NCBI RefSeq assembly: GCF_910592395.1
Contig: NC_088319.1
Span: 4,960,001-5,024,000, forward strand
Source: Lineus longissimus
Taxonomy: Eukaryota; Nemertea; Pilidiophora; Heteronemertea; Lineidae
Reading direction: 5' to 3'
Length of the DNA stretch: 64,000 bases
Shown here: positions 1-64,000 of the stretch, one piece after another
Layout of the letters: each line of letters begins with the position of its first letter
Position numbering within the stretch: position 1 is the stretch's first letter
The notes under the pieces: generated by a model
The model's database searches: none
Told to the model about the DNA's origin: nothing
Seen by the model: the letters and a program-made list of their open reading frames with translations, nothing else
Program-made: the position numbers and the translations under genes

Positions 1-1
1 T

Positions 2-1172
2 GCCATGATGTCATGTGACCGCTTAATTGCTGTGAGATTTCCATTGGCAGCGCGCCGCCTATGCGATCCAGCTAGAACTAAACGAATAGTAGTAGTCAGT
101 TTTATCGTCATTACTGTTCTGAACTTAAATTTTTTCTTTACCTATCAGTACGTTAAGGATGAAACTACAGGTATGTGTGACTTAAGAAATTGTTGCGGAA
201 CTGGCTTTCTTTCGTCACTCGGATTGATATAGAAAATGCTGGCCAAAACACGAAGCGTCCGCAAACAGTTTTAAACGTACTAGTGTACTTTGAGATCTAT
301 CCTAGTTATCATGATCAAAAGAAAAACTAAACGGACCAACGGCAAGGTGTTTATTTTTATTCTAAAATGGCTCAGGATCAACCTTTGCCTTCAAATTAAA
401 ACCAAGGGGTCCTTTCGCTGCGATACTTTGCTTTAGAAAACCCCACTCTGCCTCAATCGGATCAACTCTCCAATTTACAAGTTACGGCTGGTACATTCAT
501 TTCAAAGAACAGACTAACAGATACCACAGAAAATAGCAAATTCACGACATGGAAAACTTTCAACATATCTTACCACCCGTAACTCTATATCCAGGAGTTT
601 TGTGGCTGTTTATAATGGTTTATAGAAATGATCTGCAGTTTGTACCTCCATATTTTTCAGGATCCGATATATTAATTATATTGGTTCCGAATCAGCCTGC
701 CATCGAAGTCCTCACCAGTACCTTTTACATTGTGTTTGGAACATTCCTGCCTTTTACCATCATCTCAATCTGCAACATTGCAATATTAATCACAGTAAAA
801 CAGGCCTCTAAACAACGGCTGAAGTTGGACCAGTCCGGGAACCCAAGTTCAAAGGATCGTCACCAGAGGGATACAGCGCATTTAACCCGGATGTTGATCT
901 TCATTTCTGCAGGTTATGTTGTGACGACACTTCCGCTCCGGATGCATTATTTTGTTGTAGAAATACCGGATGTTGCGGCAAAGTACGATATGAGCGACCC
1001 CTATTGGAATCTGAGGTATACACTTGAGAATCTAACAATCGCCATTATTTGGGCAAGTAATCATGCCATTAATTTTTACCTTTACGTGGTGGCTGGTGGG
1101 AGGAAATTTCGACAAGACATCAGAGAGGTTTCACGAAAGTTGGCATGTTGCTGTCGGATGAAAACACGTTGA
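2..1172 (+). CDS. Class A (rhodopsin-like) GPCR, 3' part, two exons
   Basis: Seven-transmembrane receptor whose beginning lies before the window. Exon one (2-170) carries the end of TM3 with a DRY-type motif written CDRLIAV, then basic loop residues and TM4. A donor GTATGT follows at 171. The acceptor TTTTTCAG ends at 660 and exon two (661-1172) resumes in matching phase (1 nt + 2 nt). Exon two encodes TM5 (FGTFLPFTIISICNIAILI), a basic third loop, TM6, TM7 with NHAINFYLYVV in place of NPxxY, and a CCC-containing tail that could be palmitoylated. The layout fits invertebrate peptide-type receptors, but I cannot name a ligand. The phase match makes the join convincing. A longer open frame from 549 includes intron sequence and is not the exon start. 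Confidence 0.85.
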
Positions 1173-3367
1173 AATCTCCCAGCAAAACATTTGAAGTAAA
1201 ATCTTCGTGGTGACGGAATATTTATGTTCTGGAATTTGTCAAATCGAAATCGACTCATTTACGAAATACTCTAGTGTAAGTGAATCTGTGTGGTGTCGAA
1301 ATGAATGATGAAATGTTACAAACTTGCGGTGGTTGTTCTTTTTAGAAAAATGATAATTCATACATATCCCTGAGCGAAGCACTGCCTCAACCCAGCTATG
1401 GTCCCAGTTTCTTGAGTTCGTCCTGTCCCAAGAGAAACTACCCGTCACACTTGTAGCCAGGATGCTTTTTCCGACTTCTTAACGGTAAATCTAACTTTTC
1501 CTGATTTATCCGACAAAGGTCCTCCTGAAAGGTCGGAATTCTAGAAAACGTGTGAAAAATTCTAGCGCTTCCCAAGTTAAGGATATTTAAGATCAAATGC
1601 CTGTGTTTAATGGAGTAAATGAGGTGTGTGCCAAACACTCAGAGTGACCTAATTTGTGAGCTAATTAGTATTCACATTAAAGGTCACTCTTTGTGTCGGG
1701 TTCACATGTCTTATAAATCAGGGAAAAGATAGAGAAGTCGGAAAAAGCATCCTGCCAGTGTTACCTATTGCCGCCTGATTGCATTGCGTCCCTGGAGAAA
1801 CTGCCCGGTAATTCTTGCCTCAAGAGAGGCTGCCCGTATTCAAGTCTTTTGGGTGAAAACTGCACCATCCGATATACTAACTCGCGAAACAAAAGGTAGA
1901 GGAGACAAGAACATAACCATGTTCATATCATTGCAGCACGCCCTGACACTGGCTTTATATTCATGAAAATCGACACATAACCTTTTTCCGTGTTTACAAA
2001 ACTTTGTACTGCCTACACGTGATGAATTATCGCATACGGTAGAATAATTTAAAGTGGCTATCGTACTATGCGACATACCCAATGTGGCATTTACGTGATA
2101 ATTCGTCAACCAAACCGTTACAATGACTCTTTTTTTAGGGTGACAATATTTTTGTTGTTAAAATATGGAATTGGCCTAACCAAACTGTGAGGACAAGAAT
2201 AGCAATTTCACCGATTCAGCTCCTTATGACGCAGGTCAGTTCTTCTAGAAGTTCCGACTGTTCATCTCCACCAAAAGAGAATACAAAATAGACCATCTAC
2301 CGGTCATAATATCATAATATCTAAGAAGGAGCACCATTCTAAGCCCATGTTCACGGTGGCTAAAGGTATCGGTTTGCCTACGTGATTTTTTATCTGGAGA
2401 GGAAATGACAACACAAAAGAAACATACAAAATATTAGTTTATGTTGAGGGGCGTAAGGCCCGTAATAATTATTTTGATCCGAGTGTCCCCTTCAACACTG
2501 TAATGGGACAGCCTTGTTTCTATTGCGTTGCAAAGGTAAACCACCGTGATGTTAGCATGATTATACAATTATTATGCATGTAAATTTAGTGTGCATATTC
2601 ATCGTCATAGTCATTCGCATTCCTTCGACTTCCTGGTACCGGTGTAGAAGTTTAAAATGTCCTAGGATAAAATGTCCGGGAACAAAGGATTATATTATGC
2701 GCTGAGCTATTGACGGTCATTGCCTCTATAGAACCATATGCCATAATCTGTCAGAATACAATAGGCCCGGACACTTTTTCTAGGGGGGACACTTTTTACT
2801 TTTACACCGGCATTGAATGGCACATTGCCCAGTTCACCCAATCAACTCTAAAAATACATAAACTATATTGTCAAAGTATATATAAGGCGAGGGTATTTTT
2901 GATATTGTCAAATAAGGACAAATAAGGTATAAATTCAGTCATAGCACTTTATGCCGATCATCAGAACAAGTGAGGTGAAGGGGCCGTCCGCTTAGCATGG
3001 TTTACTATCGAAATCAAGTGAATCATGAACTTAGTTACTCAAGCTGGTTTATAATGCACACTTTTTAAGCATTGGATATTTTTAAAAAATCGATTCAGCA
3101 AAGTTGTTGTTATTCCTATTCCTTAGGCATGGTTTCTAAGAACAAACGCACCAAATTTGCGCGGTCTAAAACCATGGTAACTGGTGAGCCACATTGCTCT
3201 GAAAATGTTAGTGACCACTGTTTTTTATTTATTGAAATTAAAATTGATCTTATGCGTCGCTTGATAAAAAAAACAAATGTTCTGAGTGACATTTCTAAAT
3301 CCTCAAAACATTCCTTGATGTTCATAATCATGAAAGTAGCACAGTTGGAACTGTTGGAACAGTTTTC
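1173..3367. other. Intergenic, no gene recognised
   Basis: Only short frames without domain-like composition or splice context. The 5' end of the immunoglobulin receptor gene (signal peptide exon) could lie here but I could not find it. Confidence 0.5.
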
Positions 3368-3596
3368 TTAAAGGGAGACTATAGGCAGGAACAGAGGGGA
3401 TAATTTGGCCATCTTCAGGTGGCACAGTATATATACACAGTATTAGGGCCCTGGGTCATGTCAGATTCAGCACAATATGTATTCCTCGTACAAACGTTAA
3501 TCATTTCGACGTACTGTGATATGTGAGAAACACCTATTGGCGACTTTGTGTAACTTTATCTTGCCTGCCTAGCTGCTGCCTATATTGTCCCTTTAA
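3368..3596. mobile_element. MITE with TTAA-flanked inverted ends
   Basis: The left end TTAAAGGGAGACTATAGGCA and the right end TGCCTATATTGTCCCTTTAA are near-complementary, so this 229-bp stretch is a non-autonomous DNA transposon. TTAA ends suggest a piggyBac-type target, an inference only. A partial relative with the same right end (CATTTCGACG ... CAGCTGCTGCCT ... AGTCCCTTTAAA) lies at about 28485-28640. Confidence 0.75.
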
Positions 3597-3782
3597 GACA
3601 TGCACTGGACATCTTCATTATGGTACAAAACCAAGGCGTTAGATACATTGCGAGAGGATTTGTTTGAAGTGATGTGTTTGCGAATGAAAATGAGTGGATG
3701 TCACTGAGTGACCTTTTCCTCTGGGGACGAGGCACGTTACATGTAGACGTAAATACAACAGTTTTCTTCCATAATGATTCAG

Positions 3783-4112
3783 TTCCACCAAAGACACCAG
3801 TTGTATCTGGATTTGAACCTGCTGCTATCGGCTCGTACCGTGAGCTCGGCTGCGATGCGTTTCAACCTGACGCGGGGACCATCACCTATAAATGGTATAA
3901 ATACTCGCCACCGGATACAACTGGAAATACATGGGAGAGCAAGGGACCTATTGGTACAAGTCATAAATACATCTTCAATTCAGTGACTGAGAGACAAGTT
4001 TTCTACAAAGGTGGCAAAAGTGAGTTGGTCGGTGGGAAGTACCTGTGTCGAGCATCGAACTCAGCCGGAACAAGAGACAGCGAATGGGGAGATCTGTATG
4101 TCTATACACCAT
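3783..4112 (+). CDS. Ig-domain exon 1 of the receptor
   Basis: A phase 1-1 exon of 330 nt between a pyrimidine-rich TTCTTCC...CAG acceptor and donor GTGAGT. It encodes an Ig fold with the first cysteine in ELGCDAF, tryptophan in YKWYKY and the second cysteine in GGKYLCRASNSAG. Confidence 0.85.
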
Positions 4113-7100
4113 GTGAGTTATTCAAAATAATATATGCTTCTGAGAGGTAAATGCCGACGTCCTTGTGAGCCGCTCTGCTAAAATCGATTTGCTCGAAGTT
4201 TAGTTTAACTTAATTGAATCTTATTTGGGATCTAAAAGCATTTCTACATTTTAGTAGCCATGGTTACGGTATACTATTGTGCATATTGTATTCGTGTAGA
4301 CTGGCGTTGTAGTGCATTGATATTTGAATATTTTTGCTCTGAATCACTTATTTCATCATGTAATCGGCCATTTAAAATTAAGACTCTTACAAAAAGAACG
4401 GTTTTGCTGTTGACGTTTAGTTCCTCAGAACGGAGCAATACGAGCAACTGGAGATACAGCTATTAAAAGACAGCGTACTTACAGTATAACAGCTGGTGTG
4501 CTCTATGGTTGAAATGGGAAGCACTTGTGCATTTGTTTTGTTATATTTTCAGCATCGCTTATTCGTATTTTATCTAAGGTTAATATCACAAATCTTCGAA
4601 TTTTGTGTTCCGGCATTTTAACGAACAATTAAAAAAAGGTTCAAAGAAAATAAAGAGTAAGCTGTAAGCTGTAAGCTTTTTAAATGGCCTATTATATTAT
4701 TATCATATAATTAAAAAATATGCTATCACATTTCTGTTTAGAAAACAAAATTTGCTAAAAGTGCATTGAATTTGGTGCATTAGTTTGGGAGATATCGTAT
4801 GAAGTGAGTGTTGTTCTTGAGCTAGACTGTATGCACAACGTACTATTATTTTTTCACCCGGTGCTAACAGGGATGCATCTTTCTACTTTTGGCATATCTA
4901 TAACAAAGGTTTTACATAGAGACTATGTCAAATGAAATGGAATACACGAGGTTCTTGAGCTCATTGAAACAACATTTCTGAGAAAGAGTTCGATAGAAAT
5001 ACTTTACAGCAATCTCGCTGTGTGTTTGGAATTTCATTCTTAATAACGATGCCTCGAATGGAGAGGTAGCCATTATCGAGTGATTGTTTTCCAGCGACTC
5101 TTATGATTGAATCCACCATTACAAGGATATCACTTCTCCTCTAATTCCCTAACATTCACTACAAAAGTCTTAATTACAAACGGACTACCCGATATGTCAA
5201 ATGAAAATAATGCACTTGTGAGGTTCTCATGTTTTCTCTTTGCTATAGTGTTTTCATATTATATCGTTCTGGCCAAATGTACTTAGTTGAACTTAGGAAT
5301 TTGACAAGGTCACAGTTACTAGAGGATAGTGGTGTTGCACAACCCTAGATTATCCTCAGTGTTCACCTTTGTACCAATGCTCTTTCACGGTGTCAAATAA
5401 AGCCGGTCACCAATGACAACAGCTGCCCTGCCCAAGGCTGTGAAACATTTTTTTTGTGATCACAGTATTAGGTCTGGCCAACACGATAATCTTCTGTTCC
5501 ACTTCCAGGTTGAGTGTTTCTCCAGCCAAACCTGCTATCGGAACTACATTCACCTTCAAATATTACATACCCTATCCTAGTGGAACGACTGTGAATGACT
5601 TAATACTTATTATGAGTTTCGTAATTCTTCCTTTCTGTGACTCTTCTGTCCCTTTCCAGGTTCATTGTATACTGTGAGTGTTTCACCAACCAGAAATCGG
5701 AAGAAAATTCATCCTCAACTGTTACATACCCAATCCTATAGAGGAAAGACCGTGAATGACTTTTAAGTATTAAAATACTTATTATGAGGTTCTTAATTAT
5801 TACTCTCTGTGACTCGTCTGTCCCTTTCCAGGTACATTGTATTCTGTGAGTGTTTCACCACCGAAACCTTCAATCGGAAGTACATTCACCCTCAACTGTT
5901 ACATACCCAATCCAAGCGGAGTGACTGTGAATTGGTTAAAGAAGGATGATACTTCATCTCCAGCTGAAGATGTAGCAGCAGCAAATAGGAAGGGATGCCG
6001 TGCTCCGAGTAACCCGCGCTACAGTTGGAGCAACTGCAGACCACCAAGCATCTCATCATTGACAATGTCATTCAATCTACAAGTCACCAATGCTCAGCCT
6101 TCTGATTTTGCTTACTGGATTTGTCAGGATATTGGTCTTAGCTGCAACAGTAACCCAGTCAAGCTAGTGATGCAAGGTAAAGCATTTCTTCTCCCTTTTT
6201 CTAATAAAATAACTTTCGACCGCATAAAGGAACGGAGAGCACGCAACTAAAATAGTCATCTACACCGAAGACTGTTTCTTAATTTTCAGTACGTATTTCA
6301 GGTAGCTACAATAGCTACAATTCAGGTAGCTACAAATAGCTACAAATACTATGACCAGCTATGTGTATAGTGTATATACTACTTCTTTTGGGAGCCCATA
6401 CTACAATAGCCAGAGCACCATTGAGTCGTGCTGCCAGTGCATCGTGAAAAATATAGAAGCCAAGTAAAATGCCACAATTAAGTGAAAGACAGAGGCAAGC
6501 AAAATTGACCACGATTTGCCACTCTAAGTCACGATACGAGAAGGGCGTTGGTATTCAAAACCACCCTCTTGCAATCCAATGAATTTTTTTCAGTGGCACA
6601 GATCACCGGTTTCCCATCTGGACCAGTCATTGCTGGAACACAGCTCAACTTGAAGTGTGTGGCCTCGCCTCCTGGAGATACCTACGACTGGTATAAAGAT
6701 GGTACAAAGGTTACAACATCATTGAGTTACGACTTCCAAGTGACGAAGGAGAGTGCTGGTGTCTACAAATGTGTGGCGAGAAATGATGTCGGGTCTGCTC
6801 CAAGCCGTGACAAGACATTAGTTGTTTATTGTAAGTTAAGTTTTTTTTCCATTATTTTCATATTGATATATTTTTCCATATGATTAAGAGTGAATCTTTT
6901 CGACCGCTCTACGTGACATTTTACGAATAAACACACGATGTGAGAAACACTGTTGATGCAATCGTTACTACTTCCTTATTGAGAACACCACAATGCATAT
7001 ACATGTATATGTAGGCAAGTTTATAAAATTGAAAAGATATAATCGCGACAGGACAATGTCCAAACTCATAACGATTCCTCTCACTTTTTTTCCTGTCACA

Positions 7101-10100
7101 TTGACATGTGAAGCAAGAGGGGGTAACCCGACATCGTACACCTACATATGGCATTATAACTGGATACAAATACCGAATATGACTTCAAGACAAAACAGAG
7201 TATCATCAATTCAGTACAACAGAAGTAGGGAGTATCGCTGTCGTGCGGTCTACTATTCTAAATATTGATTATCTTTTCAATCTCAGCCGAAGTTGAAATT
7301 GTGGAAGAGTCATCTAACTCAATCTTCTGATGTCTAGTCAAACTATCTTCTGATGTCTAGTAAAACTATCTTCTGATGTCTCGGTTGCCCCAAGACAGCT
7401 CTATCATACTGGGTTTGCAGAGTCTGTGCTAATCTAAAGGACATGCCTCGTTCATCTAACTGTTGATTGCGGAAGTAAGTTTGTTATATCAGTTAATGGC
7501 CACGCCGCCAGATGTTCGACCCTTAACAGCTATTCATTACCCAATATATCCTGATTGACAGAAAATCGTATTCCTACTAAAGGCAGACTTGACTTCGGCG
7601 GGTTCCACGTTTGAATGACTAAGTTGTTCTCACTGTCCAATTTCATACACTTGCAGACAAAGCAAAACGGGAAGCGTTGCAAGCAAACCATTACGACCAG
7701 TCAGGTTTACACTCCATGTCATCGCCAACCCTCGACCAACGAATGTTACGTGGTATCACCCAAATCACAAAATGGCAACTGGGGAAAGCTTTATCCCCGC
7801 GGAAGTAAATGGGACATACACACTGAGCAAGGGATCTGTAGGGACTCCAGACTATGGAAACTACACCGTCAAAGTGACTAATTCTGTTGGAATGACATAT
7901 CTTGTTTTTGCGCTGCTACGGCCAGGTATGATACAAGTGCTTCGCCAATGATCTATCCTGAAACATTTCAGCAATAGCAATGATTGTATTTTCAAGTGCC
8001 GCAATTTTCACTATTGTTGGAAAATTTTAATGAACGGTTATCACTGAAATGCTCCAAAATCATTACTTTTCTTTTACCTTCGGATTTTTTTTTCATTTCT
8101 TCCTATTCAACTCAAAGGCACATGTAACTCTTACCACTAGCGATGAAATTCCTCTAATAAAGCGCAGCCAAGTGCACTGCATGTGATGCACTTACTGCAC
8201 TGTGAAGTTAAATTTGGATTATAGAATGTCATATTATTGTTCTAGGTCCGCCACGCATTCCCTGCTGTATGAAATCCCTCCGAGTCACAGCAGTATCAGT
8301 GACCTTGACCTTTAGGAGTAACTTCAATGGCGGATCACAACAGCAGTTCACCATCGGGAGCAAAAATGGAAGCACCATCGACAGATACATCAATATAGCA
8401 GACCTGGGCTTTGCGAAAGATGTAGTGAGAAAAATAGCAGGACTGAAGAGCAATTCGATGTATGAATTCCGGGTGAAAGCGGACAACGAATATGGTAGCA
8501 GTGGCTATGGGGCGTACTTACAGTACACACACCAGGTATCGGATTTTCCGTTTATCGTTGTATTGATAATCCGGCCTTCCTACCTTTCAGCCGACTGGAG
8601 AATTGGGTGGCGATGAAGCCGTCAAAAGTCGCATGATTTGGTCAAGGCATTCGCTCTCCAACCTTTCTGAAGGTTTGGAATTAGTATTAACAGACAAATT
8701 GACGGTGCAGGGCCAACTGCAAATGAACTGCATCAATTGCTTTGGTATGTTTGCAGAAGCCACGCAGTTTCTCACTAGACAGGTTTTAAACAGATTTTGG
8801 CGAAGTAAACAAAATGCTAGACGTATTCCTAGTGCCGTCGTTTCACCTTAGCTTATGTAATGTACGGTGCTCTTGTCCATTCTAAAACACTCTCATTTGT
8901 TCTTTCAGCTTCTCCAAGTATCCCCACATTTACGATCACTCGGAAAGGACTGTCGGTGACTGTGGTGTTCTCGGCGCCTTTGACTGGGCCCTTCACCAGG
9001 TTTGAGCTCCAGTTCTGCAGGCCGAGGCGGACGCCAAAAACGACAGGATGCACTAGGTCTTTCGTTCCTATCCAAGATTCTGCAAAAACAAAGTACACAA
9101 TTCATGTGACACATGCGACAACAACTTACGTCTTCTATTTGAATTTTTATAATGGAGATGATGTTGTTTATAGTTCAGGTCCTGTGCACCCTGAGAATGA
9201 ACAACGACCGTGTCTGCTAGAAGTAGTCCTGATGGTGGCATGATAGCTGGTGTGGTTGTAGCTGTCATCATAGTTGTTGCTGTGGTCGTGGTCGTGGTTG
9301 TCGTTCTACATAGGAGGAATATAGCATGCTTCGCTGGTAGGTTTTGATATTAGAGAATGCATTTTGATACCAACCTGATGATAAAACCTAAGAAATTAGC
9401 CTACCAGTGATATGTTGGCGTTGTTGTTTAATACTAAAGATACAAATAGTTCGGTCAATTTATCTTTGCATTACCATGTTTTAAATGAAAGCCTTGCCGA
9501 TACAGTGTGGAGGCCAGTGTGGTTGAATCGTGTTAAGACTTTTCCGTCCGAATATTTTTATGTATACTGATCTTTGGACGCTCACACTCGAGAAGTGCAC
9601 CCTACGGTGTCTGCAGATAATACCTCGCTTTCAATTTGTGCACTGAAGGTAGAAGATCCAAACGCACATCTCGAACATTCTCGAGAGCTCGGCTTCGGCC
9701 TTACTCTGAAATATTTATTTGACCCATCAGATTTGAGCCTGTGCATGAGCAGAGTCAATCACAAGTATTGTTGGCCAGGCCGAGGTGCTTGGTATTTCAG
9801 GATCTTGCGAACGGGACAGCCCTGATGATACACTCAACTCTGGTTTAACCTTATTGTTTTCCGTTTAGGGCGGAATAAACCTGAAGGATCGAATCGGGAC
9901 GATGAGAGAACTGGCACTCCGCAACCTGAATCCGTTTTTCACGTCAACAGGGCATTTGAAGGTAAATATTTTAGTTTATAATGAGTTTAAAATGCAGTGT
10001 AGTATGGTTGCGGGATCATGTTAAATGTAGATAAATGATTGGTATATGTTATTGAAGGCTGCTGACATATGCTTCATTATGAATATGCCACGCCTCTCTT

Positions 10101-12222
10101 CCTTGATGGCTGTGATTGCCCTTGGACCAAAAAATCACCTTCACTTTTATTTGGCTAGATCTTAAAATCCTATTGTGACCAGAACTCCTTCGAAAAGAAG
10201 TGAATGCCAATTTCAAGGGGGGGGGGGGGCTATGTTCTTTGTTTTCCAGAGAATAGCCTCCTAAGAAATGGACATTCGCTTAATCGTGAAGGAGTTCTGA
10301 TTGCTTTAGGTTTTCAAGTTCTTGAAAAAAATAGTAGCGCCTATGGTCAACTCTCAATAAGATAGCATCAATTTATAAAGACGCCAATAGTCTAGTACAG
10401 AGTGTAGATTTGCAGATTCTGTTCATTAGCAGTGTATAATGTACAAGTGAGTAGTGATAGCCATGCGTACAATGCTTACATTTCCTCTACCCCTCCCCCA
10501 CTAGGTGAAGATACACAACCTGGGCCGGTTATGAGAATGATCCTAAACAGGATTCTGTTAAAGGTAAGCAATTGTCTTTTTTTACCATGGACTAGTACTG
10601 TTTTTTACCATTGACTAGTACTGTACCCACCAAAACCATGATAACGCACGTAGACTCTCGTCGTCCAAGTCCGCCAATTTCATCCGAGTTTTACTTTCTT
10701 GAATGAATTTACACACCCTTTTTTTAAAAGGATATGAAGTGAAAGTTGAAAGATAGAAATTATAAAATACAAAACGGAGAACCCCTGGTGTCCAGTATCC
10801 TGCAAACTGACGCCCTTTGGTCAATATTGTTTCAGAAGTGATTTACGACGATACAAATCTGACCAAGATGCAAAGTGGCGAAGAAGCTGCTCGGAAAGTC
10901 GAAGGTCAGTGAATGTCATGCATCTTTCATGTAATTTCAATCATTATCTTATTTGGCACTGAACATACCCACCCCCCCCCCCCTGCATATTCAACGGTGG
11001 ATCCGGAACAGCAGAATTGTCAAGTTTCAATACAGGCGATACTGTAGACACTAATTTATTGCATCAGCCTTAAACGCAGAAGTAAATACCTCATAAAATC
11101 TTCAACAGACGTTCCTCATGATTTCCAATATGGCTACAAGATTTGACTGCTCTTTCAGATATTTCAATCGAAGATTTCAAACTGAGGCTCCTATCAGAAT
11201 ACGTTTTACTCCTACTATTCTGCTTTTATTGTCTGGTCCGTGTGTATCATCGGTTGATCCTGTACTTCTCAACATGTGCCATTTGGACAGCCCACCTGCT
11301 TGACTACAACAGAGTGTTTCAACAACAGAGTCGCAACAACGTCTATAACGTCACAACGTCATTGACAAACCATCCCTGAGTCATGATGTCATTCAAACTG
11401 TGAACTTCGAACAAGACAGATGCAAGTCGACCCCAGCCACCCTGATGAAGCCTAGAGGGGCAGAAACGCGCGTCGGTGGAGCAACACAACAGCCCAACAA
11501 TAGGGACCGATGGACATTGTTGTAAACTACAGTGACGGTATCCAGTTTTACTTCTAAGTTCTACTATTCCTATCAGAATACGTGACAGAATCAACTTATG
11601 AACGACTAGCTAAGAACGGGCTCAACGAGGCAAGGTTCTTCGTAATATCACAAAGAGAAGACATCAAGAAGATGCATATCAAGCCCTTGGCTCAGGAGGC
11701 CTTGTTACGCAAATTGGTGAAGGATATCAATGAGACCAGGCAGAGTACGAGTGAGAGCAGTGAAGGAAAGAAACCTGGAGGTCCCACAGGCAAGTACCAC
11801 TATCAGGCGTGTAAACGTCAGTCTGGGTTGTTGTATTGAGGGCGGTCATGGCAAGCATAACTAAATGTGCGCAAGGTTTCAGCGTTTTGCCTACGCTTAC
11901 TAATGTAAGTCCTGATGCGATACAGGAGCTTATTCAAATAGTTGCATCACTGGTTCATTGAGGTTTCAATTTCATATGAAGGCGGAGGTTAAACTTTGAA
12001 ATTGATACCGAAATTCGTTTTATTCCCTGCGGGTTCTGTGTCAGATCTTGGTGGTTTGTATTCGATCGCTGTTTGATCGGTGTATGCCCGATCATCCTTT
12101 AGAATGATAAACTCAAATTGATAACGTTCTTTACTTCATGACTGTTTTTCGCTGAAGAAGAAAACCCGTATGATGAAATGGAAAATCAATATGCCGCCTT
12201 GAACATCACGGTAAGACGATGA
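3783..12222 (+). CDS. Immunoglobulin/fibronectin-III transmembrane receptor gene, multi-exon, possibly decaying
   Basis: Exons in order: Ig 3783-4112, Ig 5832-6176, Ig 6594-6830, Ig 7657-7925, FN3 8246-8535, linker 8591-8744 (tentative), FN3 plus membrane segment 8909-9336, tail exons 9869-9961, 10505-10563, 10836-10904, 11159-11789 (interrupted) and 12158-12222. Most introns are phase 1, as expected for shuffled Ig domains. The tail has tyrosine motifs typical of SH2 docking (STYERL fits the ITIM consensus; YDEM fits YxxM) and a SAM-like helical stretch. It is probably a cell-surface adhesion or signalling receptor; no ortholog can be named. Odd points are frame breaks near 7657, 9212 and 10530 and an insertion at 11205-11567, so this copy may be a pseudogene or the assembly may hold indels. 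The first exon and signal peptide were not found. Confidence 0.75.
5507..5831 (+). pseudogene. Two truncated tandem copies of an Ig half-exon
   Basis: The segment starting at 5507 (after CCACTTCCAG) and the one at 5660 (after CCCTTTCCAG) repeat the first half of the intact Ig exon at 5832, together with its upstream intron (CTGTGACTC.TCTGTCCCTTTCCAG). Each copy runs only to about GTGAATGACTT and then stops resembling the exon. The second copy has frame-breaking changes (for example TATAGAGG). Unit length is about 150-170 bp. They are relics of partial exon duplication and should not add a usable domain. Confidence 0.8.
5832..6176 (+). CDS. Ig-domain exon 2 of the receptor (intact)
   Basis: A phase 1-1 exon of 345 nt from acceptor CCCTTTCCAG to donor GTAAAG. 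Ig landmarks are TLNCYIP, VNWLKKD and DFAYWICQD. Two extra cysteines (KGCRAP, SNCRPP) could form an additional intradomain bond. Its first half is the source of the two degenerate upstream copies. Confidence 0.87.
6594..6830 (+). CDS. Ig-domain exon 3 (I-set-like)
   Basis: A 237-nt phase 1-1 exon from TTTTTTTCAG to GTAAGT. It shows LKCVASPPG, YDWYKDG and AGVYKCVARNDVGS, a compact I-set-like Ig domain of about 79 residues. It is the cleanest domain of the gene. Confidence 0.88.
7085..7268 (+). pseudogene. Degenerate Ig exon remnant
   Basis: The frame TLTCEARGGNPTSYTYIWHY ... REYRCRAVYY has both Ig cysteines and the tryptophan, but it lacks the A-strand region, has no convincing acceptor just upstream, and ends at TGA (7266-7268) without a donor. 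Phase-1 neighbours at 6830 and 7657 suggest it is skipped. It is probably a decayed domain copy. Confidence 0.6.
7326..7382. repeat. Short tandem repeat, about 24 bp x 2.5
   Basis: TCTTCTGATGTCTAGT(C/A)AAACTA occurs twice in full and a third time in part, inside an intron of the receptor gene. Confidence 0.8.
7657..7925 (+). CDS. Ig-domain exon 4 of the receptor
   Basis: The coding frame is the one giving ANPRPTNVTWYHPNHKM ... TPDYGNYTVKVTNSVG, with several N-glycosylation sequons (NVT, NGT, NYT). The donor GTATGA after LRP is phase 1. From the TTGCAG acceptor the same frame would need phase 2, at odds with the phase-1 neighbours, so there is either a one-base lesion near the exon start or a different acceptor (GACCAG at 7697-7702 would fit). 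Canonical cysteines are absent, as in some divergent Ig domains. Confidence 0.65.
8246..8535 (+). CDS. Fibronectin type III exon 1 of the receptor
   Basis: From acceptor TTGTTCTAG to donor GTATCG. It encodes an FN3 fold starting GPPRIPCC, with VTLTFRSNFNGGSQQQFTIG and the F/G region MYEFRVKADNEYGSSGYG. It enters in phase 1 and leaves in phase 0. Confidence 0.82.
8591..8744 (+). CDS. Possible linker exon of the receptor (tentative)
   Basis: A strong acceptor (CCTACCTTTCAG) and donor (TTTG|GTATGT) bound an open frame that enters in phase 0 and leaves in phase 1. That is exactly what is needed to join the FN3 exon ending at 8535 to the one starting at 8909. The 51 residues have no recognised fold. 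Confidence 0.4.
8909..9336 (+). CDS. Second FN3-like domain and transmembrane segment
   Basis: From acceptor TTGTTCTTTCAG. The FN3-like part reads SPSIPTFTITRKGLSVTVVF to KYTIHVTHATTTYVFYLNF. The membrane helix GMIAGVVVAVIIVVAV followed by a valine run and HRRN (about 9240-9321) is in a different frame, whose upstream codons contain a stop. One base gained or lost near 9212 would join them; no plausible intron is visible. The donor after CFA is GTAGGT at 9337. Confidence 0.65.
9869..9961 (+). CDS. Cytoplasmic tail exon a of the receptor
   Basis: A phase 1-1 exon of 93 nt from TTTTCCGTTTAG to GTAAAT. It is hydrophilic (RNKPEGSNRDDERTGTPQ, then SVFHVNRAFE) and follows the transmembrane segment. 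Confidence 0.75.
10505..10563 (+). CDS. Cytoplasmic tail exon b, one base short
   Basis: From acceptor CCCCCACTAG to donor GTAAGC. The exon is 59 nt; neighbours on both sides are phase 1-1 and would need 60. It starts in the frame EDTQPGPV. In the frame required by the next exon it ends as YENDPKQDSVK, which holds a tyrosine motif. A one-base loss near 10530-10532 explains both observations. Confidence 0.65.
10836..10904 (+). CDS. Cytoplasmic tail exon c with VIYDDT motif
   Basis: A phase 1-1 exon of 69 nt from TTGTTTCAG to GTCAGT. The peptide VIYDDTNLTKMQSGEEAARK has an acidic tyrosine motif suited to phosphorylation. Confidence 0.75.
11205..11567 (+). mobile_element. Hammerhead-ribozyme retroelement insertion (retrozyme/Penelope-type)
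   Basis: The insert lies between two copies of TCCTATCAGAATACGT (11189-11204 and 11568-11583), a long target-site duplication typical of target-primed reverse transcription. It has no long coding frame and contains a type I hammerhead motif with a very short stem III. The two ends share a related sequence: TTTTACTCCTACTATTC near 11205 and TTTTACTTCTAAGTTCTACTATTC ending at 11567. So the insert is slightly longer than one ~343-bp unit, as expected if copied from a circular or tandem template. Family knowledge: such ribozymes occur in Penelope-like elements and in non-autonomous animal retrozymes. Which of these it is cannot be settled here. Confidence 0.78.
11437..11479 (+). ncRNA. Type I hammerhead self-cleaving ribozyme with minimal stem III
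   Basis: Stem I is CCACC (11437-11441) pairing with GGTGG (11475-11479). The core CTGATGA is at 11442-11448. Stem II is GCCT/GGGC (11450-11453 with 11458-11461) with loop AGAG. GAAA is at 11463-11466. Stem III is ACG.CGT with a two-base loop, and the cleavage triplet GTC is at 11472-11474, so cleavage would follow 11474. All invariant core bases are present. The 10.1-11.1 position is A.A instead of the usual G-C pair, which may weaken activity. The short stem III is the hallmark of retroelement hammerheads that work best as dimers. Confidence 0.82.
12158..12222 (+). CDS. Terminal cytoplasmic exon with NPYDEM and QYAAL motifs
   Basis: Acceptor GTTTTTCGCTGAAG, entering in phase 1. The peptide ENPYDEMENQYAALNIT ends at TGA (12220-12222) after VRR. 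YDEM is a YxxM (PI3-kinase SH2) motif and QYAAL a second YxxL. An alternative donor GTAAGA at 12211 could extend the gene further. Confidence 0.68.
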
Positions 12223-15200
12223 CCGCCGCTTCAACAACCATAGTTCCTTGAAATAACAATCTTAGGAATTCGCGTTGTTGGTGCAAAATATGGAAGCAGT
12301 CAAAACGCATTTAAAAACCATATTATTCGTCGCTTAATTTGATGTGTATTATAATAGAAATTATGGCTCGCTGTCGGTATTGATCATCTCACTAAAACTG
12401 CTCGGGTGTATACTTTTAAGAATACGCATATTCAACATACGAAATCTATGCTACCACTGTTGGGTGGTATGACAAAATGACCAAAATCAACTTAAGTTGA
12501 TGAATCATACAGTACTAAGTTTAGAAGTAATTGGTATAATTTGTGTTGTCAAATGATTTTTTCCGATTCAGTACATGCATATCAATTCACTTATTTATGA
12601 AAAATCGTATTCAAGATTATCCGTTGTATTATACTTGAGATCTGTAGTTGTGGATAAACATTTTCTGTACAATGATGAAAGCATCTCCAATAATAACATC
12701 ATATAACTTTGTAAATTTGGGTGATATGTTTTTATTCGTAAAATGTATAGAAATTAAAATATGTTTCGCCAATTTCGACATGTTTGCCTTCGTCAGTGTT
12801 GCGCTACGCTACCTACTCTATGAATCGTGGAGTAGCGGATCGGAAGAGGTGGCCCGCGCTCGCTGTTTCGTATGCCGTAGTTAAGCGAAAATGAGTTCAT
12901 AGTCCCGAGTCTATATGCGAATAGTGGCCAGACCTGTCCAACAAATTGAAACAAACTTGTTTTTATTTGGCTGGAACGTGTTTACTGAACCCACAGGATA
13001 TTTTTATTAAAAGTTCAACAAAATCCAAGCATAGAAACTGCCTAAGACATGCCAAAGCAGCAACATTCATGAATGTCCACTGTTTATCTATGCCTTCTAT
13101 TACAAATTCGAGTGGAAAGGATAGGAATATGGCACCTCTTATGAAAAAGCATAGAGTTTGATACTAACATCATTTCCAATTCCAACGCCATGTGAAAAAG
13201 CACAACCTGGCTTCAGACTTGTGAAAAAAAGGGGTTATTGTTCAAGTCGTTTTTTTGGTCAATCTATAAACAAAGCAGTATTTTAATACCAAAAGAATCA
13301 TGCCATATTGAGTGCAAGGTGAATACAAATGACGGAAAGGAAACAAAATTTACAAATATAACACTGTCAGATAAAACAACTCAGGACGCACAGGGGCCAA
13401 TAATCCAGATTAGATACTTGATATAAGAATCTCAGTTCTTATTCAGTATCGCATTATCTCTTTTGATTTTTACGACTAAATATTTAGGTGTATTCTGGCA
13501 CAGGAGCCACCGTAGTATCGTGTACATGCACAAGTTCATTTATTTCACTTTCTTTTTTAAATCTGAAGTAATAATCTTACAAGAATCTTGTGAAGAATGT
13601 GCACATTCGACACAAACTGAATATAAATCTTTATCAAGACTCTTGATATTAAACTATCTGGATTTTCGACATTGATTGATCAAGATGAACAAAGTCAAGT
13701 GCGTGAAGAAGAAGAAAAATCATTTATATACAGTATACATTCAGTAGTTTTAGTAAGATTCACAAATTCATTCACGGTCATCCAGCTTATGTAGCAGATC
13801 GATTTATGGAATCTATAGGCTACAGCCAGCAGCAAGATTAAGTTAATTTTAAACACGAAATGACCAATTTCACAGTGACCGGTGTGACAGCGGATATAGT
13901 ACCCTGGAGTCATAGTCTGGTAGCATTGTATTTGACTAATTAAGCAGCATGATCTATTGTACCGCTAACCCTAACCAAAACATTTAGCAATGCGGGCTAT
14001 TGTTACACGGACTATCAGCCCTAGGACTACTATCCCTTGCACACCTGTACATCAAATCTGCATGTTCACGCTTACACCAGGAATTTTGTTTATGGCTAAA
14101 CAGAACACGATCAAGTCCTGTAACTGTGCCCATTAAAAGTAAAGACCGCTAATCTGACCGCCGAGCTCCTGCCTGCCTTTTGACTGCTTCCACATATTGC
14201 ATCAACCCAAGTAGTTATGGTTGCCCAACCTTAACCGCGGCTGCAAAAAAAGGCACGTTGCTCTCCAAACGCTAACTCCTTTGTTACTTTCAATTCAACT
14301 AAACCAGCTGGCCCTGGAACCAATCCTCAACTGCCCACAATATACCCGATCCAAATAAGATACTCACCAAAGCCAACCGACCAATGCGTTCTGTCAAACT
14401 GGCACAAACAGTGATCAGATTCATACTTTCAACCGTAACTTCTTTCATACTAACAAAATATACGATACACATGTCTACAATACATATGTTTGATGATATT
14501 ATACAACTATAATAAGTCTATATGTCATCGGTTAACCTTCATATTCCAAGGCCTACGCACATGTCTCACTTACAATGACACACCTAGTTGATCATCCAAA
14601 CTAATACATTTCAAATGTAGTTCGATCACTCTACACAATCAGCCAAGAAGACCTAGACTCCCTTGGCAGCCCATCGCATCATATTGAACACTTGTTAACA
14701 GTAACAGGCACCGCGGCACGGGATATATCCAACAATAAAAAACATGTACTGGAATATTCCTAATACTTTCGCTGCAAAACCTTAATATGTTCCTTCATTT
14801 GAGCGTCGAGCCTGGCCAAGTCACAACGGATGTCGCCACAACCACACGGCGCGGATTTTACTTTGCTTCTACGTCATGCCAAAATATCGAGAAACGAAAT
14901 ATTGGAAGTCCCTGTAGAATAATACGAGGATGCCACCATGCTCTACTTCCAGTTCTCATGTATTCTCATGCATATTGCGAGCTAAATTAACATGCAGTGA
15001 TCGGAAAAATAGATGCACGCAGCAATAAAAACTAGCTTGAGATGTTGAAAGGCAAAGCCCTGAAATGGCTCAAATATTAGTCATGTATTTGTCATTTCAG
15101 CAAAATAACGTTTTGCAGCGCCCCCTATAGAAAGTGCTCTCCATTGTCGTTTTACTTCTTTCGAACGATTGACATAGAAAATGGTCTGCATGTTTTCACG

Positions 15201-15279
15201 GATCATTTCCACATCAGCCGTGGTGGGGAGAAGTTAAAACCTGGCGAATATTTTAAATACGTTTAATCAGTTATGTCGG
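12223..15279. other. No gene recognised; AT-rich non-coding
   Basis: Only short frames without domain resemblance. Includes a GAAGAAGAAG patch near 13710 and two CTAACC units at about 13967, too few to be telomeric. Confidence 0.5.
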
Positions 15280-15282
15280 TGT

Positions 15283-15307
15283 CCCCCCCCCCCCCCCCCC
15301 CCCCCCC
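15283..15307. repeat. Poly-C tract of about 25 nt
   Basis: An uninterrupted cytosine run. Similar runs occur near 10972, 20139, 28261 (poly-G), 44925 and 59620. Length is unreliable in most sequencing. Confidence 0.85.
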
Positions 15308-15475
15308 ATATAAGTCCGACATCCCACAAGTCCGAAGCATCATCAGTAAAATTTACCACAATTCCGACATCCCTAAGTCCGACATTCAGAGAAAGGTATC
15401 ATAAGTCCGAAGTACCAGAAGTCCGACATCCCACAAGTCCGACGTTCAGAGAAAGGTATCAAAGTCCGACTTTAA
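15308..15475. repeat. AAGTCCGACATCCC minisatellite-like repeats
   Basis: The core AAGTCCGA recurs about eight times at irregular 14-40 bp spacing. Reverse-oriented copies (TTCGGACT) occur at 15702 and 15719, so this may be one arm of an inverted-repeat element. Confidence 0.7.
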
Positions 15476-16119
15476 GGCGTTATTCTTGGGATTTATTTGA
15501 AATAAATGTTTTCAGCAAACAGCACCAATGACATCGTGTCATCAGTTGACAAAATGTCAAGATAACGCTATTCTTGCCAACACTCTTCTGATAACTAGTA
15601 CCAAACTAAACTGAATGTGTTCCTTTTAGCATGATATTCAACTCGGTCTTGAACAACTTTTTCGACCAATCGGAATACACAACCTTTAAAAAGTGCATAT
15701 CTTTCGGACTCATGGTACTTCGGACTTTATGGCCATTGCCATTGACAAGCTCTCCATTGCCGGCCACACCCAATGCCATCTTCGTCGTCTCTGTGTTCAC
15801 ATCGTTTGCGGCTGATTTCTGGTTAGAATGGCACAGACTGGAGTGAATATCCTTCATACCATGCGTTCTGGTTATGACTTAGTCCTTATAGGATCAAAAT
15901 GGGATAATGGCAAAAATAATTAAACACAACATACTCACTCTATCCTGCCACACAATAAGATGACCATAATAGCCATCTGGGCCTATCGGTGACACGGGAA
16001 GTGCCAGTTACATTTTCTCAATCCACAAATAATGTACTTTCGAGGAATATTTGTATTGAGGGCAAACTGGATTCTACGGCAGCATTTTAGTGCCACTAAA
16101 GAAGAAGAAAAAAAGAAAA

Positions 16120-16210
16120 CATTTCTCGTAATAACGACTTTTAATCTCGTAATAACGACTTTATTTCTCGTTATAACGACTTTATTTCTCGTAATAAGGT
16201 TAATCTCGTA
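16120..16210. repeat. TCTCGTAATAACGACTTTAT tandem repeat
   Basis: About five units of 18-23 bp, slightly varied (CGTTATAACGAC in one). They abut the left arm of the long inverted repeat. Confidence 0.85.
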
Positions 16211-17440
16211 ATACAATGTCATATTTAAGTAACCCTAAATTAAATTATAACTAAATATGGACTTAGCAAAGCAAAACCAAGTATTTTTTATATAATATTG
16301 GATTGTTATTATAAATCGATGATAAAATTGGCAAGTGTGAAGGTCAATCGTGTCAAAGCAGCGGCTGTGACTTTATCATTTTGAGTTAAAGAACGACTGT
16401 CGTGAGCTTTTATAACAATGCACGAAACGTCGGCGAGCAGTCATCCTTTGAATTCAGATAATCGCAAATAACATATTGATCATCGAACTTCTTACATTCG
16501 GGTGAGCTTATTCATTAATGCATAAGTTGGGTTTCAGTTGAATTGATGTTGGTCGGCGCAACTTCGTGAATCATGTCCGGCGTTCTAATAACTGAAATTT
16601 GTATTCAAATATCATTGGTTTACCAATCGTCCGTCAAAGCGGCAACAAGAACAGCTGATTTCGCGGTTAGGACTTTGTGCTACCTCACAATTTTTGATGA
16701 ATTATTTAAGATGATTGAGATTCCGTAATCGTTATCAAAATAGCACTTATATTACGCTCTTTGAATGATCTATTGTCGAGGTCGGTTGGTCAACAGAACT
16801 GAAAGTTTTGCCCTAACACCTCACCTCCGCGTACTGTTGAACCTGGTCTCCATGGCGTAGCAATATATCTAGACTAATAGATCATTCAAAGAGCGTAATA
16901 TAAGTGCTATTTTGATAACGATTACGGAATCTCAATCATCTTAAATAATTCATCAAAAATTGTGAGGTAGCACAAAGTCCTAACCGCGAAATCAGCTGTT
17001 CTTGTTGCCGCTTTGACGGACGATTGGTAAACCAATGATATTTGAATACAAATTTCAGTTATTAGAACGCCGGACATGATTCACGAAGTTGCGCCGACCA
17101 ACATCAATTCAACTGAAACCCAACTTATGCATTAATGAATAAGCTCACCCGAATGTAAGAAGTTCGATGATCAATATGTTATTTGCGATTATCTGAATTC
17201 AAAGGATGACTGCTCGCCGACGTTTCGTGCATTGTTATAAAAGCTCACGACAGTCGTTCTTTAACTCAAAATGATAAAGTCACAGCCGCTGCTTTGACAC
17301 GATTGACCTTCACACTTGCCAATTTTATCATCGATTTATAATAACAATCCAATATTATATAAAAAATACTTGGTTTTGCTTTGCTAAGTCCATATTTAGT
17401 TATAATTTAATTTAGGGTTACTTAAATATGACATTGTATT
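16210..17440. repeat. Perfect 565-bp inverted repeat with 101-bp spacer
   Basis: Left arm 16210-16774 and right arm 16876-17440 are reverse complements of equal length; I found no mismatch in the stretches compared. The spacer 16775-16875 is unrelated. Neither arm has a long coding frame. It could be a foldback element, a source of hairpin double-stranded RNA, or a palindromic assembly artefact. Confidence 0.85.
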
Positions 17441-18321
17441 TTCAAATTGAAAAAACCACATTCGCAAACGACACTCTAATTCATCGTTAACAGCTCAAAA
17501 TACGCATGTGTCATCACAAAACCTGATCATTGCGAAAAAAGTTCAACAGATTCTCATTATAGATCTTCTGGATGCAAATATTATGCCGCTTTAACATATT
17601 ATTCCATCGATTTCTTTCACAAACCAGCTCATGAAATAGCCAATTTAGCCTGCTCACTCAGTCAAAGCGAATACCGCCAATACCCCAACGTTATCGTTCT
17701 TCAAGGCCGTGGCCCGAGGCCGTGGTGAACCCAATACCCAAATGGTATTTTAACACAAATACAAATGACAATCAGTATGCCGGTTTAACAGTTTTAAAAA
17801 GGTCCCCCGGGAGAGGGTGTTCTACCAAATTGTTGACGAATTAAAGTTAATTCTAAAACGACCCAAGGCCCCCCATGCCTTGGCAAATAGACTTTAGATC
17901 AAAATTTAATCTATTGACGCAGACACTCAATCTCAAAAAAGATTTTCCGACCACACCGGGATAAGACATTTTGCATCGTTCTCATGTCAGTTATTCACTG
18001 GTAAATCCAAATACCACTCATGCCTGTGTAGATTAGTAGAAAATACCCAGGAAAACGTGTCTGACCCAATGACGGATATGGCATGTAGTGGCCATGTCCG
18101 TCAATAGCCATGAGAGATATAAAGCGTATAATAGACTCCTTTGTTCCTAAGACATTTCAAACGTTTACACTAGAAAAACCTCGGAAATATCGTCCGCCAA
18201 TAACCATCCAGAAATCTGCTGAAATGAACACCTGAATTACAGTGAATCATTCAAAACGACCACTATTCGAACAAATAATGAGGAACAGGAAATAATAAGA
18301 TGTCCTAACCTACGATGGCTG
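17441..18321. other. No gene recognised
   Basis: Non-coding; nothing beyond short frames. Confidence 0.4.
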
Positions 18322-18681
18322 GGGAAAGGCATCATATAATTTTATTTTTGTCCCCAATCTCGGAATTCCGACTTTTTATCTTGGAATTCCGACTTTCTGT
18401 CTCGGAATTCCGAGTGATACGGCAACTGAGGCCAACATTCTCTCAATGACTCGACCATCTTGTTGATCACTAATACCAAACTTTTCCAAACTAACAATGC
18501 TTTTACGCAAAAGTGTATGGGAAAGCGTACGGCGAAAGCGGACGTGCTCGACACTTAAATGGGTTGTAGCCTTGATTTCGTAACGCAGAATTCCGAGATA
18601 GAAAGTCAGAATTCTGAGATAAAAAGTCGAAATTCCAAGATAGGGTCGGGGCAAAAATTAAATTGTATGATATCCTTTCCC
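18322..18681. mobile_element. MITE of ~360 bp with long repeat-bearing TIRs
   Basis: The left end GGGAAAGGCATCATATAATT and the reverse complement of the right end GGGAAAGGATATCATACAAT are alike. Pairing continues through repeated GGAATTCCGACTTTTTATCT units for about 90 bp. No transposase is encoded. Confidence 0.8.
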
Positions 18682-18697
18682 TGCCACTGTAGTAACC

Positions 18698-18772
18698 AGT
18701 GTGGGGATTCGGACAGCGCTGTTATAACCATAGAGGACAGTGACTTGTTGACACTGTCCGAATCCCCACACT
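18698..18772. repeat. 19-bp perfect hairpin
   Basis: AGTGTGGGGATTCGGACAG at 18698-18716 is the exact reverse complement of 18754-18772, with a 37-bp loop. It may be a tiny palindromic element. Confidence 0.8.
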
Positions 18773-18801
18773 CCTAACTGCTCGGCTACAAAACTATTAC
18801 C

Positions 18802-20483
18802 GGGGACCTGTTTCATAAAGCTTAATGGAGTTCCTTTAGGCCTAAAGGCACGTTAACGACGTTCCTTAAAGGACCTAGCCGTTTCATAAAGCTTCCATTA
18901 ACTATCTAGGTTAATGGTGGCTTTAATGAGTGTTTCAGGTAGTGCCATTAACCTTCCTTTAGTTAACAGAATTCTTTTAAATCTGAAGGAGGTTCGGGGC
19001 TCCTTCAAGCTTCCTTTACGAGTTCTTTCTGCCTTCGGACGTCGAGCAGAGTGGACGTGCCATCATGCTGCGCTTAATACGAGAGCGTGAGAGACGCGCT
19101 ATTCGGCGGGAGAGGATATTCCGTGATCGATTTGACCCGATTGATTCGATGCGGGAGGATTTATTTATGAAACGATACAGATTTCCAAAAAACATTTGCA
19201 TCCATTTTTGTAGAGAGCTTTCGGCGGAGCTTCAGCATCCGACAGAGAGGAACCACACCCTTACTGTGTCAATGCAAGTATGCACTGCGTTGCGTTTTTT
19301 TGCCAGTGGCAATAACCAATCGAGTGTTGGGGACAATCATCACATTAGTGTGTCAAGCGCTTCACGATGCATAAATGCAGTTTCCTCTGCTTTGGCGGCT
19401 CGTATCGATCAACACGTGTACTTCCCGAACAATCTACAGCATGTGAAGGCGAAGTTTTTCGAAAAAACGGAATTTCCCCGCGTGATTGAGTCGATTGATG
19501 GGACCCACGTCCGCATCAGTAAACCAAGCATCAACGAAAATATATACGTGAATCGAAAGGGGTTTCACAGCATCAATGCGATGCTTGTGTGTGACTGGGA
19601 CATGATAATAAATAACTGTGTAGCCCGTTTTCCTGGTGGAACACACGACTCCTACGTCCTTCACAGTTCAGCACTAGGCCGAGAATTCGAGAGAAATCCA
19701 ACAAATGGTTGGCTGTTGGGAGATTCTGGGTATCCTTCCAAGAGATGGATTATGACACCTCTTGGTAATGCTCAAACACGACAGGAAAAACATTATCAAC
19801 GGAGGCAATGTAAAGCTAGGAGCATCATTGAGCGTTGCAATGGATTGTTGAAGCAACGCTTCAGATGCCTCAGGAAGGAGCTACATTACACTCCTGCAAA
19901 AGCATCTATGGTAATTCAGTCTTGCTGTGCTCTTCACAATGTTTCCGTCAGATACAAGTTGCCAGTCTTACATGATCCGGATAGTACAGACGATGATTCC
20001 TCTGATAGTGATGTTGGGGATGACGAGTTTCCAAATAAGAGAGGAATTGGTTGCAACATTATAGACTGATTCATGGGGATAAGGGACCATCTCAAAGTAA
20101 AAGTAAAGCCAAAAATATTTGTTTATTTATCAATGACCCCCCCCCCCCCTTTAAAAGTTTGGTGGTCATTTGCCAAAATGCTTGTCAAACACGCTGCACG
20201 AAGGGCCTATATCCAACATAATTACATCACATAACGAACCGGCAGAGTGCCTCTGAGCAGATATTACCGCATTTCAATTGAATTCCGACTAAGCGTTCGA
20301 GTAAATTTTAATGGGCGCTTGGTGGGTGAACCGTAGATTCACCTGCTAAAGGAAGGGCAGGCTAAAGGTACCTTCAAGCCAGTTTGTGAAACGCTCTGAT
20401 GTTGTTCCTTTAAATTTTAAATAACCCCTTCTTTTATGGTTCCTTAAATGAACTCCTTTAAAAAGTTTTATGAAACAGGCCCC
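18802..20483 (+). mobile_element. PIF/Harbinger DNA transposon, copy A
   Basis: The left end GGGGACCTGTTTCATAAAGC and the reverse complement of the right end GGGGCCTGTTTCATAAAACT form imperfect terminal inverted repeats around a HARBI1-like transposase gene. No Myb-like partner gene is present, so it would depend on another element for that protein. A clear three-base target duplication was not found. Confidence 0.8.
19065..20069 (+). CDS. Harbinger (HARBI1-like) DDE transposase, copy A
   Basis: A single-exon frame of 334 residues, close to the ~350 of HARBI1-family nucleases. The N-terminus has the basic RRERIFRDRFDP signature. The DDE_Tnp_4 fold shows the triad D145 (SIDGTH), D195 (PGGTHDSY) and E256 (SIIERCNG), plus GDSGYP and the C-terminal CCALHNV motif. 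It would cut and rejoin the element ends in the nucleus. Relative to copy B, a 31-bp deletion after DDEF replaces the C-terminus (NKRGIGCNIID instead of PPR). Beyond the intact triad there is no evidence of activity. Confidence 0.9.
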   Translation: MLRLIRERERRAIRRERIFRDRFDPIDSMREDLFMKRYRFPKNICIHFCRELSAELQHPTERNHTLTVSMQVCTALRFFASGNNQSSVGDNHHISVSSASRCINAVSSALAARIDQHVYFPNNLQHVKAKFFEKTEFPRVIESIDGTHVRISKPSINENIYVNRKGFHSINAMLVCDWDMIINNCVARFPGGTHDSYVLHSSALGREFERNPTNGWLLGDSGYPSKRWIMTPLGNAQTRQEKHYQRRQCKARSIIERCNGLLKQRFRCLRKELHYTPAKASMVIQSCCALHNVSVRYKLPVLHDPDSTDDDSSDSDVGDDEFPNKRGIGCNIID

Positions 20484-22726
20484 TGGAAGTTAAGTTTTTA
20501 ATGTGTTTCCCCTCGTGGTTTAGGAACGCTGAATGACAGATTGACAATTTTTTTCTGTTTCCCCCTATTGTCATGACAGAGAAGTTATGGTCTCTCATTG
20601 TTTGTTGTATGGAAACATTGAAGGTACACAACAAAAAAGGTTTGCACCAGCACAGCATTTCAGGTCGATTTGATTTCATAGCGTTTGTCGTATTTATTAT
20701 AGATTGGATTCAAAGAGTAGGCCAGGAGGAAATATTGATTCTTTGCTTTTAAAGATTTAAGATAAACCAAGTGAATTAGTGGCCCACTGATTATTCTGAT
20801 GGTTGCAGATGTCTGTTGTCAAATTTCGACCACCCTTTTGAGGCTTAGCGACAGTCAAGCATGGTGAGATACGCTCTCATCGCAGATCGCCAAGGGGTTT
20901 TTAACTTAGCGCCGCCGAGGACACCGACAAAACTGGGCGATGACGAAGTAGGGTGTCAAAACATGGCGGCCGACACCGACGATCGATGGTCCTGTCGTGT
21001 CCAAAAAGATCACAATCTATTATGGTTCAGTGTGATTTTCAAGACGCGACCTCCTGCCTAAATCTCTTTTCGTTTTTTTGCTAGTACGCCTGCCTACACG
21101 AGGAATATGGAAAGTCTTAAGCACCCGATCAATAACCGAGCAATTCGTATGGTTGAAACTTGCGATATAGCTATACAAAAATGACGACTGAGACTGCAAA
21201 CCGGCCGCCGATTGGTTAAATCACAGTAAAATGTCATGATTTCATGGCTACGTCGCAGGTCGTAGCGATATATATATTGAATCGCTTGCGAAGTGCTCGG
21301 TGAATTGCTGTCGATATAAATTATTTGGCAGGTTTCGCATTCTTACGAAAAGCTACACGAAATCCCCGATGCTTCGTCAAGTCAATGAAAGTCGATTAAC
21401 GAGTGTCACGTACATAGCATATGATTACGCGCAGGACTTGATAACACGATAGACATTCGTACTTCGTCGACCAAATTCGTAAGGCTTGGAAAATATGCTC
21501 ATTTATCAGAAGAGAAAAAACATGATTTTATTCGACATTATATAACAACAAAGCAGTATACACGACATGATGCGGTCGTCTATAGCCAATCAATATTTTG
21601 AGGGAGGTTTCGGCATCTAACTCGTAACGAGCGCCATGATTGGTCAATTTTACTGGCAAGTAACCAATTAAAGAGCTCGTTACAATTTGTTGATTCTAGA
21701 TGACTGGGTCTGTGTTGATGAAAATGTTTTTCCTTTTGTTTGATGGTTAAGTTTATGAACGGCAGTTGAATATATTTAAAACAAAGCTGCTTTGAAATTT
21801 GAAGCTATTATCCAGACAACGCACTGACAATAAAATGTGCACGGCTGCATTACCTTTGAATTTCAAATAATCTCATGCTACCTTTTGACGTTGCGATTAC
21901 AGTCATGACACAAAATACATTGTACTCGGGTTAAAGCAGAAGGCAGATAAGCTCGGAATCAACACTCATGAGAATGATGACTGCTGCTCATCAAAAGTGC
22001 CTCGAAGAATGTCGTTGTTGACGGGAAAAATACTGCGTAGGCCAGGATGGGTTCCGTGGGCTTCCCACAATGTACAATGTTAATGCACCCATTACCGAGA
22101 GTAAAAGGTATCGTTCGAAATTCTCCAGAAAGCAAACCTTGTGATTTGCTAAAGTCTGTCGACTGCCAAATTCTGTGCTGCATAGATCAAGTGGAAATCT
22201 CCCAAAACACAATCTCTCTGAGGTTCCTGTATTTGCTACGCTTTCACAATTGTCATCCGTTTCGATATCGAGACTGCAGATCGAGCTCTCAAGAGCTGCT
22301 CAAGGTACAAAAATCCGGATGCGTAGATAACATTTTATTCTGTTCTGTACACATGTGCCATGTACACAGTCAATCCCTTTCTTGCAAGATTCCGGATTAA
22401 GACTTTAAACATGTTAAACCAAAATTGTACGAATTGTACATGTACATACAAAACTATGATCTGAGCTAAGAATCTTATAATCTTCTCGCCCCGGAATTTT
22501 CGACTTGAATGATCATGACATGGTGCAACAAAGTTTTCGAACCATCGGAATTACGCCCTCCTTTCACTTTTTAGGGTAGGTTCAACGGAGGGCGATTGCG
22601 GAAATGCACGCCTCACGGCACCCACACAGAACCAACAAAAACGTTCGCTTAAGAGTGATGTCGCAAGCTCTGCGAGAATTGAATAAAATCGCAAATTAGG
22701 ATGGAAGCCTACCCTTACCGGGTCTA
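20484..22726. other. Spacer without recognised gene
   Basis: Short frames here are repeated in copy B but look like chance. GCGCCGCCGAGG and GATCGATGG stretches near 20910-20990 are GC-richer than their surroundings. Confidence 0.4.
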
Positions 22727-23907
22727 CTATTTCACTGTATCGATATCCAACGCAACACTGCGATCCTTGTTCCGATAACACAGACCACAGAATATCTTCT
22801 TACACTCAGCTCGATAGAGCGGCAACGAAATGGCATATATCAAGTAATTTGCACTAAAATTAATATAGTGGAAAGTGAACGCGCAATCAGTTGACACGCG
22901 GATTAGAGCGGCATAGAGAGGGTCCGCTCCTTCCCACTCGTTCATTTCACCGACGCTTTCCATTATCCCAAGGACACTGTAGGGCACCATTGCGATAACG
23001 TAAACAACAGAGACCAAAATGAGATTGAAGATAATTTTCACCTCATACTTTTGAAACGCTGTTTTTTCAGTGGACCAACGGCTTCATTAGTTCGCTGTAG
23101 GCCACACACAAGCACCACATTTAGTATCACCACGACTATGATGGGAATTATCTTATAAATTGCAAAATCGATCACAAATAATATTAGAAATTCCAAAAGT
23201 AGGAATGGACGAGGCCGACATTGGGTCACCTTCTCGCCTGAGTCATCTTCGATTTCGTAAAAATTAAATTGAATCGCAATAACTGCCCCCAAAGCGCAAG
23301 AAATGAGAAAGATACAAAATAAGACAATCCTTCGCTTTCGCGTCGTGAAAATAGTTGCGACTTTTAATGGTTTCCATATTGCTACGCACCGCTCAATGCA
23401 GAATGCTATGAGTGTCCAAATAGATACGATTCCAAATGTCTGGAATACGAACATGTTTAACTTACAACCGGCAGCTGATGCTGACTCTTCTATAAGTATC
23501 TTTCCTCCTGAAAATGCATAGATGCCCTCGTCAAGCCACACGTTGATGCCGACACACAGGTTGATGAAATCGTACACCGCCAGGGGTCAGAGGTAGGTTG
23601 AGGTCACAATATCTCGGCGCCGGAGCCGGTAGAATACAACAACAGAGAGCAGGTTACCAAAACACCCGGAGACGAGAATCACTGCGGCCACGTGAAAGAC
23701 ACCGTAATGAAGGACAACTGCTCTGAAGACTAGCAGAAAGCTCCCCGGTTCCTGGTGGCGGGTTGCCGGAGAACCATGGGTGGAGTTGGACGATTTGATT
23801 TCCTCTGCTATGGTATGATTCATGGATGATGTGTCAACCGTTGGTACAGGAACACTGTACACGCGATAGAAATCTTCATTGTAACCCATGTTGCTGACTT
23901 CACTCAT
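22727..23907 (-). pseudogene. Intronless class A GPCR pseudogene, copy A
   Basis: Read on the minus strand from ATG at 23907. An N-terminal region with N-glycosylation sequons (NHT, NST) leads to TM1 (SGCFGNLLSVVVF). The frame is stopped by TGA at 23587-23589 inside TM2 (STYL-stop-PLAVYDF). It resumes in the same frame through TM3 (AFCIERCVAIWKP, with ERC replacing DRY), TM4 and TM5. A second lesion near 23038-23041 shifts the frame by one base just before TM6 (KIIFNLILVSVVYVIAMVPY). TM7 has NYLIYAIS in place of NPxxY, and the tail ends at 22727. Full length would be about 393 residues. Both lesions are shared with copy B, so they predate the duplication. Confidence 0.85.
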
Positions 23908-24514
23908 GAAGATCAGGTAGTGGTTCGTCGAAAGTCAAAGAGATGAAAACAATTTTTGTTTTTCAATAGGCCCCTACTCATCCGATAATCGCATTGGAAA
24001 TTAATTATAAAGCGTAACTGTAAATGTATATTGGCCAAACGCATGCACATCTGAATTCAACATTTTCAGCGGAAAATAGATGTAAAGTTAATTTGACAGT
24101 TGACGCGCTTCCGATTGACACCAATGTCGTTGATATTGGCCGAAAAACGATACCTTTTTTAGACGTTATTAAGTGATATTTGCACAACGGCGAAACAAAT
24201 TAATCGTCACTCAAAAAGGTGGCGACCAAACAAATGAAAAAAGATAGCAAGGTATATTGTTCTGCGAACATGCACTGTTGTTGTCCAACAATCGAATATT
24301 TATTTTTTAGTTTTCAGCAGGTACGCTCTCACCCTTCCTCGACAGCATCCGACCAGTACTCATTATCAATGCTTGAAGAGCAAAAGTTTTTGGTCCTTAG
24401 AGTTTTACGGCGTCGAATGTCTGGTGTCATTGTAAGTTTTGACTGTCATTTCCTTGAATCATAAGAGTCGATCGTTCCTCTTCGTTAGGCTTGCGAAACC
24501 TGCCTCAATTAGTA

Positions 24515-25126
24515 TTTGGGAAAAAAATGTAAACACACGATAAGGACTTCTGCTTCTCCTGAACTTGCGCCGTCGTATTACTGACTCTTGACAACTGCAC
24601 CTATATGAACCACGTTCCCGGTCTCATATTCATATTTTTTTTCTTGACTGTAATAAAATCAGACAAAGGCAATGCTTCACTTCAACAATTTATAGTAGCG
24701 CGAACAATCTAAAATTGAACGGAACCTTCTCTCGTGGCTATTTTGATTCAACTGATCATGTTCGATTTTAGTTTCTTAAAGCAATTTTTTGCTAAGTATC
24801 ATATGACTTTGATTATGATAACACCACGCAACTAATTATGAACTTTTAAATACCTGATCATGTTTTTTGTAAAAAAACGTATTTTGACACGAGGCTGGAT
24901 CACAGATCGGTTGTTAATGAATCAGATCCTTTCAAGATTAATATGATGTACATAGATTTTTCTAATGCGTTTTCTAATGCCATTTAGACTTAACGCCAAG
25001 TTAAGCTAACGCCTGCGTTAGTGACAAAACTTGATTTGAACAACTGGGCCTTGAATTAGGGGTTATCTTCCCGGTAGGAAGCAAGGAGTGTTTACGGATG
25101 GTTCCTCGTCTCCAACCTTGGATGTA
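24515..25126. other. No gene recognised
   Basis: AT-rich non-coding. A weak palindrome TTAACGCCAAGTTAAGC...CGCCTGCGTTA lies near 24992-25021. Confidence 0.4.
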
Positions 25127-26439
25127 CCTTACGAGGGTATCAGGACACTTCCCCCCTGGACATTTGCCCCCGAACTTCTGCCCCCGGACTTCTGCCCCCC
25201 TAGGACATCTGCCCCCCGGATTTTTGCCCCCCGGACATTAGCCCCCCTAGGACTTCTGCCTCCCTAGGACATCTGCCCCCCGGATTTTTGCCCCCCGGAC
25301 ATTAGCCCCCCTATGACTTCTGCCCCCTAGGACATCTGCCCCCCGGACATTTGCCCCCCGGACATTAGCCCCCATAGGATTTCTGAATACATCTTTTCTA
25401 TTTATAGTAACGATAATTCTATATATAGTAACGTCGCGGAATGCTATTCCGATGCTTGTGAAGGGATAGGCATGCGTAGCTAAGCCCGAATAAAAAAAAA
25501 GTTAGTTGGCGTCCCCCTTCCTACCCGACAAAGTGCTCGAGAGCCAAAATAATGTATAGTGCATTTTACACTAGAATGTACACCTACCCGGATTTTATCA
25601 TGATTCAGATTTTTTTTATTTGCTCAGCAGCTATATTTTCAGCCTTAAAATGAATTAAAAAAAACAAAAACACCTCCCCCTACCCACCTCCTCCCAGAAG
25701 CAAGGACGCTAACCAGCTTTTTTTTAAAGTGGCCTAATGATACTCCTTTCCTGAGAAATGCCTCCGTCATACAATGTTTCTGTAAATCTATTTTTAGTAC
25801 ATGTACATGTATATCTGATGTTTTGAAACGTGTTTGTTGTTTGATTAAAATAGAAAACTTCACATGACACCTCCGTCTCCTTCCACCATCACAACCAATC
25901 AAGAAATGAAGTTATAGTACAGGTCAAAGAAGGTAATCATTATTTAAATTATTTTGTGCTGAAAATTACTGAAGGGTGGCCTACCTGCTACCTTCAGTAA
26001 TTCTGCTACCTTCAGTAATTTTCATTTAAAAGAAATACAGCAATCCTTACCATTCTTACATTAGACCTATGGATTGCCCTGGAGTAATGCACATAAGTAT
26101 GCTCTTAAATCTATTAATACAGGCCAAAGCTGATCATCCTGCTACTCTTGGACTGACCGACTCATCCAAGTTCTCTTTGACTGTCCCCGGTGGTAAATGT
26201 CCGGGGGGCAGACGTCCTAGGGGGGCTAATGTCCGGGGGGGAAAATGTCCGGGGGGCAGATGTCCTAGGGGGGCAGAAGTCCTAGGGGGGCTAATGTCCG
26301 GGGGGAAAATGTCCGGGGGGCAGATGTCCTAGGGGGGCAGAAGTCCTAGGGGGGCTAATGTCCGGGAGGCAAAAATCCGGGGGGAAAGATCCGGGGGGCA
26401 GATGTCCGGGGGGCAAATGCCCTAGAATCCCTTACGAGG
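25127..26439. mobile_element. Foldback-type element with tandem-repeat TIRs and 10-bp target duplication
   Basis: Direct copies of CCTTACGAGG at 25127-25136 and 26430-26439 bracket the element. The left arm (about 25137-25380) is a tandem array of ~16-bp units such as GGACATCTGCCCCCC; the right arm (about 26190-26429) is its inverted counterpart. The extreme ends, GTATCAGGACACTTCCCCCC and the reverse complement GATTCTAGGGCATTTGCCCC, are similar. A 9-10 bp duplication plus repeat-built arms fits Foldback/MULE-like DNA elements. The interior encodes nothing recognised; long frames over the arms are artefacts of the repeats. Confidence 0.82.
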
Positions 26440-26582
26440 TACAACAGGGGTCAATTTTAGAACCTCTTCTATTTTTGCTTTATATGTATAATTATGAACG
26501 ATGGCGAAGTGCTTGCTCTACATAGTGAACCAAGTTACTTCTCTTTGGAGTGACCAGGCAACGTGGTTGTTTGCAAATAACT

Positions 26583-27212
26583 AGGCTGATGTTACATAGG
26601 AATGAGCTACTCACGCCACATTTTTCATCGACTCACGGCTCATTTTCACGTGTCACTCCTCATTTGTCACGAGTGACCGCGGCGGTTTACATACAGATCA
26701 TTTTTCGCTCGTTCATTTGTCACTTGGATTTTCTCGGCGACGCACATGGACTCAGAAGAAGAAGAGATGGCAGCCATGCTGCTCCTGATGGAGAATAGAA
26801 AACGAAAGCGGAGGCGACGGACGAGAACAATGTGGTACATAAAAGTGCTGCATTTTTGCATTTTTTGTTTCTCATTTCCAATCGAAATAAGCTATTGTAT
26901 TAATGTGTAAACTAATGAAAATGCCGAAAAGTAGCTATACTCACAGTTTCGAAGGCGATATCACTACAAATGCACATGGACGTCCACTTTCTTTGCCAGC
27001 TCATTTCACAAAGAATGAACATGTCCATTCATCGCCTCACGCGTGAAATGACATGAAATGACGTGAGGCGACGAATGCGGGCAAAACTTACAAAATTTAC
27101 TTCAATGAGAACAGGTTAATAGGTTTCCCAATGTCCATTCATCAGCTCACGAATGACAAGTGACAAATGAGTCGTGAGTCGATGAAACGTGAGGTCTCTG
27201 TAACTTCAGCCT
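26583..27212 (+). mobile_element. Harbinger-derived TIR element with transposase N-terminal remnant
   Basis: The ends AGGCTGATGTTACATAG and (reverse complement) AGGCTGAAGTTACAGAG are followed by paired TTTCATCGACTCACG motifs. Inside, from ATG at 26746, the frame MDSEEEEMAAMLLLMENRKR followed by a basic RRRRTRTMW stretch resembles the acidic-then-basic start of HARBI1-like transposases. Nothing of the catalytic domain remains. Confidence 0.68.
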
Positions 27213-27567
27213 TAAAGGCGTACAGAATAAAATGTACATGTAATTGATTCAGCTGCATATCGTCTCTTACTTCAGATTTGTGAATAAAATAATGTTGTGA
27301 AAAGTGGGTCATGCATTTGATGAGCCCATCAAAGTGGCAATGTTAGTCAATTACTCGTACAAGAAAAGGAAGTCCAATTTTGTTTTATTGTAATGTGAAC
27401 GGTCAACTTTGTGCCAGTTTCCTAACTTTAGGGATTTGGGCCTAATATCGGGCTAATAGGACATGGTTAATCGCAGACATTAGGAGAACTACACGGGCAA
27501 GATACCACCATACTGTAAAGTCTGAGAAAAAACAAAATAATATAGCAGAAAGCGATAATCTAGCAAT

Positions 27568-27807
27568 ATGGCCTACATTGACAAAATTGATGGTGATTTT
27601 TGGAAAATGGTTGAAAAACGAGCAGGTAGTAAACCTAGTCATGATCATGTTGTCAAAATAGACGAGGCCAGTGACGCCCCATCTATAGCAGAAGAGTTTG
27701 CGGATGAGTATGAGCAATTACACTCATCTGTTGGTCATGACGAAAACCTAATGAGGGATGTGATTAATGAGTTAGATGGTAAGATTGCTCAGGTAGGCTT
27801 ATTATAA
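27568..27807 (+). pseudogene. LINE ORF2 fragment (linker before reverse transcriptase)
   Basis: The frame holds FWKMVEKRAGSK and a later SIAEEFADEYEQLHSSVG. The pattern FWK-x-basic plus A-x-x-F-A-x-x-Y is typical of the segment between endonuclease and reverse transcriptase in non-LTR retrotransposons. It is cut off at its 3' side by the TIR element starting at about 27796. This is a pattern-based assignment. Confidence 0.5.
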
Positions 27808-29588
27808 ACCGCGAGATGCGGAATGCGAAATCGCGAGATGCCAACCACGATACGAGTACCATGCGCCACAGGATGTATTGCAAATATGGAACCTGAAAAG
27901 GCGTACATTCATGAGACCGAGGCTGTAGTACGGAGCTATCCTTGTTTTGATCGGCCCATTGAAATACACTCCGCTGTGCGATGTGTGGAATTTAACCTAA
28001 TTTATAGCCTGGTTTCGGGTAGTTGTAAAACAAGAAACACAGAAACGAAACAGAAACACAGAAACGCAGAAACGAAACGCAGAAACGAAACGCAGAAACG
28101 AAAATCAAACGGGTTTTCATAAAAGTTGGAATCAAGCGGCACGCCGATACTTTCCTTGCCCAATCCGTTGTTATTGTCGTTTAAAAGTAAAATCTGAGGT
28201 TGGTGGGTTGCGGCCAGCCGGAATGCAATAGAGTTGTTGAGGGGATACATGGAGCAACTTGGGGGGGGGGGGGGGGGGAGGGGGCGGCACGATATGGGTG
28301 AAGTCTTTTGAGGTGGTGGTGTAGTACTTTGGTAGGTTCGATTCGATTCCTACAGCATGTTATTTTAAATGAAGGTGCAGTGCAACATCTTGCCTTGTAG
28401 TGTTCAATTTACATGAAGTACCAGGATCATCCTACAAATCCCGTCTGATGCAGCACTAAATGCAAGGTACGGTACCAGTACATGGGTGAATCATTTCGAC
28501 GTTATGTGAGACGTGAGAGACCAATTTTGGCGACTAGAATAGAGTAAAGTGGGGGGGGGCGGGGGGGCACTAGACTTGGACTTGGAGTAACTCAATCTTG
28601 CCTGCCCAGCTGCTGCCTTTAAATAGTCCCTTTAAATATCTGTTTATGTTAATGAGGTTGCAGTAGGGAAGTTCAGCCTAGTGTCGTGCACAGGCCATGG
28701 AATGTACAAAAGAACAGGACTCGCTACTCGAAGGACTATTTTCTATTTACGCCGTGTAGTACATACATGTTGTGTATTGGGGAGGTCAGTGTAAATAGAA
28801 AATAGTCCTTCGAATAGAGAGTCATGTTCTATTGTACATTCCTAGCAGGCCTATGGTCGTGTTCTGGTCATTGGTCATGCCGACTTACTGGCGGCTCATA
28901 TCGATCATAAAGTCCTCATGCCCAACAGATGGTGGATCGGCATGGTCAGGGGCACGATCAAAATCTGCGCACACGTTGATGAGGCTAAAAGGGGTATTGG
29001 GAAATGAGCATTCCTCCTTCCATTCCGACTGAATACCAGTTTTAGTTACACCCGCGTTCGCGGCCACAACCATGGCAACAAGATGGAGTCTGCAGACCAG
29101 AATTCGCCACAAGACTGGTTTCTGCGTTTCGTTTCTGTGTTTCTGTGTTTCTGTTTCGTTTCTGTGTTTCTTGTTTTACAACTACCCCCTGGTTTCGATG
29201 GTCAGACCATCCCGCGCTATTTTTAGGGATGACCAGACGTTCACCAGGTGCATGCCCTGTGTTATCGTTCAATCTTTTGTGTGGTGACTTGTGCCACCAG
29301 GCGTAACGTGTAAATAATCTTGATACATGCAGCATCCTGAACCTCGTGGTATTATACTCACCGAATATCTTGATAAGTTCCAAAAACCTTTGTGGTCAAG
29401 ATAAACATGCAGTTGCATGTAACCTTTGTAATGTCTCCGGCCCTGCTATCATTGAATGGAGAAGTGGACAGCAGCATTAGAAATGGTGATTGTCATGGTC
29501 CAGGGAAGTAGAAAATCTTGTGGCAGAAAATAAGGCTTACTCATCTCGCGATTTCGCAATTTCTCATCTCGCGGTTTAGAATAAGCCC
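27796..29588. mobile_element. Outer TIR element (CGCGAGATG ends) hosting a nested foldback element
   Basis: The left end GGCTTATTATAAACCGCGAG (27796 on) matches the reverse complement of the right end (GGGCTTATTCTAAACCGCGA, ending at 29588). The match continues through GAAATCGCGAGATG. A second element (28017-29187) sits inside it. No coding frame is recognised. Confidence 0.75.
28017..29187. mobile_element. MULE/foldback-like element with GAAACACA repeat arms, 9-bp target duplication
   Basis: The ends GGGTAGTTGTAAAACAAGAA and CTTGTTTTACAACTACCC are exact inverted repeats. Next come arms built from GAAACACA/GAAACGCA units (28030-28105, inverted at 29120-29175). CCTGGTTTC is duplicated at 28008-28016 and 29188-29196. 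A partial relative starts at 51029. GGG ends and a 9-bp duplication fit Mutator-like elements. Confidence 0.85.
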
Positions 29589-30139
29589 TCTTGATCCTGC
29601 TTTCTTTATAATTTCCAGTGTGATTATCGGATGAGTAGGGGGCTATATAAAAATAATATTTGTTTACATCTGTTTTACTTTCGACGGACCACGTGGTTCA
29701 AAATGCAATTCTCCAGGAAACACGTGGAGGTCAATCCCGTCTCATCCATAACATGCGGTATGAGCCCTGGGCTTCCAACTGTACTTCATAATTGAAGTCG
29801 GCGTCAATCGTGTGTCTTGTAACCTGACATTCGACTTTCTCTAATTTAATCAAATTTTCCTTAATTTATCGGGTCACAGGCAACATTGACATAAGCTGAA
29901 ATTGGTCTGACCTACGTCACGAGACAATAAGTGAGCTCAGGAATCTAGCGCTTCTCGCTTAAAATCATTAATCCCAGGCGCAGAAGCCCATTTGCCTTCC
30001 AAACATTATGCTATAACATTACTTGGTCCCTGAGGTCTCTAATGTTATCATTCCGCCCTCTAACGACGTTTCGCCCTCTATTTTGATCTTCGTGTCTTTT
30101 TTGGAAACATTCTGAGCCTGCAGTTACATATACGTCGAC
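29589..30139. other. No gene recognised
   Basis: Non-coding. A ~30-bp stretch GATTATCGGATGAGTAGGG (29622 on) recurs inverted near 23970 and in copy B, suggesting a short dispersed repeat. Confidence 0.4.
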
Positions 30140-30520
30140 TATTCTGTCATGTATCCGTGTGGTTCTTATATTGAACATTGTGGCAGTTTAAGGCATTTTG
30201 AGGTAAATCAATATCCTTTGAGCTACGCTCAAGGTGCAGCTTGTACAAGGTTTTGTTTTCTGGGGTAACCTTATTCCAATTGGGTATTTTGTAATTTTTT
30301 GACCTGGCCATTGTCGTTAATAACAAGCTCAACAGGGATATTTATTCGATTGACGAGCGCTGAATGATCAGAAAAATTGTCAAGATGATGCATAGCCTTA
30401 AGCTCAGTAGTGTCATTGTACAGATTATCTGTCACAAAGAAGTGATCAATAATCGATCTACTATTATTAATTTGACTTTCATACGTATAGTCAATATCAC
30501 CAAAGTCCGCAGCTGAACGA
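30140..30520 (-). pseudogene. LINE endonuclease-domain fragment
   Basis: On the minus strand a frame reads DIDYTYESQINNSRSIIDHF followed by HHLDNFSDHSALV. This is the C-terminal part of an APE-type endonuclease, with the conserved SxxDHF and SDH motifs. A one-base shift leads into MARSKNYKIPNWNKVTPEN, also LINE-like. It is a 5'- and 3'-truncated non-LTR retrotransposon. Confidence 0.8.
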
Positions 30521-31172
30521 TGCTGCCCCTAAAAAAAATCAAGGTATTGAGTATTTCCAAACAGTATCCGCCATCTGTCAACCTAGAATTATTGTTTCTA
30601 TGTTTTCCGACATAAATATTGCATTTTAAAAATTGCATGGTTTCAATATGGATTCCTCATTATATTCCTCACCTGGCATGTACACATTGCAGAGCATAAT
30701 TTTTAAATAATTGAACTCCACTGTTACCGCACAAATACGAGTAGAGTTGTAAATACTTGGTTCTGCTGACTGCTTTATATTCCCACGTTATTGTATAGCC
30801 AACCCACCATGTAGTCTGCCTTTTGTTCGTACCTGTGGTACGATAAGTGCAACTATGAATATCGTTTATTTGAGCAACAGTTAAAATGGTATATCGGACC
30901 AAAACTAGAATTTGTCACAATAATATATGCATATAAACTGTCAATAAATGGCACCTGATAAACTTTATTTCTCCGTAGTTTTCATTATTTTGGCATTTTT
31001 GTGTGTCTCTCTTTCCGGCCGAACGAGGAAAAAAACACCTTGAAAACGCTCGGCAATCTTCGGTAATCTTCGGCAGTGACGTCATTACAGGGAGCTCATA
31101 CTGCAAACAATAATTTGATAATGGTTGAATGCATTGTTCAGCTATTTTGAATTGCCGTATTTGTTCTCCATT

Positions 31173-32407
31173 ATGCCCAACTATTGTGTAGTTGGGGGCT
31201 GCAAGAACGTGGCCAATGCCGCACTTGGCATTTCGACGTTTGCTTTCCCGGCTGTTGGGTCGGAGGGAAGGCCCGCATGGGTAAAATTTGTACAGAGGTC
31301 GAGGATTGGGTTTCAGGAACCTGCCCCAGGCAACAGATCGGCTGTGATTTGTTCAAGGCATTTCACCAGCGATTGTATTACCCAGCCTCCAGATATCATG
31401 TTGGGGAATGGAAAAAGGTAGGCCCCTAATATGTTCCGCCGACGATATATAGCTAATAGTAGCCTACTAAGTAAACAATGTCATCTGGCTCGTAGTAAAT
31501 AGAGAATTGCTCAAACAAAAAGCATGTGTATTTTACATTACAAAATGTACACTTGTGTTATGACATGATGTACAGTAAATGAAGGCTAGGCACACACTAT
31601 ATTCTATAGTCATTGTTGATCATTTCAAGGTAAATCAAGGTTATTTTTTATGATTTGTGTACTTGCAGGCTGCAGCTGGCCGCTCTCCACTTCAATGAGA
31701 ACTCCGGTCGAGGTCAACGCATTGCTAGGAATGGGATTCCTTACTTCAACAGGGTGACCCCCAGGGGTAGAGAAGGACACAGCATTGTCATACCAGTGAA
31801 GAAGACTCCGACATTTGGTAAGTTCACATGATGTTGACATGCACATTCATTGTGAAAGGTGTCCTGCAAGGGCTGGCGATTCCAATGCTTGAAGCAACTT
31901 GAGGATCTAAAGATTCTGCCCACAGAGCCCGAATTAGAGTACCAAACTGAGAGTATTATTGTCTATTCGGATTAGATTCAGTGCCTGGTTTTTGGATATG
32001 AATGACTCTTTCAAACCCCTTCATATTGAACAGACAGTACCAGAGATATGCTTTTCAAGCACTGAAACTGGAGTTTATGGATACTGGTGAGCCCAAAAAT
32101 AGCTTGAAAAAATGAGTGTGCAGAAGTATGTTGGCCTTTCTACTAGAATGCAACTGAGGCCTGGCTGCTAAGGAAGCTCATTATGTAAAGTAAAGCAGTC
32201 ATTTTTGTTTGTAATCATTTTTCAAATAACATGTGCGTCGCTTTTCTTTCAGGATATGTGCAGATATTTTTCACTGAAGTTCAGAAATTGGTCACCAGTG
32301 GACAGTCCTATGTAATCTTGGAGGACCCACCAACAGTTTGTTCCAAGTTTGATCGCCCTTCCAAAGAAGAGCTGATCAAAGATAGAAAGTCCTTCGAACG
32401 CTTTTGA
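31173..32407 (+). CDS. THAP zinc-finger domain protein, three exons, intact
   Basis: Exons 31173-31417, 31669-31817 and 32253-32407 join in consistent phase (2, then 1) at canonical donors and acceptors, giving 182 residues. The N-terminus is a THAP domain: MPNYCVVGGC (C5, C10), W36 and CSRHF (C60, H63) supply the C2CH zinc ligands that bind DNA. Exon two has LAALHFNENSGRGQRIARNG and exon three FFTEVQKLVTSGQSYVILED, a companion module seen after THAP domains in invertebrate proteins (from memory of the family). A polyadenylation signal AATAAA is at 32565-32570. Likely a nuclear DNA-binding protein; a domesticated transposon origin is possible. It converges with the P2X7-C-domain gene. Confidence 0.87.
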
Positions 32408-33138
32408 CTTATTCTGTGTATGGGACATTTCCAATAGTTTAGGTGGAGTACTACAAAGTACATATAGACAACTTGAATGTTCAGACATTTCCTTGTTGAT
32501 GGTATGGGTTGTAAAACATGATTTTGTGTCACCTTACAAACTGCTAATCTATATTATTGACTAAAATAAAAGAGTTCATTGTGTAAATTACCCTTTTGGT
32601 GATTCATTTGATATATATGTACATTGTACCTTCTTTTATCCCTGAAGATGGGTTGAAAAAACCAAAACTGAAATTTTTTTGCAGCTATTCATTTTTGTGC
32701 TTGGGTGGAAATTCCCAAAAAGATTTATATCTTGTGCCACTTAATTTTGCTGAAACGATGACGGTTGCCCTTCAGCTAACCTGAATAAAAGTTTATATTT
32801 TGCGCTGGTAGATATTAGTGGTTTACTGGCACCCGCACAATTAAATAGCCAGCAAAAATTTCTGGTTTTACAGTATGACATTTCAGGATAACCTTGTTTC
32901 CTGATATTGAGTGATGGGGACATGAAAAACAGAATAAAGTGCTTACTGCTGTATTGCACCACTGGGTCCGGTAGGGATTTCACTGGGTCTGGTTGGAACT
33001 TCATTTTCCTACTATGACATGTATAATGTCTCCACTGACCTATGTCAATGCATTGTAACAACCATGCCCAGATGCCTGAAAGCTGTTCTAACTGCATGAA
33101 AAATGAAGAATTGATTCTAGTTATCCTTTTTATTGTCT
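32408..33138. other. Intergenic between convergent genes
   Basis: Contains the AATAAA of the THAP gene (32565-32570). No further coding region seen. Confidence 0.5.
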
Positions 33139-33995
33139 TCATTCATCGAACATATGAACTCCCTCAAAGTGGGCATCCTCCTCAAGTCCAGGGGGTGGGA
33201 AGAATGCCCGCCCCTTGCACACCACGCACGACGGCAGAACAACACGAATGTCTTTCCCCAAATATCCTTGTGTCCACCTAACAAATTGTCTGTATGCAAC
33301 ATGCCTCAGTCTTGCGTGTTTCAGTCCCTCGTATGCATTCTTCTTGTACTGCTGCTTGTAGGCAAGCCACGCCACATCCAGCACTCCTTCATGTAAACAT
33401 ATCGGCCCAAAGTCACGATGATCAGTGATGCAATTAATCTCCTCTGTTAGAACCAAGCTGTTGACTTGATCAGTTTTTCGGCAGCACAGGCACTCTCTCT
33501 TCACAGACATCGGCTGGCAATTATCACAGGAGCACCTGAAAGTGAAAAGATAAGCATGATAAGAAATATTTTTTAGGAAAAAAAATTACCCATTATTGAC
33601 GAAGTGTTGACTTTATTATGGCATGGCCACACATCCGAACATTGATTTCTAGTAACTAGTGGGTGCATTGGATTGATTGGGAATCTATTTTCGGACATTT
33701 CAAACGTCTCAAAAGTCACAGAATGATGACAAAATACGAGGTGGGTACACTTCTGTAGAATAACCTAACCTAAGCCTTGGCCATTTTGGCGGTGAGGATA
33801 TTATGCCTAGTATACAAATCGGAATAAAACGTACCATCTATCCAAATGCAACCAGTCATCGTCATCCATTTGACATTCTTCCTCCTCCTCTGCCGACTCC
33901 CCGTCTGTCATCGGTTCGAATTGGTATGGAGCAATCCCATTCTCCATCTCCGTGTCGTAGAACACACTACCACTACCTTCCTCGTCTTCAAACAT
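33139..33995 (-). CDS. P2X7 C-terminal-domain (P2X7R_C-like) protein, two exons
   Basis: The minus-strand exon 33995-33835 (from an internal ATG, MFEDEEGSGS) contains IAPYQFEP and an acidic stretch, ending in phase 2. Exon 33535-33139 continues with DRWCSCDNCQPM across the join, then CLCCRKTDQV, CITDHRDFG, VLDVAWLAYK, RHVAYRQFVRW, GYLGKDIRVVLPSCVV and a C-terminal acidic end. These cysteine and histidine patterns match the cytosolic ballast domain of vertebrate P2X7 receptors, known also as stand-alone proteins in invertebrates. No ion-channel part is present. The product would be about 185 residues; the start is uncertain because the frame is open further upstream. Confidence 0.85.
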
Positions 33996-34169
33996 CGGGC
34001 ATCCGTAAAACACTTTCCATAGGCTACGGAAGTACACTTTATACACAATTTATTTCTTGAATATGAACTAATTACATATTTTGGTCCGATATACCACTTT
34101 AAATTGCCCGAGTAAGTCTGTGATACTTCTTTGCCAATAAATAAAGTTTTAAACGATTTTGATGCTGTA

Positions 34170-34375
34170 TGGCAGTTAGTAATAATAGTAATAATAGTAA
34201 AAATAGTAACAATAGTAAACATAGTAACAATAGTTACAATAGTTACAATAGTTACAATAGTTACAATAGTAACAATAGTAACAATAGTAACAATAGTAAC
34301 AATAGTCACAATAGTCACAATAGTCACAAGAGTCACAATAGTCACAATAGTCACAATAGTCATAATACTAATATC
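34170..34375. repeat. 9-bp minisatellite (AATAGTNAC)n
   Basis: More than twenty units of AACAATAGT and close variants (TTACAATAG, CACAATAGT). Long Asn-Ser and Thr-Ile-Val frames on both strands are produced by this array and are not genes. Confidence 0.92.
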
Positions 34376-34394
34376 AGTGAGACAAAAACTGCCA

Positions 34395-34960
34395 CACCAC
34401 TACGTTAGGCATTAAAGGACCATACGTCTTCACCAGCCGGAAAATCGGAGTCTTACGCGGTTCCAAGCTACCCGATCCAGTGTCTTGGCGAAAAACCTGC
34501 TCCCTTGTTTTAAATACCAACTCAGTTCTTATTTTACCTGGGCCTTTGGATCTTGGCTCTTTAGAAACACAATGGTCCAGGTTTCAAATTAAAACCTCCA
34601 TTCTGTAGGCTGAATTAAGTTGTTTTTAATGACTTGGTAGCTTATTTTTAGGTTTCGTGCTTATACAATGTACTTGCTATATCAGCAGCGCTATGGTGAT
34701 GGAAATCTGTCCAAAGCAGGCTAAGTATTTCGAGATCAGAATGCAAATATCATCTTGGAACGTAGGTATGCCGGGAGAGAGTCGTTTTTGTAGTGGTTCT
34801 ATTGGCGTCAAAAACATACCATATGGCGGCACACTCGATATCACATAGATGCTACAAACGGCCAAATATAAAGCCGATTTTTTAGAGTCTTGCCAAGAAG
34901 TCCCCATATGTCAGAATGAAGTATTCCAGCGATTTTGGCAACCAAAATCATGGTTGTTCC
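34395..34960. repeat. Dispersed repeat, diverged copy 1 (partner 41318-42110)
   Basis: Blocks such as ACACAATGGTC.AGGT, AAAACCTCCATTCTGTAGGC and CTACAAAC...AGTCTTGCCAAGA align in order with 41318-42110. Old repeat of unknown type; the Gypsy element lies between the two copies. Confidence 0.65.
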
Positions 34961-34999
34961 TTATTGTTCTCCCTCACAAAAATAAATTCAATAGCTAGA

Positions 35000-35351
35000 T
35001 GTAAGGTTGTGTTCCAGGCAGTCAACCCTTTAAGTATAATCCCTATTACCTTCTTTAAGCCAATGGCTAGGTTATTGTGCTGACTGCCTGGTTGAACACT
35101 GTTGTGCTCCATTGTATTATTATGTATTTATAGTATTATAGTATAGTATATGTTAGTATTATGTAAGGCACACCGAATGTCTTTTGGTGTGGCCCCTTCT
35201 TGTGGAGAAGGCCTTGATAGTCCAGAGAGGACTGACGTACATGTACTTACAGAGAGAGACATTAAAGACGAAGTTAGTTAGACAGAGAACGTGTTGATGT
35301 TGTGAGATATGTTCAGGGATCCGCGGTAGGTGAGGACCAGAGACGGTTACA
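35000..35351 (+). repeat. 5' LTR of the Gypsy element
   Basis: 352 bp, TG...CA ends, with an internal hairpin CACACCGAAT...TTTTGGTGTGG. It matches 40350-40707 apart from a few substitutions and small indels. Confidence 0.9.
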
Positions 35352-35354
35352 TTT

Positions 35355-36460
35355 TGGGGGCTCAGGTACCTTCACCTGAACTCAGACCGTTGCTCAGGCA
35401 TTGGGGATCTTTGTTGGTGAAGGATGGTGTTCTATATAAATCAAGTGTTTTTGACGGGAAGGAAGTGGAGAGGATCGTACTTCCGAGCTCATTAAAAGAT
35501 TCTGTATTACATCAGTTGCATGATGATATGGGTCACCTCGGAAGGGATAGAGTTCTCGATTTGGTCCAAAGTAGATTTTTCTGGCCAGGTTATACCATGT
35601 GTGTAGAGAATTATGTCAAGTCATGTGGGCGTTGCGTTAGGCGTAAGCCTAGCAATGAGAAAAGTTCTCTAGTTTCAATTAGTACGTCGCAACCTCTCGA
35701 GTTGGTCTGTATGGACTTTTTGACGGTTGAACCTTCTCGAGGTTGTGAGAACATCCTGGTCTTGACAGATCATTTTACAAAGTACTCGGTAGCAATAGCG
35801 ACACGGAACCAAACAGCCAAAACAACAGCTAAAGCTCTGTACGAACATTTCATTGTGCATTATGGTTTCCCTGCTAGGTTCCATAGCGACCAAGGTCGAA
35901 ATTTTGAGTCGAGTGTGATCAAGGAACTGTGTTTGTTAGGTGGGATGGATAAGTCTCATACCACCCCTTATCATCCAATGGGCAATGGGTTGTGTGAAAG
36001 ATTTAATCGCACACTACTTTCTATGTTAGGGACATTGTCAGAGGAGAAAAAGAACAACTGGTCACAGTACCTGTCCACCCTCACGCACGCCTATAACTGC
36101 ACAAAGCACGATTCTACAGGCTATAGCCCATACTTTCTCATGTTTAGAAGAAATCCACAGTTACCTGTTGATGTTGCTTTTGATATCGGTAGTGACAAGG
36201 GCACGGATGGTGTAGATTTTACGTCGTATACCAAGTCATTGAAGGAACGCCTTACTTGTGCTTTTGAGATGGCTCAGAGGCATCAAGGTGTATCTTCCGG
36301 TTATCAGAAGTCCAAATATGATTTGAAAGCTAGAGCTGCGGTAATAAGTCCTGGTGATTCTGTCTTGGTCAGGCAAGTCCACCTTCGGGGCTGCCATAAG
36401 TTGGCGGACAAATGGTCTGAAGAAGTTTTCACTGTGCTAAGCCAGTGGCAGTTCACCTAA
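35355..36460 (+). pseudogene. Gypsy integrase remnant of the pol gene
   Basis: The open frame begins in LTR/primer-site sequence because of an internal deletion, then encodes the HHCC zinc-binding region (LHDDMGHLG, CGRCVRRK). The DDE core follows: D in CMDFLTV, D in HSDQGRNF and E in GLCERFN. It is intact to KLADKWSEEVF, then breaks to WQFT and a stop at 36458-36460, so the C-terminal integrase region is lost. Family assignment to Ty3/Gypsy follows from the integrase motifs (YHPMGNGLCERFN). Confidence 0.88.
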
Positions 36461-36506
36461 TGATTCTAAAGCTAATGAATCCTCCTCTGCTCCACCTAGT
36501 AGCCCC

Positions 36507-36761
36507 ATGTCAGATACTCATTCTCCGTCCCCCATCCGACCTGCAAGGCCTGTGAGGAATACAAGACCTCCTGTGAGATTTGGTGATTATGTCATGGGCA
36601 GCCATCAGCCAACACCAAACACGAGTTGTCCTGCTCCTGCGCAGCGTCCTGGGTGGCGGGACAAAGTAGATCATTTTATGTCATTGTTACCTCGACCAGA
36701 AGTGTCTGAGAATCCGGCAGTAATGGATCGGATAATTTTACTGATGAAAGACGGCGAGTAA
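36507..36761 (+). pseudogene. C-terminal tail of the Gypsy polyprotein
   Basis: The frame with RPVRNTRPPVRFGDYVMG resembles the Pro/Arg-rich tail that ends many Gypsy pol products. It follows the broken integrase by about 45 bp, indicating a second deletion or frame break. Confidence 0.6.
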
Positions 36762-37325
36762 CTGACAATAATATTAGTTTTATTTTCAGATCACAACTGA
36801 CGTGATGACGTGAATAGAAGATATATGTTACTTTTAATGTGGCAGCGACTGACAGTTAAAAATTGTAGAGTATAGTTTAGATTTGACAATTAGTCGGATC
36901 CGGTGACTATTTGGAATCAAACACTGATCTAACAGATAATGTTTCTTCGAGTGCGAGCTTCTCTTTCAGTCAATGTGTACTGACTGTACAAAGTCCAGGG
37001 TCCTTATTCACGAAGCTTCCGCAAATTTTTGAGTTACGGTACCGCAAATAGGGCCTTACGGTGGCATTGCGGGACCGTGAAATGTTGGTTAAGGGTATTC
37101 ACAAAACATCCCGTAACGACTCCATAAATGTGAGGATCCGTAAATTGCGCAATGACCGCAACTCGGCTAAAAATTGTGAAGGCATAATCAATGGATAGCA
37201 ATGGGACAAATATTCCTCTTACATAAGACTCTTATTGCCTTATTCGTCAGTGTTTCGGCATGCGTTTTAATACACTGGCCAGACGTTTGTAGAGTCACTT
37301 GGTCTGTGGTTCTGAAGCCGTGAAG

Positions 37326-38596
37326 ATGTCGGAGCCAAAGAGGACGAGAAAGAAAAACTTCACTCCCAACGAAACTAATCGACTAATTGAGTTGGTGGAG
37401 GACAACTACCGTATTATTTCATCGAAATTCAGTGACCAAGTCACCCTTAAAAGAAAAAATGACGCGTGGTTGGAAATATCTAGGAAGTTAAACGCCATCA
37501 GCCCGTGTCTACGAACTGTAGAGGAAGTAAAAAAGAAGTGGGACGATATTGAAGTGCGTGCCAAGAAAAAAGCCAACGAGGATCGGACAAGGGATGGCAA
37601 GACCGGTAATGTCCCGAGGAGTCCCAAGAGCGATTCTCTGACCGATACAGAGCGACGTGTCATCGGGATGCTGGGAGCTGCTCAAGTTTTCGGTATTAAC
37701 AACCGTGACGAGTATGACACCGCCGCTTTACCGAGCTATAAGAAAGAATCAAAGGTAGGAACTTGTGAAAATAAGCTTTAATCACATAAGTTACTGAACC
37801 CTTGACATACCACACACTTCGGCTAATTAACTTATCAAATTATTGCATCCCATAACAACATTTATCTCGTGCGTCATTTTCCCTCTGGTAGCAGCTTGGA
37901 CTAGGCCTATTGTTCGATCTGACCCAGTTTTGAATGCCTACCAGGGGGCGGTAGCAGGTATTCCTCCTCTAAGGACGTATTAGCGTATTGTTTGGTCAGA
38001 CGTCGGCTGGATAACATGCTGAAATACAATTCAAAGTATTCATATAACCTTAAATCTACAAGAATGAAGTTATACCTCATCATGGCGAAATAATTTCCAC
38101 TGTAGGCAGTCAATATTACGTCACATTGTTTGTATTGCAGCGTTCGCGTCAAAGTGCAACGGCAACTCGTGCTTGTGTCGAGTCCGATGATGCTTTCGAT
38201 GAGCTGATGGAGGCACCGACACAGACATTCGGCAATTACTCCGACTTCGATGAACCAGCTGATAGCCAGGACGAGGACTTTCGCGTTGAAAAGCCGCCTC
38301 CAAAAAAGACTCCCCGTGTTAGCCCAACTACAAGTAACAGTACAAGTGCAGGGAAGAAATCCGTAACCGAAATGATGCTGGACGTTGAAACCCGCCGGCT
38401 TGATGTTGACAAGCGCCGCTTGCAGGTCGAAGAGAAGACTCTGACCACTCTTGAGCAACTTGTTGACATTGAAAAGAAAAAATTGGAACTGATGACTCGC
38501 CAACAATCTATCAGCAATGCTCCTAAACCCCGTCCCAATGTAAGCGCCATCACTGAAGGTTTATCTCAAAAGCTGGGTAAGAAGGGTGCGCACTAG
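37326..38596 (+). CDS. Harbinger Myb/SANT-like protein, two exons
   Basis: Exon 37326-37754 ends in phase 0 before GTAGGA; exon 38141-38596 follows TTTGTATTGCAG. The 294-residue product starts RTRKKNFTPNETNRLIELVE, has tryptophans in DAWLEISRKL and VKKKWDDIEV, the three-helix Myb/SANT-like pattern, and ends with a charged coiled coil (about residues 220-270). In PIF/Harbinger elements this protein binds the ends and brings the transposase to the nucleus. No lesions seen. Confidence 0.9.
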
Positions 38597-38681
38597 CCTT
38601 CTTCCAAAAGTTATCAAGTAATGTATGCGGAAGCCACTCTGTATTGCAACTATGTATTGTATTATTGAATAATTACATACT

Positions 38682-39884
38682 TCAATTTCCGAAATTTTGT
38701 CTAATTACTCTGTTCCTTACAGCTTGACCATCCGCATCATCTGGATAGAGTGGGGGGTTTCTGTCCAAGTCTGCATCGTCCACCAAGTTAGGTGGTGCAC
38801 CCCGTGGCACTGGTAAACCATGCACCTCACATATATTATGGAGGACAGCAGTTGCCATGATAACCTTGCAACTTCTCTCCGGCCGGAGTGTAAGGTTGCC
38901 ACCTAAAAGAAATGCAAATGAGTTTTACATACTTAATGTAGGTCCACTCTATCTGAAACCTGACAATAAAGTCAAAGATAGCCAAACTGGATAATGATGG
39001 CACTGTATAGACCTTACAACAGCGGTTTTATGGCACTACTTACCATCTCTATGTAGGCACAACCACCGCATTTTCCACCTCGAAAATGTTCCCTCAATTC
39101 TTTGTCTCATACGTCTTTGATGAGAATTATACCTCCTCTCTGCCTCGTTTTCTGTATTTCGAATTGGTGTCAAAAGCCACGGCGCCAAGGGATACGCACT
39201 GTCTCCAAGTAGGTAGCCATCGTTTCCTCCACCATTCTGCAACAACCGGCTGAGATCGCATTGGCGCCAAATGAACGCGTCATGAGTAGCCCCTGGCCAA
39301 TTTGCAACTATGTTGAGGAATTTTTTATCCTCCGAGCAGACACCTTGCACGTTTATTGCTGGGCATTGATGCCTGCATACATAAGCCTCTTCATTTTGTG
39401 AAGGGCGCTTGATCGGCACGAGACTACCATCTACACATCCCAAGACATTTGGGATCCTGCGGTCATCACTGTAAAAGCCCTCTTTCAATCTATTTTGTCC
39501 AGCTTGGTCCATCGGAAATCGAATTATCCTGGCAGACACCTCTTGTAGAGCAGACGAAACTCTGAAGATTATTCGGGATATGGATGGCTGACTTACATTA
39601 CCGAGGTCTCCCGTAACAAGCTGAAAACTTCCAGTTGCGTAATACCTGATTGCACGTAGGATTTGAAGCACAGCTGGAATTGCATGCGACCTAGTGGTTG
39701 GGTGTTCGACTTCGTCACGAATCAGATCTATCACTTCCATCAAAACATGCCTTGGCATCCTGTACCGTGATATGAGGTCTCTGTCATCATAAATATCGAA
39801 TGGCTGAAGTCTGTCCCGAAACACTCGCTGACGCCTCCACGCACGCCTGTTTATTCCTTCCTCGACTATCAATACGACTGCCAT
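38682..39884 (-). CDS. Harbinger DDE transposase, two exons, intact
   Basis: Minus-strand exon 39884-39044 leaves in phase 1 at GTAAGT; exon 38902-38682 follows TTTCTTTTAG and ends at TGA. The product is about 353 residues, the usual HARBI1 length. It contains RRQRVFRDRLQPFDIYDD, D152 (GCVDGS), D202 (PGATHDAF), GDSAYPLAPWLLTP, E264 (QRIEGTF), and the exon-two motif MATAVLHNICEVHGLP. It divergently faces the Myb-like gene's 3' end. All catalytic residues are present. Confidence 0.92.
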
Positions 39885-40349
39885 TACAAATCGGTATATC
39901 TGTAGTAATGCTTGCGGACGGCGCAGGACCTCACGCTGATTTGCGGTCCTGACATACGGATCCGCAAAGTTACGGTCGCTCTGTGAATACAGCGGAAATA
40001 TTCGCGGTGCCGTAAGTATGTCTTACGGTACCGTAAGTCCTTACGGAAGCTTCGTGAATAAGGACCCTGATTCTTAAATATTGGACGTACTGCGCATATT
40101 TCTTCTGTGTATATATTTCTTGGCAAAGTTGCAAAGTAGAGACTTTTCCTCTGAGGCGTTCTGATTCGGTTTTGATGTTTGAAAGTGATCATGGGTATCT
40201 TGGTTCCTTTGCGTTGTTTCATTCGATTCAGAGTTGATTAGGCCTTTAGAATAGAACTGGTATAATTCTATTGCTATTTGAGGTTTAAGTGTGTTTTTAT
40301 GTGTTGAAGTAGTAAATGTCAGGAGCCATTTTCTATTGACGGGGGAATA

Positions 40350-40707
40350 TGTAATGTTGTGTTCCAGGCAGTCAACCCTTTAAGTATAATCCCTATTACC
40401 TTCTTTAGCCAATGGCTAGGTTATTGTGCTGACTGCCTGGTTGAACACTGTTGTGCTCCATTGTATTATTATGTATTTATAGTATTATAGTATAGTATAT
40501 GTTAGTATTATGTAAGGCACACCGAATGTCTTTTGGTGTGGCCCCTTCTTGTGGAGAAGGCCTTGATGGTCCAGAGAGGACTGACGTACATTTACATTGT
40601 ACTTACAGAGAGAGACATTAAAGACTAAGTTAGTTAGACAGAGAACGTGTTGATGTTGTGAGATATGTTCAGGGATCCGCGGTAGGTGAGGACCAGAGAC
40701 GGTTACA
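40350..40707 (+). repeat. 3' LTR of the Gypsy element
   Basis: 358 bp, TGTAAT...TTACA, followed by the TAGA duplication. It differs from the 5' LTR mainly by a small insertion (TTACATTG) and single-base changes. Confidence 0.9.
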
Positions 40708-40711
40708 TAGA

Positions 40712-43250
40712 CATGACGCGCACGATCGATTGAACGGAACGCCGTTTTTATATGACCTACTTTAGAGGATGGACGCCTTCGGCTGATATTGAAACTGTGG
40801 CGTGAAACCTCATCTGATGAATTGAATATGGTCAGCGCAATATTGAAGCAAAACAGACGAGGGAAAGCCGCTTGTAATAAGGCGGCTGTTATGCTGAATA
40901 TAAAATCGTGTTGTTATCATTTTTTACTCTGCAACTCATCAGACTACTAGACATTTTATGGCATGAATTGAATGAATATAAAAGAGCTATTTTCAATTCT
41001 ATGAAATATATCTGCCTGAATGATGAGAATTCATGTCATCGGTAAGTGCTATCGGATGCATGGGTACTGTGTGTTTAGAAACGCATTTACACTTTTATTT
41101 CTGGTACAGGTTGGCACAAGAATAACATCCCGATGTAATGGTTATGTTTGATGTCCGAAAATGGATTGGCCTACTGCAATAATATCTTTCATGCGAGGAT
41201 TTATGTCCGTCATACACAACAAATTAAAGAATGAAAAGATATAAAATCATTCAAAATGTGAGACACCAGCGAGAAAACTCAAAACTGACCATAGTTCCGC
41301 ACAGAAATATTGCCACAAGCACTACGTCGGCCATTAAAATCGGTCATTCAGGGATACACGTCTTCACCACCCGGAGAATCGAAATCCAGAACTCCAAGCA
41401 TAACGCGGTTCCGAACTCCCAAATGTCTCGGCTAGAAACCTGCTCCCCTGTTTGAAATAACCAACTCGGTTCATTATTTTACCTGGGCATTCGGATCTAG
41501 GACTCTTTGGAAACACAATGGTCGAGGTGTCACATTAAAACCTCCATTTTGTAGGCGGAATTAAATTTAAAACGACTTTTGATTTGGTTGCTTATTTTAT
41601 GGTTTGCAATCATACAGTGCAGTTTGCCCTAAACGTCAATTTTTATAATCTGCTCCCATCAGCTAAAACAGTAGGCAAGACACACGAGGCTTGCAGAGAA
41701 TGCTGAACTTAAACGAATGCTCAAAATGCAAGCGTATTGTTTTATAATTTTTACAATATCATGTTTTCAGAAGTCATCAGAAAGTGATATTTCTCTACGA
41801 TAAAGATGTCATCAGAAAAGATGTCAAAATCTTGTCTTCAAAAGAGTTAGATAATTAGCTACGCTCCGTACCCTGTCAATCGTGGCAAATTTAGTAAAGG
41901 GTTCCCAAACCAATTTGAAAAAAGGATGTTTTGACAAAAAAGGCAGAGTCCTGAGGAAGCTTTCGAAGGCACTTTCAAGGCATGTGGTTTCAATACCAGT
42001 AGGTAGCGCTACACTTGATACCACCCAGATCCTACAAACTGTCAGAAACCAGGCAAAACGTTTTGAGAGTTTGGCCAAGACGCTACGTATCACTGCTATA
42101 TGAACGTAGAGGTACACCAGTTTGTAATCTAAACTCCTCCTCAGTCAATGGTTTAGATTGGATGACAACAAAAACTTTTCAGGAGATTGATACAGGGTGT
42201 GTCTTGGCGGGCATTGATTTCGGAATTCTGGAATGATTATGGAGAAATATATGTTTGATAGTTTTGTATTTTGAGGGAATTCCCTTGCGATAGGGCTGCA
42301 TTTCATAAGTCAGAAGTGAGGAAAATTTACCGAAATCTACAGGAAAAGTATGAATACATTGTTCAATACTTATCCTGAATTTGTCATTCTATTTTAAGTT
42401 TATTTAGGGGCCTTTGCTCCCTTCTATATTATGAAACATGACATTGGCCCAAAAATCAGCCAACCTTCAATTCTAATGCATGTACTGGTGTGACTCACCA
42501 TAGTCTCTACATGTAGGTACTCCAGGTATAGAATACACAATAGGTCATATGCATTGAACAGTATACAGGCCATGATAAGGGATTAGTAATTAGCATATTT
42601 TATTTTAGTCCAGAATCTATTTAGGTTGGGGCACCCCTCGGGGCCCGCAAGAGGGATAATTCTACAGAGAGGCCCGATAGGAATTAACCACACATATTCT
42701 ACTATGAGCTTTCGATCTTTGTGCATGGTGCTCTTTAATCTAGCACCAACAATAGGGAAGCCCACTCTGCAGCTGCACCGGAATGATTAGGATTGTTGGT
42801 CTCACGAGGCTAAAAGGTCAAATTATGGGGCTCAGATAATGGGCCTTGAGTTGGTGCTCGACGTCGATATGCCAATGTTGAACTTTAGACAGCAAAAGGC
42901 ACCAAATACAGTTCATTTTGTGTTAAACTATCTTTTCAATTAATCAATGACACTGAATTAGAATTTCAATGCAGTTCAATTATTTTTCCCATGCAATTCA
43001 AGGTATGGTCTACCCCATTTTCACCCTCCTCGAAAGTCCAGAGTCAGTCGTATCTTCCTCCTCTTGCACACGTTACTGTCGGTCGAGTGTTGACCTGGGG
43101 TTAGGCTGATTTCAACTTACCTTCTCCCAAGATAATTTGCTTTAGTCAGAAGGAAAATAGTTCTGGCGATCCGTCATGATTGTTGTTATTTGTTGTCCTA
43201 CCTGACTGAAGCTGCATAATAAAAACAAATTGATTGGAAGGAATGGGACT
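40712..43250. other. Repeats, no gene recognised
   Basis: 41318-42110 is the second diverged copy of the 34395-34960 repeat. 40735-40900 (GAACGCCGTTTTTAT...GAGGGAAAGCCGCTT) resembles 43258-43420, another dispersed repeat. No coding region with support. Confidence 0.5.
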
Positions 43251-43344
43251 GCTGAGTTAAAGGAACGCCGTTTTTATAGGATTTACTTTATGGGTAGGTG
43301 TTTTCGACCAGCTTCTTAACACTGTATGACCATATCTGATGAAT

Positions 43345-43670
43345 TCAGATAGTCACCGCAATATCGATTGAGTGTTTAAAGACACAAAAAAGATGAGGGA
43401 AAGCCGCTTCAATCAAGGCCAAGAGACTTTTTCCCTGATATAAAAAAGCACACGTGCAGTTAAGCCATTGTTGTCGATGAAACCGGACTACATTATTAAT
43501 AATCAAAGGCTGATGGTCAGCGCAATATCGATACAAAAACACGAGGGAAAGAGGCTTCAATCAAGGCCAAGTGCCTTTTTCCCTTGAGATAAAAAAGCAC
43601 ATGAGGGAATCCATTGAGCCATTGTTGTCGATGAAACCGGACTACATTATTCATAATTAAAGGTCGATGC
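43345..43670. repeat. Tandem duplication of ~160 bp
   Basis: Two consecutive units share CGCAATATCGAT, GAGGGAAAG.GCTTCAATCA and GAAACCGGACTACATTATT, with about 15% differences. It belongs to the dispersed repeat also seen at 40735-40900. Confidence 0.78.
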
Positions 43671-44895
43671 TATTTTGTTTATAAAGTGCAGAATATGATA
43701 GTTTGATCCCATATGAAGAGTCATGCTAAGACCAATCACGAATTCAGTTAACGCGTCTTACGTTAACGCGTCTCACGTTAACACCAGCGTTGGTAACATA
43801 ACTTGTTTTTAGGCTTTCTGGATGGCGTTTCTGTGTCGCTTAGAATGCTCACTGGGATAACAGTTATGAGAAGCGCAGCTCTATTCTACTTACTGTTTAA
43901 ATTTGTAAAACTTACATTATGCATAAGCATAAACATCTTAAGTTATACGGTTTCGTTGAGAAAGTGGAGATACTAGTACATGTATTTTATGAGAAATTAG
44001 AAACAAAAAGTGAACCAATATTACATAAAATACGCAGTAATCTACAGGTGTTGGAATAAAGTCGTAGTAAAACATGTCTTGTGATAAAAATTTCAATGAA
44101 TAATATGAATACTCATTATGACAAACCTTATAAAATAATAAATTCAATGCTCTCATTATCCACTTCCCATACCGGAAAGAAGAGTCACATCAGGTAGGTT
44201 TTTGTCCGGCGATAGCAGTGGTTGTTCATACCGCTGTCCAAATTCTTTAAGGCTTTTTGCGTGTGGTGTGAAGTATCAACCTTGATATTGGCTCTGTGGC
44301 GACACCGATGTTTTGATAGGGATGAGGTGGGAACCAGCTATCGATTAGGGGAGGCATCTCTTTAGCTTTGGGTATTTGATTTGGACTTGTAATGTCATAA
44401 TGTGGATGTCTCTTTGTCACGATTCTTGTGTTACATGACACTTGTCTACAGGATGGCCTAGAATTATTTTCCCTCACACATGGACACACAATAGAATTAT
44501 ATTGTCCAAAGGAAAATAATTCTGGGCCACCCTGTAGAACTCACTCTGGCTTCAAAACATGGCACGATATGACATGTGTGCAATGAGGGTGAAAAGTGAC
44601 CAAGTGAATCGTATTATGTAGCCCGCTATCTGGAAATGGCTGTCAATGATCATCTTGAAGTGACAAACATAAATTTGATTTGATTCCACCTTTTTATACA
44701 AAATTCAAAGTATTTAAAAAGTGAAATGTTCGAGCCCGAATTTTCCTGGATATCCGTTGCTTTTAGTATCATCCACGGGAGAATGATCGTCATGAGCAAA
44801 ATATTTCCTTTTATGACACTGTAGTGACGAGGCTTGGCTAACCGACTTGTTCTTATTTGTTTCAGTTGCATTATCTGTCGCAGAAAACACTCAAG
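43671..44895. other. Non-coding upstream of the secreted-peptide gene
   Basis: No gene recognised. A TTTGTTTCAG acceptor just before the start codon suggests an untranslated 5' exon somewhere in or before this stretch. Confidence 0.4.
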
Positions 44896-47290
44896 ATGAA
44901 GGTGAGACTTTATTTTCTCTGCCCCCCCCCCCCTCCATTTTTCATCGACCTTTTCGCACTGGCAAATTCTTTCTCTACCTATATGCCTTCCTCCCCTGTG
45001 TTTTCCATTTCAACTGTGCATTATTGGCTTCGTTCTTACTCCTTCAACTCTTCGTCTTCCTCTTCTACAGCGTCCACTGTGTACTTGGAGGGGTTATTTC
45101 CCGGAGATTACTCCACCAATGCTAAAGAGCGTTTGTTAATGCCACTACGATTACGCACCAATTTCGGCTACTGGTCGTCATCTACGTTTTCACACATTTT
45201 TTTCTGACACTCGTTTTTTATATTACCGTAATGGTTTGCTGTTTCCCCATCGGTTCCACTTGTAACTTGGAGAGGTTCCTTCAAAGCGAGATAAGGCTCA
45301 ATGCATAGTAATGTAATCAAATATATCAAATTTTCAATGAAAAAATTCCCTAAAGCAGTTGTTAGCAGAGTTAAATACCTATCAGGTTTTGTAGAAAGCT
45401 CATGCCTTGTACGTTTAATTCCAAGTTTTTGTTGTTCGTCAGATTGGGTTGTGATAGGTCATTTCGTATCTTCTGAAACATAGCCGCTGTGCACTCTTAG
45501 AATGAATTAGTAAAAGCAACTATTCTACTTGTATAGTGATTTTTTTCCTACTTTGATAATTCCTATTGTACCGACTATGAAATTAGTTGTTTTTATCAAA
45601 ATAGTTATTCTGAACCATTTTAATAGTTATTTTTGCTACATTTTAGCTATTAACAAAATAATGGTCAGTTTCGTTTCTTATTTTACTAATTTCACAGTTG
45701 GTGTAAAAAGAACTACCAGATGAGACGTTTTTACAAACAAATTTTAAGAGTGTGGCAGCTTTCCTAAATTTACCACTTGCTCATTGGACGATTAGTCCCA
45801 TTTTAAAACTTAATTCGGTGATAAGGGGATTAGATATCACTCGAATAGCAGCATCTTCCCCTCTTAAACATGACGACAGCGCCAGCCATCCCGACTTCAG
45901 TTTTAGCAAAGTAACTGACAAATACTTCGACGTTTGATCCAAATAGTTTGTGCTCATTATAGAGGTAATTAGAAAAAGTTCTTTTCAGCCGCTAACGGCA
46001 ACCATCTTGAAAATTGTTTTCGCATGCTATCTTTCTGTTCGCTGTGGAACTGATGTTCTCACACCACAATCACATATCTTGTTTCAAACATAACTGTTAG
46101 CAGAGTTAAATACCTATCAGGTTTTGTAGAAAGCTCTTGCCTTGTACGTTTAATTCCAAGTTTTTGTTGTTCGTCAGATTGGGTTGTGATAGGTCATTTC
46201 GTATCTTCTGAAACATAGCCGCTGTGCACTCTTAGAATGAATTAGTAAAAGCAACTATTCTACTTGTATAGTGATTTTTTTCCTACTTTGATAGTTCCTA
46301 TTGTACCGACTATGAAATTAGTTGTTTTTATCAAAATAGTTATTCTGAACCATTTTAATAGTTATTTTTGCTACATTTTAGCTATTAACAAAATAATGGT
46401 CAGTTTCGTTTCTAATTTTACTAATTTCACAGTTGGTGTAAAAAGAACTACCAGATGAGACGTTTTTACAAACAAATTTTAAGAGTGTGGCAGCTTTCCT
46501 AAATTTACCACTTGCTCATTGGACGATTAGTCCCATTTTAAAACTTAATTCGGTGATAAGGGGATTAGATATCACTCGAATAGCAGCATCTTCCCCTCTT
46601 AAACATGACGACAGCGCCAGCCATCCCGACTTCAGTTTTAGCAAAGTAACTGACAAATACTTCGACGTTTGATCCAAATAGTTTGTGCTCATTATAGAGG
46701 TAATTAGAAAAAGTTCTTTTCAGCCGCTAACGGCAACCATCTTGAAAATTGTTTTCGCATGCTATCTTTCTGTTCGCTGTGGAACTGATGTTCTCACACC
46801 ACAATCACATATCTTGTTTCAAACATAACTGGCTGCCAATTTAAAAAGGGACTGAACAACGTAATTGATTAGGGTTCCGGTCCTGCACAAATATGATGGT
46901 ATTCTTCCTGGGGTAATGACGTAATGCTGACGAACATCTGCAATAGTAGAAATTTGAAGACGGTGGTAGTGAATGGTTGGAAAAAATTGTGATACAGGTA
47001 ATTTTAAGAAACGGCACTCTCATGTGATCCAGATAATCATGTCCGTGACCTTTTGATTGTTACAGATTGCCTGTTTCGTGATTGCTCTCGTGCTGGTGAT
47101 TAGCTTCACAGATGCCCTGTGGGTTTCAGGTCCTGGCAATAGAAACGACTGCGAAATTAAATGTGACAAAACCTACGCCAACTGCATTAAGTGCCAGTAC
47201 AAAAGCCCGCCAGCGGACCCAAAGAAGTTCAGAAGACAGTGCGTCGGAACGTGTAACGTACACAACAGCAACTGCAGGAAGAAATGCTAG
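44896..47290 (+). CDS. Small secreted cysteine-rich peptide, two coding exons
   Basis: Exon one contributes only Met-Lys (44896-44901, then GTGAGA); exon two is 47066-47290, entered in phase 0 after TTGATTGTTACAG. A hydrophobic signal peptide ending near SFTDA precedes a mature peptide of about 57 residues with eight cysteines. The spacing is C-x3-C-x6-C-x2-C-x15-C-x3-C-x6-C-x3-C, i.e. two near-symmetric halves. Basic residues dominate (KKFRRQ, RKKC-end). AATAAA lies at 47335-47340. Secretion is well supported; the role (host-defence, toxin-like or signalling) is unknown and no family is recognised. The exon-one choice rests on position, phase and the good start context AAGATGAAG. Confidence 0.72.
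45361..46829. repeat. Tandem duplication, 735 bp x 2, within an intron
   Basis: 45361-46095 is repeated at 46096-46829 with only a few base changes, both copies ending TTGTTTCAAACATAACTG. It lies in the intron of the secreted-peptide gene. The encoded frames are alike but show no domain. Confidence 0.93.
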
Positions 47291-48825
47291 AAGTTGACCC
47301 ACACTGTTCTTTCCCTGTAACAGGTTAAGCATGAAATAAATATTGTGTAATGGAAATGCTTTATTTCTCCGTCTTCTTTTCTGATGAGCAAAAAGGGATT
47401 AATGGCCCGTTGGTCAATACTGTTTGACCTACATCCCTTTAACGTAGATAGTTGCGACATAGCGCTCAAAGGATAAACACGGCATGGCATTTATTACCAA
47501 GCTGTCGTCTGTCTAGCCGCCTCACAGAAGTATGTGGTAGTTTCCAGCACTATTCTTAAAGCTGTCATGCATGCATAAAATCCAAGGCGGCCAAGATAGA
47601 AACCAGAAACGCCCGACCGCCAAATGAAACTAAAATTATTGTGGCCAGGCCAGACCTCTATTACACTCTGTGTACATTACGTGTACATTAATGGAATGGT
47701 AAAAAAGGACCCCTGGGGCAAATCGATCCTCACCAAAATTAATATGTGTTTAGAAGAACCCTTCACCAATATCATAATAAAATTTTACAACATTCCAATA
47801 CCAAATGCCTGAGAAAAAATGTCTACTGTACAGCCTATTCGCTAAATTGGCACTCGTGTATTGGTATGGCCCTCTCAAAATGAGAGTTCGAAACTGACCA
47901 GTGAGACCGCATTTTTTAACATATATTGTCCAAAAACATATTTCTGTGATGGCATGATTCTGTAGATTAAAATCAGCCACAGATTGAGAATTAATTCCAT
48001 CCCAGCCATGTATTTACCACAACATGACATTTTAATAAGCTCTATGTGACTGAGCCACACTTCTGCTCGTGGATGAATAGCCTACATGTCTCTGCCCGCC
48101 AGGCTGATCTGATGAACCAGTGTATTTCTTCAAGTAGAGTCGTGTGACAAACTGTTTGTGACTAGAATGGTTTGATATATCACAACTCAAGTATATCCAT
48201 CAATGCGTGGCCATATCAATTGACTGTGACTCGTCTGTGTCTGGTAAAACACGGATTGATGCATTATCCAAAGCAGGCATAATGTTGAAGCATCTTCTCT
48301 CGCCGATATTAACCTAGGCGTGCGATCTTGTTCAACTAATGACTAACTCTTCAAAAACATTGAAACAAAACAAAATTTCAGCACATACTTTTTTATTCAA
48401 ATCTCAATTGAACGATTACAGAATTAAGCATACCAGTACAAAATGACACATTGTATTATTAATACATCTACAAATGAAACGGCCATCGGCCATTGTGCTC
48501 ACCGTTCTGGTTAATATTATAAAGATATAAATTAATGTTCATGTCCACAATCATGCCATATGAATTACTAAGAACGCCTAATTCCAGGTTTTATCACAGC
48601 AAACAGCTCATCAAGCTAGACAAAATGGCCGAATGTGGGGTTGGTCCAAAACCTGGCACTGGCACTGGCACAGGCATTGAGATTTTTTTCATTCTAAAGA
48701 AAGCAAATACAGAACAAATACCAGTACCATGTTTCAATGATATTTTTTTCAAAGAGAATCTGGTGGTTAGCACTCAGTTGAATCTATTCAAAGTGTGAAC
48801 AAAACAGAGCATAGTGAAGTGAGGG
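47291..48825. other. No gene recognised
   Basis: Apart from the AATAAA of the preceding gene (47335-47340), only short frames. Confidence 0.45.
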
Positions 48826-49620
48826 TCGATTTATTTTATTTTATTTATTTATTTAATCGTACATAAGAGTACATTCAACAGAGTGCAGTGCTGTATTGTG
48901 CAGTGAGAAAAATAAATAGATGGAACAACATTTTAAAACAAGTTAGAAACAGGCAGCGAATGCCACAACTAATTACCAGTGATACTCAATTGAACTTGTT
49001 TATACAGATATTATATTGGCCATCAACAAATTATTCAGTCTCAGGTGTCTGTAGAATTTAGTTTACACATAAATCATTTAATATAGTATTAATCTCATCA
49101 AGATTAAAGAAATTGCGGTCTCTATTGTCTCTCAAACTTATCATATCTCTGATGACATTTGCCTTGTCTCTTAGAATGACTGTTGCATCATTTAAAAACA
49201 CAGTTTTATTTATAGAAATCTGTGTAACATCATATTTTGTAACATCCGCTTTTGCACACACGGTATTGATGTTGTTAGCGACCTGTGAATTACTACGCTT
49301 AAGGGCCAACTGACCGGCGATTCTTAGCAATGGGTTAGTGCTACTTGCTATCCCACCGATGAATTTTAAGAAGCGCGTATGGAGTTGCAGTTCTGGGGGT
49401 AGGTCTTCACAGATGAGTGGGAGCAGATTAGAGTGTGTCAATTAGGACACATTATATAATTTCCTGACACATTTCGTCCAGGCGACGCAGAATAGATCAA
49501 GTTTTCTGGGGGTAAAATTCCAGAGTACGCATCCATATAGTGCCATTGCGAAGGATTTGAATAACTTGTATTTTGTTACTGAGTGGCAATGTCCAAATAC
49601 ATGACTATTGCACTGGCAAA
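48826..49620 (-). pseudogene. 5'-truncated CR1/L2-like LINE, 3' end of ORF2
   Basis: The minus-strand reading from about 49600 gives TKYKLFKSFAMALYGCVLW, then VAWTKCVRKL and, after an in-frame stop, THSNLLPLICEDLPPELQLH. This is the conserved C-terminal region following reverse transcriptase in CR1/L2-clade LINEs. It ends at 49058, and the element terminates in an A/T-rich simple repeat (AAATAAATAAATAAAATAAA on the minus strand, 48832-48855). Confidence 0.82.
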
Positions 49621-50099
49621 GGGCACTGGCACTGCTGGCACTTTGTTTTTGGGCTGATTTTTAATGGCATCAGTTTTTACTGATTCTTTTAATCACCTAT
49701 GCCCATACCTAATAGGCCTTAGACAGTAACTAAATTAAATGTCTAGCCAACATAGGCCAACTGGTCATACATTATAAACAAGTCAACCGACACGTTCACA
49801 TTTTGCCAAGTTGAGAATCAGGCCAAGTTAAGAATCAGGCCGGTGTAATGTTTTTGAGTGTTTCTGTTTTTGAGTGTTTCCCCTCATTGTTTGGGAACGC
49901 TCAAACATAGATTGACAAGTTTTTCTGTGTATCCCCTCTATTGAAAAGTCGTGGTCTCTCTAGCTGCCTATTGTTTGGAAACACTGACACATGGGAAACA
50001 ACCACAGATGTTACACCGGACTTAAATTCAGTGTTAGAGGTCTAGAGGCTAGGGCATCATGTGTAGGCCTACCGGTACTGAATAACAAGAAAAAAGCTT

Positions 50100-50640
50100 A
50101 AGCTATAAAGAAAGGTGCCATGGTTACACCCTAAGGCTAAACAGCAAATTTACACCATTTCACCTCTGTGACCTTGAAAAGTACGAGACATCGACCTACT
50201 TTTTTGTGAACTTGTAGAGCTGCCTAACAGGTGTCAACATACCAAATTTAAAGACTATAGGATGAATAATGACAAAACGTGCCACTATCAGAGAAATTTT
50301 ATAGTTTGACCTCTGTGACCTTAAAATGTAGATCTAATTTAAAACCCGTACGATATGTGATGTATCCTTGCTAGGGGTACCCACCATAAAAGTTTCAGCA
50401 AAAACAAATCAGTAATAAGGGAGATATTGCACTTTTTAAGTTTTTGGTTTTAGCCCCCTGGTGGCCAAGTCAAGAATTAGACCGGAGCGAAATTCAGTGT
50501 CGGGGTACATATGACCTTGAGAATGATGTATATAAAGTTTCAGGTACATAGCACAGGCGGTTCAGAAACGTGCCACAGGATACGACGGACGACGACGACG
50601 ACGGACACAGCGCTATTGTATAGACTCCCCTACGGTGAGC
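50100..50640. repeat. Dispersed repeat (TTTGACCTCTGTGACCTT family) ending in GAC microsatellite
   Basis: Shares GACCTCTGTGACCTTGAAAA, GCCCCCTGGTGGCCAA and AGAAACGTGCCA blocks with 54400-55590 and ends in ACGGACGACGACGACGACGG. No coding content. Confidence 0.78.
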
Positions 50641-51028
50641 CAAAAATAGCACCAAGGGATTCGGCGGGGGGGGAGACGGGATCACACATATGAATTTATA
50701 TGAACTTGATCTGTTGAAAATTGTCTGTACTATTTACGCCATTTTACCTATATCAGCTTCGAAATTGGTAAAATCAAAAAAATGTATTATATATTATGAC
50801 ACCCCATTCTGCTGTTGTTAAACGTTATACACTAGTAAAATGTTAGCATTGTTAACGCTGATCTGCGCGTCTATTAGACATCTAGTATACGGCCGCGCTA
50901 ACATTTTAGCCTTGATCATCGAATGTTTTGTTGGTGCGATACCTTACTGAGACCGCACCCTTTTGTCGAATCGCGAAGTTAGTACGATAACTTATTCTCG
51001 TCGTTCAACCATCTCTATTTGTTTATAA

Positions 51029-51284
51029 GGGTAGTTGTAAAACAAGAAACACAGAAACGAAACGGAAACACAGAAACACAGAAACGAAACGCAGAAACCA
51101 GTCTTGTGGCGAATTCTGGTCTGCAGACTCCATCTTGTTGCCATGGTTGTGGCCGCGAACGCGGGTGTAACTAAAACTGGTATTCAGTCGGAATGGAAGG
51201 AGGAATGCTCATTTCCCAATACCCCTTTTAGCCTGATCAACGTGTGCGCAGATTGGCAGCATCCGGCCTTGATCGTGCCCCTGA
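51029..51284. mobile_element. Truncated copy of the GAAACACA foldback element
   Basis: Begins GGGTAGTTGTAAAACAAGAA like the element at 28017-29187. It continues with the same interior in reverse (CTGGTATTCAGTCGGAATGG) as far as CGTGCCCCTGACCA. It has a 14-bp interruption (GGCAGCATCCGGCC) and no far end. Confidence 0.85.
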
Positions 51285-51662
51285 CCAAAAACGGCCCCAA
51301 GTCGAAACGGCCCCACTTTATTTTCATGAGATCACTCCTGACAGTCTTATTTGCAGTTTCTCTTCAATATAATCATCTTGGTTAGTTAAAATTTAGTAAA
51401 ATTGGTTGAATTCAGGAATTTTTAAAGAATAATTGACTCATTTAAGCAAGTTTGGAGACTTTAAAAAAATCCACTTGACAACTGAACATTCTTCATTTTG
51501 ACCCTGATTAATGCATCTAAAACACTAAAGGCATAACACCTGATTGATCAGTTAAACTCGTATTTCAATTTCAAACTTTAAATCAAGTAAAAAATCCAAA
51601 TCAAAAGCAATGATGTCTCACTATGTAAACCAGGGGCCGTTTTTATTAGGGGCCGTTTTGAC
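51285..51662. mobile_element. MITE with AAACGGCCCC inverted ends
   Basis: AAAAACGGCCCCAAGTCGAA with a second AACGGCCCC at the left is mirrored by GGGGCCGTTTTTATTAGGGG and GGGGCCGTTTTGAC at the right. It joins the truncated foldback copy directly, so its insertion or a deletion removed the rest of that element. Confidence 0.72.
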
Positions 51663-53880
51663 TGGACACCATCGACATATCGTGGTGCAAGCACATGGAG
51701 CATCCCCAACATGTCCGAGGAGGGGTTTTCATTCTCGCCGGAGAAATCTCCCAATTTCTACCGGAATTTCTATTTGCAGAATAGAGGAACTAATAGGTAA
51801 ATCTGACGTGAAAATTGTCAACAAGTGATATTGTGTCTTGATTCTCCTACATGCTCTTTTTTAGCTATAGGCCTACAAGTAATAAGTTCAACACTGGCAC
51901 TGCAGCAGCTGCACGCTGTGCAGCACAGCGTGTTGCTACATGCAAGGTTAGGCCCTGGTCTATGCATTGCAGCATACTCGGTGTCAGGTTGGGTACTGTG
52001 TGTAAATCAGTGGTGAGTATGTGTATTAGTCGAGCATAGAAACGAGGTTGGAAAGAGATTTGTATCCTGATTTTAAGCAAAGTGTGAGGTTATCAAAATA
52101 TGTTAATGATGCTTGTATATATATTTGCAAATAAAGAAGTAGTGGTAGCAATTTGTAGTATTGTTTTGCGTTTGATTTCGAGAAAGAATCGTGACTTCAA
52201 CACCCACCTTCAAGAGACAAGACCACAATTGATTTTTTAAGCCTTTTAGCAGTTAAATTGTCAATGTTTGACCGCGACGCATCAAAGAATGCGTCAACTA
52301 GTGAAACTGAAATTCGGATATGATATACGGGTTAGTCTTGCGAGTAACTGGTGCGATTTAAATTGGTGATTGACCACGGAAATTTTTTTTTAATCGACAA
52401 ATTAGACAGACTTTGATATTTCCACTGTTTTCAGCCAACTGGCAGAAAAAACTCAAAACACGCCCCCTATTACCCAATTAGCAAAATTCGAAATTAATTT
52501 TTTCATCAAATAATTTCTTTATATCTGTAGACTTGCCACAGCAAATATTTTTTCAATACCTCTCCAAATATGTACTTGAGAGTAAAAAACATGCACTCGT
52601 CTAATAGATAGGCCTCGACCCTCCAACCTATGAATATTGATTAGTGGTCTTGTCTCTCAACACGGGGCTATATCGGGCGCCGCCATTGCCGTAAGTGTAT
52701 TTTGCAATCAATCTCCAAAAGCAGAGTAATGTAGGTCGACACTACTGTTACTGTCACTGCTCCGCAATCGCTTTCATTTAAAAATATTCAGCCCAGGTTC
52801 GTTCCATTTGAGACTTGTCTCTTACTTTCTTTTGACGTTGAAATTTATATTTTTCCCGAGATTATACTAGATTATACTTCATGACGACGAAGTATGCCGG
52901 AAAGCGGAACTTGCCGCAAAGCACATGCGTTCCATTGTTTTCCTGTCATTCTGAGTGCGAGTAGGCCTACCTGTTCAAACATCGCAAAAATACGGTAAAT
53001 AGCCAAAATTGATTTCTTAGATTTAGTTGTGGTGTTCTTGTGATCATCTAGAATGCATGTGTACGAGTCATTGTCTGTGTTTTTGCTTCGCGAACGCAAT
53101 AATTGCGTCGGAAGTGCGATATCCGAATTGACAATTTGTGCATGTTTCGGCCGGTCGCCATCGATCGATTCCGGTCGGTCATCTTACTGTGGTCATCAAT
53201 TATCTCTGAAATTTACCTCCAACAACACAAAAACGACATGCTATTTGCATTCTAAACCATTCTTGAATGTTCTACGATCCCTCCATTGCATTTGAGGCTC
53301 ATATTTGTGTTATGACATCACTGATCTTTTCATCCGATCTCGACACAGAATATTGGGTAGATGAATTACGTGAAGCGAAAACCGATTCAGCCATCTCTAC
53401 AAAATCGTCCATCATCGACTTCCTACATCGCTCAATCGTATATTTAACCACATTTTGTTAATCTTTAAAACGGAATGTGTTTCATCCATCCCATAAATTT
53501 CCTGTCTAACGGTTCATATACTACAAAACGAGACTTGTTTTGTAATCTATTTTATTCCATTTTTTGCAGAGACCGCGCTCGCATACGAGACCGTGTTCTT
53601 TTCATGTACATATCTGATCAACCATCATCACCCCATATTTCTTATAAAGGTTAGTACATTACGATACTTATCTCTGAAAGGTAAATCAGACTTGGTACAT
53701 ACATTCAAATATGAGAAGACTGTCCATGCATCAATCCATGCCGCTTTCGCAAAGCACACAAATAACAGTTATTTTGTTTTTGATTGTACACAATGACATT
53801 GCCAACCGTCCATACACCGACATCTTGAATGGCAGCATGAAGCACTGCTATAAAATGAATGATGACCACGACTGACGGAT
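51663..53880. other. No gene recognised
   Basis: Only short frames. Contains a GC-rich imperfect palindrome around GCAGCTGCACGCTGTGCAGC (51906 on). Confidence 0.4.
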
Positions 53881-53894
53881 ACGGCGGCGGCGAC

Positions 53895-54139
53895 GATGAT
53901 GATGATGATGATGATGATGACAAACTTTTTCCTGCAAAATCATATTTACACTTATTCTCCTTCCAGGTTCATCCAGTATCGGTAATAGTCGATTCAACCA
54001 CATGGTACACGTACACCATCCCTCCTCTTCATCAACTAAGGTTAGTAACTTTGACAACCAATCAATATCATGACATCTCATCTCTCTCATACACCTGATG
54101 AACTCGTGTGAGATATCACACTGAACCAGTGTCCTGTTC

Positions 54140-54170
<31 letters not shown>
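53895..54170. repeat. GAT and CCT trinucleotide microsatellites
   Basis: (GAT)n at about 53895-53920 and (CCT)n at about 54138-54170. Poly-Asp, poly-Ser and poly-Arg frames over them are spurious. Confidence 0.9.
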
Positions 54171-54171
<1 letters not shown>

Positions 54172-54284
54172 TTCTATTGTTACATCCATCCTTTAAAGGG
54201 GATATTACCGTAGCAAACACCTTAAATTCAATGACATTAAACTTCACATTATCAAACGCTTGTAAAATCAATGAAATGGCCAGG

Positions 54285-55308
54285 GCCATTGTGCTCACCT
54301 CATGTGGAGGAAAGATGGATAAAGAGCATGGTATTGTGTCATGTAGTGTTAGGTTTGATGTAGGTCCAAGCAATTACAATTTCCCCAAAATGGCCAATTT
54401 ACAGTACATTCGACCTCTGTGACCTTGAAAAGTAGGTCAAATCAAAGAAGACCCGGGTGACACATTGAATGGTTGTTAGAATTAGATGTACCTATGATAT
54501 AAAATTGGTGCCAATCAGGCAAGTAATACTAGGAATAATGGCATTTTGAAGAATTTAGGATTTGGCCCCCTCCCTGGAGGCCAAACGGCAAATCAGATCG
54601 CACCAAACTTCGGTACCTGAGACCACCTGACCAAGGGGTACATGTGTACTTAATTTGTGATCAATAGTCATTGCAGTTAAGAAACGTGCCATAGTTACGG
54701 CCTGACGGCCAATTTACGCAATTTGACCTCTGTGACCTTGACAAGAAGGTCAAATTAAAAACCTGTGTGACATATACTGTATGGCGGTTAGATGTACCCA
54801 TGATATCAAATTGGTGGCAATCGGGCAAGAAGTTAAGGAATAATCACATTTTTAAGGTTTTTGGATTTTGCCCCCTGGTGGTCAAGTGGTGAATCATATT
54901 AGACCAAACTTCGGTCCCTGAGATTACCTGACTAAGGGGTAAATGTGTACCAAATTTGGGATCAATAGTCATTGCAGTTTAGAAACGTGCCATCGTTACA
55001 TCCTAACGGCCAATTTACACTATTTGACCTCTGTGACCTTGAAAAGGAGGGCAAATCAAAAACCCGGAGGATATATGATGCACCTTTGTTAGAAGTACCT
55101 ACCTTATTTTTTTCAAAATTTCCCGACTACTATTAAGGGAGATATTGCATATTTTCACTTTTAACGTTTGGCCCCCTGGTGGCCAAACCATGAAACGAAT
55201 CGGACCGAAACTTGGTCTCCAAGGTGTCATTACATAAGGGTACATGTGTACCAAGTTTCAACTCAATAGCTCTAACAGTTACGAAACGTGCCCTGCTAAC
55301 GGACGACG

Positions 55309-55343
<35 letters not shown>

Positions 55344-55421
55344 ACGACGGACGCCACGGTATGGTATAAGCTCACCTCTGCTAAAAATCATGGAAACATG
55401 CCATGGTCATTTTAAAAACGT
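54285..55421. repeat. ~305-bp tandem repeat, about three units, ending in (GAC)n
   Basis: Successive units each carry GACCTCTGTGACCTTGA, a GTTAGA.GTACC block, GCCCCCTGGTGG, CCAAACTTCGGT and AAACGTGCCAT. The last unit runs into GACGACGAC and CACGGTATGG.ATAAGCTCACC. Related to 50100-50640. Confidence 0.8.
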
Positions 55422-55473
55422 TTCAACTCAATAGCTCTAACAGTTACGAAACGTGCCCTGCTAACGGACGACG

Positions 55474-55514
<41 letters not shown>

Positions 55515-55592
55515 ACGACGGACGCCACGGTATGGGATAAGCTCACCTCTGCTAAAAATCATGGAAACATGCCATGGTCATTTTAAAAACGT
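55254..55592. repeat. Recent 168-171 bp tandem duplication of the repeat end
   Basis: GTTTCAACTCAATAGCTCTA through TGGTCATTTTAAAAACG appears twice back to back (boundary near 55421). The copies are nearly identical except for the number of GAC units. Confidence 0.9.
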
Positions 55593-55723
55593 AGCAGACA
55601 GCTTACCCCTCCACAGCCACTGTAAAAAAGAAATGCATTGGTGACGTCCTAGCGAATGTTCACGCCTGATTGATAGATTTATACTGCTCATGCCAACTAC
55701 CTTACCTTTCAGTGAAACCAGCT

Positions 55724-56514
55724 ATGTCAACCCCAACAAACACACCAACTAAGGGAACTCCATCGAAATCCAACACCACCCCAAAGAAAGAAACGTAAGT
55801 TCAGCAGAGGATTCTGATGTCATGTCACGAAATTCGCCAATAACATGACACTTCATTGCAGTTTGCCATACTTTCCCTTTCGTTTAGAATTCCAATATGC
55901 ATTTTGGAGTCGTGGCATTATCCAATAACCAATTCATTTAAAACATAGTAAATTGCTCATTTGTCTCATTAATCACAAAATAATCCTAGGATTCCCACAA
56001 TGAACTACGATCAACACTTCACAGCGAATAAATGAAATTAATGAATGAAATTAAATTTTGTATAGTGCCTTAGCAAATGCACAGTAATCATACTTTATTG
56101 TCTTCTTTCAGGTTAGAAACAGAACCTTGGCAGGACGCCATTTACACAGGGCTGTATCACTCTTCCCTTGGGCTAAGGGAGAAAGCGTCGGCTGCCATTG
56201 AGAAGGGTTTTCGTTTAGCCAATGCTGCCATTTCGAAGGTACAGAATCAGGCAAACACCTTGTCTGCCAAGGTCGCCTCTCTTGAAGCAAGAGAGCGACA
56301 TTTAGTCAAGAAGCTAACCGCAACGCAAAACACAAACGACCGCCTGCTCCTTAAAATTGGCCATCTTGATGCAACTATCCAGAGCCTGCAGGATGAGGCT
56401 GATGACAAACTGTTAGCAAAGTTTGATGCACCAGTTGAGGCACCTGAAGAGGACAATGTTGCAAATCAAAAAGACGGAAATGATCAACCTGATGAGGAAA
56501 TGGTTCAGAATTAG
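55724..56514 (+). CDS. Small coiled-coil protein, two coding exons
   Basis: The start ATG at 55724 lies in an exon entered after CTTACCTTTCAG and ending at 55794 (phase 2, GTAAGT). Exon 56112-56514 follows CTTCTTTCAG in phase. The product is 157 residues: a Thr/Ser/Pro/Lys-rich N-terminus (STPTNTPTKGTPSKSN), a helical segment, a heptad-type coiled coil from about QNQANTLSAKVASLEARERH to LDATIQSLQDEADDKL, and an acidic C-terminus. AATAAA signals follow near 56613 and 56630. I recognise no family; a structural or scaffold role is a guess. Confidence 0.72.
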
Positions 56515-56687
56515 ACCGGTTAATGTTGAGACTTTTGCCTACTGCAAGGATATACCCAATCTGCTGATTTTTCAGAAACTTCTTATGTACACACAAATCA
56601 TAATTTTCCTAAATAAAATATGTCTTTGAAATAAAATACCTGACTTTTTCCTCCTCCTTTCAGTAACTTGAAAACCACAACCTAACA

Positions 56688-57810
56688 TGGCCAAACGAAA
56701 GAAGCAGAGTTACGAGCAGAAAAAAAATACATGAAAGCACGCAGTCGGGAGCAAAGATCAAAACATTCCATCCAGACAATAACGCAAAGAACCACTTGCA
56801 CAGAACTGCTGGCGCAATATTTCGCTGATCAGGACACGAAACTCACCAACCTCGCTGGGCACGCTTCTTCATCGTCCCCACGTTGTCCCAGTCCTCAACC
56901 CTCCACTTCAAAATCAAAACCAGGATGTGCAAAGACTGTTTCCTTGTCCACGCCAGCAAAAAAAGCCTCCTCGTACATGTCCTTGCCTAAACAAGTGTGT
57001 GCTCCAAAACGAAAACTTACTGATCACAATCATGCAGATATACCTAAAAAAACTAAACGTCTTCGCACTGGCCCCAAATGCAACCTATCTGAATCAAAAC
57101 CAGGATGTGCCAAGAGTGCTTCGTTGTACGCGCCAACACTAACTGTCTCCTCTTCCGGGTCTTCCCCATTGGCCCCAACGACTTCATTACCTAAAAAACT
57201 GTATGCTCCCAAACGTAAACTTGTCAATGTTAGTCCTGCAGACTCTGTACCATTACCAAGACAGCGTCTTTGTACTAAATCAAAACCAGGATATTCCAAG
57301 GGGGTCTCATTGTACGCGCCACCACAAACTGTCTCCACTCCCGAGTCTTTGCCACTGGGCGCAACGACTTCATTGCCCAAAAAACTGTATGCTCCCAAAC
57401 ATAAACTTGCCAATGTTAGTCCTGCAGACTCTGTACCAAGAAAGCGTCTTCGTACCCCTGAACATAAATGCAAAGCTGCAGCTAGTTTACAAGCTAAACG
57501 GAACAACCAATCCCAACAGGAACGATCCACAGTACAACTCCAAGATCGTCGTAGAAAACGGTCCAATAAGGAAACCAAACGAAGACAACTCGTACTCCTC
57601 AATGAACAATCTGCTCTTCCAGATGAACCGGAATACTTGACCCCAGCAATTAAAAAGGACCTCCTCGCATACCGAACTGCTATTGCTCAAGGACCAACTT
57701 ACACGTGTACATGTGGCCTAGAATGCGAACATAATTATTTCTATGTCGCTGGTACCCTTCCCGGAGAAGGGCCATCTCCTCCATGCCAACAAGCACTCTA
57801 TCACACATGA
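56688..57810 (+). CDS. Basic repeat protein with C-terminal Cys motif, one-base frame break near start
   Basis: ATG at 56688 (MAKRKKQSYEQKK) runs out of frame at the A8 tract 56721-56728. One base more would join it to the long frame 56731-57810 (359 codons). That frame has three ~62-residue repeats, each with KPGCAK or KPGYSK, SLYAP, SLPKKLYAPK and SPADSVP elements. A basic region RRRKRSNKETKRRQ follows, then KKDLLAYRTAIAQGPTYTCT CGLEC. The last part recalls the I-x-x-GPxYxCxC motif found in Helitron-associated proteins, a loose resemblance. The break may be a homopolymer error. Function unknown. Confidence 0.6.
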
Positions 57811-58301
57811 CTGTTCGTTCACTTCGACAACACTGTACTAAAAACCGCGCTAAAACTAGACCCATATCATAGTCATAACTTGTTACTGTTACTCAGCCAC
57901 AGTCCAACAATGGGCCTGTTTCTTTTGCATAGTAACTGCTTAGATAATAAAAAGACACTCAATTTAGTTAATACGAGCCAACCAGGCTTTTATCAATAAT
58001 TGACCGCTTGTCTATAACAAGGCCTATTCGGTAACATCGGTAACATCGATTTCCCTTCATTGACAGTTAACCAACGCACGTTGTCAAAAAGCTGTTGTAT
58101 GTATAGGTGGGCGTTCCTAATGTGCTTTGGTGACCACCAATCAGAAGAAGGACCTTACATATGTATTCATCACAGCAGCGCAGCCCTGGTGGTAATGCTC
58201 TTGTAACCAATAGCATCAAAGTTAACAAGCATGGTACGTTGAATTAGGTACTTCTTAGGTTCCCGTCTGTCCCTAACGTTCTATCATGAGACAGACCTAC
58301 T
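57811..58301. other. No gene recognised
   Basis: Non-coding; contains the abrupt left boundary of duplicated block B at 58302. Confidence 0.5.
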
Positions 58302-58519
58302 GGCACGTTAACGACGTTCCTTAAATGACCTAGCCGTTTCATAAAGCTTCCATTAACTATCTAGGTTAATGGTGGCTTTAACGAGTGTTTCAGGTAGTGC
58401 CAGTAACCTTCCTTTAGTTAACAGAATTCCTTTAAATCTGAAGGAGGTTCGGGGCTCCTTCAAGCTTCCTTTACGAGTTCTTTCTGCCTTCGGACATCGA
58501 GCAGAGTGGACGTGCCATC

Positions 58520-59497
58520 ATGCTGCGCTTAATACGAGAGCGTGAGAGACGCGCTATTCGGCGGGAGAGGATATTCCGTGATCGATTTGACCCGATTGAT
58601 TCGATGCGGGAGGATTTATTTATGAAACGATACAGATTTCCAAAAAACATTTGCATCGATTTTTGTAGAGAGCTTTCGGCGGAGCTTCAGCATCCGACAG
58701 AGAGGAACCACGCCCTTACTGTGTCAATGCAAGTATGCACTGCGTTGCGTTTTTTTGCCAGTGGCAATAACCAATCGAGTGTTGGGGACAATCATCACAT
58801 TAGTGTGTCAAGCGCTTCACGATGCATAAATGCAGTTTCCTCTGCTTTGGCGGCTCGTATCGATCAACACGTGTACTTCCCGAACAATCTACAGCATGTG
58901 AAGGCGAAGTTTTTCGAAAAAACGGAATTTCCCCGCGTGATTGAGTCGATTGATGGGACCCACGTCCGCATCAGCAAACCAAGCATCTACGAAAATATAT
59001 ACGTGAATCGAAAGGGGTTTCACAGCATCAATGCGATGCTTGTGTGTGACTGGGACATGATAATAAATAACTGTGTAGCCCGTTTTCCTGGTGGAACACA
59101 CGACTCCTGCGTCCTTCACAGTTCAGCACTAGGCCGAGAATTCGAGAGAAATCCACCAAATGGTTGGCTGTTGGGAGATTCTGGGAATCCTTCCAAGAGA
59201 TGGATTATGACACCTCTTGGTAATGCTCAAACACGACAGGAAAAACATTATCAACGGAGGCAATGTAAAGCTAGGAGCATCATTGAGCGTTGCAATGGAT
59301 TGTTGAAGCAACGCTTCAGATGCCTCAGGAAGGAGCTACATTACACTCCTGCAAAAGCATCTATGGTAATTCAGTCTTGCTGTGCTCTTCACAATGTTTC
59401 CGTCAGATACAAGTTGCCAGTCTTACATGATCCGGATAGTACAGACGATGATTCCTCTGATAGTGATGCTGGGGATGACGAGTTTCCTCCAAGGTAA
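58520..59497 (+). CDS. Harbinger DDE transposase, copy B
   Basis: 325 residues, ending DDEFPPR. Compared with copy A I count eight base differences within the shared frame, seven of them changing the protein. These include a tyrosine to asparagine change in GDSGYP and tyrosine to cysteine after THDS. The catalytic D, D and E are retained. Because the left inverted repeat is missing, this copy could not be mobilised by its own product. Confidence 0.88.
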   Translation: MLRLIRERERRAIRRERIFRDRFDPIDSMREDLFMKRYRFPKNICIDFCRELSAELQHPTERNHALTVSMQVCTALRFFASGNNQSSVGDNHHISVSSASRCINAVSSALAARIDQHVYFPNNLQHVKAKFFEKTEFPRVIESIDGTHVRISKPSIYENIYVNRKGFHSINAMLVCDWDMIINNCVARFPGGTHDSCVLHSSALGREFERNPPNGWLLGDSGNPSKRWIMTPLGNAQTRQEKHYQRRQCKARSIIERCNGLLKQRFRCLRKELHYTPAKASMVIQSCCALHNVSVRYKLPVLHDPDSTDDDSSDSDAGDDEFPPR

Positions 59498-62212
59498 AAT
59501 GACATGAACGGAAACCAAATAAGAGAGGAATTAGTTGCAACATTATAGACTGATTCATGGGGATAAGGGACCATCTCAAAGTAAAAGTAAAGCCAAAAAT
59601 ATTTGTTTATTTATCAATGACCCCCCCCCCCTCCTTTAAAAGTTTGGTGGTCATTTGCCAAAATGCTTGTCAAACACGCTGCACGAAGGGCCTATATCCA
59701 GCATAATTACATCACATAACGAACCGGCAGAGTGCCTCTGAGCAGATATTACCGCATTTCAATTGAATTCCGACTAAGCGTTCGAGTAAATTTTAATGGG
59801 CGCTTGGTGGGTGAACCGTAGATTCACCTGCTAAAGGAAGGGCAGGCTAAAGGTACCTTCAAGCCAGTTTGTGAAACGCTCTGATTTTGTTCCTTTAAAT
59901 TTTAAATAACCCCTTCTTTTATGGTTCCTTAAAGGAACTCCTTTAAAAAGTTTTATGAAACAGGCCCCTGGAAGTTAAGTTTTTAATGTGTTTCCCCTCG
60001 TGGTTTTGGAACGCTGAATGACAGATTGACAATTTTTTTCTGTTTCCCCCTATTGTCATGACAGAGAAGTTATGGTCTCTCATTGTTTGTTGTATGGAAA
60101 CATTGAAGGTACACAACAAAAAAGGTTTGCACCAGCACAGCATTTCAGGTCGATTTGATTTCATAGCGTTTATCGTATTTATTATAGATTGGATTCAAAG
60201 AGTAGGCCAGGAGGAAATATTGATTCTTTGCTTTTAAAAGATTTAAGATAAACCAAGTGAATAAGTGGCCCACTGATTATTCTGATGGTTGCAGATGTCT
60301 GTTGTCAAATTTCGACCACCCTTTTGAGGCTTAGCGACAGTCAAGCATGGTGAGATACGCTCTCATCGCAGATCGCCAAGGGGTTTTTAACTTAGCGCCG
60401 CCGAGGACACCGACAAAACTTGGCGATGACGAAGTAGGGTGTCAAAACATGGCGGCCGACACCGACGATCGATGGTCCTGTCGTGTCCAAAAAGATCACA
60501 ATCTATTACGGTTCAGTGTGATTTTCAAGACGCGACCTCCTGCCTAAATCTCTTTTCGTTTTTTTGCTAGTACGCCTGTCTACACGAGGAATATGGAAAG
60601 TCTTAAGCACCCGATCAGTAACCGAGCAATTCGTATGGTTGAAACTTGCGATATAGCTATACAAAAATGACGACTGAGACTGCAAACCGGCCGCCGATTG
60701 GTTAAATCACAGTAAAATGTCATGATTTCATGGCTACGTCGCAGGTCGTAGCGATATATATATTGAATCGCTTGCGAAGTGCTCGGTGAATTGCTGTCGA
60801 TATAAATTATTTGGCAGGTTTCGCATTCTTACGAAAAGCTACACGAAATCCCCGATGCTTCGTCAAGTCAATGAAAGTCGATTAACGAGTGTCACGTACA
60901 TAGCATATGATTACGCGCAGGACTTGATAACACGATAGACATTCGTACTTCGTCGACCAAATTCGTAAGGCTTGGAAAATATGCTCATTTATCAGAAGAG
61001 AAAAAACATGATTTTATTCGAGATTATATAACAACAAAGCAGTATACACGACATGATGCGGTCGTCTATAGCCAATCAATATTTTGAGGGAGGTTTCGGC
61101 ATCTAACTCGTAACGAGCGCCATGATTGGTCAATTTTACTGGCAAGTAACCAATTAAAGAGCTCGTTACAAGTTGTTGATTCTAGATGACTGGGTCTGTG
61201 TTGATGAAAATGTTTTTCCTTTTGTTTGATGGTTAAGTTTATGAACGGCAGTTGAATATATTTAAAACAAAGCTGCTTTGAAATTTGAAGCTATTATCCA
61301 GACAACGCACTGACAATAAAATGTGCACGGCTGCATTACCTTTGAATTTCAAATAATCTCATGCTACCTTTTGACGTTGCGATTACAGTCATGACACAAA
61401 ATACATTGTACTCGGGTTAAAGCAGAAGGCAGATAAGCTCGGAATCAACACTCATGAGAATGATGACTGCTGCTCATCAAAAGTGCCTCAAAGAATGTCG
61501 TTGTTGACGGGAAAAATACTGCGTAGGCCAGGATGGGTTCCGTGGGCTTCCCACAATGTACAATGTTAATGCACCCATTACCGAGAGTAAAAGGTATCGT
61601 TCGAAATTCTCCAGAAAGCAAACCTTGTGATTTGCTAAAGTCTGTCGACTGCCAAATTCTGTGCTGCATAGATCAAGTGGAAATCTCCCAAAACACAATC
61701 TCTCTGAGGTTCCTGTATTTGCTACGCTTTCACAATTGTCATCCGTTTCGATATCGAGACTGCAGATCGAGCTCTCAAGAGCTGCTCAAGGTACAAAAAT
61801 CCGGATGCGTAGATAACATTTTATTCTGTTCTGTACACATGTGCCATGTACACAGTCAATCCCTTTCTTGCAAGATTCCGGATTAAGACTTTAAACATGT
61901 TAAACCAAAATTGTACGAATTGTACATGTACATACAAAACTATGATCTGAGCTAAGAATCTTATAATCTTCTCGCCCCGGAATTTTCGACTTGAATGATC
62001 ATGACATGGTGCAACAAAGTTTTCGAACCATCGGAATTACGCCCTCCTTTCACTTTTTAGGGTAGGTTCAACGGAGGGCGATTGCGGAAATGCACGCCTC
62101 ACGGCACCCACACAGAACCAACAAAAACGTTCGCTTAAGAGTGATGTCGCAAGCTCTGCGAGAATTGAATAAAATCGCAAATTAGGATGGAAGCCTACCC
62201 TTACCGGGTCTA

Positions 62213-63393
62213 CTATTTCACTGTATCGATATCCAACGCAACACTGCGATCCTTGTTCCGATAACACAGACCACAGAATATCTTCTTACACTCAGCTCGA
62301 TAGAGCGGCAACGAAATGGCATATATCAAGTAATTTGTACTAAAATTAATATAGTGGAAAGTGAACGCGCAATCAGTTGACACGCGGATTAGAGCGGCAT
62401 AGAGAGGGTCCGCTCCTTCCCACTCGTTCATTTCACCGACGCTTTCCATTATCCCAAGGACACTGTAGGGCACCATTGCGATAACGTAAACAACAGAGAC
62501 CAAAATGAGATTGAAGATAATTTTCACCTCATACTTTTGAAACGCTGTTTTTTCAGTGGACCAACGGCTTCATTAGTTCGCTGTAGGCCACACACAAGCA
62601 CCACATTTAGTATCACCACGACTATGATGGGAATTATCTTATAAATTGCAAAATCGATCACAAATAATATTAGAAATTCCAAAAGTAGGAATGGACGAGG
62701 CCGACATTGGGTCACCTTCTCGCCTGAGTCATCTTCGATTTCGTAAAAATTAAATTGAATCGCAATAACTGCCCCCAAAGCGCAAGAAATGAGAAAGATA
62801 CAAAATAAGACAATCCTTCGCTTTCGCGTCGTGAAAATAGTTGCGACTTTTAATGGTTTCCATATTGCTACGCACCGCTCAATGCAGAATGCTATGAGTG
62901 TCCAAATAGATACGATTCCAAATGTCTGGAATACGAACATGTTTAACTTACAACCGGCAGCTGATGCTGACTCTTCTATAAGTATCTTTCCTCCTGAAAA
63001 TGCATAGATGCCCTCGTCAAGCCACACGTTGATGCCGACACACAGGTTGATGAAATCGTACACCGCCAGGGGTCAGAGGTAGGTTGAGGTCACAATATCT
63101 CGGCGCCGGAGCCGGTAGAATACAACAACAGAGAGCAGGTTACCAAAACACCCGGAGACGAGAATCACTGCGGCCACGTGAAAGACACCGTAATGAAGGA
63201 CAACTGCTCTGAAGACTAGCAGAAAGCTCCCCGGTTCCTGGTGGCGGGTTGCCGGAGAACCATGGGTGGAGTTGGACGATTTGATTTCCTCTGCTATGGT
63301 ATGATTCATGGATGATGTGTCAACCGTTGGTACAGGAACACTGTACACGCGATAGAAATCTTCATTGTAACCCATGTTGCTGACTTCACTCAT
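62213..63393 (-). pseudogene. Intronless class A GPCR pseudogene, copy B
   Basis: Same structure and same two lesions as copy A: TGA at 63073-63075 in TM2 and a one-base frame shift near 62524-62527 before TM6. The only protein difference seen is threonine for alanine in the TM7 motif NFS(A/T)NYLIY. The near identity implies a very recent duplication or two haplotypes of one locus. Confidence 0.85.
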
Positions 63394-64000
63394 GAAGATC
63401 AGGTAGTGGTTCGTCGAAAGTCAAAGAGATGAAAACAATTTTTGTTTTTCAATAGGCCCCTACTCATCCGATAATCGCATTGGAAATTAATTATAAAGCG
63501 TAACTGTAAATGTATATTGGCCAAACGCATGCACATCTGAATTCAACATTTTCAGCGGAAAATAGATGTAAAGTTAATTTGACAGTTGACGCGCTTCCGA
63601 TTGACACCAATGTCGTTGATATTGGCCGAAAAACGATACCTTTTTTAGACGTTATTAAGTGATATTTGCACAACGGCGAAACAAATTAATCGTCACTCAA
63701 AAAGGTGGCGACCAAACAAATGAAAAAAGATAGCAAGGTATATTGTTCTGCGAACATGCACTGTTGTTGTCCAACAATCGAATATTTATTTTTTAGTTTT
63801 CAGCAGGTACGCTCTCACCCTTCCTCGACAGCATCCGACCAGTACTCATTATCAATGCTTGAAGAGCAAAAGTTTTTGGTCCTTAGAGTTTTACGGCGTC
63901 GAATGTCTGGTGTCATTGTAAGTTTTGACTGTCATTTCCTTGAATCATAAGAGTCGATCGTTCCTCTTCGTTAGGCTTGCGAAACCTGCCTCAATTAGTA

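Follow-up and report, generated by a model that had tools for sequence, protein, structure and literature searches.

A 342-bp hammerhead repeat family of Lineus longissimus apparently copied by Penelope-type machinery

Metazoan non-LTR retrozymes are portrayed in passages of Cervera and de la Peña (2020; PMC7229834) as short noncoding tandem units of ~170 to 400 nt that carry a type I hammerhead ribozyme, have a GC content below 50%, and are flanked by target-site duplications (TSDs) of more than 4 bp. The class is further characterized by a canonical hammerhead with loop 1-loop 2 contact and by abundant linear and circular RNA. The same passages name Penelope-like elements (PLEs) only as a strong candidate for moving them, and a section of a 2020 review reports that retrozyme repeats show no motif revealing the helper and that minimal hammerheads occur in PLEs (PMC7761336). 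Purified Penelope enzyme starts copying at +111 to 118, and hammerhead mutants of the Anolis element insert normally in vitro (PMC11167929). The pLTR with tail of PLEs, as far as portions of PMC11167929 and PMC3846280 describe it, combines a hammerhead next to an ATG, an internal start at ~+112 to 118, tandem and head-to-head copies, TSDs, and solo pLTRs; inverted structures are common in PLEs according to part of the latter source. Satellite-like hammerhead repeats of another invertebrate group, the schistosome W elements, include one for which an excerpt of PMC8490949 reports a possible TSD.

The window analyzed here is a stretch of 64,000 nucleotides of L. longissimus (NC_088319.1), and all features below lie on its + strand. 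The tail exon of an Ig-domain receptor-like gene (11159..11789; splice sites inferred by eye) is interrupted by a 363-bp insert (11205..11567) that corresponds to ~1.06 unit of a 342-bp hammerhead family and in which the host reading frame hits a stop. Two exact copies of the 16-bp direct repeat TCCTATCAGAATACGT flank the insert (left TSD, 11189..11204; right TSD, 11568..11583), confirming the initial annotation, and both insert ends are imperfect repeats of the unit's first ~18 nt. The insertion point is uninterrupted in 3/3 paralogous exons examined, where the equivalent of the 16-mer is present once, so that it was not already duplicated at the paralogous empty site. Together with the genomic copies described below, this undoubled site supports the earlier proposal of a retroelement inserted into a coding exon with a target duplication. 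The insertion had also been called fresh, which is partly right: the window copy has 7 private changes in 354 bp versus 0 to 3 in several relatives and is not one of the youngest of its family.

Direct reading of the insert places a predicted minimal type I hammerhead ribozyme at 11437..11479, with cleavage predicted between 11474 and 11475. Stem I is formed by CCACC (11437-11441) and GGTGG (11475-11479), the core by CTGATGA (11442-11448), GAAA (11463-11466), and GTC (11472-11474), and stem II by GCCT/GGGC (11450-11453/11458-11461); these parts and the small stem III are all where the initial annotation had located them. Stem III, ACGCGCGT (11466..11473), is a perfect palindrome, through which two RNAs can pair to form a dimer hammerhead. 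The two-strand fold has an energy of -38.7 kcal/mol and the single strand -13.6 (-27.2 when doubled), and we infer from the motif a ribozyme activity that is probably exerted as a dimer. Free folding gave no support for the hammerhead (z-score 0.47), the minimum-energy fold of the monomer differing from the catalytic fold. The loose core pattern is not rare (0.45 expected per shuffled window); when a 5-bp stem I, stem II, and a palindromic stem III are all required, the window contains a single match and 10 Mb of simulated sequence contains none. Rfam searches returned no match at the gathering threshold for the whole window and no hammerhead at E ≤ 10 for a 1.2-kb stretch. On 81 bp, the covariance model Hammerhead_1 (RF00163) matched over its full length (model positions 1-45/45, window positions 11436-11480) at only 17.8 bits (E 0.031), below the curated cut-off of 34, so that the covariance-model check named with the initial annotation turned out half in its favor. 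By sequence, stem III has no loop and the short stem I is open, an arrangement unlike that of canonical hammerheads with their loop 1-loop 2 contact. Judged by these parts, the hammerhead announced as a complete type I layout does possess every element and belongs to the minimal class described for Penelope elements, not to the canonical type I ribozymes of retrozymes. An ATG in its core opens a 26-codon frame (11445..11525; compared with PMC11167929), which probably encodes no functional protein and which we liken to the ORF start of Penelope elements.

A genome-wide search with the hammerhead pattern produced 123 matches versus 0 for the reversed control, refuting the absence of other copies; an identical 33-mer is present in 94 of the 100 matches listed. 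The repeat unit measures 342 bp rather than the ~343 bp first proposed, has a GC content of 46.8%, and forms tandem arrays of up to ~8 units, the window copy itself comprising one. We read 64 loci (46 + 17 + 1), a set partly chosen by the hammerhead motif, which partly hides copies starting at the cut site. The loci differ by ~2%; the family is young and probably recently active. Its unit falls within the size range of retrozymes (150 to 450 bp, noncoding, with a type I hammerhead, here a sub-threshold model match), and it shares with them tandem copies from dimers upward, the low GC content, and the TSDs (10 to 18 bp in 44/64 loci). Unlike metazoan non-LTR retrozymes, it has a minimal hammerhead without stem-loop III, a clear fixed 3' end, and evidence pointing toward PLE-type insertion. 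Features of PLEs found in the family are a minimal hammerhead near the start codon of a terminal repeat, tandem and head-to-head copies, a fixed internal start of reverse transcription, and TSDs; unlike PLEs, it has no reverse transcriptase (RT)/endonuclease ORF, and the entire element is the repeat, in up to ~8 units with nothing between them. Schistosome W-element hammerheads are canonical, in contrast to the minimal one described here.

The 3' end falls inside one 7-nt span (unit positions 354 to 360) in 60/64 loci (45/46, 14/17, and 1/1), the exceptions being L029, L100, L102, and L111, whereas the 5' ends vary among the loci read. The family is delimited chiefly by this fixed 3' end, located 82 to 88 nt past the cut site, and not by the cut site itself. 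The 3' end sequence is written GTTTTACTTCTACTATTC; in the window, the 3' end, which would be the start of reverse transcription, lies at 11545..11567 (family end CCAGTTTTACTTCTACTATTC) and has an extra 7 nt (AGTTCTA). Counted from the hammerhead ATG, the putative RT start is at +112 to 118, against +111 to 118 for the purified Penelope enzyme. The 88-nt stretch that separates the cut from the 3' end is no better structured than shuffles (z 0.19), and none of the 3' ends read has a poly(A) tail. TSDs of at least 10 bp were found in 44/64 loci (35/46, 8/17, and 1/1; length, 10 to 18 bp), and repeats among 420 mismatched control flank pairs reached at most 9. The remaining 20/64 loci include L068, L096, L100, and L111, whose stretches are too short to judge. 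The target motif is TGKS, with TG at -4,-3 in 13/35 left and 9/35 right half-sites (expected, 2.1); as read from these flanks, both nicks share a target preference.

Arrays of 2.6 to 2.8 units lie inside a single TSD pair at L024, L025, L028, and L030. Comparisons of array variants over 49 full units gave 17 concordant and 17 discordant cases, versus 4.4 and 52 in 2,000 permutations, none of which was so extreme; with partial units added, there were 29 concordant and 38 discordant cases, a set without permutation. Mean divergence was 0.98% within the same arm, 2.19% between opposite arms, and 2.09% between loci, the same-arm mean taken per array being 1.58%, nearer the between-locus value. The two full units of the L091 array carry different diagnostic variants, and its template was therefore not a single circle. 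In four copies, the 5' end coincides exactly with the predicted cut: L098, L099 (18-bp TSD), L102, and an array at C8:15731867 (1.24 units, 14- to 15-bp TSD). They represent 4/19 of the ends at positions 250 to 295 (P 0.0009), in a set that includes loci selected for covering that region. Use of a control pattern had changed the proportion from 3/5 short ends to 3/14, and to 3/17 with array ends (P 0.006); the 4/19 includes two further ends from the genome search. Positions away from the cut also recur (250, 250, 251; 286, 286). The four cut-site starts would be the trace left in the genome by hammerhead cleavage in germ-line cells.

Head-to-head insertions with the 354-to-360 end on both outer sides account for 6/46 loci (L026, L038, L039, L086, L087, and L088; TSDs of 14 to 18 bp). 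L084 is also head-to-head, its inverted arm ending at 350, and the corresponding positions are 284 in L085 and 195 in L089. The two arms carry different subfamily haplotypes in L026, L038, L087, and L088, indicating that two RNAs were copied.

Mobilization of a SINE-like element by a LINE, with the hammerhead as a passenger, would also involve target-primed copying and 10- to 18-bp duplications; a Pol III promoter and a LINE-like or poly(A) 3' tail would be expected of such an element. TSD length and 5' truncation fit such machinery, but we consider this origin unlikely since the 3' ends read lack poly(A), a related motif is present at both nicks, and the 6/46 loci whose two outer sides both show the usual 3' end do not resemble LINE 5' inversions. 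Second nicks made by LINEs are usually unspecific. Minimal hammerheads of this kind are, moreover, reported from PLEs in the section of PMC7761336 cited above. Spread of a satellite-type repeat by recombination or unequal crossing-over, without reverse transcription, would account for the tandem 342-bp units, for the eight near-identical units of L021, where no TSD was found, and for L029, which ends elsewhere and has no 10-bp TSD. It is hardly credible for the family, as arrays mostly start 5'-truncated and end at one fixed base inside one TSD pair and the window copy has empty-site paralogues.

The form of the templates is less clear-cut. They may have been multimeric linear transcripts, cut back in some cases by the hammerhead, rather than circles, a reading that we regard as quite possible though short of probable. 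The mosaic L091 is in its favor, as is C8:15731867, which starts at the cut yet contains an uncut hammerhead, so that the copied RNA was linear and exceeded one unit; the in vitro behavior of the Anolis mutants (PMC11167929) agrees with it, and concordant units would equally be expected of a multimer transcribed from a uniform parent array. Against it, variants are shared within arrays and differ between them, for which a circle is the simplest template, and L021 has eight units; linear RNA is still compatible with both observations. We infer that circular RNAs may have served as templates. Head-to-head arms could in principle result from self-priming within a single template, the route put forward for rotifer Penelope elements in part of PMC3846280, which also describes inverted structures as common in PLEs. 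The overlap is too small to judge in L039 and L084, and the L086 arms differ at one shared variant only, which leaves room for this route. It is nonetheless very unlikely, because one template would yield matching arms whereas multivariant haplotypes differ between the arms of L026, L038, L087, and L088, and change after insertion is hard to square with arm haplotypes common to other loci. Instead, we tentatively propose, at slightly under even odds, that a dimeric Penelope-type complex holds two separate RNAs, circular or concatemeric, and that synthesis can be primed at both staggered nicks, with a separate template for each. Head-to-head copies would then record two-template, two-strand target-primed copying, the hammerhead would shape the templates, and cut RNAs would yield run-off insertions from the cut site (86 to 88 bp, or longer by whole units). 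How inverted Penelope copies form becomes testable, arms from different subfamilies arguing for two RNAs from two nicks and against self-priming.

The family is best explained, with a probability of roughly 0.8, as a nonautonomous retroelement: a minimal retrozyme of the Penelope type, in effect a PLE of which only the terminal repeat with its hammerhead is left. It would combine hammerhead cutting, circles, a PLE helper in trans, and priming from one or two nicks. This interpretation builds on what the genomic copies display: fixed 3' and variable 5' ends, duplications, whole-array insertion, two-haplotype arms, similar nick preferences, an empty site, and cut-site starts. In RNA from tandem copies, a hammerhead would recur every 342 nt; some of these would cut, likely as dimers via the palindromic stem III, and others would be left uncut, or the RNA would be closed again into a circle. 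A Penelope-type RT/endonuclease dimer acting in trans would make two similar nicks ~16 bp apart, and copying would start internally, 82 to 88 nt downstream of the cut. The RT would follow the template, linearly or in circles, over 0.2 to ~8 units and on occasion run off at a cut end. One nick would usually prime, sometimes both, each on its own RNA, to give head-to-head arms, and repair would leave the 10- to 18-bp duplications. The relatives of the window copy apparently record how such elements are copied in by Penelope-type machinery. The question of who moves animal retrozymes becomes testable; the ends, the target sites, and the inverted copies of this family all bear Penelope-type features.

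The unit has no RT + GIY-YIG ORF, the frame from the hammerhead ATG having 26 codons, and a PLE of the same genome is a candidate helper in trans. No sequence was shared between the unit and PLEs (best E 1.4) in 26 PLE stretches, about half of 50 GIY-YIG matches and mostly with 1 kb of 3' flank, and none of the 100 hammerheads listed, compared by eye, had a GIY-YIG match closer than 10 kb. An autonomous partner sharing the hammerhead was sought in the hammerhead/GIY-YIG comparison and in the 26 stretches and was not found there. The PLE locus L043 contains an 885-aa PLE-type ORF inside a head-to-head insertion with a 15-bp TSD, a layout similar to that of the family; the scan detected no stem-bearing hammerhead in it. 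The palindromic stem III is also present in the PLE flanks L048 and L065, where the cut-to-end distance looked, by eye, shorter than in the 342-bp family.

Direct reading of the sequence recovered every element described in the initial annotation: a 363-bp insert (window positions 11205 to 11567) between 16-bp repeats and, within it, the parts of a hammerhead ribozyme (11437 to 11479; predicted cut at 11474/11475). The insert breaks a receptor-tail exon (11159 to 11789), the joined flanks forming a single reading frame that meets a stop within the insert when it is present. The open reading frames (ORFs) upstream of the insert on the same strand encoded Ig domains and gave a single weak match to FN3, and we infer that they form one gene with the split exon. 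The peptide encoded by that exon had 16 matches in the 391-Mb genome, six of which, on the same contig, were 77 to 86% identical over the full exon length and free of stops. All three of these six paralogues read as DNA were uninterrupted and carried the equivalent of the 16-mer once, indicating that the duplication arrived with the insertion, as had been proposed. Judging by eye, the interrupted exon may specify a helical tail domain resembling SAM (Pfam returned only a weak DUF7826 match), and its gene family clusters on the same contig (C12:3.50-3.69 Mb).

The loose hammerhead core alone is unremarkable, since 0.45 occurrences are expected per shuffled window. By contrast, the complete motif (stem I of 5 bp, stem II, and palindromic stem III) is remarkable, as it occurred once in the window and never in 10 Mb of simulated sequence. 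Rfam searches returned no match at the Rfam cut-off for the window and no hammerhead at an E value of ≤10 for a 1.2-kb stretch. When an 81-bp stretch was submitted, the match spanned the entire type I model and scored 17.8 bits (cut-off, 34); the covariance-model check thus gave a full-length match but a score under the cut-off. Two copies from locus L086 scored the same 17.8 bits, in a run in which the Rfam hammerhead search matched none of loci L067, L074, L048, and L065. The window hammerhead lacks stem-loop III, and its stem III, ACGCGCGT, is identical to its own reverse complement. The folding energy was −38.7 kcal/mol for two strands together versus −13.6 kcal/mol for a single strand; cleavage as a dimer is reported for small Penelope hammerheads in passages of PMC7761336.

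Further copies of the unit, predicted at ~343 bp, were found. A first genome search by similarity, in which 40 of 143 candidate places were scored, revealed 122 matches, mostly 95 to 98% identical, with a unit length of 342 bp. The hammerhead pattern occurred 123 times genome-wide (reversed control pattern, 0), and 94 of the 100 hammerhead matches listed contained an identical 33-mer. Over 354 bp, 7 changes were private to the window copy, which also carried the subfamily variants 65T and 19T (the latter present in 11 of the 21 loci first read) and had a tail oddly lengthened by 7 nt. For several of the other copies, the count was 0 to 3 changes. The insertion, previously called fresh, is recent but not among the youngest, and the family has probably been active recently in this genome.

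Sixty-four loci were read: 46 chosen by similarity or hammerhead, 17 chosen by two downstream patterns, and 1 more read at its two ends. The 3′ end fell at unit positions 354 to 360 in 45/46, 14/17, and 1/1 of these loci, respectively (exceptions, L029, L100, L102, and L111), and the 5′ ends were scattered. Target-site duplications (TSDs) of 10 to 18 bp were present in 35/46, 8/17, and 1/1 loci, the stretches read for L068, L096, L100, and L111 being too short for a call; mismatched flank pairs, under the settings of one comparison, gave ≤9 bp in 420 tries. Several arrays of 2.6 to 2.8 units each lay within a single TSD pair, indicating that they were inserted whole. Among the 35 targets with a TSD in the 46-locus set, TG was found at positions −4 and −3 of 13 left and 9 right half-sites, the latter scored as reverse complements (2.1 expected), and the weight matrix of each half-site peaked on the opposite side at the nick or the adjoining position. 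This shared preference suggests that a single type of endonuclease acts on both target strands. Truncated 5′ ends clustered at unit positions 95 to 98, 165 to 168, and 205 to 207 (4, 4, and 3 of 37 noninverted loci), perhaps reflecting pause sites of the reverse transcriptase (RT) or microhomology.

Because most loci had first been chosen by similarity or hammerhead, copies devoid of the hammerhead were initially hidden. The sequence just 3′ of the cut had 133 matches in the genome; from the 100 listed, 8 without a hammerhead listed nearby were taken, and 3 of these (L098, L099, with an 18-bp TSD, and L102) have the predicted cut as their exact starting point. As a control, a pattern lying further downstream was searched and had 142 matches, of which a further nine isolated ones were read. 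A fourth such start was found in a 1.24-unit array (C8:15731867), the first base of which is the base after the cut, with a 14- to 15-bp TSD and approximately three extra bases at the junction. Thus, 4 of the 19 5′ ends between unit positions 250 and 295 were at the cut (0.41 expected per position; P ≈ 0.0009), or 3 of 17 (P = 0.006) after removal of two ends from the first genome search. Since this set was partly selected and other start positions recur (250, 250, and 251; 286 and 286), the cut-site starts support a hammerhead footprint without being decisive. Copying would start near unit position 360 and run off the 5′ end of the cut RNA, yielding a copy that begins at the cut; copies reading through the cut would derive from RNA that either escaped cleavage at this point or was joined again.

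For full units of the same array, subfamily variants were concordant in 17 comparisons and discordant in 17, versus 4.4 and 52 in 2,000 permutations (29 and 38 with partial units included, a set without a permutation figure). This excess of concordance is compatible with each array having had a single template, circular or uniform. Locus L091 is an exception: several diagnostic variants distinguish its two full units. The templates could instead be linear multimeric transcripts rather than circles, a possibility that we regard as rather doubtful, although slightly less so given the 1.24-unit array, from which it seems that linear RNA can serve as a template even when an inner hammerhead is left uncut. 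Inverted arms were present in 9 of 46 loci. In six (L026, L038, L039, L086, L087, and L088), both outer ends were at positions 354 to 360 within a single TSD pair of 14 to 18 bp; the inverted arm ended elsewhere in L084 (350), L085 (284), and L089 (195). The two arms belonged to different subfamilies in L026, L038, L087, and L088 and differed at one shared variant in L086, the overlap being too short for haplotype comparison in L039 and L084. Divergence per pair was 2.19% between opposite arms, 2.09% between loci, and 0.98% between units of the same arm (1.58% if averaged per array). Rotifer Penelope elements form solo and inverted repeats with 8- to 10-bp duplications, and the authors describing them favor self-priming for the inverted copies (PMC3846280).

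The best reading is that the family is a nonautonomous, Penelope-type minimal retrozyme, mobilized by a putative helper. The purified Anolis Penelope protein starts copying 111 to 118 nt into the ORF, the start of which overlaps a hammerhead cut 26 nt in; this enzyme, a predicted dimer, cuts and extends both strands (PMC11167929). Similarly, an ATG lies within the family hammerhead (unit position 243; window position 11445); counted from this ATG, the predicted cut comes at 30 nt and the family 3′ end at +112 to +118 (approximately +123 in the window copy, shifted by the extra 7 nt). The minimal retrozyme is a kind of element already known; what is new, to our knowledge, is the joint occurrence of four features: an element made purely of a terminal repeat, inverted insertions of two haplotypes, similar preferences at the nicks of both strands, and copies that start at the ribozyme cut.

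The genome contained 50 GIY-YIG matches, many of which we take to be of the Penelope type from C-terminal motifs. Comparison of the unit with 26 stretches of Penelope-like elements (PLEs) revealed no common sequence (best E value, 1.4), so that the helper is postulated rather than found. One GIY-YIG match (L043), with an 885-amino-acid open frame, was likewise inserted head to head and flanked by a TSD of 15 bp. Its arms have different 3′ points, one ~35 nt past the ORF end and the other ~680 nt later, resembling two RT start sites or the tail of Penelope elements. A scan of PLE flanks gave four hammerhead matches versus 0.1 expected, and minimal hammerheads with a palindromic stem III were present in two flanks (L048 and L065). 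The L065 hammerhead (oriented positions ~625 to 665) has TTGAAAA in place of CTGANGA, a joint change of C3 to U and G8 to A that would keep the 3-8 pair; by eye, similar strings occur in L048, L053, and L057. GIY-YIG matches with identical scores at C3:12513811 and C14:4923653 lie in 2,369-amino-acid frames, unusually long and PLE-like or Terminon-like. Two hammerhead copies ~114 kb apart (C17:2772090 and 2886266), each ~15 kb from a GIY-YIG match at near-equal spacing, are probably a segmental duplication.

Elsewhere in the window, a plus-strand ORF (549 to 1172) had a Pfam 7tm_1 match, and minus-strand ORFs (22727 to 23907) resembled, by eye, another seven-transmembrane receptor. A plus-strand ORF of 334 amino acids (19065 to 20069) matched the DDE_Tnp_4 transposase (Pfam E value, 5e-36) and is a copy of a PIF/Harbinger-type DNA transposon.
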